A stretch of DNA of 38,447 nt from positions 1-38,447 of IMG/VR virus record IMGVR_UViG_3300005753_000005. One strand, written 5' to 3'. Shown here one piece after another: positions 1 to 38,447 of this stretch. The first letter of the stretch is position 1; each line of letters begins with the position of its first letter. Origin of the DNA: a virus. The notes under the pieces were generated by a model. It was not told where the DNA came from. It ran no database searches and saw only the letters and a list, made by a program, of their open reading frames with translations. The translations under genes and the position numbers were made by a program.

Positions 1-248
1 TGACGCTGGTTTGAGGGCCACCATTTACCTATTTTAACCAACTCCGCCATGCCCATACTCTCAATTTGAACAGTGCTAAATCCGTAAGTTTTTGCCAAAG
101 CCTCGCCTTTGGCAACTCGCGCATCCCAACCAGGGGCGGCCCAGCCAGTATTGCAAAAAACAACTGTAACATCAGGTAACATACTCTCATGTGCCCATTG
201 GATGAGGGCGATAGAATCGTTACCGTAACTCGAACTAATGACGTTCAT
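1..248 (-). CDS. PAPS reductase-like PP-loop protein (partial, runs off the left edge)
   Basis: The first 82 codons of a gene read leftward and cut by the window edge. Near the N-terminus is SYGNDS (residues 7-12), followed by IALIQW. This is the PP-loop of the phosphoadenosine phosphosulfate reductase/ATP pyrophosphatase family, and VVFCNTGW a little later fits the second strand of that fold. Phage members are common, but their substrate is usually unknown; they may act on nucleotides or host sulfur metabolism rather than sulfate assimilation. The ATG at 248 overlaps the endolysin stop by four bases (ATGA), so it is probably translationally coupled and the last visible gene of the leftward operon. 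The catalytic C-terminal part is outside the window, so enzymatic activity cannot be judged. Confidence 0.75.
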   Translation of the reverse strand, partial: MNVISSSYGNDSIALIQWAHESMLPDVTVVFCNTGWAAPGWDARVAKGEALAKTYGFSTVQIESMGMAELVKIGKWWPSNQR

Positions 249-784
249 ATTTTCACCCTGAATGATTCAGCCCGCTTTAACCAGCCTTTTAAAAAACGCT
301 GTTGCGTGGGATTTCTGGCAACGATACGATGGTAAAAATCAATGCGTTCATCGACAATGGCATTGATAAAGAAATTCCCCATACTTTTATATGCTTCGGC
401 CGCCGCAGCCTGAGTGCGTGGACCATTGGCGCCATCGACACGGCCAACATCGAAACCGGCCAGATTGCAAACCGTTTGCACAAATTTTATCGCCTGGCGC
501 GGTCCGTGATTCACGGCACAATCAAACACCAGCGTCTGTACTTTTTCCGGGAGAGAATTGATGCGTGGACTGAGATAGTAGCGCCGATAATATATTATTT
601 TCGCCGTTTCCATTTTTATGTCACGCACTTCTGCCACTGTCGCCCGTCGGCCTATCCAGCCTGAATAGGTTTTCTGTGTGATACCAAAATTTGTTGCACC
701 GCCACGGTCCAGAGGGTCATTAACAAAACCACCCTCGTGTTTCAGAATAATATCCAGCATATCGTCTGTCTCTGCCTGGTTCAT
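245..784 (-). CDS. GH108-family endolysin (N-acetylmuramidase)
   Basis: A 179-residue protein with the glycoside hydrolase 108 signature: HEGGF with the presumed catalytic Glu at 17, then NDPLDRGGATNFGIT (22-36). The C-terminal half (about 95-175) fits the peptidoglycan-binding domain usually attached to this family. It should cleave the MurNAc-GlcNAc glycan of the cell wall to release phage. There is no signal peptide or N-terminal membrane segment, so export would need a holin. The 42-residue membrane protein just upstream is a candidate. It is the only clear lysin in the window, and it sits in the leftward early operon rather than the late operon. Confidence 0.9.
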   Translation of the reverse strand: MNQAETDDMLDIILKHEGGFVNDPLDRGGATNFGITQKTYSGWIGRRATVAEVRDIKMETAKIIYYRRYYLSPRINSLPEKVQTLVFDCAVNHGPRQAIKFVQTVCNLAGFDVGRVDGANGPRTQAAAAEAYKSMGNFFINAIVDERIDFYHRIVARNPTQQRFLKGWLKRAESFRVKI

Positions 785-825
785 GCTACATTGTCCTATT
801 TATTTATCCCGTACCAATTTGAATA

Positions 826-954
826 TTAAACCCACACTGGCGCAGCTAAATTTTGACCATTGAAAATCATTTCCCGCGCAATAATTACGACACAAACCAC
901 CGCGAGTATTACAGCGAATATTTTTAGTGCCACTCTAAACTGGTCTTGGCTCAT
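826..954 (-). CDS. Small single-span membrane protein, holin candidate
   Basis: A 42-residue reading frame. A short polar N-terminus is followed by one hydrophobic segment (about residues 8-26, rich in V, I and A), a basic/acidic RE pair and a short polar tail. An AAGGG element about nine bases before the ATG supports translation. It lies directly between the 120-residue unknown gene and the endolysin, the usual place for a holin or pinholin. The single span would match a class III holin or pinholin, but no family is recognised. The role is inferred from position and topology only. Confidence 0.55.
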   Translation of the reverse strand: MSQDQFRVALKIFAVILAVVCVVIIAREMIFNGQNLAAPVWV

Positions 955-956
955 AA

Positions 957-1319
957 TTAGTTGCCCTTGTTTAATTCTCGAATAAAGCGCGGCACATTAA
1001 GAGGGATGTTTTTTTCCTTCAAATTATCTCTACCACATGTTTCAAAATAATCGAGCAAACGTAATTCGTTTATAATTTCGTCAGATGACAGTATTGCGCC
1101 ATTTTTAAAAAATATTTCGCCATCTTGAATGTATTCATTCACATGCTCCACTGCGCCGAACGTATCCAGTAACCAAAACGCATACCTGATCTTCCATTCA
1201 TATTTTGAAAGGGCCACAAGTCCACTTAATTCAACACCGTCTGGAAACCGCCTTGCAAATTCTTTTAATCCGGGACCACAAACCCGATTTTTTTTAATCA
1301 TTTCTTTTGTGATTTTCAC
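957..1319 (-). CDS. Conserved phage protein of unknown function
   Basis: 120 residues, soluble, with no signal peptide. The N-terminal part (MKITKEMIKKNRVCGPGL..FARRFPDGVEL) follows a pattern seen in many small phage and bacterial proteins: a start helix, a Cys-containing turn, then a phrase ending in FPDGVE. No function is established for that module as far as I know. The gene ends two bases before the 42-residue membrane-protein gene and belongs to the same leftward operon. Base composition is AT-richer than the late genes. Confidence 0.7.
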   Translation of the reverse strand: MKITKEMIKKNRVCGPGLKEFARRFPDGVELSGLVALSKYEWKIRYAFWLLDTFGAVEHVNEYIQDGEIFFKNGAILSSDEIINELRLLDYFETCGRDNLKEKNIPLNVPRFIRELNKGN

Positions 1320-1359
1320 AATTTTATCTGCTCACGTTAATAAATCAATATCTTATGAA

Positions 1360-1698
1360 TTAGTCTAGGTATTCAAATTCGATTCTATTTACAATTTCGT
1401 TTGGTTGAATCTTGTAATGTTTTACCAACATATCTATAAATTGAGCGGGGGACCAATCTGGAAAACCTTCCTTGATAACATCAATTTTTGTAATGTTTAA
1501 CAGAGGTTCTGGCTGCACGCTAATGATGCGAATAGGTCCTAGCCGTATAAGTTTTTCACCATTTTTTAACCCCATCGCTTTTTCGACACCCATTACCACA
1601 TCATTAGAATTGAGAAACCGCCAACCAAAACGACGAGTGACTGTTTTAGTTCTGTTTTTGAACGGCTCAATAGTCATTGAAAAGCTCATGTTTCTCAT
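1360..1698 (-). CDS. ASCH/PUA-like domain protein
   Basis: 112 residues. The opening MSFSMTIEPFKNRTKTVTRR followed by GW is typical of small phage ASCH-domain proteins, a PUA-like beta-barrel fold thought to bind RNA or modified nucleotides. The TKTVTRR basic motif (residues 17-23) and a later KNGEKLIRLGPIRI strand fit that fold. The substrate is unknown. It lies between the DUF3820 gene (9 bases upstream) and the 120-residue unknown gene in the leftward operon. MRNMSFSM has two possible starts; the upstream one is used here. Confidence 0.65.
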   Translation of the reverse strand: MRNMSFSMTIEPFKNRTKTVTRRFGWRFLNSNDVVMGVEKAMGLKNGEKLIRLGPIRIISVQPEPLLNITKIDVIKEGFPDWSPAQFIDMLVKHYKIQPNEIVNRIEFEYLD

Positions 1699-1707
1699 AA
1701 CTACCTC

Positions 1708-1899
1708 CTATGATGGTTTCATCCTTGTGTTCGTCATGGTCTCGCGGCGACGGTATTCGATGTCGGCCGCTTCGCAGAGCATTCGCGTTGTTCTGTCGTC
1801 TGGAAAAAAACATGCAAGCCAACGCAGGTAGCTAGAGGGAAGCTCAGTGATGAGCTTCCCTTTGTATTTCCCCCATGGCATTTGCAATGAAGTTGTCAT
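1708..1899 (-). CDS. DUF3820 family small protein
   Basis: 63 residues. The block MPWGKYKGKLITELPSSYLRWLA (residues 7-29) is the DUF3820 signature: a G-K-Y-K-G turn followed by P-x-x-Y-L-x-W. The family was once labelled a quorum-sensing-regulated virulence factor, but no biochemical role is established. Related short repeats occur in exonuclease-associated proteins, which hints at a link to nucleic-acid metabolism. It follows the DUF2303 gene by ten bases in the leftward operon, a common phage pairing. Confidence 0.75.
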   Translation of the reverse strand: MTTSLQMPWGKYKGKLITELPSSYLRWLACFFPDDRTTRMLCEAADIEYRRRETMTNTRMKPS

Positions 1900-1909
1900 C
1901 CAGATGTGC

Positions 1910-2719
1910 TTACGTATTACCGTGGATAATTAACTGGCACTTGGTCTGTTGTTTAATTTCTTGATATTCGTCTTCCACGGCGGCTTGAATCACTTTGTGC
2001 GGCCTGACCAGGTCGTACCACATTTTGATATTACCGTTGGTGATTCTGTATCGGAAACGAGCGTTAATTTGATAGGCTTCCCCGCCTTCAAATACCCTCA
2101 TTCCCAACTGAAATGTTTCTGGTATTTTTATATCACCTTTAACGCCCGCACTTCCTTCATGCTCCTCAATGTACTGAAGTTGTGTTTGTCCATCACTTAG
2201 GCGTTTTGAACTTGTAAAACTAACGGAGGTATTTCCCTTCAGATTACTGACGATTTCCAGCATTTGCGCTCCTGGTGGACTAACAATTTCCTCCAGATTA
2301 TCCTCCAGGAAAAAGGCGAAATCGGTTTGATCCATTTTCTCGCCGTTATTGTCCGCCCATGCGTTCCACTCGGGTGTTTTTTTGCAATTGAACTGGATAA
2401 CATGCAGCCCCCAGGCGGGGGCTGCAACATCGTGGTAGTCAATAATTCCTTTAAAACTTGCATTGTCGATGTCGCAGAAAATGGCTGAGTGGTCGTCGGA
2501 AAATCGATTAAAATATTCAATGAAAGAGGCAGCGGTTTCTGTGTCTATTTGTTGTTCGATACGGCGTGGTTTATCAAGCAGTTCCGGGTGTAGTTTAAAA
2601 GTGAAACCACGTGGAGTAATTACTGCTGGTATCCCAGCCAAGTCCAATATTTCCCGTGACCCAATGATTGTTCCTGCTTCGATGGCAGCTTGGATATCTG
2701 TTTTATGTATGTCGGTCAT
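1910..2719 (-). CDS. DUF2303 (YfdQ-like) phage protein
   Basis: 269 residues that match DUF2303/YfdQ in length and pattern: an N-terminal AIEAGTIIGSREI region, a central SDDHSAIF and FKGIIDYHD segment, the WGLHVIQF strand, and a C-terminal FEGGEAYQINARFRYRI block. The family is common in early regions of temperate phages, often beside recombination genes, but has no proven activity. An AGGA Shine-Dalgarno precedes the ATG at 2719. Upstream is the 117-residue partner that commonly accompanies this gene. Confidence 0.85.
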   Translation of the reverse strand: MTDIHKTDIQAAIEAGTIIGSREILDLAGIPAVITPRGFTFKLHPELLDKPRRIEQQIDTETAASFIEYFNRFSDDHSAIFCDIDNASFKGIIDYHDVAAPAWGLHVIQFNCKKTPEWNAWADNNGEKMDQTDFAFFLEDNLEEIVSPPGAQMLEIVSNLKGNTSVSFTSSKRLSDGQTQLQYIEEHEGSAGVKGDIKIPETFQLGMRVFEGGEAYQINARFRYRITNGNIKMWYDLVRPHKVIQAAVEDEYQEIKQQTKCQLIIHGNT

Positions 2720-2747
2720 TATTTTGTCCTAATGTGGAGGATTGAGG

Positions 2748-3101
2748 TTACTGTTCATCAACGGATTTGTAGTTTTCCGGTGGTTTATGTGGAACGGGCT
2801 TGAGGTCCAACTTTTTTTGGCGCGGGTCTTCGCGTTGCAGGTTGCCCTCCGGTGTGCCAAACATGAGGGTCATACCGTGGTCTAATTCTGGTAGCTGTGC
2901 TTTAATGACTTCGCGTATCTCGTACTGTCCGGTATCTTGCCCAATGGGTTTGATCGTCAGGGTGAGAGTGAGTTTGGCTTGCTTCCCGGTTGTTCGCGCA
3001 CGTTCGACGCACTCGGATAGTTTTTCGCTGAGTTCGTTTGCCGTATGCCCGTGCAACAGTTGGTTAATGGTATGAGTGAATAGATCTTGTCGAATTTCCA
3101 T
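2748..3101 (-). CDS. Conserved phage protein, DUF2303 partner
   Basis: 117 residues. The segment PELDHGMTLMFGTPEGNLQREDPRQ (about 71-95) resembles small proteins often encoded just before DUF2303 genes. The N-terminal half looks like a mixed alpha/beta domain with a beta strand TLTLTIKP; the last 25 residues are charged and proline-rich and probably disordered. No enzymatic motif is visible. Gene order (csrA, this gene, DUF2303) argues for a shared early function. The function is unknown. Confidence 0.7.
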   Translation of the reverse strand: MEIRQDLFTHTINQLLHGHTANELSEKLSECVERARTTGKQAKLTLTLTIKPIGQDTGQYEIREVIKAQLPELDHGMTLMFGTPEGNLQREDPRQKKLDLKPVPHKPPENYKSVDEQ

Positions 3102-3143
3102 GGTTTCTCCTGTTAGCTAATTACACCAAGATTAATGTTCGGC

Positions 3144-3329
3144 TTATTCTTCCTGCCCAGCTTCTTCAGCCCTGATCCGTTCCGCGACTTCCTTTCGGTG
3201 GATAGTGACATCTGGTGGCGCATTGATACCGATACGCACCTGGCGACCTTTGATGTCTAATACGGTAACTTCAATTTTGCCGCCATCAATTTCGAGTGTT
3301 TCACCGGGGCGTCTTGTGAGGATTAACAT
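3144..3329 (-). CDS. csrA: CsrA family translational regulator, phage-encoded
   Basis: 61 residues from the ATG at 3329, chosen because a near-perfect AGGAG lies just upstream; a longer 75-codon frame has no such site. The sequence is a full CsrA/Rsm[11 protein letters not shown] start (Leu4 and Arg6/Arg7 region), [18 protein letters not shown] core, and VTIHRKEV with Arg45, equivalent to the RNA-contacting Arg44 of Escherichia coli CsrA. CsrA dimers bind GGA-containing leaders and alter translation or stability of target mRNAs. In a prophage it could reset host carbon, biofilm or motility control, or time phage genes. It follows the DUF7706-like gene by 19 bases. Confidence 0.92.
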
Positions 3330-3348
3330 GTTATTCTCCTGTCGATAG

Positions 3349-3537
3349 TTATCGGGGTACATATCCTGCACGCGCTAATTCAACGCGAATTGTTTCACTG
3401 GCGTCTATCATGAGGTGCGTTTCATCATCCGATACGGCATTACTTCTGAAGTCTGTCCAGCAGATGCGCTTCAGAAGTTGTGCATATGCCAATGCCTGGG
3501 GGGCAGTAAATTCAATTTCAATTTTTATGGTGTTCAT
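3349..3537 (-). CDS. DUF7706-like small phage protein
   Basis: 62 residues from the internal ATG at 3537, which has GGAAAGGAA upstream; an extension to 3588 would be out of keeping with that site. The pattern ([36 protein letters not shown]) resembles a small phage family with a conserved DFRxNAVxDDE core, often annotated as DUF7706. The function is unknown; it looks like a compact alpha/beta protein. It lies between the 55-residue membrane-protein gene, whose end it overlaps by 20 bases, and csrA. Confidence 0.65.
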
Positions 3538-3685
3538 GGTGAATTCCTTTCCGGTTGGTTTTTTTGGTCCACGCCATGTGGTTATCATCGTCGAGGTTGT
3601 TGATGCGGCCCAACGTGATAATGATGAGAATGAGGCCCAGAGCTATGACTAGGATCGCGAGTAGTATCAGCAGGTCCATGTGCAT
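3518..3685 (-). CDS. Small single-span membrane protein
   Basis: 55 residues. A strongly hydrophobic segment (about residues 5-25, almost all L, I, V, A, G) follows MHMD. The rest is a charged, His-rich tail ending in EHHKN. The topology is that of a small inner-membrane protein with a cytoplasmic tail. The Shine-Dalgarno is weak (CAGG about 14 bases upstream), so the second ATG (Met3) is an alternative. It starts nine bases after the 57-residue gene and overlaps the next gene, so it may be translated by coupling. No family is recognised. Confidence 0.5.
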   Translation of the reverse strand: MHMDLLILLAILVIALGLILIIITLGRINNLDDDNHMAWTKKTNRKGIHHEHHKN

Positions 3686-3694
3686 GGTGTGTGT

Positions 3695-3868
3695 TCAGAC
3701 CTGAAACAGGGGGAGGGGAAATATGACATTTTTACCCGTTGCCCGGGCTCGCAGGTATTGATCGCGTCGGCAGAGGTAGCGGATTAATCGGTCCGCGTTG
3801 CGGTTGTTATTGTCATGCTGCCGGATGTTGGCAGCGGCTTCTCGGTGGATTTGGTTGTCTGTTCTCAT
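3695..3868 (-). CDS. Small basic protein, first gene of the leftward operon
   Basis: 57 residues, preceded by an excellent GGAGGTGA ribosome site five bases before the ATG at 3868. The product is rich in Arg, Asn, His and Gln (AAANIRQHDNNNRNADRLIRYLCRRDQYLR), predicted helical, and lacks a membrane segment or signal peptide. It is the first gene after the leftward promoter and could be a small nucleic-acid-binding or antitermination factor, by analogy with early leader genes; that is only positional inference. No homologous family is recognised. Confidence 0.6.
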   Translation of the reverse strand: MRTDNQIHREAAANIRQHDNNNRNADRLIRYLCRRDQYLRARATGKNVIFPLPLFQV

Positions 3869-3899
3869 GGTTCACCTCCGTGGTAATGCTCACGAGAAT

Positions 3900-3913
3900 A
3901 CAACAACAGTTAT
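3900..3913. promoter_or_regulatory. Repressor-type operator, one mismatch
   Basis: ACAAC-AACA-GTTAT, nine of ten bases matching the ACAAC-N4-GTTGT half-sites seen at the immunity region. Its centre is 24 bp from the next copy, just beyond two helical turns. It sits at the downstream edge of the predicted -10 of the leftward promoter. Confidence 0.5.
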
Positions 3914-3940
3914 ATTATAATCAACAACAGTAGTTGTAAA
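3912..3940 (-). promoter_or_regulatory. Predicted leftward early promoter
   Basis: On the minus strand TTTACA (3940-3935) is followed by 17 bases and TAATAT (3917-3912), with a second possible -10, TATAAT, at 3919-3914. It should drive the 57-residue gene, csrA and the rest of the operon toward the endolysin. A repressor-type operator lies inside the spacer and another overlaps the start side, so it should be off in the lysogen. This is sequence inference; no start site is mapped. Confidence 0.55.
3924..3937. promoter_or_regulatory. Repressor-type operator over the leftward promoter
   Basis: ACAAC-AGTA-GTTGT, an exact match to the 5-4-5 dyad found twice between repressor and cro. It sits between the -35 and -10 of the predicted leftward promoter, the expected place for a steric repressor. 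A looser dyad of the same geometry, ACTAC-TAAA-GTAGT, lies at 3963-3976 and may be a third, weaker site or a hairpin. Confidence 0.65.
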
Positions 3941-3979
3941 TATTGAGGTAAATATTAGAAATACTACTAAAGTAGTAAA

Positions 3980-4228
3980 TTATTCTGTGGGATTTTTAGC
4001 TTTCTTACGGGTATATCCGATGTATTTGCAGGCGTAGTAATTGGGGGTAGGAGGAACAATACTGGCGTTGAAGTCGCAATACCATGCCACGCGTGATTTT
4101 GTAACGAGAATGATGTCACCCGCTCGGCACTGTTCAGGATGCCGACAAATATGCTCTTTTTTTAGGTCGGCGGTGGCGGTACTTAGGTTGAACAGCAGGA
4201 TAGCTGAGAGGGTGAGCCCAGTTTTCAT
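3980..4228 (-). CDS. Small exported Cys-containing protein, unknown function
   Basis: 82 residues. An N-terminal signal peptide (MKTGLTLSAILLFNLSTATA) with likely cleavage after Ala20 leaves a mature protein of about 62 residues with four Cys residues (at HICRHPEQCR, WYCDF and YACKY). This pattern suggests a disulfide-bonded periplasmic protein. It overlaps the membrane-protein gene upstream by four bases (ATGA), and both lie behind the repressor gene in the same direction. They may therefore be expressed in the lysogen. Superinfection exclusion or another lysogenic conversion trait is a reasonable guess; no family is recognised. Confidence 0.6.
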   Translation of the reverse strand: MKTGLTLSAILLFNLSTATADLKKEHICRHPEQCRAGDIILVTKSRVAWYCDFNASIVPPTPNYYACKYIGYTRKKAKNPTE

Positions 4229-4572
4229 AATTTAGTGCGTTTACCCGCAACGTAGTAATTTGTGCTACTGGTGTCGTTGGGTAATGGTGCATATAAATCG
4301 AATGATGTTTTCATTATCGACTTTTTTTCATGCTGAGAATGGCTAACTAGATGTTTTAAATGTATATTTTCGTCTTCAAGCCTTATAATCTGCTGTGCCG
4401 CATATATAGTAAGGGCACCACAAACTATACCGGCTAGAAATGCCTGGGGGAGACGACGAATATGCTGATTTTTAATTAACTCAGGAGAAATTATTTGTGG
4501 TGATTTTTGCGCAGCCTCATCGGCCAAATCCCTGATCATGCTGAATAGTCCGTTATTATCCGTATCCGTCAT
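4225..4572 (-). CDS. Membrane protein with one span, immunity-region gene
   Basis: 115 residues. An acidic N-terminal region (1-40), one transmembrane segment (about 44-62, FLAGIVCGALTIYAAQQII), a short coiled segment (LEDENIHLKHLVSHSQHEKK) and a polar tail. The ATG is preceded by GGTAGGTGGTAGG. It is coupled to the exported protein by a four-base overlap. The pair follows the repressor gene after about 100 bases and probably shares its transcript. The function is unknown; a role at the envelope is inferred. Confidence 0.55.
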   Translation of the reverse strand: MTDTDNNGLFSMIRDLADEAAQKSPQIISPELIKNQHIRRLPQAFLAGIVCGALTIYAAQQIIRLEDENIHLKHLVSHSQHEKKSIMKTSFDLYAPLPNDTSSTNYYVAGKRTKL

Positions 4573-4674
4573 CCTACCACCTACCGTGTGTCAGTTATAA
4601 AAATACCAAAAATTCAGGAAAAGGTAGGTTTACACACCAGTTAAAGTGAGTCAATGCCTTATAATAATAAGGTG

Positions 4675-5169
4675 TTATTTACGATTCGCCTTTTTTTCAG
4701 GCTTTGAATCCTGCTTCATTATATTCGCCAATAATATAATGTTTGACGTGTCCAAGGCTGGTTCATTATTTGCGTGTTTTTCACGATTTATACGGTATAT
4801 TTCCGCCAATATCGCCGCCTTTTTTTCAATACTAGTGAATTTGGTGAAGCGCTCTTCCAGATAATCAACCGTCTCCAGAGTCTCGATGAGAATCTGAATG
4901 TCGAGATGATCCGTTGTGTTTTGATCATTCGATACCATTGGGCCCTCTTCCAGAGCGAGCCAGAATGGCGAGATACCGCAGGCCTTGGCGATATGGGTAG
5001 TATAGGTGCTGCCCTCACTGCTATCTCTGCTTTTCAAGGCAGAAAGCGTAGCTTGCTGGAAAGTCTGCCCCCCTTCCATTTTTCGAATTTCTTCAGCGAT
5101 CGATGACTGCGTTTTACCGCAGGTCTTCGCGTAATTTAATGCCTCAGCAATTCGTTGGGAAAACGTCAT
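4675..5169 (-). CDS. CI-like phage repressor, no peptidase domain
   Basis: 164 residues from the ATG at 5169 (AGGAT upstream); an upstream Met at 5250 would extend the protein across the operator and is unlikely. The N-terminal 60 residues fit a Cro/CI-type helix-turn-helix (FSQRIAEALNYAKTCGKTQSSIAEEI, then ATLSALKSRDSS). The C-terminal part is helical and charged, with no Ser/Lys S24 peptidase motif, so RecA-stimulated self-cleavage as in lambda is not expected. It is divergent from the Cro-like gene. Dyads ACAAC-N4-GTTGT flank its promoter region and are the likely binding sites. How induction occurs is not visible. Confidence 0.75.
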   Translation of the reverse strand: MTFSQRIAEALNYAKTCGKTQSSIAEEIRKMEGGQTFQQATLSALKSRDSSEGSTYTTHIAKACGISPFWLALEEGPMVSNDQNTTDHLDIQILIETLETVDYLEERFTKFTSIEKKAAILAEIYRINREKHANNEPALDTSNIILLANIMKQDSKPEKKANRK

Positions 5170-5204
5170 GGTGAATCCTACGGCTAAAGTGGATAGCCAA
5201 ACAA

Positions 5205-5218
5205 ACAACACGTGTTGT
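5205..5218. promoter_or_regulatory. Immunity operator, perfect palindrome
   Basis: ACAACACGTGTTGT is a perfect 14-bp palindrome 35 bp upstream of the repressor ATG, probably over the repressor promoter. It shares its ACAAC/GTTGT half-sites with 5247-5260, 3924-3937 and (nearly) 3900-3913. Confidence 0.7.
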
Positions 5219-5236
5219 GATTTATTTTGATATTTA

Positions 5237-5265
5237 TTGACATAAAACAACGAGTGTTGTATTTT
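5237..5265 (+). promoter_or_regulatory. Predicted rightward early promoter
   Basis: TTGACA (5237-5242), 17 bases, then TATTTT (5260-5265). It reads toward the Cro-like gene, and an operator lies inside the spacer. The expected start site falls at about 5271-5273, at or beside the ATG at 5272, so the cro transcript may have no leader. Consistent with that, no Shine-Dalgarno is visible before the ATG. Confidence 0.65.
5247..5260. promoter_or_regulatory. Immunity operator in the rightward promoter
   Basis: ACAAC-GAGT-GTTGT, both half-sites perfect. It fills the spacer of the predicted rightward promoter. Centre-to-centre distance from the 5205-5218 operator is 42 bp, four helical turns. Confidence 0.7.
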
Positions 5266-5271
5266 TGAGTG

Positions 5272-5592
5272 ATGGAATACTCAAGGGAACAATCGAGCGA
5301 TGCGTTGCGTAGGGCCGTGGTCTTTGCTGGTGGGCAGCAGGCACTCGTGAATCAAATAAACAGCAATTTGCCGGAGTATATTCCTCCAATTTCGCAGTCG
5401 CACCTATGGAATTGGATGAACCGTCCGTCGAAAAAACCTGTCCCTCCTGCGGAGTTCGTGCTCCCAATTTGTAAGAGTACCGATTTCGAGGTGCTTCCAA
5501 ATGCACTACGGCCTGATTTGTATCCAATGCCATATTGTGATTTTGCGGGTTGCGTGGTTCCACAACCAGCCACAGCCTGCGGAGAGTTGTGA
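5272..5592 (+). CDS. Cro/YdaS-like helix-turn-helix regulator
   Basis: 106 residues from ATG 5272 (a GTG at 5269 is also possible). GGQQALVNQINSNLP followed by ISQSHLWNWM resembles the YdaS/Cro helix-turn-helix type, in which a G-x-Q-x-x-L helix precedes a recognition helix with a Trp. The middle (PPAEFVLPICKST..NALRPDLYP) is typical of YdaS-like Cro proteins, including the RPDLYP tail. It probably antagonises the divergent repressor at the shared operators and favours lytic growth. The last 15 residues are unrelated to the family core. Confidence 0.8.
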   Translation: MEYSREQSSDALRRAVVFAGGQQALVNQINSNLPEYIPPISQSHLWNWMNRPSKKPVPPAEFVLPICKSTDFEVLPNALRPDLYPMPYCDFAGCVVPQPATACGEL

Positions 5593-5595
5593 ACG

Positions 5596-6057
5596 ATGAA
5601 GGACTGTTACATCGATGGCATTGATGCACTCCAGGAAATGTGCAATGGGTACGGTAGTCAGCAGATTGCATACCAATTGATTGAGGTAGATGGGATATGG
5701 CATGGCAAATCGTTAGAGCAGGGCGCGGCGCGTGTTCGGGCGTGTAAATCCCGTAGTAAACCGGAATTTTTTCATCTGGCTGAGATCATTGCGATCACCA
5801 ATTTCACTCACCGCTATGACGGTGTGTTTTTCATTTGTGATGAGTTGGGGTTATCCCGGCCGCATCCGTTGTCACTGGAGCAGCTAACCAGTCAGTTGCG
5901 TGATAGCGTCGAAACTGCGGCGGCAGCGCTGGTGAATGCCACGGATATGATTGGCAAATTAGCGCAGTTACCGTCTGATCCCCCCACGACGTTGCCGCTA
6001 CCGCGTGCCGTTCAGTTTAGTCAGGGAGTCCCTTGTGCCGCGGGCGCAGTGGAATGA
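5596..6057 (+). CDS. CII-like phage regulatory protein (putative)
   Basis: 153 residues, four bases after the Cro-like gene. The region from about 40 to 85 (SLEQGAARVRACKSRSKPEFFHLAEIIAITNFTHRYD) resembles the CP76/CII-type phage regulatory family, where a helix-turn-helix-like core is followed by a residue run on developmental choice. The C-terminal 50 residues are Ala/Leu-rich and helical. Position (after cro, before O) is exactly that of lambda cII. I rate the family call as tentative because no motif is diagnostic. Confidence 0.5.
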   Translation: MKDCYIDGIDALQEMCNGYGSQQIAYQLIEVDGIWHGKSLEQGAARVRACKSRSKPEFFHLAEIIAITNFTHRYDGVFFICDELGLSRPHPLSLEQLTSQLRDSVETAAAALVNATDMIGKLAQLPSDPPTTLPLPRAVQFSQGVPCAAGAVE

Positions 6058-6967
6058 CGAGGAAGACGCGGCACTTCAAGGGTTGCCGCATCTGGCGCAG
6101 TTGCTGTATTTGCGGTGTTTGCGTCGCCACATGGATTATCGAACCGGGGTGGTGGGTCAGGTGAGACGGGTCAGTTATCAGATGTTTAAGGAAGTGTTGG
6201 AAGTGGAGCGCAAGCGGGGCAGCAAGATCAATGAGCTGCCACTCACGAGAAAGCAGCTACGCGTGGCATTGGATCAGTTAGAGGCGGCGGATCTGGTTAT
6301 CAAGATGGCCAAGCCCTACCAAACGTCCCCCGTTTTGCTGTTATTACCGTTGGCGAATTGTGATGCAGATTTTGAAAAAAACAGTGAAAACGGCAACGGC
6401 GCGTTGATCCGTCCAAATGAGGAAGGGCCGGGGAAGGGCCAAGCAAGAAGGGCCAAAGGAAGGGCCAAAGAGGAACCCGCGGTTACACCTTTATATGTGA
6501 ACGATTCAGCGCCTCAACCGGAAGCAGGAAGGGCCAAAGGAAGGGCAGGGGAAGGGCCAAAGAGGAAGGGCCTACCTCCGGTTCTTCCGTTATTAGATAG
6601 ACAGTTAGATCCCGACGCCGTGCCTGAGTTGGGAGAGGCCCTGCAAATATTAATCGAGGGTGGTGTGTATCCACGGATTGCAATGAGCGGTGACCACAGG
6701 CTGAAATTGGTGGATTTACTGAGCATTGGTGCAACGCGAGCGATGCTGGCAGAAGCCTGTGTGCGTGCAGCACGTGCCAAGCGTGGTAGCCCGTTCAGCG
6801 TGTTCTATCTCGAACCCATAATCAGCAAGTTGCTGAATCCAAATCCAACTAACGGCAATCGTGGAGGCAAGCATGGAAAAACGAAATTGTCCGCACGCGA
6901 GCGTGCCGCCAACAGCCTGGGAGGAGATCGGGTACGTGACGAACCGACCAGCAAAGATAACGGATGA
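6035..6967 (+). CDS. Lambda O-like replication initiation protein
   Basis: 310 residues from the GTG at 6035, which has GGGAG six bases upstream; the first conserved segment PRAQWNDEEDAALQGLPHLAQLLYLR begins right there. The N-terminal 100 residues fit the winged-helix replication proteins found before P-like loaders in temperate phages (YLRCLRRHMDYRTGVVGQ, then a LTRKQLRVALDQLEAADLV helix-turn-helix). The middle (about 130-190) is a low-complexity Gly/Lys/Arg/Pro region encoded by iteron-like repeats, probably the origin. The C-terminal 110 residues resemble a helical partner-binding domain. It overlaps the CII-like gene by 23 bases and extends past the start of the P-like gene. Confidence 0.75.
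   Translation: MPRAQWNDEEDAALQGLPHLAQLLYLRCLRRHMDYRTGVVGQVRRVSYQMFKEVLEVERKRGSKINELPLTRKQLRVALDQLEAADLVIKMAKPYQTSPVLLLLPLANCDADFEKNSENGNGALIRPNEEGPGKGQARRAKGRAKEEPAVTPLYVNDSAPQPEAGRAKGRAGEGPKRKGLPPVLPLLDRQLDPDAVPELGEALQILIEGGVYPRIAMSGDHRLKLVDLLSIGATRAMLAEACVRAARAKRGSPFSVFYLEPIISKLLNPNPTNGNRGGKHGKTKLSARERAANSLGGDRVRDEPTSKDNG
6423..6572 (+). repeat. Iteron-like clusters, probable phage origin inside the O-like gene
   Basis: AAGGGCC occurs at 6423, 6434, 6448, 6460, 6529, 6552 and 6566, with a one-mismatch copy (AAGGGCA) at 6541. The two clusters of four have spacings of 11, 14 and 12 bases and of 12, 11 and 14 bases, close to one helical turn. An AT-richer stretch (about 6484-6505) lies between them. 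Direct repeats inside the initiator gene are how the lambda origin is built, so this is the best origin candidate. Confidence 0.6.
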
Positions 6968-7493
6968 AACGATTCTCGACCTGTGGGACTGGATGGACGG
7001 GTTCTATGGGGCTGCGTTTACATCGCAGTACGGTGATAAAGCCTCAGAGTGGAAGGCAGAATTGGTGGTAGCTCGTTACAACGAGTTGCACATACAACAC
7101 GGGATCAATAAATGCCGACGCGAGTGTGAAACCATGCCACCGAATTTATCGACGTTTGTGAAAATGTGCAAACCGGCACCCGAGGAGATTGGGTTGCCCT
7201 CCATTGACCATGCGTTTTGGTTCGCAGTGCATTCACGCTGGGAACATCCGGTGATCTGGCACGTAGTGCAAAAAATTGGTGCGTTTGCGTTTCGTCGCAT
7301 GAGAGACAAGCGTGCGCACGCTGTTTTCGCGGAGGTCTATCAGCGCTATGTGGACAGGGTGCTGGCAGGGGAGCGTTTTAGCATCCCGGTCAAACCCTCG
7401 TTGAGACTGCCACCACCGGAGCCGATGAGCCCGGAACAGGTGCAAGCGGCACGAAAGGCGTTGTTGAAAATTGTTAATTTAAACAGGGATTGA
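6873..7493 (+). CDS. Lambda P-like replication protein (helicase loader)
   Basis: 206 residues from ATG 6873; GGAGG lies six bases upstream, whereas the GTG at 6861 would place that site inside the gene. The sequence fits the lambda P family (helicase-loading proteins): WDWMDGFYGAAFTSQYG near the start, ELHIQHGINKCRRECETMPPNLSTFVKMCKP in the centre, and FRRMRDKRAHAVFAEVYQRYVDRVLAGE in the C-terminal half. It should recruit the host DnaB helicase to the O-bound origin. It overlaps the end of the O-like gene by 95 bases in another frame, a compact coupled pair. Confidence 0.8.
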   Translation: MEKRNCPHASVPPTAWEEIGYVTNRPAKITDETILDLWDWMDGFYGAAFTSQYGDKASEWKAELVVARYNELHIQHGINKCRRECETMPPNLSTFVKMCKPAPEEIGLPSIDHAFWFAVHSRWEHPVIWHVVQKIGAFAFRRMRDKRAHAVFAEVYQRYVDRVLAGERFSIPVKPSLRLPPPEPMSPEQVQAARKALLKIVNLNRD

Positions 7494-7519
7494 TTTTTGA
7501 TTGGAAATGATCGCTAGCG

Positions 7520-8365
7520 ATGAAGACAGCACATTTATTTGCAGGTGCCGGTGGTGGATTACTCGCTGATCTCATACTTGGACATCAACCCGTGCTCGCG
7601 GTCGAATGGGACAAAAATTGTTGTGACGTTCTCAGAAAACAAAGTGATGAATGGTTTCCAAATCTGCACGTGCACGAAGGGGATGTGCGGTTGTTCGATC
7701 CATCCGAGTGGGCGGGACGCGTGGATTCAATCCATGCGGGCTTCCCTTGTCAGGATATTAGCGCCGCAGGAAAAGGACGTGGAATCACAGGAAAACGAAG
7801 CGGCCTCGTTAGCGAGGTATTCAGAGCAATTGATGTTATTCGGCCTCGATACGTTTTCCTTGAGAACAGCCCACGAATCAGGACAAGGGGACGCCACATT
7901 GTTATCAGAGAACTTGTTTCGCGCGGATATGCCTGGCGCGACGGAATACTTGCCGCGTCTGGAGTTGGAGCATGGCATAAGCGGGATAGATGGTGGTGTC
8001 TCGCTGCCAACACTGACGGTTTGCGGGAATTACAACAGAAAAGGGGCATCCCCAACGAGTGGCGATGGTCTCATGACGGTACTGAGGAAATTACCGACTC
8101 TCTGTGCAAGAGATGCGAGAACGGTGGCAGGTTCACAACCCCAGAAACGTGCAGCAACATCGGGCGACCCACTCACGTGGCACCTGGGGAAATCACTGGA
8201 GCCGGAACGCCGACGTGGTTTGAAGTTGAACCCAATGTGGGCCGCTTGGTTTATGGGGTGGCCGATGCACTGGTTCCGGGTGCGGTCAAGGCATTAGGAA
8301 ATGGACAAGTGCCGCTTCAAGCTGCTGTTGCGTTTTTGCTCTTGGGTGGGTTCGTTGGCTTTTAA
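7520..8365 (+). CDS. C5-cytosine DNA methyltransferase
   Basis: 281 residues with the ordered motifs of m5C methyltransferases: motif I HLFAGAGGG (5-13) for AdoMet binding, VEWD (28-31), motif IV GFPCQ with the catalytic Cys77, motif VI ENSP (115-118), motif VIII-like HKRDRWW (153-159) and motif X GNGQVP (260-265). The target recognition region between VIII and X is short, so the protein is smaller than most family members. It may protect phage DNA from host restriction. From about 7734 to 8297 the same DNA also encodes a recognisable protein in the +1 frame (see separate entry). The dam-like gene follows immediately. Confidence 0.9.
   Translation: MKTAHLFAGAGGGLLADLILGHQPVLAVEWDKNCCDVLRKQSDEWFPNLHVHEGDVRLFDPSEWAGRVDSIHAGFPCQDISAAGKGRGITGKRSGLVSEVFRAIDVIRPRYVFLENSPRIRTRGRHIVIRELVSRGYAWRDGILAASGVGAWHKRDRWWCLAANTDGLRELQQKRGIPNEWRWSHDGTEEITDSLCKRCENGGRFTTPETCSNIGRPTHVAPGEITGAGTPTWFEVEPNVGRLVYGVADALVPGAVKALGNGQVPLQAAVAFLLLGGFVGF
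7734..8297 (+). CDS. Gene nested in the methyltransferase, +1 frame
   Basis: This open frame lies wholly inside the cytosine methyltransferase gene and is open from 7539. The start is uncertain; ATG 7734 (187 residues) is chosen because the conserved-looking part begins there, while ATG 7683 and 7647 are alternatives and none has a strong ribosome site. The product has features seen in phage proteins annotated near or fused to methyltransferases: APQEKDVESQENEAAS, LPTLTVCGNYNRKGASPTSGDGL, a second LPTLCARD repeat, and the C-terminal LNPMWAAWFMGWPMHW (typically LNP-x-W-x-x-W-L-M-G-W-P). Both frames carry family-like sequence over the same bases. The function is unknown; a frameshift fusion with the methyltransferase N-terminus is an alternative. 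Confidence 0.55.
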   Translation: MRASLVRILAPQEKDVESQENEAASLARYSEQLMLFGLDTFSLRTAHESGQGDATLLSENLFRADMPGATEYLPRLELEHGISGIDGGVSLPTLTVCGNYNRKGASPTSGDGLMTVLRKLPTLCARDARTVAGSQPQKRAATSGDPLTWHLGKSLEPERRRGLKLNPMWAAWFMGWPMHWFRVRSRH

Positions 8366-8370
8366 GAGTG

Positions 8371-9006
8371 ATGGGAAAAGTGAATAAAGCGCAATACATC
8401 AACCAAGACTCTGGCGACTTTGAATACTACTCGCCGATTAAGTTCATCGAAGCCTCCCGTGAGGTAATGGGTAGCATTGATCTCGATCCTGCGTCGAGCG
8501 AAATAGCGAACACGAGGGTTATGGCGGATGAATATTACAATTTGCGGATGCGTTTTTTTCAGGACAAAAAAGAGGGGCTGAGAAATCTAGCCGATATAAA
8601 TGGAGGATTAGATCGTGATTGGTATGGCAACGTGTGGATGAATCACCCATTTTCAAGAACTGAAGCGCCATGCAAGGATAATTGCGAAAAACAAATTTGC
8701 CAGAAACGCGGGTACCACACATCGATACCAATACCGGGTAATAAAGAGTGGATAGAACGGTTTGTTGACGAGTACGAAAATGGAAATGTGAATCAGGCGT
8801 GCTGTATTACCTACAGCAACACCTCTGAAACGTGGTTTAAGCCGCTTCTAAATTATCTCCAATGTTTCGTTTATGGCAGGGTGAATTACTATCTGCCTGA
8901 CGGCACAATAAAGCAGGGGGTGACAAAAGGCTCCGTTGTTACCTATCTCGGAAATAACACGGAGAAATTCAAACAGGCGTTTAGCAAGTTTGGAAAAGTG
9001 AAATGA
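8371..9006 (+). CDS. Dam-like phage N6-adenine methyltransferase
   Basis: 211 residues from ATG 8371 (GTG 8368 is possible). The pattern fits the phage DNA N-6-adenine methyltransferase family: SIDLDPASSE (DPAS at 39-42) at the AdoMet site, an EYYNL segment, and GNVWMNHPF with NHPF (91-94) in the place of the usual catalytic DPPY/NPPF-type motif. The substitution is normal for this family. A Cys-rich insert, CKDNCEKQIC (101-110), follows. The gene starts six bases after the cytosine methyltransferase and probably shares its transcript; together they would give two kinds of modification to phage DNA. Confidence 0.85.
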   Translation: MGKVNKAQYINQDSGDFEYYSPIKFIEASREVMGSIDLDPASSEIANTRVMADEYYNLRMRFFQDKKEGLRNLADINGGLDRDWYGNVWMNHPFSRTEAPCKDNCEKQICQKRGYHTSIPIPGNKEWIERFVDEYENGNVNQACCITYSNTSETWFKPLLNYLQCFVYGRVNYYLPDGTIKQGVTKGSVVTYLGNNTEKFKQAFSKFGKVK

Positions 9007-9032
9007 TGCAGATTATTTAACAGGAGAGATGT

Positions 9033-9257
9033 ATGAGTGATTTGAAGACGAAAGAGTTTAAGGCATTCCAGCAAAGTATTTCCCCATATTTGGTGGTCTC
9101 GGCCGAGACTGAAGTAATCTCTAATTCGAATACCGGCAAGGCTGCGCTTTTTTCATTCAGCGATGAACAGGACATCAGCCCACATCGACGTTATGTAATG
9201 TTGTTGGTGGAAATTGCGGATGATGAAACGCTGGTTGTGAATGGCGATGGTTGTTGA
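9033..9257 (+). CDS. Small protein of unknown function
   Basis: 74 residues, preceded by AGGAGAG seven bases before the ATG. The sequence appears to be a small alpha/beta domain (KEFKAFQQSISPYLVVSAETEV, then YVMLLVEIADDETLVV) with no transmembrane segment. I do not recognise a family. It lies in the early rightward operon between the adenine methyltransferase and the possible late regulator. Confidence 0.6.
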   Translation: MSDLKTKEFKAFQQSISPYLVVSAETEVISNSNTGKAALFSFSDEQDISPHRRYVMLLVEIADDETLVVNGDGC

Positions 9258-9284
9258 TGTCCCAAGGGTGAGGTGGAGGTTCAG

Positions 9285-9782
9285 ATGATGGCAACGCAGA
9301 TTTGTGTTTCTAATGGCGAGGTTCTGGCAATGAACCCGGTTCGTGTTATCTCAATGGACAGAGATGCGCCATTTTTGGCGTATTGTTGTGCAGGGATGCC
9401 TGATCACTGGTACGGCGCAATGCGGATGAAGTGGGCCGCCGATTGGTCAGCAGCCGGGACATTGGAATACCGGTTGTGGGATGAGGCAGTGAGAATGGCG
9501 ATTCGTTTCAAATGGCGAACCAGGAAAGGGGATGCGGGGCGGGCAATGTTGCGACGGCTGGCCGGGCTGGCATTGTACGAGTTAGCCGATCCTGAGCGGT
9601 TTCGTGATGGTGATGTGTGGCAAGTGAAAGCGGATTGGATGGGGGTGGGTAAAACGCAGTGGTATGGTGTTTGGGTAGAGCGCTACAAGTTAGTGTTCGA
9701 TTTGCTGAACGAGTGGACTAATCTTGCCTGGCGCTGGATTAAAGACAATCCACAACGACAAAGAGGTAAATGTGATGTGTGA
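9285..9782 (+). CDS. Putative late-gene regulator (Q-like), low certainty
   Basis: 165 residues from the ATG at 9285, with GGAGG six bases upstream. It is helical and Trp/Arg-rich: WYGAMRMKWAADW near residue 50, MLRRLAGLALYELADPERF in the centre, then WMGVGKTQWYGVWVERYKLVFDLLNEWTNLAWRWI. That C-terminal block resembles phage proteins annotated as antitermination Q-like, where a helix-turn-helix-like W-x-x-V-W-x-x-R-Y segment closes the protein. Position supports the idea: it is one of the last early rightward genes, and the late promoter downstream has tandem terminators that need an antiterminator. No zinc-binding Cys cluster is present, unlike lambda Q. Confidence 0.4.
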   Translation: MMATQICVSNGEVLAMNPVRVISMDRDAPFLAYCCAGMPDHWYGAMRMKWAADWSAAGTLEYRLWDEAVRMAIRFKWRTRKGDAGRAMLRRLAGLALYELADPERFRDGDVWQVKADWMGVGKTQWYGVWVERYKLVFDLLNEWTNLAWRWIKDNPQRQRGKCDV

Positions 9783-9984
9783 GGATAAGATGTTTCAGTG
9801 TTTTAACGAATCCGTCAACGAGGAGAAAAGGGAAGTCTCTGACGTGGAAGCAGTTATTCCAAGCCATGCGGCAGAGTTGTTTGCATTTAATACAGGCGCA
9901 AATGCGGGGGATGTGATCTGTGTGAATGGTAGGCAGCGATATAAAGTAAATATGAAGGTGTTTGTGCGGCAGGTAAAAGGTTAG
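9775..9984 (+). CDS. Small protein of unknown function
   Basis: 69 residues from ATG 9775 (AAAGAGG upstream), overlapping the end of the previous gene by eight bases. The N-terminal half is acidic (NESVNEEKREVSDVEAV); the C-terminal half looks like short beta strands (AGDVICVNGRQRYKVNMKVFVRQVKG). No family is recognised. It is the last early rightward gene, running up to the converging immunity-protein gene with only two bases between the stops. Confidence 0.55.
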   Translation: MCEDKMFQCFNESVNEEKREVSDVEAVIPSHAAELFAFNTGANAGDVICVNGRQRYKVNMKVFVRQVKG

Positions 9985-9986
9985 TC

Positions 9987-10577
9987 TCAAGAAAATGTGC
10001 TGTCACTGTTCCAGTCAGCCGCTTTGAAGAAGCGATAACCCCTGGCGCTCGTGGATTCGATGGCGTCTTTGATACTTTTGTGAATCAATAGAACGGAAGT
10101 TTTCTCGGCTAATTCAAAAATTTGGCGTTTTTTCAGATCGAACATTGCAAGGGTTCTTTCATTCAGTACTAATTTATCGATTCCCCATATGCCGCCATCC
10201 ACTTCGTCACATTCTATATCAGAATTTACTCTATCCAGGCAGGAAATTCTGTTCCACACGTGCATGATCCAGTAGTCGCGTAGCTTAGATTGTGGATCCT
10301 CAGGATTGCGAACTTTTGCAGGCAACAGTTGAATACCATAAATGTCCAGGGGGGCTAGTACATCTACAATCCGTTTGGATACTGCGGCATAGGGTACTGA
10401 GTGGTAGTCAACGTATACTGGGTTTGGTGGGATAGGTTCGCCCAACCGGAGTTTGAGTGGTTCGCCAATTGTGACCGGACGCCCGAGACCAATTTCCCCA
10501 CTTTGTTGATCCCAGGAAAACAGTGGATAGTCGTCGTTATTTTCACGCTCGATCACAAAATATTCATCTTGCAGCAT
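9987..10577 (-). CDS. DUF1629/Imm11-like immunity protein
   Basis: 196 residues. The central part (PVYVDYHSVPYAAVSKRIVDVLAPLDIYGIQLLPAKV) and the C-terminal block (FELAEKTSVLLIHKSIKDAIES..ARGYRF) fit the DUF1629 (Imm11) family, immunity proteins found beside polymorphic toxins. The gene starts two bases after the stop of the PAAR/AHH effector, so the two are an effector-immunity pair. The product should bind and neutralise the AHH nuclease in the cytoplasm. It lacks a signal peptide, as expected for immunity to a DNA-acting toxin. Confidence 0.8.
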   Translation of the reverse strand: MLQDEYFVIERENNDDYPLFSWDQQSGEIGLGRPVTIGEPLKLRLGEPIPPNPVYVDYHSVPYAAVSKRIVDVLAPLDIYGIQLLPAKVRNPEDPQSKLRDYWIMHVWNRISCLDRVNSDIECDEVDGGIWGIDKLVLNERTLAMFDLKKRQIFELAEKTSVLLIHKSIKDAIESTSARGYRFFKAADWNSDSTFS

Positions 10578-10579
10578 TG

Positions 10580-11668
10580 CTATTTTCCTATTTGCAATTG
10601 TTGAGTCTTGCGGGGCAGTGCCTCGGTATCATCTTTTCTGGTCTTGCCGTGTGCTCGGTTTTGTGGGCAATTTGTATTTGGCTTGCCAGTCATGCTGTTA
10701 ACACCGGCACAACCGTTTCCCTCTGGCTTGTAGTCTTGCCCATCAGCAGTGATTGTCCAGCGAAATGCATCGATTTTTCCAAGTACCCGTATGCTGTATC
10801 GATCGAGTTTTTCAATCAGGGCTTTTGGTTTATCACAATATTTACCAGCCTTAATACTTTCACCGATTTCACGTAAGTCCATTTTTATTTTATCAGGATA
10901 AGACATCCCTTCGGCTTTACCCGCACTATGATTACTTCGATGTAGCGGCACATGGAGTTGGCAAGCAAGTTTCATACGGTAGGGTAACATTACGCCGTTG
11001 TTTTTATGGTTGATGTCGTAGCCAAAGTCTGTACACCACTGTGCCCAATCGTCATCTTTCATCGACTCAGAGCAAATCAGGTGGTGGGCTTGCAGCGCAT
11101 TGGGACCCGTGTACCAAATGTGATCTTCGATTTTACTGATGATGTTGCTTCGCAGGGCCTGGCTATTGCCAACGTGGTCGCCCTGTTTGTCAGCGAAGGG
11201 GTGCTCGGCTTTTTTGCAGTAGGGGCACTTTTCCACTAGGTCATCAAAGGGGCCACCCGCAGGGGCAGTGCTGCCGTAGGTCATCCCGATGGTGTTGCCT
11301 TTGTTGTGGGTGGTCATGTCCATGTGCCGCACCACGTTCTGACCTTCGATTTTCACATCGAACGAGCTACTGATAAAACCAATTTTGTTGCCGGTCGTGC
11401 CGGAGATAATACCGCCAAGGCTACCCGCCTGATCGCCGTTACTGCTGCTAAAATTAGAATTTTTCAATGTCGCGGGTTGACCGTTAATCTTGACCGATTT
11501 ACTGCCTTTTTGCAGGGTGCTGGACTGGCTGATGTTGGGGTAAGGGATGGGTACAACAGAGGGGCCCACGGGGGTTTTGCACACATCCGGTGCGGAGGCG
11601 ACCGCTTTGTCCCCGCTGCCCTTGTGAATGATACTGCGTCCGTTGGCGAAGACGTCGTGTTTTGCCAT
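10580..11668 (-). CDS. T6SS-type effector: DUF4150 PAAR-like domain + AHH nuclease
   Basis: 362 residues in two parts. Residues 1-135 are a DUF4150/PAAR-like domain (VFANGRSIIHKGSGD, VCKTPVGPSVVPIPYPN, NKIGFISSSFDVKIEGQNVVRHMDMTTHNKGNT), which caps the type VI secretion spike. A CPYC pair (148-151) starts the linker. Residues 190-250 hold the AHH motif (A194-H195-H196) followed by conserved His residues and H..LHRSNH (239-247), a predicted HNH-like nuclease toxin. The last 60 residues are Lys/Thr/Asn-rich. An AAGGA site precedes the ATG. Its immunity gene follows directly. No other T6SS genes are in the window, so it would need the host apparatus. Confidence 0.85.
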   Translation of the reverse strand: MAKHDVFANGRSIIHKGSGDKAVASAPDVCKTPVGPSVVPIPYPNISQSSTLQKGSKSVKINGQPATLKNSNFSSSNGDQAGSLGGIISGTTGNKIGFISSSFDVKIEGQNVVRHMDMTTHNKGNTIGMTYGSTAPAGGPFDDLVEKCPYCKKAEHPFADKQGDHVGNSQALRSNIISKIEDHIWYTGPNALQAHHLICSESMKDDDWAQWCTDFGYDINHKNNGVMLPYRMKLACQLHVPLHRSNHSAGKAEGMSYPDKIKMDLREIGESIKAGKYCDKPKALIEKLDRYSIRVLGKIDAFRWTITADGQDYKPEGNGCAGVNSMTGKPNTNCPQNRAHGKTRKDDTEALPRKTQQLQIGK

Positions 11669-11783
11669 GATGGAATCCTTTCGTCCATACGAGATAAAAA
11701 ACCGGCATTCGTTGTCTTTGCCGGATCAGCTTTGGAACAGGCCTGACACATTGCCGGGGGGAGCGAGGAGAGAGAAAGCGAAG

Positions 11784-11798
11784 AAAAAAAGGGGGGGG
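11784..11798. repeat. Homopolymer tract A7G8 upstream of the effector
   Basis: Seven A then eight G on the plus strand (C8T7 in the effector's direction), about 115 bases upstream of the effector ATG. On the minus strand it lies four codons into a short open frame (ATG 11808, with AAAGGAA upstream) that encodes a Ser/Leu/Pro-rich, signal-like N-terminus and then runs into the effector gene out of frame. Such tracts are prone to slippage. Confidence 0.6.
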
Positions 11799-11866
11799 AC
11801 TTTTTCATGGCTTCGATTCCTTTCGGTGTTGCCTGACGGGACAATCATACCGCCGTTTGAGGGTTG

Positions 11867-11895
11867 TTGACAAACCCGGAATGAAAACGTAGTAT
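11867..11895 (+). promoter_or_regulatory. Predicted late promoter
   Basis: TTGACA (11867-11872), 17 bases, then TAGTAT (11890-11895), a near-consensus sigma-70 promoter in the 343-base gap between the effector and the first late gene. Transcription should start at about 11902 and meets two intrinsic terminators within 100 bases. Confidence 0.7.
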
Positions 11896-11916
11896 TTTGC
11901 CATACTTGGAGAAATG

Positions 11917-11946
11917 CCCTCTCGCGGAAACGCTAGGGGGTTTTTT
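11917..11946 (+). terminator. Intrinsic terminator 1 behind the late promoter
   Basis: CCCTC and GGGGG flank GCG-GAAA-CGC, a stem with a 2x2 internal mismatch and a stable GAAA tetraloop, followed by six T. It begins about 15 bases after the predicted start site. Confidence 0.6.
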
Positions 11947-11970
11947 GTTTCCCCACCGCGATTTATCACG

Positions 11971-12001
11971 GCCCTGCTGGTTATCAGTGGGGCTTTTTTT
12001 T
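11971..12001 (+). terminator. Intrinsic terminator 2 behind the late promoter
   Basis: GCCCTGCTG, loop GTTAT, CAGTGGGGC (nine pairs including two G-T), followed at once by eight T (11994-12001). The next gene's ribosome site starts directly after the T run. With terminator 1 it forms a tandem block, as in lambda tR'. Confidence 0.65.
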
Positions 12002-12012
12002 GGAGTCAGTTT

Positions 12013-12282
12013 ATGCCCTGGAAAGATCCAACTAACTGGGTGCCGTTTATGTTATCAGCTGGCACGTCCGCCGCGCGCTGGAATGCGCAGCGCATTCTGG
12101 AGGCACTGCTGATTGCCTTTTTTACCGGTGGCGTGGTGATGTACGGTACGCAGAAAGTACTGGATGCCCGCATGGATAGTTTTTCAGAGGATATGCGGGA
12201 ATTGAAGGCGCAGGTGGGTGAGATGCGTCGGGATCTGTATGCTCCCAAGCATTCGAAAGATGGATTTGACTGGCACCGGTAA
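12013..12282 (+). CDS. Small membrane protein, first gene of the late operon
   Basis: 89 residues from ATG 12013, which has TGGAGT seven bases upstream. An upstream ATG at 11914 would put the coding region through both terminators and is rejected. The protein has one hydrophobic segment (about 31-48, LEALLIAFFTGGVVMYG), then a charged helical tail with DMRELKAQVGEMRRDLYAPK. Such one-span proteins commonly precede the terminase genes in temperate phages, and some act as holins. It overlaps the terminase small subunit start by one base. Confidence 0.65.
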   Translation: MPWKDPTNWVPFMLSAGTSAARWNAQRILEALLIAFFTGGVVMYGTQKVLDARMDSFSEDMRELKAQVGEMRRDLYAPKHSKDGFDWHR

Positions 12283-12872
12283 TGACTTCTGTACGCAATC
12301 TTAACGGTCTGACGCTCAAACAACAGGCATTTTGCGATCTGTACCGTGGATCCGAGGACGATGCGATCCGCGGTAACGCCAAGCAGTGCTACATGCTTGC
12401 CTACGGAGCTAATGAGACCAGTGCCGAAGCCAATGGGCCGCGTTTGTTGAAGGATAAACACGTGTTTGAGTATCTGATCACCAAACGGGAAATGGCCGAG
12501 GAAGCTGTGGATATTTCCGAGGAGCGGATACTGCGGGAACTTTCGTATTCGGCATTTATCGATCCGGGGTGTTTCTTTAATGACGAGGGGGCGCTGTTGC
12601 CTGTGCATCAGATGCCGGAAGAAGCGCGGCGTGCATTGGCCGGGATCGAAATTACGACAATCGGCAGTAAGGGCGAGATCAGTTTCACGTCGAAGATCAA
12701 ACACATCGACAAAAAAGGCGTGCTCGAACTGTTGATGAAGCACAAGAAGATGTTGACGGATAAAGTCGAACATAGTGGTCATGTAGACGGCGGCGTGTTG
12801 GTGGTACCGGGTGACGTTGCGAGTCCTGAAGAATGGCTGCAAAAGCACTATCAGAATCAGAGCAAAGAGTAA
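12282..12872 (+). CDS. Terminase small subunit
   Basis: 196 residues of the Terminase_2/XtmA type: an N-terminal helix-turn-helix region beginning GLTLKQQAFCDLYRG, then NAKQCYMLAYGANETSAEANGPRLLKD, which recognises packaging sites on concatemeric DNA; KREMAEEAVDISEERILREL and AFIDPGCFFNDEG in the middle. The C-terminal residues probably bind the large subunit. It overlaps the large subunit by 40 bases in another frame. Confidence 0.85.
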   Translation: MTSVRNLNGLTLKQQAFCDLYRGSEDDAIRGNAKQCYMLAYGANETSAEANGPRLLKDKHVFEYLITKREMAEEAVDISEERILRELSYSAFIDPGCFFNDEGALLPVHQMPEEARRALAGIEITTIGSKGEISFTSKIKHIDKKGVLELLMKHKKMLTDKVEHSGHVDGGVLVVPGDVASPEEWLQKHYQNQSKE

Positions 12873-14275
12873 AGTTTGTTTGGGGTCCGCACCCAGGCGG
12901 GCAGACACGTTTTGCAAGTTGCCCAATACGTGAGATTTTTGCCGAGGGTAACCGTGGCGGGGGTAAGACCGATGCCCTGATTATGAAATTCCTGGCCCAT
13001 GTGGGCACAGGGTACGGCGCTGCCTGGACCGGGGTTATTTTCCGCCGTGAGTATAAACACCTCGATGATGTGGTGAAGAAGTGTAAGAGATGGATCCCGC
13101 AGATTTTCCCCGGCGCACGATGGTTGGCGAGCAAGGGCGATTACAAATGGATTTTCCCAGGCGGCGAAGAGTTGTTTCTTCGGGCAATGAAAGATCCGAA
13201 TGACTACTGGTCATTCCATGGTCATGAATATCCGTTCATCGGTTGGGAGGAGTTGACCAACTGGCCCAACGACAGTTGTTATGAAGTGATGAAATCGTGC
13301 AACCGGTGTTCAGTGCCGGGAGTACCACGTTTTTACTGTTCCACGGGGAACCCTTTTGGTGCCGGCCACGGCTGGGTGAAAGAGTATTTCATCGATATCG
13401 GGCGAGAAGGCACGGTCGCAATGGATGAGCAAGGTAATGCGCGAGTGCGCATTCATGTGGTGCTGGAAGAAAACACCACCATGATGGAAAACGATCCCGA
13501 TTATGTGAAACAACTGGATGGGATCAAAAATCCAGAGCTACGCAAAGCCTGGCGCGAAGGTGATTGGGATATTGTGGTCGGTGGATTTCTTCAGGGGATT
13601 TGGGATCACAAGGTGCATAAGGTTACGCCGTTCGATGTTCCACTCGATTGGCCCCGCTGGCGTGCCATGGACTGGGGGTTTGCGGCACCGTTTTCGATTG
13701 GTTGGTACACCATCAGTCCAGACGGCGTGGTGTATCGCTACCGCGAGCTGTATGGCTATGGCGGTAAAGCGAATACCGGCACCCGTGAGACGGCGAAGCA
13801 GGTGGCGGAGCAGGTGATCAAGATCGAAGCCAAGGAACGCAAAGCGGGGATCCTCTTTCGTCGTAACCCCGCTGACAGCCAGATTTACAGTAACGACGGA
13901 CGCGAGAAGTCCATTGAGGAAATATTCCGCAAAGATGTGGATCCACCGGTTCGATGGGTGAAGGTCAAGAAAGGCGCGGGCAGTCGTGTGAACGGCGCAC
14001 AAATGATCGTCATGGCGTTGCAGCAAGAAAAGTTCAAGGTATTCAATACGTGCACGCACTGGTTGCGCACCGTACCGGCATTGATGCCCGATCCGCATAA
14101 TTGGGAGGACGTGGATACCTCAATGGAAGACCATGCATGGGATGAAACGATGTATTCACTGCGATCCCGACACCGTGCATTGCAGATGGATGATAAGGAT
14201 AAGGGGCCTGCACCCGGGACGTTTGACTGGCTGATAAAAGTTTCATCTGAGAAAAAAACGACAATGACCGTTTAA
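12833..14275 (+). CDS. Terminase large subunit
   Basis: 480 residues with both terminase activities visible. Walker A is GNRGGGKT (39-46), the Walker B-like acidic pair is FIGWEE (135-140, Glu139/140), and a C-terminal RNase H-fold nuclease opens with MDWGFA (Asp280). A late acidic segment (MEDHAWDETMYSLR) holds the other metal ligands expected. It should power DNA packaging and cut the concatemer. Length is normal for the family. A terminator follows immediately. Confidence 0.92.
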   Translation: MAAKALSESEQRVKFVWGPHPGGQTRFASCPIREIFAEGNRGGGKTDALIMKFLAHVGTGYGAAWTGVIFRREYKHLDDVVKKCKRWIPQIFPGARWLASKGDYKWIFPGGEELFLRAMKDPNDYWSFHGHEYPFIGWEELTNWPNDSCYEVMKSCNRCSVPGVPRFYCSTGNPFGAGHGWVKEYFIDIGREGTVAMDEQGNARVRIHVVLEENTTMMENDPDYVKQLDGIKNPELRKAWREGDWDIVVGGFLQGIWDHKVHKVTPFDVPLDWPRWRAMDWGFAAPFSIGWYTISPDGVVYRYRELYGYGGKANTGTRETAKQVAEQVIKIEAKERKAGILFRRNPADSQIYSNDGREKSIEEIFRKDVDPPVRWVKVKKGAGSRVNGAQMIVMALQQEKFKVFNTCTHWLRTVPALMPDPHNWEDVDTSMEDHAWDETMYSLRSRHRALQMDDKDKGPAPGTFDWLIKVSSEKKTTMTV

Positions 14276-14278
14276 TCG

Positions 14279-14302
14279 ACCCGGCACCCGCCGGGTTTTT
14301 TT
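14279..14302 (+). terminator. Intrinsic terminator after the terminase genes
   Basis: ACCCGGC, loop ACCC, GCCGGGT, then a run of seven T (14296-14302), starting four bases after the terminase stop. Transcription of the head genes must read through it, be antiterminated, or restart. Confidence 0.85.
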
Positions 14303-14326
14303 ATGGGTAACGATAGGAGATATGAA

Positions 14327-14626
14327 ATGAGTTTACAAATATTGACCCTTGCCACTGCACTCGGAGTGGGCAGCTCTGCCGCTGTCAAATTGAACGTGAC
14401 GCCGTTTATCCCAAAGGACAGCGCGGTGGCGTTTATTCAACCCATCGCAACCAATGATCGGACCTGGACACTGGAGAAGTCTGACGATGGTGGTACCACG
14501 TGGTCGACGACGCTCACTGGTGGCGGTGCGGCACTCGTCATGACCGAGGTGGCCATGTCGGCGGATATGCGATTGACCGTGGCAGGCGGAACCGTCGGCA
14601 CGATTGATGCGAAACTGTTGGCATAG
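14327..14626 (+). CDS. Small beta-rich protein, possible decoration protein
   Basis: 99 residues from ATG 14327 (AGGAGATATGAA upstream; an in-frame ATG at 14303 overlaps the terminator). The sequence suggests a beta sandwich: AVKLNVTPF, AVAFIQPI, TWTLEKSDDGGTTWST, then MRLTVAGGTVGTIDAKLL. The DDGGTTW turn recurs in a similar form (FDNGVSW) in the 158-residue gene at 21623. A head decoration or minor structural role is inferred from position between terminase and portal. No family is recognised. Confidence 0.6.
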   Translation: MSLQILTLATALGVGSSAAVKLNVTPFIPKDSAVAFIQPIATNDRTWTLEKSDDGGTTWSTTLTGGGAALVMTEVAMSADMRLTVAGGTVGTIDAKLLA

Positions 14627-14637
14627 TTCGTTTCACG

Positions 14638-16638
14638 ATGAATTCGGAGTCCACACAATTGCCGGGACCACATGATCAAGAGGTGACGCCTGATCCGGAA
14701 ATAATTGCGCAGGTAAAAAAATGGAATGAGCGCGTGGAGCAGGGCAAAAAGGCTGCCGAAGAGGCCGGTTACTATGCCTCAATCAAGGAACATCGCAACT
14801 ATGTCCGTGGTGTCAAAGGCACCGAGTTGGATGAAAAGGAAGCACTGGTTAAAACCAACCTGGTGTATTCCACTATGGCCAGCGCGTTGCCGTTGATTTA
14901 CGCGAAAAACCCCGAGATTGCGATAACACCCACCGAAGCAGTTCATCCTGCGCAGTATCCAGTGATCAAGATTTTTGCCAAGACACTGGAGTTGGTGGTG
15001 AATCGCATGCTCAAGGATGCCAAGCTGAAAAAACGGGCTAAGGCAACGTTACGAAGTGCCATGACCACCAAGATCGGTTGGGTGAAGATAATATACCAGC
15101 GGGAGCTGGGACAGGACCCGATCATCGTCAATCGGATCAACGATGTGCAGGACAATATTCAACGCATTGAACATTTGATGCAACGTTGTGAAGACAAGCA
15201 GGAACACCAGAGCCAGGAGGCGGACAAGGGCGAGCTGCACCAACAAATCAAGGCGTTGGAATCCCAGGTCGAGGTGAGCGTCGCAGAAGGGATCGTGATT
15301 GACCGGATACTGAGCGAAGATTTTCTGATTGATCCCAGGATCAAAGATTTTGACTGCTATGCAGATGCCGACTGGATGGGACACCGGATCTGGTATTCGG
15401 CGGACGGCTTCGCGCAGGCTTTCGAGCGCAAGCCGGGCACAAAGGCAAAAGCGTTTGGTGTGTCGGGGAAAGCTGATGAATCCGGTCAGTCCAACGACAA
15501 GCAAAGCCAGTACGCAGTCTGGGAGTTGTGGCAGAAGTCCAGCAACACCGTGTTTACTCTCTGCGAAGGTGATGAGACGTGGGCGCGTGAACCCTATCAG
15601 CCGGAACGATTGGGGGAGCAGTGGTATTGCTTTTTCCCGTTAGGATTGCATTTGGTGGACGGGCAGTTTATGCCCATGTCAACAGTCGAGTTGCTGAAGG
15701 GACTCCAGGATGAGTACGAAGAGACCCGCGATGATTATCGTGAGGTACGGCAAAAGAACAAACCCCACTACCTCACGTCGAGTGAAACACCAGAAAAGGA
15801 CATCCGCCGCAAGGTTGTGGCCGGCATTGGTGAAGTCGTGATTGTCGATGCCAACGGACAGCCGCTGAACCAAGTGTTCGATGTGGCACGCCAGTTACCG
15901 ATCGATCCAGCGCAATACGATACCTCGCAGATCCGGGCGGATCTGGAATTTGTGTCCAACCTGGGTGATGCGGCGCGTGGCGCGGTGGTGAAAGCTAAAA
16001 CTGCGACGGAAGCGAACATCATGCAGTCCGGGCTCGCAAGCCGCACGACGGAGATGCAGGACGCGAGCGAAGACTGGATCCAGGACATTGCACAGTACAC
16101 GGCGGAAGTGCTGTTGCAGGAACTGACGCCCCCGCAGGTAGAACGCATTGCCGGTCAAGGTGCTGTGTGGCCGAGTATGAGTAAGAATGAGATTTTTGAT
16201 TTAGTGCAGATCGTGGTGCGTGCCGGGACCAGCGGCAAGCCCAACAAAATGCAGGAGCAAAAGACCTGGTTGGAGTTTATGCCGCAGTTGCGTGAACTCA
16301 TTACTCAGGTGGCCGAGCTACGTGATCAGGGCAAGGAGGACATGGCCGAGGTGATGATTAAAGTGGCACAAGAAACGATTCGTCGTTTTGATGAACGTCT
16401 GGATGTCGAAGAGTTTCTGCCTCAGAAAAAAGAAGATGATTCCGCGCAGCAAATGCAACAGGCCCAGGCCATGCAACAGCAGATCCAGCAGCAAATGGAC
16501 GAGATGCAAAAACAAATGGCGTTGCTGGAGTCACAGATCCGCAAAAACAATGCATCGGCCCTCAAGGATGAAGTGGATGCCACGTTGGCCGCAAAAGGGC
16601 GCTCGGTACCCTCGTTGCCACAGACGTTGATTAATTAA
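14638..16638 (+). CDS. Portal protein
   Basis: 666 residues, the right size and place for a portal of a podovirus-type phage. The N-terminal region (KEHRNYVRG, then ALPLIYAKNPEIAITP) is characteristic of portal proteins of this group, followed by a long central domain with an acidic Gln-rich coiled segment and DPRIKDFDCYADADWMGHRIW. The C-terminal part (about 595-640) is a Gln/Met-rich coiled coil (QQMQQAQAMQQQIQQQM), probably the inner barrel. Twelve copies should form the DNA entry channel. It precedes the scaffold and capsid genes. Confidence 0.8.
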   Translation: MNSESTQLPGPHDQEVTPDPEIIAQVKKWNERVEQGKKAAEEAGYYASIKEHRNYVRGVKGTELDEKEALVKTNLVYSTMASALPLIYAKNPEIAITPTEAVHPAQYPVIKIFAKTLELVVNRMLKDAKLKKRAKATLRSAMTTKIGWVKIIYQRELGQDPIIVNRINDVQDNIQRIEHLMQRCEDKQEHQSQEADKGELHQQIKALESQVEVSVAEGIVIDRILSEDFLIDPRIKDFDCYADADWMGHRIWYSADGFAQAFERKPGTKAKAFGVSGKADESGQSNDKQSQYAVWELWQKSSNTVFTLCEGDETWAREPYQPERLGEQWYCFFPLGLHLVDGQFMPMSTVELLKGLQDEYEETRDDYREVRQKNKPHYLTSSETPEKDIRRKVVAGIGEVVIVDANGQPLNQVFDVARQLPIDPAQYDTSQIRADLEFVSNLGDAARGAVVKAKTATEANIMQSGLASRTTEMQDASEDWIQDIAQYTAEVLLQELTPPQVERIAGQGAVWPSMSKNEIFDLVQIVVRAGTSGKPNKMQEQKTWLEFMPQLRELITQVAELRDQGKEDMAEVMIKVAQETIRRFDERLDVEEFLPQKKEDDSAQQMQQAQAMQQQIQQQMDEMQKQMALLESQIRKNNASALKDEVDATLAAKGRSVPSLPQTLIN

Positions 16639-16660
16639 CTTTCCCCAACAGGAGATCCCC

Positions 16661-17701
16661 ATGGACCCCGAAAACGAAGTGCAAGAACCCGGGCAGGCAA
16701 GTTCTGATTCGCCCACGGAAAATACCGACAGTGAACACGGTGCGTCGTCAACACCGAGCGACAGTGATCTGGGTTCGTCTCCCAAAAAACCAGCATCAAT
16801 GCTGGAGGCCGTGAGCGAAGCACTCGGTGGCGAGCAGAAAGAGGATAAATCTACCGCGGCAGATCAGTCAGATGGTGAGTCGGACGATGGCAAGTCCATT
16901 GACACCAAGGTAGGGGGTCAGGATGGCAAGGAAACGACTGCCAGTGAGGCGGATGATTTGTATGCGTCACTGCCTGAAGGGACCAAGGAAGCGACCACCG
17001 AACGCTTTAACAAGATGATCGAAAGTCATAAGGAACTGAATACGCGCACTGAAACCGCCGAAAAGGATGTGGCTGATTTTCGTGAGGTGATCACCTATTC
17101 GCAAGCGACACCCGAGGAATTTAACGAGTTGATGGAATATTCGCGCATGGCCAAATCCGGTGATCTGGACGGGGCGTTGGCGTTACTGGATCGGCAGCGC
17201 CATGCCATTGCGCAGTTATTGGGCAAGCCGGTGGAAGGTGTTGATCAGTTGGGCGAGTTCCCTGATTTACAAAATCAGGTGGATGAAATGGATTTGCCGC
17301 AGGAAGTGGCGCTGGAGCTGGCTGCATCGCGTCGGCGTGAAAAATTGCAGCAACAACAGGTACAAGGTCAGCAAGATACACAAGCAGCACAAAGACAACA
17401 GCAACAGGCAAGGGCGACAGCGCAACAGCAAATCACCCAATTGGGTCAGCAATGGGCCGCGAATGACATTGACTATGGTGCCAAGCATGATTTGTTGATG
17501 AAACAGGCGGCGGTGATTGCGCAAGCCTACCCACCGGAATTCTGGTCGCAGGCGATGACCGATTATTACCAAACGTTGCAGGTGCAGGCTAAGCCTGCGC
17601 CCGATAGCAAACCAAATCCACTCCGGCCGCAAGGCGGGGGCGGTGGCAAGGAAGCGCCCGGTTCCATGTTGGATGCCGTGAACCGTTCACTCGGCGTGTA
17701 A
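16661..17701 (+). CDS. Scaffolding protein (putative)
   Basis: 346 residues, acidic and low in complexity. Residues 1-100 are Ser/Asp/Glu/Lys-rich and disordered, the centre is helical (ATTERFNKMIESHKELNTRTE, VITYSQATPEEFNELMEYSRM), a Gln-rich segment spans about 228-262, and the end carries GSMLDAVNRSLGV. That last phrase echoes an N-terminal one (SMLEAVSEALGG), a duplicated amphipathic motif. Such a profile directly before the major capsid gene is typical of scaffolds that guide procapsid assembly. An AGGAG site precedes the ATG. Confidence 0.7.
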   Translation: MDPENEVQEPGQASSDSPTENTDSEHGASSTPSDSDLGSSPKKPASMLEAVSEALGGEQKEDKSTAADQSDGESDDGKSIDTKVGGQDGKETTASEADDLYASLPEGTKEATTERFNKMIESHKELNTRTETAEKDVADFREVITYSQATPEEFNELMEYSRMAKSGDLDGALALLDRQRHAIAQLLGKPVEGVDQLGEFPDLQNQVDEMDLPQEVALELAASRRREKLQQQQVQGQQDTQAAQRQQQQARATAQQQITQLGQQWAANDIDYGAKHDLLMKQAAVIAQAYPPEFWSQAMTDYYQTLQVQAKPAPDSKPNPLRPQGGGGGKEAPGSMLDAVNRSLGV

Positions 17702-17831
17702 CCAACACGTCACATTCTATAGCACGCGCAGTAAGCCGGGTTCGCAACCGGTAGGACAGTTTCGAGGCGTCGTCTCCCTCAAGTGCGGAAAAACATTATT
17801 TTTTGTTTAACCCAACTTGAAGGAGGCGATC

Positions 17832-18902
17832 ATGCCTTTTACAGCCGATGAAATCCTGGCAGCGGGTAAGTCCGGCCTGGATTTTTTTCAAAAAAATAAA
17901 TTGGTCGATCAGGTTAATGTCGAGCGACCCCTGTTAAAAAAACTCAAAGCAAAACAAAAAAGCGCACCGGGCAACAAACAATATATTGTTGAACAACTGC
18001 GCAAATCCAACAACAGCAATTTCCAATGGTTCAATGGCTCCAAGATTGTGACGTATAACAAGCGTCGCAATATTGAACAGAGTCAGTACCAGTGGCGTTC
18101 GGCGCACGATGGTTTCGCGCTCGATGAAGATCGCTTGATTCAAAACGGAATTAGTATCGATGAAAACGGCAAGGGTAAGAACCACTCCCAGGCTGAACGG
18201 GTGCAGTTAACCAATCTGCTGGAAGAAGAAATTGAGGCACTCGATCTTGGCTTCGATGAGAAGTTCGATCAGGCGCTGCATTTGGATGGTACCCAGGACG
18301 CTGATTCGATCATCGGCCTGGATACATTGATCAGTTTGACCCCGGCGACCGGGATCGTGGGCGGTATTGATGCGGCGACCAATCCGTTTTGGCGTAATCA
18401 CGCGGCAACGGGACTCACCGTCACACCCACCACCGGTAACGTTATGCAGATCATGGAAATCGCGCACCGGTCCTGTATTCGAAACGGCGGTATGCCTGAT
18501 TTTATTCTGGTGGGTTCGGATTACCTCGATGGCTATATCGATTACATGATGAAGACCTTCGGCCGCGTCAACTACACGCCGACGGGCAAGAAGTCGGTCG
18601 ATGGGGGTACGGCGCATGTGGAGGGGGTGAATACCGGGATCTTCTTCAAGGGTGTGGAATTGATTTGGGATCCGGTGTTTCAGGAATTGGATGCACTGTA
18701 TGCCCCCGCCACCCCGTGGGAAAAACGCTGCTACTTCATTAATACGCAGCACACCCGTCTGCGGCCCATTGAGGGACAGGACATGGTGACCCGCAAGCCA
18801 CCGCGCGCGTATGACAAGTACGAATATTACTGGGGCCTGACCTGGCGTGGTGCATTGGCGACGAATCGCCGTAACGCGAATGCGGTATTGGCGATCGCCT
18901 GA
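17832..18902 (+). CDS. Major capsid protein (putative)
   Basis: 356 residues from ATG 17832, with GGAGG six bases upstream; five codons further upstream have no ribosome site. The N-terminus (FTADEILAAGKSGLDFFQKN, then VDQVNVERPLLKKLKAKQKSAPG) and interior (GGMPDFILVGSDYLDGYIDYM; ELIWDPVFQELDAL; CYFINTQHTRLRP) fit phage capsid proteins with the HK97-like fold. Position after a scaffold-like gene and the strong ribosome site support high expression. Two hairpins follow the gene. Confidence 0.75.
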   Translation: MPFTADEILAAGKSGLDFFQKNKLVDQVNVERPLLKKLKAKQKSAPGNKQYIVEQLRKSNNSNFQWFNGSKIVTYNKRRNIEQSQYQWRSAHDGFALDEDRLIQNGISIDENGKGKNHSQAERVQLTNLLEEEIEALDLGFDEKFDQALHLDGTQDADSIIGLDTLISLTPATGIVGGIDAATNPFWRNHAATGLTVTPTTGNVMQIMEIAHRSCIRNGGMPDFILVGSDYLDGYIDYMMKTFGRVNYTPTGKKSVDGGTAHVEGVNTGIFFKGVELIWDPVFQELDALYAPATPWEKRCYFINTQHTRLRPIEGQDMVTRKPPRAYDKYEYYWGLTWRGALATNRRNANAVLAIA

Positions 18903-18906
18903 TCTT

Positions 18907-18959
18907 GGGGAGCCATCCCCCGTGTTGGGCCGTGCGGCGGAATGGTTAATCAACGGCCC
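18907..18959 (+). other. Two hairpins after the capsid gene
   Basis: GGGGA-GCCA-TCCCC at 18907-18920 and GGGCCGT...ACGGCCC at 18927-18959 (seven perfect pairs, 19-base loop). Neither has a following T run, so they look like RNA-stabilising or attenuating structures rather than terminators. Confidence 0.4.
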
Positions 18960-18985
18960 GTTCCCTAACTACTTTTGAGGTGTTG

Positions 18986-19582
18986 ATGATGAGTAACATA
19001 CTGTATGGCAAACGGTGCCACGCAATCGTGGAACGTGGGCCGATGGAAAAAATCCCGACGTCATGTTTTGAGCATGAGTTGCCATTAATTGAAGTGCATC
19101 ACGGCGAAGGCTCGGTGACATTGCTGAAAAAGAAAGATTTACCCGAGGACGGCATGGACTACGACGCCATCGGTCAGGTGGTGGAATTGGACGGTGATGC
19201 GGAGTGGGACCGATTGATCGGTAAATACGGTCGTCATCCGGCGAACAATATCACCGTGTGTGAATGGGTGTTTCAGAACTCGAAGGTGAACCTGCTGAAA
19301 GCGGGAACCCGTAAACCCAAGGTCACGTCCACGTCACCGGTCGTTGATAAGACCAAGGTAATCTCTGTAGACGAAAGTGATGGCCTGGGTGAGGATGAGC
19401 TGAAGGCATTACTCGCAGGCTTGGGGGTTGAGGTGGACCCCAACGCAGGTTTGCCGTATCTGGAAGAGGTGCTATCGATTACATTGATGGAAAAACTGGA
19501 CGGTGCGGACATCGAATATGACGCAGAAGATCAGTTGGACGATCTGCTGAACAAGTACAACGCCATTGAGGCCGTCGCGTAA
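18986..19582 (+). CDS. Head protein of unknown function
   Basis: 198 residues from ATG 18986 (GAGGTG upstream; ATG 18989 is also possible). The N-terminal half is beta-like (VEVHH..GSVTLLKKKDLPE) and binds nothing recognisable. The C-terminal part is acidic and helical, with DELKALLAGLGVEVDPNAGLPYLEEVLSI and a LDDLLNKYNAIEA tail resembling HeH/LEM-like or head-completion helices. It lies between capsid and the tail tubular-like gene, so a head-completion role is likely. It overlaps the next gene at TAATG. Confidence 0.55.
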   Translation: MMSNILYGKRCHAIVERGPMEKIPTSCFEHELPLIEVHHGEGSVTLLKKKDLPEDGMDYDAIGQVVELDGDAEWDRLIGKYGRHPANNITVCEWVFQNSKVNLLKAGTRKPKVTSTSPVVDKTKVISVDESDGLGEDELKALLAGLGVEVDPNAGLPYLEEVLSITLMEKLDGADIEYDAEDQLDDLLNKYNAIEAVA

Positions 19583-20244
19583 TGGCCTTGCCGTTGAAAC
19601 CCACGCTCGGCGAATTACGTGCAGAGTTGTTATCGCGTCTCGGATTCGGTGCGCAGGGGGCAGCGGCGGGCAATCTGATGCGCGATGCAGATTCGTATTT
19701 GCGTCGCGCGCAGAATTATTTGTACTGGAAGTATGATTTTAATGAATTGCGCCAGACGTTTGATTATACGGTGAACCCGGGCCAGACGTTATACGACTGG
19801 CGCGACGACATGGCGCCGAGGCAGATCATCTCGCTACGGGTACTGTACAACACCATTTGGCACCCGTTGCAGGAGGGTATCGAATACTTTCATGATACGG
19901 TGGTGGATACGCGTTATTACCCGCAACGCTATGATCGGCGTGCGCAACTGGAAATCTGGCCGCAACCGGATGCGGTGTATTCATTGCGGGTCGAATATTA
20001 TCAGCGTTTGGCGCGCTTTACCCAGGACGGTGATCGTTGCACCCTCGATAGCGATCTGGTGTTCAATTATGCGTTGGCCAAGGCGAAACGCCATTACCGG
20101 CACCCGGATGCATCGGACTATTTCGATGAGGTGGCGGATTTTCTGCGTCGCCTGAAGTCAGCAGAGCATGGTAACAAACGGTATGTGGTGGGTGAGAAAC
20201 CCGGGGCACCCATGCCACGGCCGGTGGTGGTGGATTATCAATGA
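19582..20244 (+). CDS. Head-tail adaptor / tail tubular protein A-like
   Basis: 220 residues. The arrangement (DADSYLRRAQNYLYWKYDFNELRQ near 32-55, then PRQIISLRVLY, YYPQRYDRRAQLEIWPQPDAVYSLRVEYYQRLARF, and a C-terminal helix with HYRHPDASDYFDEVADFLRRL) resembles tail tubular A and head-to-tail adaptor proteins of podoviruses, which attach under the portal. The WPQPD and EYYQR phrases are typical. It overlaps the next gene by four bases. Confidence 0.65.
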   Translation: MALPLKPTLGELRAELLSRLGFGAQGAAAGNLMRDADSYLRRAQNYLYWKYDFNELRQTFDYTVNPGQTLYDWRDDMAPRQIISLRVLYNTIWHPLQEGIEYFHDTVVDTRYYPQRYDRRAQLEIWPQPDAVYSLRVEYYQRLARFTQDGDRCTLDSDLVFNYALAKAKRHYRHPDASDYFDEVADFLRRLKSAEHGNKRYVVGEKPGAPMPRPVVVDYQ

Positions 20245-21626
20245 AAACCATCACCTATGGCCGCTTTGAGGTAGGGCTGGATCTGCGCAAGGGGCCGTCC
20301 GTGTCCGACGCCAACCGTTTGCGGCAGTTAAAAAATGCCTATGTCACCACCGGCAAGGTGATCCGCAAACGCCCCGGTTTAACCAAGGTGGCGACGCTTG
20401 AAGTAGGCACCAAGGGGCTGGTCGCCGGACTCGGCAAATTGAATACCTTTTATGAGTCTGGGAGCATTGTCCACGCCAATACGATGTTTCAGGCAAACAA
20501 GGTGCCACACCCCACGGCGACGCAACCGGTAGCACAAGTGCACCACGGGGATGTATTCCAGGGGTTTATTTATGTTGCTGTTGAGTATGGCGGCGGGGAT
20601 GTGGTGCACCATTATCTGGATGGCACCACGCCGACACACATTGCCGATGCTAAATGCCCGAACACAACCAGCTGGATCAAGTTGGCGTCAAAAATTTGGG
20701 CGGTGAACGGGGAGAGTGTCGCGTTTAGTGCCACCAGCTTGCCGCGTAACTGGACCACGGCACAGGACGCAGGTTTTTTGCCTACTGGATTGCAACAGAC
20801 CGGTGCGCTAGATGCGCTGGCGCTGGGACAAAAAGACCGCGACTTGGTGGTGTTTTTTTCCGACAGTGCGCAGGTATGGGTGCCGGATCCGGATCCCTCG
20901 TTGCATGTGTTCAAGAAACCGATAAACGGTGTTGGCACCCGTTATCCGCGTTCGGTTAACAAAGTATCATCAGACACCTATTTTTTAGCCGATCAAGGTT
21001 ATCGCTCCATCAGTGCGCGGGGCAACACCGATAATCTCGCCGATGTGGATGTGGGCAGTCCGATTGATTCCATCGTCAAACCATTATTGGTACCGGGGAT
21101 CGATCCAGTATCCGCCTACTATGCCGGCGGCGGTCAGTACTGGTGTGCGATTGGCAACACGGTCCACACCTACACATTTTCCCGCACCATGAAAATCAGC
21201 GCCTGGGCGGAATACACCTATGGGATCACCATCGATAATTTTGCCGAACTCGCCGGGGTGTTGTACCTGCGTGCGGGTGATGTGGTCTACAAGGTGGACG
21301 ATGCGGTGTTCTCCGATGACGGCACGTTGTATGAGATGGTAATGGAAATGCCGTTTCTGGATTTCAAGAAACCGGGCATTTTAAAACAGATCATTGGGGT
21401 GGACGCGGTGATCCAGGGCACGGCGGATTTGCAGTTGCGCTGGGATCCCAACGATACCACGCTGATTAGTGCCAAGATCCCGATCAGCGGCGACACCCGG
21501 TCCGGCTCGATGACGCCGTTTCCGTTGACGTCCACCTCAGTGGCGCCGGTGATCACGTCAACCAGCTCGGCACCGGTGCAAATCGATGCGCTGACGTTTT
21601 ATTACGAAGAGTTGGGGCCGATATGA
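20241..21626 (+). CDS. P22 gp10-like packaged-DNA stabilisation protein
   Basis: 461 residues resembling the stabilisation proteins of P22-like and related podoviruses: RFEVGLDLRKGPSVSDANRLRQLKNAYVTTGKVIRKRPGL at the start, then beta-propeller-like repeats (FFSDSAQVWVPDPDP, SDTYFLADQGYRSISARGNTDN, ISAWAEYTYGITIDNF). It probably seals the tail tube after packaging. The gene begins with a four-base ATGA overlap and ends with another into the next gene, so it is translationally coupled on both sides. Confidence 0.75.
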   Translation: MKTITYGRFEVGLDLRKGPSVSDANRLRQLKNAYVTTGKVIRKRPGLTKVATLEVGTKGLVAGLGKLNTFYESGSIVHANTMFQANKVPHPTATQPVAQVHHGDVFQGFIYVAVEYGGGDVVHHYLDGTTPTHIADAKCPNTTSWIKLASKIWAVNGESVAFSATSLPRNWTTAQDAGFLPTGLQQTGALDALALGQKDRDLVVFFSDSAQVWVPDPDPSLHVFKKPINGVGTRYPRSVNKVSSDTYFLADQGYRSISARGNTDNLADVDVGSPIDSIVKPLLVPGIDPVSAYYAGGGQYWCAIGNTVHTYTFSRTMKISAWAEYTYGITIDNFAELAGVLYLRAGDVVYKVDDAVFSDDGTLYEMVMEMPFLDFKKPGILKQIIGVDAVIQGTADLQLRWDPNDTTLISAKIPISGDTRSGSMTPFPLTSTSVAPVITSTSSAPVQIDALTFYYEELGPI

Positions 21627-22099
21627 GTATTCAGCCGGTGACGTTGTTGAATGCGGCCGCCGCAACTGGTGCTGGTGCTGTGTTGGATTTGTCAGTGGAT
21701 CCACGTTACGTCGGCGGTCCCCATTCGTTTGTGGTCAATGACACGTTTGTCGGCACCGTGGCGATTGAGGCCTCATTTGACAATGGAGTGAGTTGGTTTG
21801 TGTTGGGCAGTTATACCGCGCCAACGATGATAACCCACGTGGGCGTGTTCAGCCGATTACGCGGTAACGTGACGGCGTACACCAGTGGTGCAATCACAGT
21901 GTCGGTGTTGTATGGCCGGTTGCAGGATCTCACCGCATTGCAGACGGACATCACCACGTTGTTGGGTCGCCTGACGGCCACCCGTGCGGGCTATTTGGAT
22001 AATTTGTTGAATCTGGATACCAAGGTGTCCACCGTGTCGGCAAAAGCCAACATCGATAATTTAATTAAGCAACTGCGTATCGGAAACCAGATCACATGA
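21623..22099 (+). CDS. Small beta-rich virion protein, unknown
   Basis: 158 residues. The centre looks like a beta sandwich (FVVNDTFVGTVAIEASFDNGVSWFVLGSYT), similar in style to the 99-residue protein at 14327. The last 60 residues form a helical segment (LTALQTDITTLLGRLTATRAGYLDNLLNL) that may trimerise. Four-base overlaps with both neighbours place it in the tail-assembly operon. A minor tail or head-surface protein is likely; no family is recognised. Confidence 0.6.
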   Translation: MSIQPVTLLNAAAATGAGAVLDLSVDPRYVGGPHSFVVNDTFVGTVAIEASFDNGVSWFVLGSYTAPTMITHVGVFSRLRGNVTAYTSGAITVSVLYGRLQDLTALQTDITTLLGRLTATRAGYLDNLLNLDTKVSTVSAKANIDNLIKQLRIGNQIT

Positions 22100-22563
22100 T
22101 TGTGCCGATGACTATCGACCATGCACTATTTGTCTCGCGCAACATGCGTGAGGTTGATTTTGCCGAGGTGATGGCGACGCGTTGGGATGATGATGTCGAT
22201 AATTTCGCATTGGAATCGTTTCGGTTGCCGGGGATCGCGTATACGGCAATCAATGATAAAAATGGACTGCCGGTTTGTATTGGTGGCGTGGCGTTTCATT
22301 CACCCCAGGTGGGGACCGCGTGGATGGTGGCGACGGACGATTTTTTGTCAGTAGCATTGTCGGTGACGCGACATGTCCGCCGGGTGATTAAAACATTGTT
22401 GGCGAGTGAGTTGCAGCGCATTCATGCGTTTTCGGCGGATTTTCATACCGATGCGCATCGCTGGATGCAACGTTGTGGCATGCAGTGTGAACGGACGGTA
22501 CCGGCATTGGGTAAGAACGGGGAGGATTTTATCGTGTTTTCTATTTTACGAGGTGATAGCTGA
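22096..22563 (+). CDS. GNAT-like phage protein (T7 gp13/DUF2833-like)
   Basis: 155 residues. The layout (MTIDHALFVSRNMREVDFAEVMATRWDD start, a hydrophobic GLPVCIGGVAFH strand, a helix with RHVRRVIKTLLASELQRIHAFSADFHTDAHRWMQRCGMQCE, and FIVFSILRG) matches the GNAT-like fold in which the last segment is a helix then a GF/GM turn. T7-like phages encode such a protein (DUF2833) before their internal virion proteins. Its acetyltransferase activity is not established. Here it likewise precedes the internal virion genes. Confidence 0.65.
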   Translation: MIVPMTIDHALFVSRNMREVDFAEVMATRWDDDVDNFALESFRLPGIAYTAINDKNGLPVCIGGVAFHSPQVGTAWMVATDDFLSVALSVTRHVRRVIKTLLASELQRIHAFSADFHTDAHRWMQRCGMQCERTVPALGKNGEDFIVFSILRGDS

Positions 22564-23333
22564 TGTGTGGTGGCGGCGGAGGGGATGGGGGTGCAGCGGA
22601 GCGGGAGGACCGACGGCAGCGAAAACAGAATACGGCGATCAGCAAGGTCAACCGTCTGTTCGGGGTGAAATCGGAAAGTGCGCCGAAGCCGCAAGAATCG
22701 GATTATCGCACTCGTTATAACAGGAAAAGTGGCTATGAATATGGGCCGGTCGATCAGGCCGCGTATCAAAAGGCGCTGAGTGAATGGCAGGCAGCAGAGG
22801 CGTCGAATCAGCAGGAGACCGCAGCCAACAAAACGGCGCGAGAGGCGTTGTACACGAAGGCAAAGGGCGATGTGACTGATTATTTTACCAATGATTTGGA
22901 TCAGCAACGCACAGACGCGGAGCGTAATGCACGCTTTAACCTGGCACGGCGGGGCGTCACTGGGGGGTCGTCCGATCTGGATGTGATGGGATCGCAGTTG
23001 AAGGACTATAACAAGGCCGTGTTGAAGATCGGCAACCGAGCTGATGCGACCGGATCACAATTGCGCTCGGCGGATGAGCAGTCGCGGCTAAATTTAATTA
23101 GTCGGGTCGGCGCGGGCATGTCCGGCAACGCCGCCATCCAAACTGCTAATCAGGCGATGCAAAATAATTTATCCAATGCGAATGCCAATGCGTTGGCGCA
23201 GTCGTTGGGTCGGGTGTTTTCGGATTATGGGTTGGTGGTCCAACAGCAGGCACAAAATAACGGTGCAGCAAAAGGATACTTTGGCTCGACCTATCTGGGT
23301 AATCCAGGGGGTTATTCGGGGAGTTCATCATAA
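22563..23333 (+). CDS. Internal virion protein (T7 gp14/gp15 type), putative
   Basis: 256 residues beginning MCGGGGGDGG, a Gly-rich start seen in internal virion or ejection proteins. The body is charged and helical with many Gln, Asn and Ala residues (DQAAYQKALSEWQAAEASNQQ, ADEQSRLNLISRVGAGMSGNAA), and the end is Gly/Ser-rich. No membrane segment. It overlaps the GNAT-like gene by one base (TGATG) and the next gene by one. It may be ejected with the DNA. The class is inferred from order and composition. Confidence 0.55.
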   Translation: MCGGGGGDGGAAEREDRRQRKQNTAISKVNRLFGVKSESAPKPQESDYRTRYNRKSGYEYGPVDQAAYQKALSEWQAAEASNQQETAANKTAREALYTKAKGDVTDYFTNDLDQQRTDAERNARFNLARRGVTGGSSDLDVMGSQLKDYNKAVLKIGNRADATGSQLRSADEQSRLNLISRVGAGMSGNAAIQTANQAMQNNLSNANANALAQSLGRVFSDYGLVVQQQAQNNGAAKGYFGSTYLGNPGGYSGSSS

Positions 23334-24013
23334 TGTGTAATCCAGCAATGGCGATGATGGCGGTTGGCACGGCCATGCAGTACGGCGCACAGCGTCAGGC
23401 CACTAAACGGGCCGGTAAACAACTGGCAGCGGGGGAAGATCGCAACGATGCGTTTAATCAGCGCATTCTGAATACGATCAGCAAAAATGCCGATCAATAT
23501 AACGCGGTGGATCGCTTGGCCGCGAATGACGAAACGCAAAGTGCGGCGGTGGCCTCATTGGGTGAATATTTGAATCAAGCCCGTGAGGCGGGCATGGGGA
23601 AAATCAATGACTCCACCCAGGGCCGAGTGAGCAACGCGTATTTGTCTGCAAAGGCAAAGCGCAATGTGATCCAGGCAAAAAATGCCGCTGTGCTGGCGCG
23701 TCTGATGGGACAGGTGCGGGCACCGAGTGATTTGCGCATTCATGAAGGGTTGCAGAACGCCAACGCCGCCGCACAAACCGGCACCCTGGCCAATCAGCAG
23801 CGTGCGATGGCGAATGCCACGCAGGTGGATGTTAGCGGTGCGGCCATTCCCAATGCGGGAATGATGTTGGCTGGCGGGTTGATGTCGGGTTACGGCATGG
23901 GCAAGGCGATGGCCCCGCGTTCGACCGTGGTTGCCGGATCGCAACCTTCTTACGGGGTGTTGCGATCAGACATGAACCGACGTCCCTCAGTTCCACGTTC
24001 GTTGTTTAACTAA
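23333..24013 (+). CDS. Internal virion protein (T7 gp14-like), putative
   Basis: 226 residues. The start MCNPAMAMMAVGTAMQYGAQRQATKRAGKQ is typical of small internal virion proteins, which begin MC.P then a hydrophobic, glycine-containing helix. The remainder is Ala/Asn/Gln-rich helix (RAMANATQVDVSGAAIPNAGMMLAGGLMSGYGMGKAM near the end, a second hydrophobic patch). Such proteins are thought to form an ejection channel in the cell envelope. The function is inferred by order and sequence style. Confidence 0.6.
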   Translation: MCNPAMAMMAVGTAMQYGAQRQATKRAGKQLAAGEDRNDAFNQRILNTISKNADQYNAVDRLAANDETQSAAVASLGEYLNQAREAGMGKINDSTQGRVSNAYLSAKAKRNVIQAKNAAVLARLMGQVRAPSDLRIHEGLQNANAAAQTGTLANQQRAMANATQVDVSGAAIPNAGMMLAGGLMSGYGMGKAMAPRSTVVAGSQPSYGVLRSDMNRRPSVPRSLFN

Positions 24014-24028
24014 TTAAGGTTTGAAACT

Positions 24029-25045
24029 ATGCGAAATTATGCACCGCTAGCACGGGGCGGATACGATTTGGGTAAGGCGTTTGCGATGGCGCCACAGATG
24101 GAATCACAAGGGGCAGGCAATGCCATGGCCAACGCGATCCGTGATGCGTTAAACCAAGCGCGGATCGGCAAGGTGAACAGTGAGACGGATCTGAATCAAC
24201 AGCGTCTCGCCGGCGTGGATTCGGGGCGGCAGATGTTTATGCAGGGTGCGACTGGGTTGGCGCAGCCGCAGTTAAATGAATTGGCGCAGGCGATGACGCA
24301 AGGGTTTCCGCAAGTGCCGGCCGAGGGTCCCCCGACACCCGATGGCCAGTTTCCGACCATGACGGATCGGCCCGACTGGGCCTCACAGCCCGTGATGGAT
24401 CAGTTTAATCAGGCGCAAATGGCGCTGGGGGCGAACATGGCGGGCACGGGTAAAACCCATGGTGAGCAATTGGTGGCGGCGATGCAAGGCGCGGCCAATC
24501 TGGGACGACAAAATCAGATGATCGCAGGCACGCTGGATCCGAACCGGGTAGCGCCAGCGATGGCTGCAACGGCAGGGAAACCGATTGTTGATGTGACCGG
24601 CAGCGGGATCGCGTTTAATCCCTATGGCGATGTAAATCATTTGAATACCGCACCGTTTGAACAGGCAAACCAGTCAAAAGCGCAGTCTCGCATTGACGCG
24701 GTAATCAATCGGGTAAGGGCAACGGGTAACAGCCTGCCCGCCGAAGCGAAGCTTTTAGAGTACTACATGAGAAAGGGCGAGCCGTATGAAACTGCGAAGG
24801 AATTGGCTCGTTCGCGCAAGAACGTGCCACTTCGCCAGTTGGCGATGGAAGCGTATCAAAGTGCGCTGCAAAACATCTTAATGATGGAGCCACCCGAGGG
24901 CATGAGTGAGGAAGAGTTCCAGACCTATGCAAACCAACAGGCAGAACAAAACGCTACGGCCACGGTGGAGTTCCTGAACTCGAATCGCAAATTATTTGAA
25001 GGGGAGCGCGATGCCGCACCTGATCCATTGGGGTTATTCAAATGA
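24029..25045 (+). CDS. Internal virion protein, unknown class
   Basis: 338 residues, no transmembrane segment. It begins MRNYAPLARGGYDLGKAFAMAPQMESQG, followed by a helical, Ala/Gln/Met-rich region and a C-terminal helix (MEAYQSALQNILMMEPPEGMSEEEFQTYANQQAEQNATATVEFL). The position between the gp14-like gene and the giant virion protein suits an internal or ejection protein. It overlaps the giant gene by four bases (ATGA). Confidence 0.6.
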   Translation: MRNYAPLARGGYDLGKAFAMAPQMESQGAGNAMANAIRDALNQARIGKVNSETDLNQQRLAGVDSGRQMFMQGATGLAQPQLNELAQAMTQGFPQVPAEGPPTPDGQFPTMTDRPDWASQPVMDQFNQAQMALGANMAGTGKTHGEQLVAAMQGAANLGRQNQMIAGTLDPNRVAPAMAATAGKPIVDVTGSGIAFNPYGDVNHLNTAPFEQANQSKAQSRIDAVINRVRATGNSLPAEAKLLEYYMRKGEPYETAKELARSRKNVPLRQLAMEAYQSALQNILMMEPPEGMSEEEFQTYANQQAEQNATATVEFLNSNRKLFEGERDAAPDPLGLFK

Positions 25046-28000
25046 AACTGCCAGAGTTCCGCCAACAGTATCCGCAGTACGATCACGTTGATGATGCACA
25101 ACTGGCGCAACGTCTGCACAGTACGTATTACGCGGACATGCCGTTTGAGGCATTCAGCCAGCAAATTGACTATACCCCTGCCGTTGGCAATGCGGGCCAA
25201 CAGCTCGCAACGGCAATGGTGCCCGCGGTAACCGATGTTGCACCGCAAAATGATAACGTACCTCAGCCTGGGGGTATCGGACGGATTGAAACTGCACTGA
25301 GTCAATATTCGCGTGGTTTTGGAAATGTGCTATCAAGCATTCCTAAAAGTACGGGGATACTGGAATCGCAAGGGGGTCCGGACGTATTGGCACTCATGGA
25401 TCGGATGGACACGGGGGAGATAGTTAGAGACTTACCCGTAGACATTTATCAAATGCATGATTTATTTAATTACCAAAGACAACCCGATATGCGTGCAGAA
25501 TTACGCACAAAATATCAATCATTGTCGCAAGGACCAGAAAAGACAAAGGCCTATCAACTGGGCAAAGTTATTGACGACTTTTTTGTCAAAAATACCCGAG
25601 TGAGCCCACAGTATGGCGATGAGTTCTTTTCCGGTCAATTACCCCAAGGCTTGGGTTCCACACTGGGATTTGCTGCCATGGCGGCAGTTACCCGAGGTCG
25701 AGGGGGAGCTGTGCAGTTTGGTACCACGGCGGCAACCGGTGCTGCCGTGCAAGCCGCCAGCAGTTTTGAAGATGCAGTTAATCACGGTGCCAGTCTGGAA
25801 GATGCGTATAAGGCATCGAAGTACGGCGCTATGATCGGTACCACTGAAGCTCTGCCAATAATGTCGATCCTGAATCGTATCGATAAAGGCAGTGGGGGAA
25901 CGGTAAAACGCATCATTACCGATACGATTAAATCAGGTACTGAAGAGGCCGTGCAGGAAGGTATACAGGGGATCTTGGACAATCTGAATGCCAGCACATT
26001 CGTGAAGTACGATCCCGAGCGAGATACGTGGGCCGGTACTGGCGATGGTGCTGGGGTTGGTTTTACCACCGGTGCTCTGATCCAGTTGCTCGGCAGCCTG
26101 GCGGGCTTGAAGATGAAACCCAACAAAGGGAGAGAATTGGGACGGGCGATGCAGGAAGCGGTGGACAATAAACAGCTTACGAGCGAAGACATGAAAATGT
26201 TGGCTAGCAATCCTGTGGCTGATCTGGGCCAGATTATGGCCCGTGCCTCGGGTACACAGGCAAATATTCAGCAACCCACCCCGCAGGGACCACCTGTGCA
26301 ACAGGGTGTGATGCCGTTGGGTGGTGAGCAAAATGCGCCACCCTTAAACGTGGATCCTGAGACCGGGGAAATATTGAACCCATCAGTTCCCACCACAAAA
26401 GTGGTACCAAAACCGGAAATGAGTGTCGATGCCGCGTTTCAAACCTACCGACAGTTGAACCCGCAAGATCGCCAGTTGGCTGATCTTGCGCAAACTTTTG
26501 ATGGGCGCCTGGATCCTGCCCGACTCGAATCCATTATCGAACGAACTGCAACTGAAACAGAAGGACTTAGCGATGAGCACTTTCAAACACAACTCACCGA
26601 AAACATCCGACACGCAATCGACCCAACAGCGGGAACAGCGGATCGAACGCGCCCGGCACCTGTTGAATATCGGTCAACTGGTACACCGCAACAAACCCCG
26701 GCCCAAACCCACGCCGTAGCCACTCAACTCGCACCAACTAATGAGCTGGGGAAGGCAATGGTGGCTGCCATCAGTCCACAGGTGCAACCTCAACCCGCGC
26801 CGAAAGTTAAAGAGCCCGCCGCTCAACTCGGTGATGTGTCCCGTCAAGCGAGCACGGCGAGAGTCCAGAACACACAACCCACCGGAAGCAGGGATGGCAA
26901 TGCGGCTGTTAGTGTCGGGCGCCAAGGAACACAAGTGCCCGCACCGACGGCGAAGGATAAAGCAGTTATTGCGGATTTCGGTGAGAAAATTGGAGGTGCG
27001 AGGAAAGATACTTACCAGCGACTGCAAGCATCCCTGTCGGATACGCTGCCAGATGATATCGGTGAAATAACGTTAGCCAAGTATTTTCCAGAGCCTGACT
27101 ATAAATTACTGAAGGAAGCAGGTTTGTCGGTTGAACAAGTTGCCTTTATCGATGCCGCCAGAAGTGAAATTCCACCGAAACCAAGGAAAGCATACAAGCG
27201 CCAAAAATGGGTGAAAAACTTGGCGGTTTACCGGGATTTGGTGAATGCGATTATCGCGGATCCAAAAGCCGATCACTATGCCAACAAGGTGATCGACATT
27301 TTGATGAAAGGACGCGATATTGGACAAGACACCGTGAATACCAAATCACTTGAGCCCTTAGTGGAAAAGGCAAAGCTTAGTATTGAGATGGGGTTTCCAG
27401 AAACACCAAGCGCCAAACATTACCAAATAGAAAAGGTTCACTTCTCAAAATACGATGGTGAGGAAAATGTCGATAAATGGGAATTAAAAAACACCAAGCT
27501 ATCGGGTGGTTTTGGTGGATTACAAAATACAGCTCACTTTGACACACGTGATGAGGCAATCAATGCCCTAAAAATTGCAATGGCGGTTGAAAAGTCGAAG
27601 CCAATAAGTAAGCAGGTTAATTTTGATATTTGGACTGAGCGTAGATCGGACAAGGGGTTTATTATTGGAAAAAAGATTGCCACGAGAAAATTTGTCGAAT
27701 TAAAATCTGGCTTTAATAGCGCACAGGAAGCTCGGGACTATATTGCCAAGCACCAGGAAAATCTTGAGCGTGAACTTACCAGGAAGAAAGAAATCCCCGC
27801 ACATCGTCGGGAAGTGAATAATACGCGGATCGGCAAAGATCACCGCAACGGTGTCGATGTGACACCGGAGCAATTTGGGGAAACGTTCGGCTTTCGGGGG
27901 GTTGAGTTTGGAAATTGGGTTGAGCAAGAAAAACGACAAAATGATCTCAATGATGCGTATGACGGCTTGTTGGATTTGGCCGGTATTCTGAGTATTTCAC

Positions 28001-31000
28001 CCAAGGCAATTTCATTAAACGGTGAACTGGGTCTGGCGTTTGGTGCCCGGGGTAAGGGGAAACGTGGTCCCATTACGCCGACGGCCCATTATGAGCCTGG
28101 AAAGGTTGTGATTAATCTGACCAAGAAGCAGGGCGCAGGTTCGTTGGCACACGAATGGTGGCATGCACTGGATAATTATTTTTCGCGTGCACGAGGCGAT
28201 AAAGCGGGGTATGTAACGAGTTCGCCTAAAAAACGTGAACATATAGAGGGTAAGTGGCAATACAATCAGAACATACGGTTAGAGGTGGTGGAGGCGTTTG
28301 ATAATGTCGTCAACGCCATTGTCAAGACAGATCTAATAAAGCGGTCCAAACAGTTAGACAAAAAACTAACAAAAGATCACTGGTCAACCCGAATTGAATT
28401 GACGGCACGCGCGTTTGAAAGTTATGTGATCAACAAGTTAGCGGAGCGGGGGGCTGAAAGTGATTATCTGGCAAATGTTATCTCTGAAGATGTTTATAAC
28501 GTTATTTCAGATATAGCGGGTGAGTCGGATATTGATACTTATCCCTATATCAAAAGCAACGAAATGGAAGGTGTGGTGAAAGCGTATGATCATTTGTTTG
28601 AAACGCTAAAAACCAAAGAAACAAAAAAAGGCACGGCGCTTTTCTCCAAACTCGGCCCTCGCGTCGATCAGGAAGCCTTTGCTGATGTTGCCAAGCTCTA
28701 CAATAATATACGTCATCACGATCAGATGTCGCAGTATAAAATATCAGAATCTGAGAGTTTACCGACCATCGCCCGCGATATTTACGATGGTGTGGTGGTG
28801 AAGTTGTGGGACAATCCGATGGCGGGCCAGCGTGATTTGGATGGGGTGGTGATGACCCGGTCGTGGGTGATGTCGGTTCCCACGGGGTTACGGTCCGATG
28901 GAGAGGACAAAATGAGCCAGGTGTTCATTACTGAACGCAAAGATGGCACGGTGTACATTAATATCAGCAATTTCAAGCAAGGTACCGGCGGCAGCCTTGT
29001 TTACCACATTGTGGCAAATTATGCTTACAATAATAATAAGGTATTTGTTGCCGATCCAGATGGGTTAAGCGCGGTCTCGTTGCGGCGGCGCACTTCGAAT
29101 ATGTTGTCATCGGCGCTGAAGTTCGGTACCACGCGGCATTTACGCCCGCACACTTCCCAGGTAGAAGGGCTGGAAGAGGTGCCACCGTTGGCCTGGATAC
29201 CCGGTGATGATGCGCACAACATTACCAGTTTACTCAAAACCGAGTACCAGACGGTGATGAATGTCGTTCCAGAAATGGCCAATATCGTCTATGATATTAA
29301 ACAAGGAAACTTCATCGACGAGAATGACCATGACAAGCACGTTACAGAAATTGCTTTCCGAAAACTCGCTCAGTCCCCAGGAGCTAGAAAGGCAAGAGCG
29401 GGGCGCGCAACTCTTAAAAGAACGGCTCTCGCACATGCCCTGGTACGCGAAGCAAGCGGAGACGGACGGCGACGAATTTTGGCGGCAGTTATTCGCGAGT
29501 CGAGTCAACATTTACCAGCCGGATTAAAACGAATACTTTATTCCAGACCCACAAGCCCCGCAATCGCGGGGCTTTCTGTTTCTGACATCGAAAAAATCAT
29601 TGCACCGGTCATGCTCAAATGGGGCACGAATGCACCTCGCGTGGAGGTGGTGGCCGATCTGGCGTCGGTACCAGAGCACGTGGTGGATGCGGATGCGCAC
29701 GCTGACTCGCGGGTGGAGGCGGTGTTTGATCCAAACGACCGCACGGTTTACCTGGTGGCCGATGGATTGTCACGCGATCGGGTGTTGCGGGTATTGGCGC
29801 ATGAGGCAGTCGGGCATCACAGTATGGCGGAAATGTTGGGTGATGATTTCATCACGCTGATGGACCGGGTGCAGTGGTTGAAAAAGTCGGGCAATCAGAC
29901 CATTGGGGATGTCGCCAAGGAAGTGCGCCAACGTTATGGCAAGCTGGACCTGGTGCAGGAGAGCCAGGAAATTATTGCGGTAATGGCCGAAAAAAAGGTG
30001 AAACACCCGGTATTTAAACGGGTGATGACGGCGATTAAGAAATTCCTACGTCGGCTCGGGATTGCGTTGGAATTTTCGGTTTCGGATTTGCAGGGCATGA
30101 TTGCCAAAGCCGGGAAACGGTTGCAGCGGGATGTCAAAGGCGAAGCGCAATCCGATCGCCGCTCACCCAGTAAGGCGATGTTCTCCCGCCCAGATAACGA
30201 GGTGGCCAAGGACATCGAGCAGTTGGCAAGCGACGCGCCGACGTTTAAGGAATGGGTTGGCAAAGCGAAGTCTGCCGCGTTGGACGACACCCGGCCAGCG
30301 TGGTTGGGCACCCTCACCCGGTTGCATTTGGAGGACGTGGGTAAGGACGTGTTACCGCAAATCACACCCTATGTGAAGCTGGCGCAAAAGATGGATGCCG
30401 ACCGCAATAATTTGGTGAGTGAGGCGGCTGAAGTGGCGCAGGAATGGACAAAGTTCATGAGTCAGGATGCGAAAGCCGCCGATACGCTGGCAGGTTTGAT
30501 GCACGAGGCTACCATCGCGGGGGTGGATCCGGCCGAACCCTACAAGGCGGTCGTGGATTTTAAGGAGGCCAAGAAAAAAATTTCGTTGTTGCGCCTGCAC
30601 ATGCGTCAACGATCAGGAGAAGGAACGGGCAAGTGGCAGATCCAGGTGGACGAGTTGATAGCGCTCATGCAATTCGAGACCGCCCGCGCCCCCAAGTATG
30701 CCGCATTGCGACACCAGTATCTGGCGTTGCCAGCAGCGGCAACAAACATTTATCACAGTGTGCGCGATATGTATCAGGCCCGTTTCGATGCCATTCAAAA
30801 AGCGCTGGAAGCCAGAATCGACCGGGCTGAATTGAGTCAGGCTGAAAAAACGAAATTCAAACATGAGCTCCGTCTGAAGTTTGAGAGCGCCCAGGTGCAG
30901 GCACCCTATTTTCCGTTGGCGAGATTTGGTGATTATTGGGTCTCGGTGAAAAAGCCGGGTAACTGGCAATCAACGTATGAAATCGTGAACGTGGGTAAAA

Positions 31001-33084
31001 ACTGGGGGGTGACGTATGCGAACCAGCGCAGGATATTGTCACAGTTTAATACTCGCGCCGAGGCGTTGGACTGGGTCACCGACAAGACCATGAAAACGGA
31101 ATTTGAGATGTTTCGCCGTTCGTTCGAGGCCCGCAAACACGCAAAGTTGATGAAGGCCAAAGGGTATGGCGTCACGCAGGGGGCAAAACTGGAGAACATT
31201 CAGGCGGTGCATGGCGCAAGCGCGAGCGCGAGCTTTGTTGCGGATGTGATCGCGATCGTGAACCCATCCGGTAGCCGGATCGGGGACCAGGTGGCCGACA
31301 GTATTTACCAACTGTTTTTATCTACGCTGCCAGATATGTCGGTGAGAAAACATTTTGTCCACCGCAGTAAAACCAAAGGTTACAGTCAGGATGCATTGCG
31401 CGCATTTGCTAATCAGACGTTTCATGGTAGTTACCAGTTGGCCAAGTTGCGGTATGCCGATAAGTTGGAGGCGCTGCTAGAGAATATGAAGGATTCCCTG
31501 GCGGCGTCGGCCGATCCGTATAAAGCATCGCATATTTTAAACGAGCTGCAAAAACGCCATGAGTGGGCGATGAACCCAACTTCTGCGCAGTGGGCCAACA
31601 TGGCCACCAGCGTGGGATTTGTCTGGTATCTCGGGGTGTCGCCGTCGGCAGCACTGGTGAATGTCACGCAAACGGCTCTGGTGGCGTTGCCGGTGATGGG
31701 CAGCAGATACGGTTTTACTCGCTCTGCGGCAGAACTAACAAAGGCGAGCACCGATTATTTTAGCGGTGGGTTTGATATTGAAAAGTCACTCGATGGTGAT
31801 GAGTTACGCGCCTATCGCCAGTTGGTAGAAGAAGGGGTGATCGACAAGACCCTCGCCCACGATCTGGCCAGCCTGTCTGAGTCTGAGCGCAGTATTTATT
31901 CCACCAAGAAAGCGAAAGTGATGGCGGGAATTTCATTTCTGTTTCATCACGCGGAGAAATTTAACCGCGAGGTGACTTCGATGGCGGTGTATCGGTTGGC
32001 ACGCAAGAAAGGCTTGGGACACAACACTGCCGTGGATGAGGCTCGACACTTAACCTACGAGTCCCATTTTGATTATTCCAGTGCCAACAAACCCCGCTTT
32101 ATGCAAAATGATTGGGCCAAAATATTCCTTATCTTTAAACAATACACGGTGAACATGTGGTATCTGCTGGGGCGCAATCTGCAACAGTCCTTTAAGGGAG
32201 AGAGTAGGGTGGTGCGTCGTGAAGCGCAGAAAAAGCTGGCGGGGATCCTGGGCATGCACGTGGTGGCGGCGGGCACCATGGGTTTCCCAATGTTCTGGGT
32301 CGTGGAGGCGGTGTTAAACGCGGTATTTGATGATCCAGATGAGCCTTGGGATTTTAAAACGGAATATCGGAATTTTCTGGCGGATTATTTTGGTAAAGAG
32401 GCCGCGGAAGCAATAGCCAACGGTGTTGGGAATGCGGCGGGTATTGATTTGCACAGCCGGGTGAGCCTGAATGAGTTGTGGTTTCGCAGTCCGGATCGGG
32501 AGCTGGAGAGTCGAGCGACGGTGGGCTATTGGTTGGAACAATCTGCTGGGCCATTGGCAGGGATCGCGGTCAATGCCGGACGTGGACTTGATTTGATGCA
32601 CGAAGGACATGTAGTACGAGGTATTGAGGCTGCCACACCCAAGGCGATCCGCGATGGAATACGGGCGCTGCGGTATGCCGATGAAGGCGGGGTGATCTCG
32701 CTGCGTGGTGATGAAGTGGTGGGAGATTTGGCGGCCTGGGAGTTGGGTATGAAAGCGATTGGTTTTTCACCTGCCCGTGTGAACCGACAATACGACGCCA
32801 ATCGAAGCTTGCGGAATTATGAGCAGCAGATCCACAAACGTCGGCAATTGCTAATTAATCGTTGGTACTTGGCCTGGCGTACCCGCGATCGTGAGGGAAT
32901 GCGAGATGGGATTAAGGAGATCCGCCGCTTTAATAGCAAGAACCGGCGCAACGCGATCAGTATGGACACGTTGCGGCAGTCATGGAAAACACGGCGACGC
33001 TTCAGCCATGAAAGTCGTGCCGGGGTGCATTTAAACAAACGGGATGCGCACTTGCGTGGACGTGTGAGGTTTGGTGATGAGTAG
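25042..33084 (+). CDS. Giant polyvalent virion protein (PLxRFG, two zincin motifs)
   Basis: 2680 residues, one uninterrupted frame, the largest protein here. Visible modules in order: a hydrophobic segment (about 204-238); a Pro/Gln-rich disordered linker (about 410-640); an LPD1-like region with a metallopeptidase motif HEWWH (1037-1041); a nuclease- or peptidase-associated domain with SQVFITERKDGTVYINISNFKQ (about 1291-1370); a second zincin motif HEAVGH (1587-1592); PLARFG (1958-1963), the PLxRFG signature; a hydrophobic stretch about 2184-2225; and an LPD38-like C-terminal domain (about 2290-2500) with a membrane-like segment at 2399-2428. Such proteins are packaged and ejected, acting on the host envelope or host defences. 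Which activity each domain has is not shown here. Confidence 0.8.
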   Translation: MKLPEFRQQYPQYDHVDDAQLAQRLHSTYYADMPFEAFSQQIDYTPAVGNAGQQLATAMVPAVTDVAPQNDNVPQPGGIGRIETALSQYSRGFGNVLSSIPKSTGILESQGGPDVLALMDRMDTGEIVRDLPVDIYQMHDLFNYQRQPDMRAELRTKYQSLSQGPEKTKAYQLGKVIDDFFVKNTRVSPQYGDEFFSGQLPQGLGSTLGFAAMAAVTRGRGGAVQFGTTAATGAAVQAASSFEDAVNHGASLEDAYKASKYGAMIGTTEALPIMSILNRIDKGSGGTVKRIITDTIKSGTEEAVQEGIQGILDNLNASTFVKYDPERDTWAGTGDGAGVGFTTGALIQLLGSLAGLKMKPNKGRELGRAMQEAVDNKQLTSEDMKMLASNPVADLGQIMARASGTQANIQQPTPQGPPVQQGVMPLGGEQNAPPLNVDPETGEILNPSVPTTKVVPKPEMSVDAAFQTYRQLNPQDRQLADLAQTFDGRLDPARLESIIERTATETEGLSDEHFQTQLTENIRHAIDPTAGTADRTRPAPVEYRSTGTPQQTPAQTHAVATQLAPTNELGKAMVAAISPQVQPQPAPKVKEPAAQLGDVSRQASTARVQNTQPTGSRDGNAAVSVGRQGTQVPAPTAKDKAVIADFGEKIGGARKDTYQRLQASLSDTLPDDIGEITLAKYFPEPDYKLLKEAGLSVEQVAFIDAARSEIPPKPRKAYKRQKWVKNLAVYRDLVNAIIADPKADHYANKVIDILMKGRDIGQDTVNTKSLEPLVEKAKLSIEMGFPETPSAKHYQIEKVHFSKYDGEENVDKWELKNTKLSGGFGGLQNTAHFDTRDEAINALKIAMAVEKSKPISKQVNFDIWTERRSDKGFIIGKKIATRKFVELKSGFNSAQEARDYIAKHQENLERELTRKKEIPAHRREVNNTRIGKDHRNGVDVTPEQFGETFGFRGVEFGNWVEQEKRQNDLNDAYDGLLDLAGILSISPKAISLNGELGLAFGARGKGKRGPITPTAHYEPGKVVINLTKKQGAGSLAHEWWHALDNYFSRARGDKAGYVTSSPKKREHIEGKWQYNQNIRLEVVEAFDNVVNAIVKTDLIKRSKQLDKKLTKDHWSTRIELTARAFESYVINKLAERGAESDYLANVISEDVYNVISDIAGESDIDTYPYIKSNEMEGVVKAYDHLFETLKTKETKKGTALFSKLGPRVDQEAFADVAKLYNNIRHHDQMSQYKISESESLPTIARDIYDGVVVKLWDNPMAGQRDLDGVVMTRSWVMSVPTGLRSDGEDKMSQVFITERKDGTVYINISNFKQGTGGSLVYHIVANYAYNNNKVFVADPDGLSAVSLRRRTSNMLSSALKFGTTRHLRPHTSQVEGLEEVPPLAWIPGDDAHNITSLLKTEYQTVMNVVPEMANIVYDIKQGNFIDENDHDKHVTEIAFRKLAQSPGARKARAGRATLKRTALAHALVREASGDGRRRILAAVIRESSQHLPAGLKRILYSRPTSPAIAGLSVSDIEKIIAPVMLKWGTNAPRVEVVADLASVPEHVVDADAHADSRVEAVFDPNDRTVYLVADGLSRDRVLRVLAHEAVGHHSMAEMLGDDFITLMDRVQWLKKSGNQTIGDVAKEVRQRYGKLDLVQESQEIIAVMAEKKVKHPVFKRVMTAIKKFLRRLGIALEFSVSDLQGMIAKAGKRLQRDVKGEAQSDRRSPSKAMFSRPDNEVAKDIEQLASDAPTFKEWVGKAKSAALDDTRPAWLGTLTRLHLEDVGKDVLPQITPYVKLAQKMDADRNNLVSEAAEVAQEWTKFMSQDAKAADTLAGLMHEATIAGVDPAEPYKAVVDFKEAKKKISLLRLHMRQRSGEGTGKWQIQVDELIALMQFETARAPKYAALRHQYLALPAAATNIYHSVRDMYQARFDAIQKALEARIDRAELSQAEKTKFKHELRLKFESAQVQAPYFPLARFGDYWVSVKKPGNWQSTYEIVNVGKNWGVTYANQRRILSQFNTRAEALDWVTDKTMKTEFEMFRRSFEARKHAKLMKAKGYGVTQGAKLENIQAVHGASASASFVADVIAIVNPSGSRIGDQVADSIYQLFLSTLPDMSVRKHFVHRSKTKGYSQDALRAFANQTFHGSYQLAKLRYADKLEALLENMKDSLAASADPYKASHILNELQKRHEWAMNPTSAQWANMATSVGFVWYLGVSPSAALVNVTQTALVALPVMGSRYGFTRSAAELTKASTDYFSGGFDIEKSLDGDELRAYRQLVEEGVIDKTLAHDLASLSESERSIYSTKKAKVMAGISFLFHHAEKFNREVTSMAVYRLARKKGLGHNTAVDEARHLTYESHFDYSSANKPRFMQNDWAKIFLIFKQYTVNMWYLLGRNLQQSFKGESRVVRREAQKKLAGILGMHVVAAGTMGFPMFWVVEAVLNAVFDDPDEPWDFKTEYRNFLADYFGKEAAEAIANGVGNAAGIDLHSRVSLNELWFRSPDRELESRATVGYWLEQSAGPLAGIAVNAGRGLDLMHEGHVVRGIEAATPKAIRDGIRALRYADEGGVISLRGDEVVGDLAAWELGMKAIGFSPARVNRQYDANRSLRNYEQQIHKRRQLLINRWYLAWRTRDREGMRDGIKEIRRFNSKNRRNAISMDTLRQSWKTRRRFSHESRAGVHLNKRDAHLRGRVRFGDE
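29324..29527 (+). CDS. Possible nested gene in the giant ORF, +1 frame
   Basis: A 67-residue frame from ATG 29324 (or 29330), inside the giant gene. It reads MTSTLQKLLSENSLSPQELERQERGAQ, then LLKERLSHMPWYAKQAETDGDEFW, a balanced, well-folded-looking composition, ending IYQPD. Its stop at 29527 is followed 26 bases later by a terminator-like hairpin. The main frame over the same DNA is Ala/Arg-rich but resumes recognisable polyvalent-protein sequence (ILYSR, then SVSDIEKI) soon after. The ribosome site is weak (AAGGAA about 14 bases upstream). It could be a real overlapping gene or a shadow frame. Confidence 0.35.
   Translation: MTMTSTLQKLLSENSLSPQELERQERGAQLLKERLSHMPWYAKQAETDGDEFWRQLFASRVNIYQPD
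29553..29575 (+). terminator. Terminator-like hairpin inside the giant gene
   Basis: AAGCCCCGC, loop AATC, GCGGGGCTT: nine perfect pairs, then TTTCTGTTTCT. It lies within an 8-kb coding region, where a terminator would cut the message unless transcription is antiterminated. It follows the nested frame's stop at 29527. Confidence 0.5.
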
Positions 33085-33259
33085 CGAGAAAATACAACCG
33101 TTATACAACGGCGATAAGCGGCTAGATGCGTTGGCCCTCGCGATTGAGGATCTGATTTATGAGCGTGTGGGCGGTCAGGACGTGCCGATTGTCGCCGTGA
33201 TGGGTGTGCTGGAACGCTTGAAATTGAAATTAAATAATACGTTAAATCGGGAGATTTAG
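33077..33259 (+). CDS. Small protein between the giant gene and the tail fibre
   Basis: 60 residues from ATG 33077, overlapping the end of the giant gene by eight bases; GAGG lies upstream. It is a helical, Leu-rich protein (RLDALALAIEDLIYERVGGQDVPIVAVMGVLERLKLKLNNTL) without a membrane segment. It may be a tail-fibre-associated or chaperone-like protein; no family is recognised. Confidence 0.6.
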   Translation: MSSEKIQPLYNGDKRLDALALAIEDLIYERVGGQDVPIVAVMGVLERLKLKLNNTLNREI

Positions 33260-34927
33260 ATGGCACAGCCGACACCATATATAAGACAGAACGACTTTTC
33301 TCAGGACGAGGCCAACAATGTCAGTGGCCGCAGCACGGTACTCACTGCTGGGGTGGATGCGGAGTTGGATGCAGTCGCAACTACACTGGCGGAGGTGCTA
33401 GCCAACTTGGTCCTGGTGCAACGTGATGACGGGGCGCTGATGAATTTGTCGGTAGGGCTGGATCAGTTGAAAACAGAGGTGACAACGGGTCTCAATGTGG
33501 CCACCTCCTGGGCAACGACGATGCAGTATGTACCCAGGAATGCAGTGTGGCAGACCAATACCCTGTATTACTGCAAAACGGCACACACGTCTGGCGCGTT
33601 TGCGACGGATCTGGCAAGTGGGTTCTGGGCGGTGATTGTGGATCTGGACCCAATGGTGCAGGCGACAAAGACCTCGGAAATCAATGCGACAGCATCGGAA
33701 GCCGCAGCCGCAACCAGTGCAGCCGATGCGCAGGCATTGGTGGATCTAGTGAGTGCGGTAAATATGCAGGGTGCATTTGGTAATATTTTATCTCCACTGC
33801 TAAGCCTGCCATTTATGAATTCACTGTCAGTATTGCGAGGACTTGGTGCTGTCACTTTTTCACGTGCTGCGACAACTACAGCGAACACGTACATCGACCG
33901 CTACGGAGTGTTTAAAACCGCCGGACTCGACGTTCCACGCTTTGAAAAAGAGGGGTTGTTACTGGAAAGCGACGGGCTCAAACGAGTCACGACGGTGACG
34001 TTGGAAGCTGCCACCGAGACGGCAGCAGCAGCGACGGCACCGGATGGCACTGTGACGGCGAGCAAGCTTGTTGCGGATGCCACGGCTAGCGTGGCGCACC
34101 GCAAGAAGTTCGATGTTTCAGTTGCCCTTTTGGGTTGCTCGTTTTCTATTTTTGCGAAGGCGGCGGAATATACCTATGTGCGTCTTGAAATAGTAGGTTA
34201 CGGCTATTGTCATGTTTCACTAGTGGATGGCTCGGTTACCACAGACAGTAGGATTCTGGCTAGTACGGTGGTTATCTGGCCGCTGGTAAACGGCTGGTTT
34301 CGTGTTGGCCTAACGGGCACATTTGCGTCCCAACTTCCTTCAATGTATGTGTACGGGATCCCCGCGTCGTTGGCGGCGGGTGGAAAAACCTGGACTGGCG
34401 ATGGCACATCAGGGATTTATCTCTGGGGTGATCAGATGGAGTACGATTACCCACAGGTTACATCGTATATGTATGATGTAACTCCCGCGACTGGACGTTT
34501 TGGTGATATTTGTCAGCTGGCGGTTCAAGAGAACAATGTTCCTGAAACGACGAGCAATTTTACCGTGGTCGTAGATGTGATAGCGCAACACACAGGGGTT
34601 GCCTTTAATATTTATGGTGGTGTGGGGCTAAATGCGTCCAAGTCGATTCGTGTCAGCAACAGGCTAATTACCGCAGAACTCGGGTATACATACAATTCAA
34701 TCGCCAAAGTTCCATTGAATAAGAAGGCGCGCATCGCCTATGTGGCGGCGGCTGGTACGGTGACGGTGTTTCTCGACGGGGTGAAACAAGAGACTTTTAT
34801 TCCTGCTAATCCCGATTTGGTGTCTGGGTTATTGACAGAGCCAATCGTGTTTGGAAAGGGTGTAAAGATTTCCAATTTTCGGGTTTATGACCAGGCATTA
34901 ACCGATGCGGAGATGAAGTATGTGTAG
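33260..34927 (+). CDS. Tail fibre/receptor-binding protein with LamG-like end
   Basis: 555 residues. The N-terminal 70 residues (TPYIRQNDFSQDEANNVSGRSTV, then VDAELDAVATTLAEV and VLVQRDDGAL) are a conserved virion-attachment type. Then comes a helical, Ala-rich shaft (about 130-175). From about 190 the protein has a carbohydrate-binding-like beta domain (LRGLGAVTFSRA, YIDRYGVFKTAGLDVPRFEKEGLLLE, then WPLVNGWFRVGLTGTF), and the last 120 residues match a concanavalin/LamG-like fold ending FGKGVKISNFRVYDQALTDAEMKYV. A second, broken copy of the part from about residue 190 lies at 37338-38421 on the far side of attR. Confidence 0.8.
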   Translation: MAQPTPYIRQNDFSQDEANNVSGRSTVLTAGVDAELDAVATTLAEVLANLVLVQRDDGALMNLSVGLDQLKTEVTTGLNVATSWATTMQYVPRNAVWQTNTLYYCKTAHTSGAFATDLASGFWAVIVDLDPMVQATKTSEINATASEAAAATSAADAQALVDLVSAVNMQGAFGNILSPLLSLPFMNSLSVLRGLGAVTFSRAATTTANTYIDRYGVFKTAGLDVPRFEKEGLLLESDGLKRVTTVTLEAATETAAAATAPDGTVTASKLVADATASVAHRKKFDVSVALLGCSFSIFAKAAEYTYVRLEIVGYGYCHVSLVDGSVTTDSRILASTVVIWPLVNGWFRVGLTGTFASQLPSMYVYGIPASLAAGGKTWTGDGTSGIYLWGDQMEYDYPQVTSYMYDVTPATGRFGDICQLAVQENNVPETTSNFTVVVDVIAQHTGVAFNIYGGVGLNASKSIRVSNRLITAELGYTYNSIAKVPLNKKARIAYVAAAGTVTVFLDGVKQETFIPANPDLVSGLLTEPIVFGKGVKISNFRVYDQALTDAEMKYV

Positions 34928-34996
34928 GTATTATCCGCATGAACTTTCGAAGGGCATTTTTTACCTCTCAATATTATCTATCTTATGTGATAGTCA

Positions 34997-35016
34997 ACCT
35001 GTAATATATGACAGGT
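34997..35016 (+). promoter_or_regulatory. LexA-like SOS box
   Basis: CTGT-AATATATG-ACAG at 34999-35014, extended to ACCTGT/ACAGGT, matches the gammaproteobacterial LexA consensus CTGT-N8-ACAG with an AT-rich spacer. It lies 60 bases upstream of the exported-protein gene at 35075. A wider inverted pair, TATGTGAT (34984-34991) and ATCACATA (35033-35040), surrounds it. No clear -35/-10 pair is visible. Confidence 0.6.
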
Positions 35017-35074
35017 ATTTATATATTTATGCATCACATAGAGTGCAGCACAGAGTTAAAGCACGGAGGCTCAC

Positions 35075-35434
35075 ATGAGAACTATTTTCGCCATCGCATT
35101 TATCATTTCCCCTACTCTAACATTTGCCAGTGACTGGACTGGAGGCGACACGGCAAGCGAAACAACCTATCTTGTGTTGCACACTATTGACTGGGGGCAG
35201 ACGTTATATGTCGTCGAGCATCCCGATGACTACCGTGAAACCAATGGATTTCTTGGTAACCATCCGAGTCGGGGTAAGGTCAACACGTGGTTTATCATAA
35301 CTGGGCTTCTACATGTCGGCGCGGCGAACTGGTTGTCGCCTACCTATCGCGATGCGTTTCAATATATTACTATTGGTTACCAAGCCAATAATGTAAGTCG
35401 TAATTATTCGATTGATATTAAGATGGAATTCTAA
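35075..35434 (+). CDS. Exported phage protein, SOS-box linked
   Basis: 119 residues with a GGAGG site eight bases before the ATG. An N-terminal signal peptide (MRTIFAIAFIISPTLTFA) is followed by DWTGGDTASETTYLVLHTIDWGQTLYVVEHPDDYRETNGFLGNHPSRGKVNTWF, a pattern seen in conserved phage proteins near tail or lysis genes. Hydrophobic stretches (about 31-45 and 75-90) suggest membrane association. A lysis-related or envelope role is likely but unproven. A LexA-like box lies upstream, so it may be induced by DNA damage. Confidence 0.6.
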   Translation: MRTIFAIAFIISPTLTFASDWTGGDTASETTYLVLHTIDWGQTLYVVEHPDDYRETNGFLGNHPSRGKVNTWFIITGLLHVGAANWLSPTYRDAFQYITIGYQANNVSRNYSIDIKMEF

Positions 35435-35511
35435 TGATTGAATTCAAAGACAAAAATTTCATGTTGGCGGATGAGTTGAGGTTTTCGCCTGGGGATGGGC
35501 GGTTAGTGTAG
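35434..35511 (+). CDS. Very short ORF after the SOS-linked gene (doubtful)
   Basis: 25 codons, starting in TAATG overlap with the gene before. The sequence is polar and small (IEFKDKNFMLADELRFSPGDGRLV). It could be translated by reinitiation or be the remnant of a longer gene. No homologous family is recognised. Confidence 0.25.
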   Translation: MIEFKDKNFMLADELRFSPGDGRLV

Positions 35512-35536
35512 GGCGGTTAGGACTTGACTGTGTTTT

Positions 35537-35668
35537 TCAGCCATCATAATGCAATATGTCATCTTCAGAGGCCCATGGCTTACATTTGCCTGTGTATATA
35601 TTTTTGTAAATTATGCGCATGTCAATTAGCGAAAACGCCATAGCTATATACGGTATTGCAGATTCCAT
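35537..35668 (-). CDS. Small protein of unknown function, minus strand
   Basis: 43 residues (MESAIPYIAMAFSLIDMRIIYKNIYTGKCKPW, then an acidic tail). GGAGAGGG precedes the ATG at 35668, and the gene starts one base after the 83-residue gene stops. A short hydrophobic segment (about residues 3-15) may insert in a membrane. No family is recognised. Together with the next genes it forms a leftward set beside attR. Confidence 0.5.
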   Translation of the reverse strand: MESAIPYIAMAFSLIDMRIIYKNIYTGKCKPWASEDDILHYDG

Positions 35669-35669
35669 A

Positions 35670-35921
35670 TTAGTCCCTCTCCACCGGCATAATCATTTCC
35701 AATAATTTTTTACCATTTCCTTTGCAGTCAATCAGCGCCTGGTCGATTACCTCGGGTTGCATTGCTCTAACAACACGTTTCGGCGTTGATGCTCGTCCGT
35801 TTTTAAAATCATTAAAATCCTGAGACTTATATTTAGTACCGTGTTTCTGGTTAAATTTCCGCCCAGCTTCAGCATTGCTGAGTGGTTTTTGTAACTCAAA
35901 ATAGTATTTTACGATGTTCAT
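35670..35921 (-). CDS. Small protein with possible helix-turn-helix
   Basis: 83 residues. LSNAEAGRKFNQKHGTKYKSQDFNDFKNGRAS (about 14-45) could form a DNA-binding helix-turn-helix, followed by RVVRAMQPEVIDQALID. No signal peptide or membrane segment. It resembles small phage regulators in size and charge, but no family is recognised. The Shine-Dalgarno is weak. It probably shares a transcript with the genes on either side. Confidence 0.5.
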   Translation of the reverse strand: MNIVKYYFELQKPLSNAEAGRKFNQKHGTKYKSQDFNDFKNGRASTPKRVVRAMQPEVIDQALIDCKGNGKKLLEMIMPVERD

Positions 35922-35971
35922 GGTGATAATTTTGTATGAAAATTATTCTGTTATTAGTTATAAATAATTTA

Positions 35972-36220
35972 CTAAATGTCATTTAGTTGCTCTTGCGCCC
36001 ATTCAGCACGGGCGATGCGATCGTCTTTATTTTCACCGAGCCAGTCTATGTATTTAGGAAGATCAAATTCGACGAAATTCACATCTGCGCCGTGTTCAGC
36101 GAGCAGCGATCCAACTTCTAGTGTAAACTCTCGATGGATTTCAGCAGACGGAAAATTATCAGACTGTTTCAGTATAATCTTCTGACCGTCATTAGCTGAT
36201 GTAATTAGTTTAGTTTTCAT
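35972..36220 (-). CDS. Small acidic protein, coupled to a DprA fragment
   Basis: 82 residues, soluble. The N-terminal KLITSANDGQKIILKQSDNFPSAEIHREF and C-terminal YIDWLGENKDDRIARAEWAQEQLNDI are Trp/acidic-rich helices and strands. It overlaps the DprA-fragment stop by four bases (ATGA), so translation is coupled. No function is recognised. Confidence 0.5.
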   Translation of the reverse strand: MKTKLITSANDGQKIILKQSDNFPSAEIHREFTLEVGSLLAEHGADVNFVEFDLPKYIDWLGENKDDRIARAEWAQEQLNDI

Positions 36221-36411
36221 TTTCTTCTACGCGTTGCATCGCGTGTACCGACGATAGAGACACCAGGGGTGTGTTTCAGCAGGTCCAGGTTGCCGCGTGC
36301 ATATATTATTTTAGGCGGGTTATTAATCTGCCTGAGGCTCTCAGGATACAGGGGAGCATCCAGTGGAATGGCCTCGATATCGTCCGTGGTTGTGAGCGCA
36401 GATTGCCGCAT
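36217..36411 (-). pseudogene. dprA: DprA-like N-terminal fragment
   Basis: 64 residues that match the start of DprA/Smf Rossmann domains: IPLDAPLYPESLRQINNPP, then KIIYARGNLDLLKHTPGVSIVGTRDAT (YP-x-x-L and IVGTR are diagnostic). A normal DprA has 300 or more residues, so nearly all of the Rossmann fold, including the site that binds ssDNA, is missing. It ends RRRK, then TGA. Either it is a gene cut at the phage end, or a short stand-alone form. It lies 125 bases inside attR, which suits truncation by integration or recombination. Confidence 0.65.
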
Positions 36412-36429
36412 ATTATCCCTGATACCCCT

Positions 36430-36501
36430 GTCTAATATCTGCGTCTAAGATACACCTAAGCGTATGATTATAAAAACAAATAAATATGCTAAATATTAGA
36501 C
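36430..36501. repeat. GTCTAA repeats beside attR, possible integrase arm sites
   Basis: GTCTAATAT at 36430-36438, GTCTAAGAT at 36443-36451 and the inverted copy ATATTAGAC at 36493-36501. They lie about 40-100 bases from the tRNA core, where arm-type integrase or excisionase sites are expected. The same stretch holds a TATAAT box (minus strand, 36472-36467) that may drive the dprA-fragment operon. This gap (36412-36537) has no gene. Confidence 0.45.
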
Positions 36502-36537
36502 AATAATTAGCGTAACCTGTTGATTTTTAATAATTGT

Positions 36538-36590
36538 GCATTGGATTGTGATTCCAGTCGTCGGGGGTTCGAGTCCCCTTAGCCACCCCA
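36538..36590 (+). other. tRNA-His 3' fragment, probable attR core
   Basis: The last 53 bases of a tRNA-His gene. The anticodon arm is TTGGA, loop TTGTGAT (anticodon GTG at 36548-36550), TCCAG, followed by the T arm GGGGG-TTCGAGT-CCCCT and an acceptor strand with encoded CCA. The 5' half (acceptor strand, D arm) is absent, so it is not a functional gene. This is the typical right-hand remnant left after phage integration into a tRNA 3' end. The intact tRNA should lie at attL, left of the window. Confidence 0.75.
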
Positions 36591-36598
36591 TTTTCCTA

Positions 36599-36629
36599 AT
36601 ATATCAGCAGCTTAGTGTTGCTGGTATAT
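36599..36629 (+). terminator. Hairpin behind the tRNA fragment
   Basis: ATATATCAGCA pairs with TGCTGGTATAT (11 pairs, one G-T) around a nine-base loop. It is probably the old terminator of the host tRNA unit, though the T run is poor. Confidence 0.45.
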
Positions 36630-36653
36630 TATCGAATTCTTGTTGTCAGAATA

Positions 36654-36973
36654 TTAAATTGAATTGTTTTGATATATTCTGTTTTTCCAATGTGCTGGAT
36701 CTCGTTTTGCATGTAAGACTGCAAGAATAATAACTGTGTTATTTTCGATTATATAAAACACGCCAAACGGAAATCTTTGGGTAACCGCTCGTCTAATATC
36801 GTGATACATTTTTTTATAAATGGTGGGGTGATGTGTTTTTGCAGTTTTGAAAAAACTTTGTCAACACATAATTTGAAATCAAATCCCAGGCCTGTTCTTT
36901 GTTCTTGATACCAGTGAAATACGTCCAGTAAATCCGTTCTTGCTTCTGGACGGATTAAAAATTCATAATCCAT
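36654..36973 (-). pseudogene. ParE-like toxin, frameshifted at a T7 tract
   Basis: The N-terminal part (MDYEFLIRPEARTDLLDVFHWYQEQRTGLGFDFKLCVDKVFSKLQ) fits RelE/ParE toxins. Reading on after a one-base shift at the seven-T run 36809-36815 gives the family's C-terminal block: YHDIRRAVTQRFPFGVFYIIENNTVIILAVLHAKRDP, ending at 36654. Uncorrected, the ORF stops early at 36749. Either the toxin is inactivated or the run is a sequencing slip. It follows the antitoxin with a TAATG overlap. Confidence 0.7.
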
Positions 36974-37188
36974 TATAATTTCATTTCATTTTTAACTTCT
37001 TCCCAAGACAAACCTTCGTGTGGAGAGGCTTTATAGGCGGCCATTCTTTCATCTAATATTTTTTTTTGAGATTCGGTTACTTCCAGGTCATCTTGATTTT
37101 TTGCAACACTATCCCAGAGTTTTTCTGCCAAAAGAATACGTTCAGCCTGGCTAAGTTGTTGAATATTAATGTTTTTTAGTGTATCCAT
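36973..37188 (-). CDS. Antitoxin of an addiction module (PF09720 type)
   Basis: 71 residues with the pattern of the addiction-module antitoxins paired with ParE: LSQAERILLAEKLWDSVAKNQDD near 12-34, then ILDERMAAYKASPHEGLSWEEVKNEM. It should bind and neutralise the ParE-like toxin and bind its own promoter. Its stop overlaps the toxin start. The module lies outside attR, so it is host or older-element DNA. Confidence 0.8.
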   Translation of the reverse strand: MDTLKNINIQQLSQAERILLAEKLWDSVAKNQDDLEVTESQKKILDERMAAYKASPHEGLSWEEVKNEMKL

Positions 37189-37317
37189 ATCTCTATTCTA
37201 GTTGAATTTCCACTAATCGTCGATAGTTTTGAAAAGAATATAACCCGCTGTGTCAGGATAGATGTCGCCTCATTTGAAATCATAAAATAACAGACAGCGG
37301 GCGGGAAAGAGCGAGAA
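37189..37317. other. Gap between antitoxin and fibre remnant
   Basis: 129 bases without a gene. CCCGCTGT near the middle is repeated as an inverted ACAGCGGG before the fibre remnant, with a loop of about 45 bases. It may mark an insertion boundary; I see no clear promoter. Confidence 0.3.
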
Positions 37318-38447
37318 ATGGCACGTTATTCGTTGGCGGTATTGCGCGGGCTTGGCGCTGTCACGTTTTCACGTGCGGTGACAACCACCGCTAATACGTA
37401 CATCGACCGCTATGGGGTGTTTAAATCAGCGGGACTCGACGTGCCGCGTTTTGAGAAAGAGGGGTTATTACTGGAAGGTTTTGGGATCAAACGCGTAACG
37501 ACGGTGACGCTCGAAGCGGCCACCGAGACGGCAGGTGTTGCGACGGCACCAGACGGGCACTGTGTCGGCAAGCAAGCTGGTGGAGGACGCCACGGCCAGC
37601 GTGGCGCACCGCAAGAAGTTTGATTTTTCTTTAGCTCTGACCCAGTGTTCGTTTTCTATTTTTGCGAAGGCGGCGGAACACAATCATGTGCGGCTTGAGA
37701 TTGCTGCCTATGGCTACTGTCATGTTGCTTTAGTCGATGGCTCAATTACCGCAGACAGCGCGGGTCTGGCCAGTACGGTGGTGGTCTGGCCGCTGGCGAA
37801 TGGCTGGTTCCGTATCGGCCTGCATGGCACATTCGCATCCCAGATCACGTCAATGTATGTGTACGGGATCCCTGCGACGTTGGCGGCGGGTGGGAACACC
37901 TGGTCCGGCGACGGAACGTCGGGGATTTATATCTGGGGTGATCAGATGGAATACGATTACCCACAGGTGACATCGTATATGTATGATGTGGCCCCCGCGC
38001 AGGGCCGCAATGATGATGTCTGTCAGTTGGCGGCACTTAGAGAACAACGTTCCCGATACGAACCAGGACGGCACGGTGGTGGTCGATGTGGTGGCGCAAC
38101 ATACCAGGCGAGTGTTCTATATTCAAGGTGGTGTGGGTGCAGACAAGTCGATGGGAGTGAGTAACAGGCTAATCACCGCGCAGCATGGGAACACGCATAC
38201 GTCTGCTGCCAAAGTTCCGTTGAACAAAAAAGCGCGTATTGCCTATGTGGCGGCGGCAGGAACGGTGACGGTGTTTCTCGACGGGGTGAAAAAGGAGACG
38301 TTTGCCAATGCGGGTTTGGTGACGGGCTTGTTAACGAATCCGATTATTTTTGGTAAAGGTATGATGATTTCAAATTTCCGGGTTTATGACCGGGCGTTGA
38401 GTGATGCTGAGATGAAGTATGTGGACCCTGTGCATAATTCTGTGTAA
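37318..38447 (+). pseudogene. Second tail-fibre C-terminal copy, two frameshifts
   Basis: From about 37338 it follows the intact fibre at 33829-34924 through the carbohydrate-binding-like and LamG-like domains, with many substitutions but the same order. It lacks the virion-attachment N-terminus, beginning MARYSLAVLRGLG. Two one-base insertions relative to the intact gene break it: a G within GGG at 37555-37557, and one base near 38036-38041. Correcting both gives a continuous frame ending FRVYDRALSDAEMKYV plus eight residues at the last base of the window. It is either a fibre remnant of another prophage or a spare C-terminal cassette for recombination. Confidence 0.75.

Follow-up and report, generated by a model that had tools for sequence, protein, structure and literature searches.

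A conserved gene in the +1 frame of a phage C5-cytosine methyltransferase gene probably encodes the second subunit of the enzyme

M.AquI (CYCGRG) is a two-polypeptide C5-cytosine methyltransferase, a natural split in which the recognition end and motif X lie on the small chain. In M.EcoHK31I, the small polypeptide, of about 176 aa, reportedly comes from an alternate frame within the gene for the large one, an arrangement that Lee, Kam and Shaw are said to have described in 1995. Two required proteins seldom share a long same-strand overlap, and such cases are usually difficult to prove. M.EcoHK31I (YGGCCR) consists of two polypeptides, the large one carrying motifs I-VIII and X and the small one carrying motif IX, and its predicted recognition domain was placed in the large subunit (PMC3404938). 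A different kind of out-of-frame protein, an HNH endonuclease, has been described in mycobacteriophage methylases, as in ShiLan (PMC11855218).

Here, we analysed a 38,447-nucleotide stretch of viral DNA (the window) in which one gene very probably specifies both subunits of a C5-cytosine DNA methyltransferase of the M.EcoHK31I type, written into one stretch of DNA in two frames. The frame-0 product is referred to as alpha and the +1 product as beta. As in M.AquI, the putative recognition end lies on the second chain; unlike M.AquI, whose small chain holds motifs IX and X, motif X stays on alpha. Like M.EcoHK31I, the locus has a large chain with motifs I-VIII and X, a small chain with a motif IX whose direct-match statistics are weak, and a small-chain gene that is nested out of frame within the large one, as is reportedly the case in M.EcoHK31I. 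In contrast to the placement of the recognition domain in M.EcoHK31I (PMC3404938), the corresponding alpha segment is predicted to be disordered and the recognition-like units are found in beta. The locus fits the M.EcoHK31I type by its anatomy, as compared by description. As in ShiLan, a phage DNA methylase conceals a second protein in a different frame, but instead of an inserted homing endonuclease this protein would be a part of the methyltransferase itself, and it covers most of the gene. The Pfam matches of 31 beta family members included no HNH family (two weak DUF matches, one member each, were found), and a hidden homing endonuclease was rejected in the absence of any HNH match in beta.

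Table 1. Features of the methyltransferase locus (window coordinates)
Feature	Position	Strand	Remarks
Alpha gene, C5-cytosine methyltransferase, 281 aa	7520..8365	+	Frame 0; motifs I-VIII and X; no motif IX and no folded recognition domain
Alpha catalytic core	7520..8014	+	Motif I FAGAGGG; motif IV GFPCQD; motif VI ENS; motif VIII HKRDRW
Catalytic Cys77 of alpha	7748-7750	+	Within motif IV GFPCQD
Alpha segment between motifs VIII and X	8027..8254	+	Unfolded in the model; variable among homologues
Alpha motif X (ALGNGQVPLQAAVAFLLL)	8291..8347	+	Helical in the model, pLDDT mostly 78-93
GNGQVP of alpha motif X	8297-8314	+	Frame 0
Whole +1 open frame	7524..8297	+	Long-form beta possible from TTG 7539 (252 aa)
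Beta gene, short form from ATG, 187 aa	7734..8297	+	+1 frame; putative motif-IX/recognition subunit
Internal ATG	7734..7736	+	Made by codons CAT GC(N) of HAGFPCQD
Beta unit LPTLTVCGNYNRKG	8004..8045	+	First of two LPTL units; alignments A1, A2
Beta unit LPTLCARD	8091..8114	+	Second LPTL unit; alignments A1, A2
Beta motif IX LNPMWAAWFMGWPMHW (putative)	8226..8273	+	Family pattern LNPxWVEWLMGWPIGW
TAG stop of beta	8295-8297	+	+1 frame

The sequence fixes the motif layout of the two frames (Table 1). Alpha contains all the catalytic motifs of a C5-cytosine DNA methyltransferase, namely I, IV (PCQ), VI (ENV/S), VIII and X, and it matches phrog_363 (3.6e-51). Its match to PF00145 (3.8e-30) is confined to profile positions 1-165 of 324. 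In an alignment of 82 alpha sequences (alignment A3), G74-Q78, E115, N116, R155 and R157 are invariant and the GN.QVP of motif X is nearly so. In the structural model, residues 1-165 and the motif X helices are confidently predicted, with pLDDT mostly 92-98 in the core, and residues 180-240 are disordered, with pLDDT mostly 40-60. A Foldseek comparison of this model with M.HhaI gave an E-value of 5e-15 over 170 columns, M.HhaI having 327 residues, which is in keeping with a catalytic domain alone. Since the PF00145 match stops at 165 and the stretch from motif VIII to motif X is disordered in the model, alpha does not carry motif IX or a recognition domain in one chain with the core. Amino acid identity in frame 0 falls to 0.21 between motifs VIII and X, compared with 0.64 in motifs IV-VIII, and the bases of this variable segment carry, in the +1 frame, the LPTLT units and most of the putative motif IX.

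A first-pass annotation, made from the letters of the window, had called 7734-8297 dual-coded, with methyltransferase motifs kept in the main frame to its end and a second, family-like protein in the +1 frame. Its coordinates and peptides proved exact: the +1 frame runs from ATG 7734 to the TAG at 8295-8297 (187 aa) within the frame-0 ORF 7520-8365, and GNGQVP is present in frame 0 at 8297-8314, beginning at the very base where the +1 frame ends. Throughout the family, variable LPTPT units precede LNPxWVEWLMGWPIGW at the end of the +1 protein; two LPTL units are found in the window and one to several in other members. W172 and P177 of the putative motif IX are invariant in 114 sequences, and the same bases that spell LNPMWAAWFMGWPMHW in the +1 frame spell VEPNVGRLVYGVADAL in frame 0, followed there by GNGQVP. 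PHROG 1008 is a match for 30 of the 31 beta family members (best 7e-31). We also observed matches to the +1 beta or its C-terminus in PHROG 1008, PHROG 26627 and PHROG 27243, families that carry the label DNA methyltransferase or unknown.

Both frames proved to be under coding constraint. For the window gene alone, synonymous-codon shuffling gave P = 0.0029 for 187 stop-free codons and P = 0.0009 for a +1 run of at least 257 codons. Scanning IMG/VR with the frame-0 protein alone yielded 75 loci; almost every one that was inspected had a +1 frame open along the gene and encoding a recognisable protein. Stops were counted from HAGFPCQD to just before motif X in 48 non-redundant homologues chosen by the frame-0 protein alone, and 3 were observed in the +1 frame against 154 +/- 10 expected under synonymous shuffling, a depletion of about 50-fold. 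The +2 frame of the same homologues contained 542 stops against 460 expected, and the alpha tail beyond the overlap contained 31 +1 stops against 18 expected; stops are thus avoided in the +1 frame, and only within the overlap. These unconditional counts replace a tally of zero +1 stops in 172 loci, which was circular because those loci had been picked for an open +1 hit. The first-pass annotation had named a lack of +1 homologues and freely arising stops as the observations that would speak against a second gene; hundreds of homologues were found, with almost no stops.

The constraint extends beyond the short form of beta. Upstream of the internal ATG (window 7734), the family has 7 +1 stops against 78 expected, and third-base identity is raised (0.51), so +1 coding reaches the alpha start in the family. 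In pairs that have diverged to 25-60% identity, third-base identity at four-fold sites was 0.39-0.71 in the overlap up to motif IX, with 0.71 over motif IX, 0.51 in the variable region and 0.32 after motif X. Mean column entropy of the +1 frame over motifs IV-VIII was 1.55 compared with 2.10 in synonymous shuffles (sd 0.01), a figure that could mislead by itself because shuffling also wipes out shared ancestry. The frame-0 codons under the last +1 motif are fixed to the forms that spell it: GGG 54 times, GAT, AAT, CAT or TAT where the +1 frame has Met, and GCC, CCC or TCC where it has Pro. Differences between the window and one relative (L002) fall on codon positions 1, 2 and 3 in the pattern 60/18/48, as expected if two frames are selected at once.

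We considered whether base composition and frame-0 conservation might have left the +1 frame open by chance. Some +1 motifs do follow in part from conserved frame-0 residues, and shuffled genes still reach a median of 65 bits against the +1 profile; real genes, however, reach a median of 165 bits, and the stop depletion, the codons fixed to the form that spells motif IX, and ordinary methyltransferases of the same genomes, which show none of this, leave chance with hardly any probability. A chance ORF is refuted at the level of sequence. Its pattern of conservation marks the +1 frame at 7734-8297 as a genuine and conserved second gene within alpha, one of the two readings that the first-pass annotation had offered.

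A profile of 31 +1 proteins (alignment A1) was run on viral contigs and on one genome per bacterial species. It returned 144 loci, a sample not fully independent of the methyltransferase because one of the peptide patterns of the search spans motif IV (the other spans the +1 C-terminal motif); 142 of the 144 lay in the +1 frame of a C5-methyltransferase, and the remaining two were single ORFs together with the methyltransferase motifs. As a control, E. coli Dcm was scored along with ordinary C5-methyltransferases from ten of these genomes; these enzymes carry +1 stops at the expected rate and have no beta homologue, whereas the alpha-type methyltransferases of those ten genomes do have one. 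Neither tblastn of the window +1 protein against phages (at E 1e-3) nor an IMG/VR scan with that single sequence found a match, and beta homologues surfaced only through frame-0 homologues and then a profile. An assembly artefact was ruled out, as the layout recurs in hundreds of assemblies, including complete genomes.

Public records that we examined mostly list alpha alone, as does RefSeq for an E. coli prophage copy. A 94% copy of the Salmonella phage S9-5 pair was observed in the chromosome of E. coli PT62, from pigeons, at 1254489-1255226 (L240), with alpha alone annotated. In Paenibacillus phage Shelly, the nested ORF, gp56, is annotated as 'g55 internal gene'; neither that record nor PHROG 1008 ('DNA methyltransferase'), which corresponds to the beta family, states a function for the nested protein or links it to a two-subunit enzyme. 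In the literature that we searched, we found no description of the breadth of this family in phages and prophages, of the paired start codons or of recognition-like units in beta.

Of 188 loci, 142 have a +1 ATG shortly ahead of motif I; relative to a possible start codon of alpha, its commonest positions are 4 nt downstream, 5 nt upstream and 7 nt downstream. Such paired starts in different frames, 4-7 nt apart (ATGAATG, ATGAAATG), were observed family-wide (for example L004, L009 and L013), and in most relatives a single ribosome-loading site could serve both proteins. The internal +1 ATG, which corresponds to window 7734, is present in all 73 loci with HAGFPCQ, and the His of HAGFPCQD is encoded by CAT in 62 of 62 loci, compared with 37% CAT among other His codons. 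Two beta isoforms, one from the paired start and one from the conserved internal ATG, are possible. The window and its nearest relatives have no paired upstream +1 ATG; beta of the window probably starts, with some uncertainty, at ATG 7734 or at a TTG such as that at 7539.

The lack of a +1 ATG near the alpha start in the window subgroup, together with the occurrence of one-chain fusions in relatives, would suit a programmed frameshift, in which translation starts in alpha and shifts to the +1 frame to give a chain of the alpha catalytic core and the beta recognition end. We regard this as very unlikely. In the majority of loci beta has its own ATG next to the alpha start, every HAGFPCQ locus retains the internal ATG, the +1 constraint begins at the alpha start, upstream of any plausible shift site, and a shifted chain would lack motif X, a motif that frame 0 retains. 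No frameshift is needed to make beta, since a possible alpha start has a +1 ATG at a distance of 4-7 nt in most homologues. Between the two readings that the first-pass annotation had offered, the overlapping gene pair stood and the frameshift product did not; its suggestion of an alternative target-recognition end was right in substance, in that the +1 protein carries the putative motif-IX/recognition part.

The last motif of beta, LNPMWAAWFMGWPMHW, matches motif IX in position and pattern, with weak statistics for the direct matches. Motif IX of ordinary enzymes resembles RRLTPRECARLMG (Dcm). When one-chain and split relatives were aligned to Dcm, RLSAAFAEWMMG fell on RRLTPRECARLMG (motif IX), with a weak P of 0.034, and the GNGVVP that follows the +1 motif fell on motif X. 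The beta C-terminus of Samy matched PF00145 at positions 275-322 (E 0.057, likewise weak), and a PDB search with a motif IX-X profile gave chance hits only. The order of the parts is a stronger argument for motif IX than these weak direct matches. In one-frame relatives (L185, L222 and L228), a beta-like C-terminus lies in the same chain between motif VIII and motif X, immediately ahead of the latter. In Firecracker gp6/gp5 (L224), Gladiator gp87/gp86 (L237), Samy 49/50 (L227) and L170, alpha ends after motif VIII, and a second chain, in the +1 frame or separate, has the recognition end, IX and X; the annotated overlap is partial or absent. These four, partly overlapping or adjacent, have the M.AquI layout. 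Judging by the fused and split relatives, the family therefore comprises one enzyme in fused, split, partly overlapping and fully nested versions. We also observed that in L222 (2483-2992 and 2212-3528) and L228, which are actinophage loci, frame 0 holds motifs IX and X in one chain and the +1 frame nonetheless retains the SETWPTSG..LLPTP part; these loci are possible intermediates between the nested and fused forms.

The position of beta-like sequence between methyltransferase motifs VIII and X in the fused and split relatives also bears on whether beta might be a separate accessory protein, for example a regulator or partner of the methyltransferase, rather than its recognition/motif-IX subunit. 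Beta alone has no family or structure match in Pfam, NCBIfam or solved structures (PDB), and it does not fold alone in the model (114 sequences; pLDDT 58, pTM 0.31), both of which an accessory protein would accommodate; the low-confidence model also fits a partner-dependent subunit, without proving one. Given that placement, and an alpha that lacks this part, we consider an accessory role unlikely.

Under the two-subunit reading, alpha would provide the AdoMet-binding catalytic core with the active-site Cys and motif X, with disordered filler in the place of its recognition domain. Beta would supply motif IX and most likely also the target-recognition elements, namely the variable LPTLT... units; by docking onto alpha, it would complete the enzyme. 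In most relatives, both subunits would start at a shared ribosome-loading site, from start codons 4-7 nt apart in different frames, and the conserved internal ATG (7734 in the window) would give the option of a second, shorter beta. That beta is expressed, forms a complex with alpha and recognises the target is inferred, as is the biological use of the enzyme; for the window phage, the likely use would be methylation of its own DNA against host restriction.

The window record is a 38-kb virus with a repressor, a P-like helicase loader, terminase, portal and tail proteins, a gene content like that of a temperate tailed phage. Another DNA methyltransferase gene (phrog_111) was observed at 8368-9006, starting 2 bases past the end of alpha. 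The ORF at 6005-6967 contains, at 6424-6570, repeated AAGGGCCAAAGGAAGGGCC-like units that give a GRAKGRA-type low-complexity stretch, and a single ORF of 2680 aa spans 25042-33084, unusually long for a 38-kb phage record.

Collectively, these findings lead us to favour, with some reserve, the view that an old and very widespread phage family places the whole target-recognition part of the enzyme in the +1 frame of the catalytic subunit itself, the starts being interleaved. If so, specificity would evolve in one frame, with the other tolerating filler over the same bases, and few same-strand gene overlaps in bacteria and their phages would be as long or as widely conserved. The long overlap is well supported by sequence from hundreds of genomes, and the job of the hidden ORF would be to complete the very enzyme that it overlaps. 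It would follow that a subunit is missing from many records of phages and prophages in which one 'DNA cytosine methyltransferase' is annotated, that cloned alpha genes may look inactive and that methylome motifs may have been credited to half an enzyme. The family would also offer a natural system for studying the constraint shared by two frames while target specificity changes.
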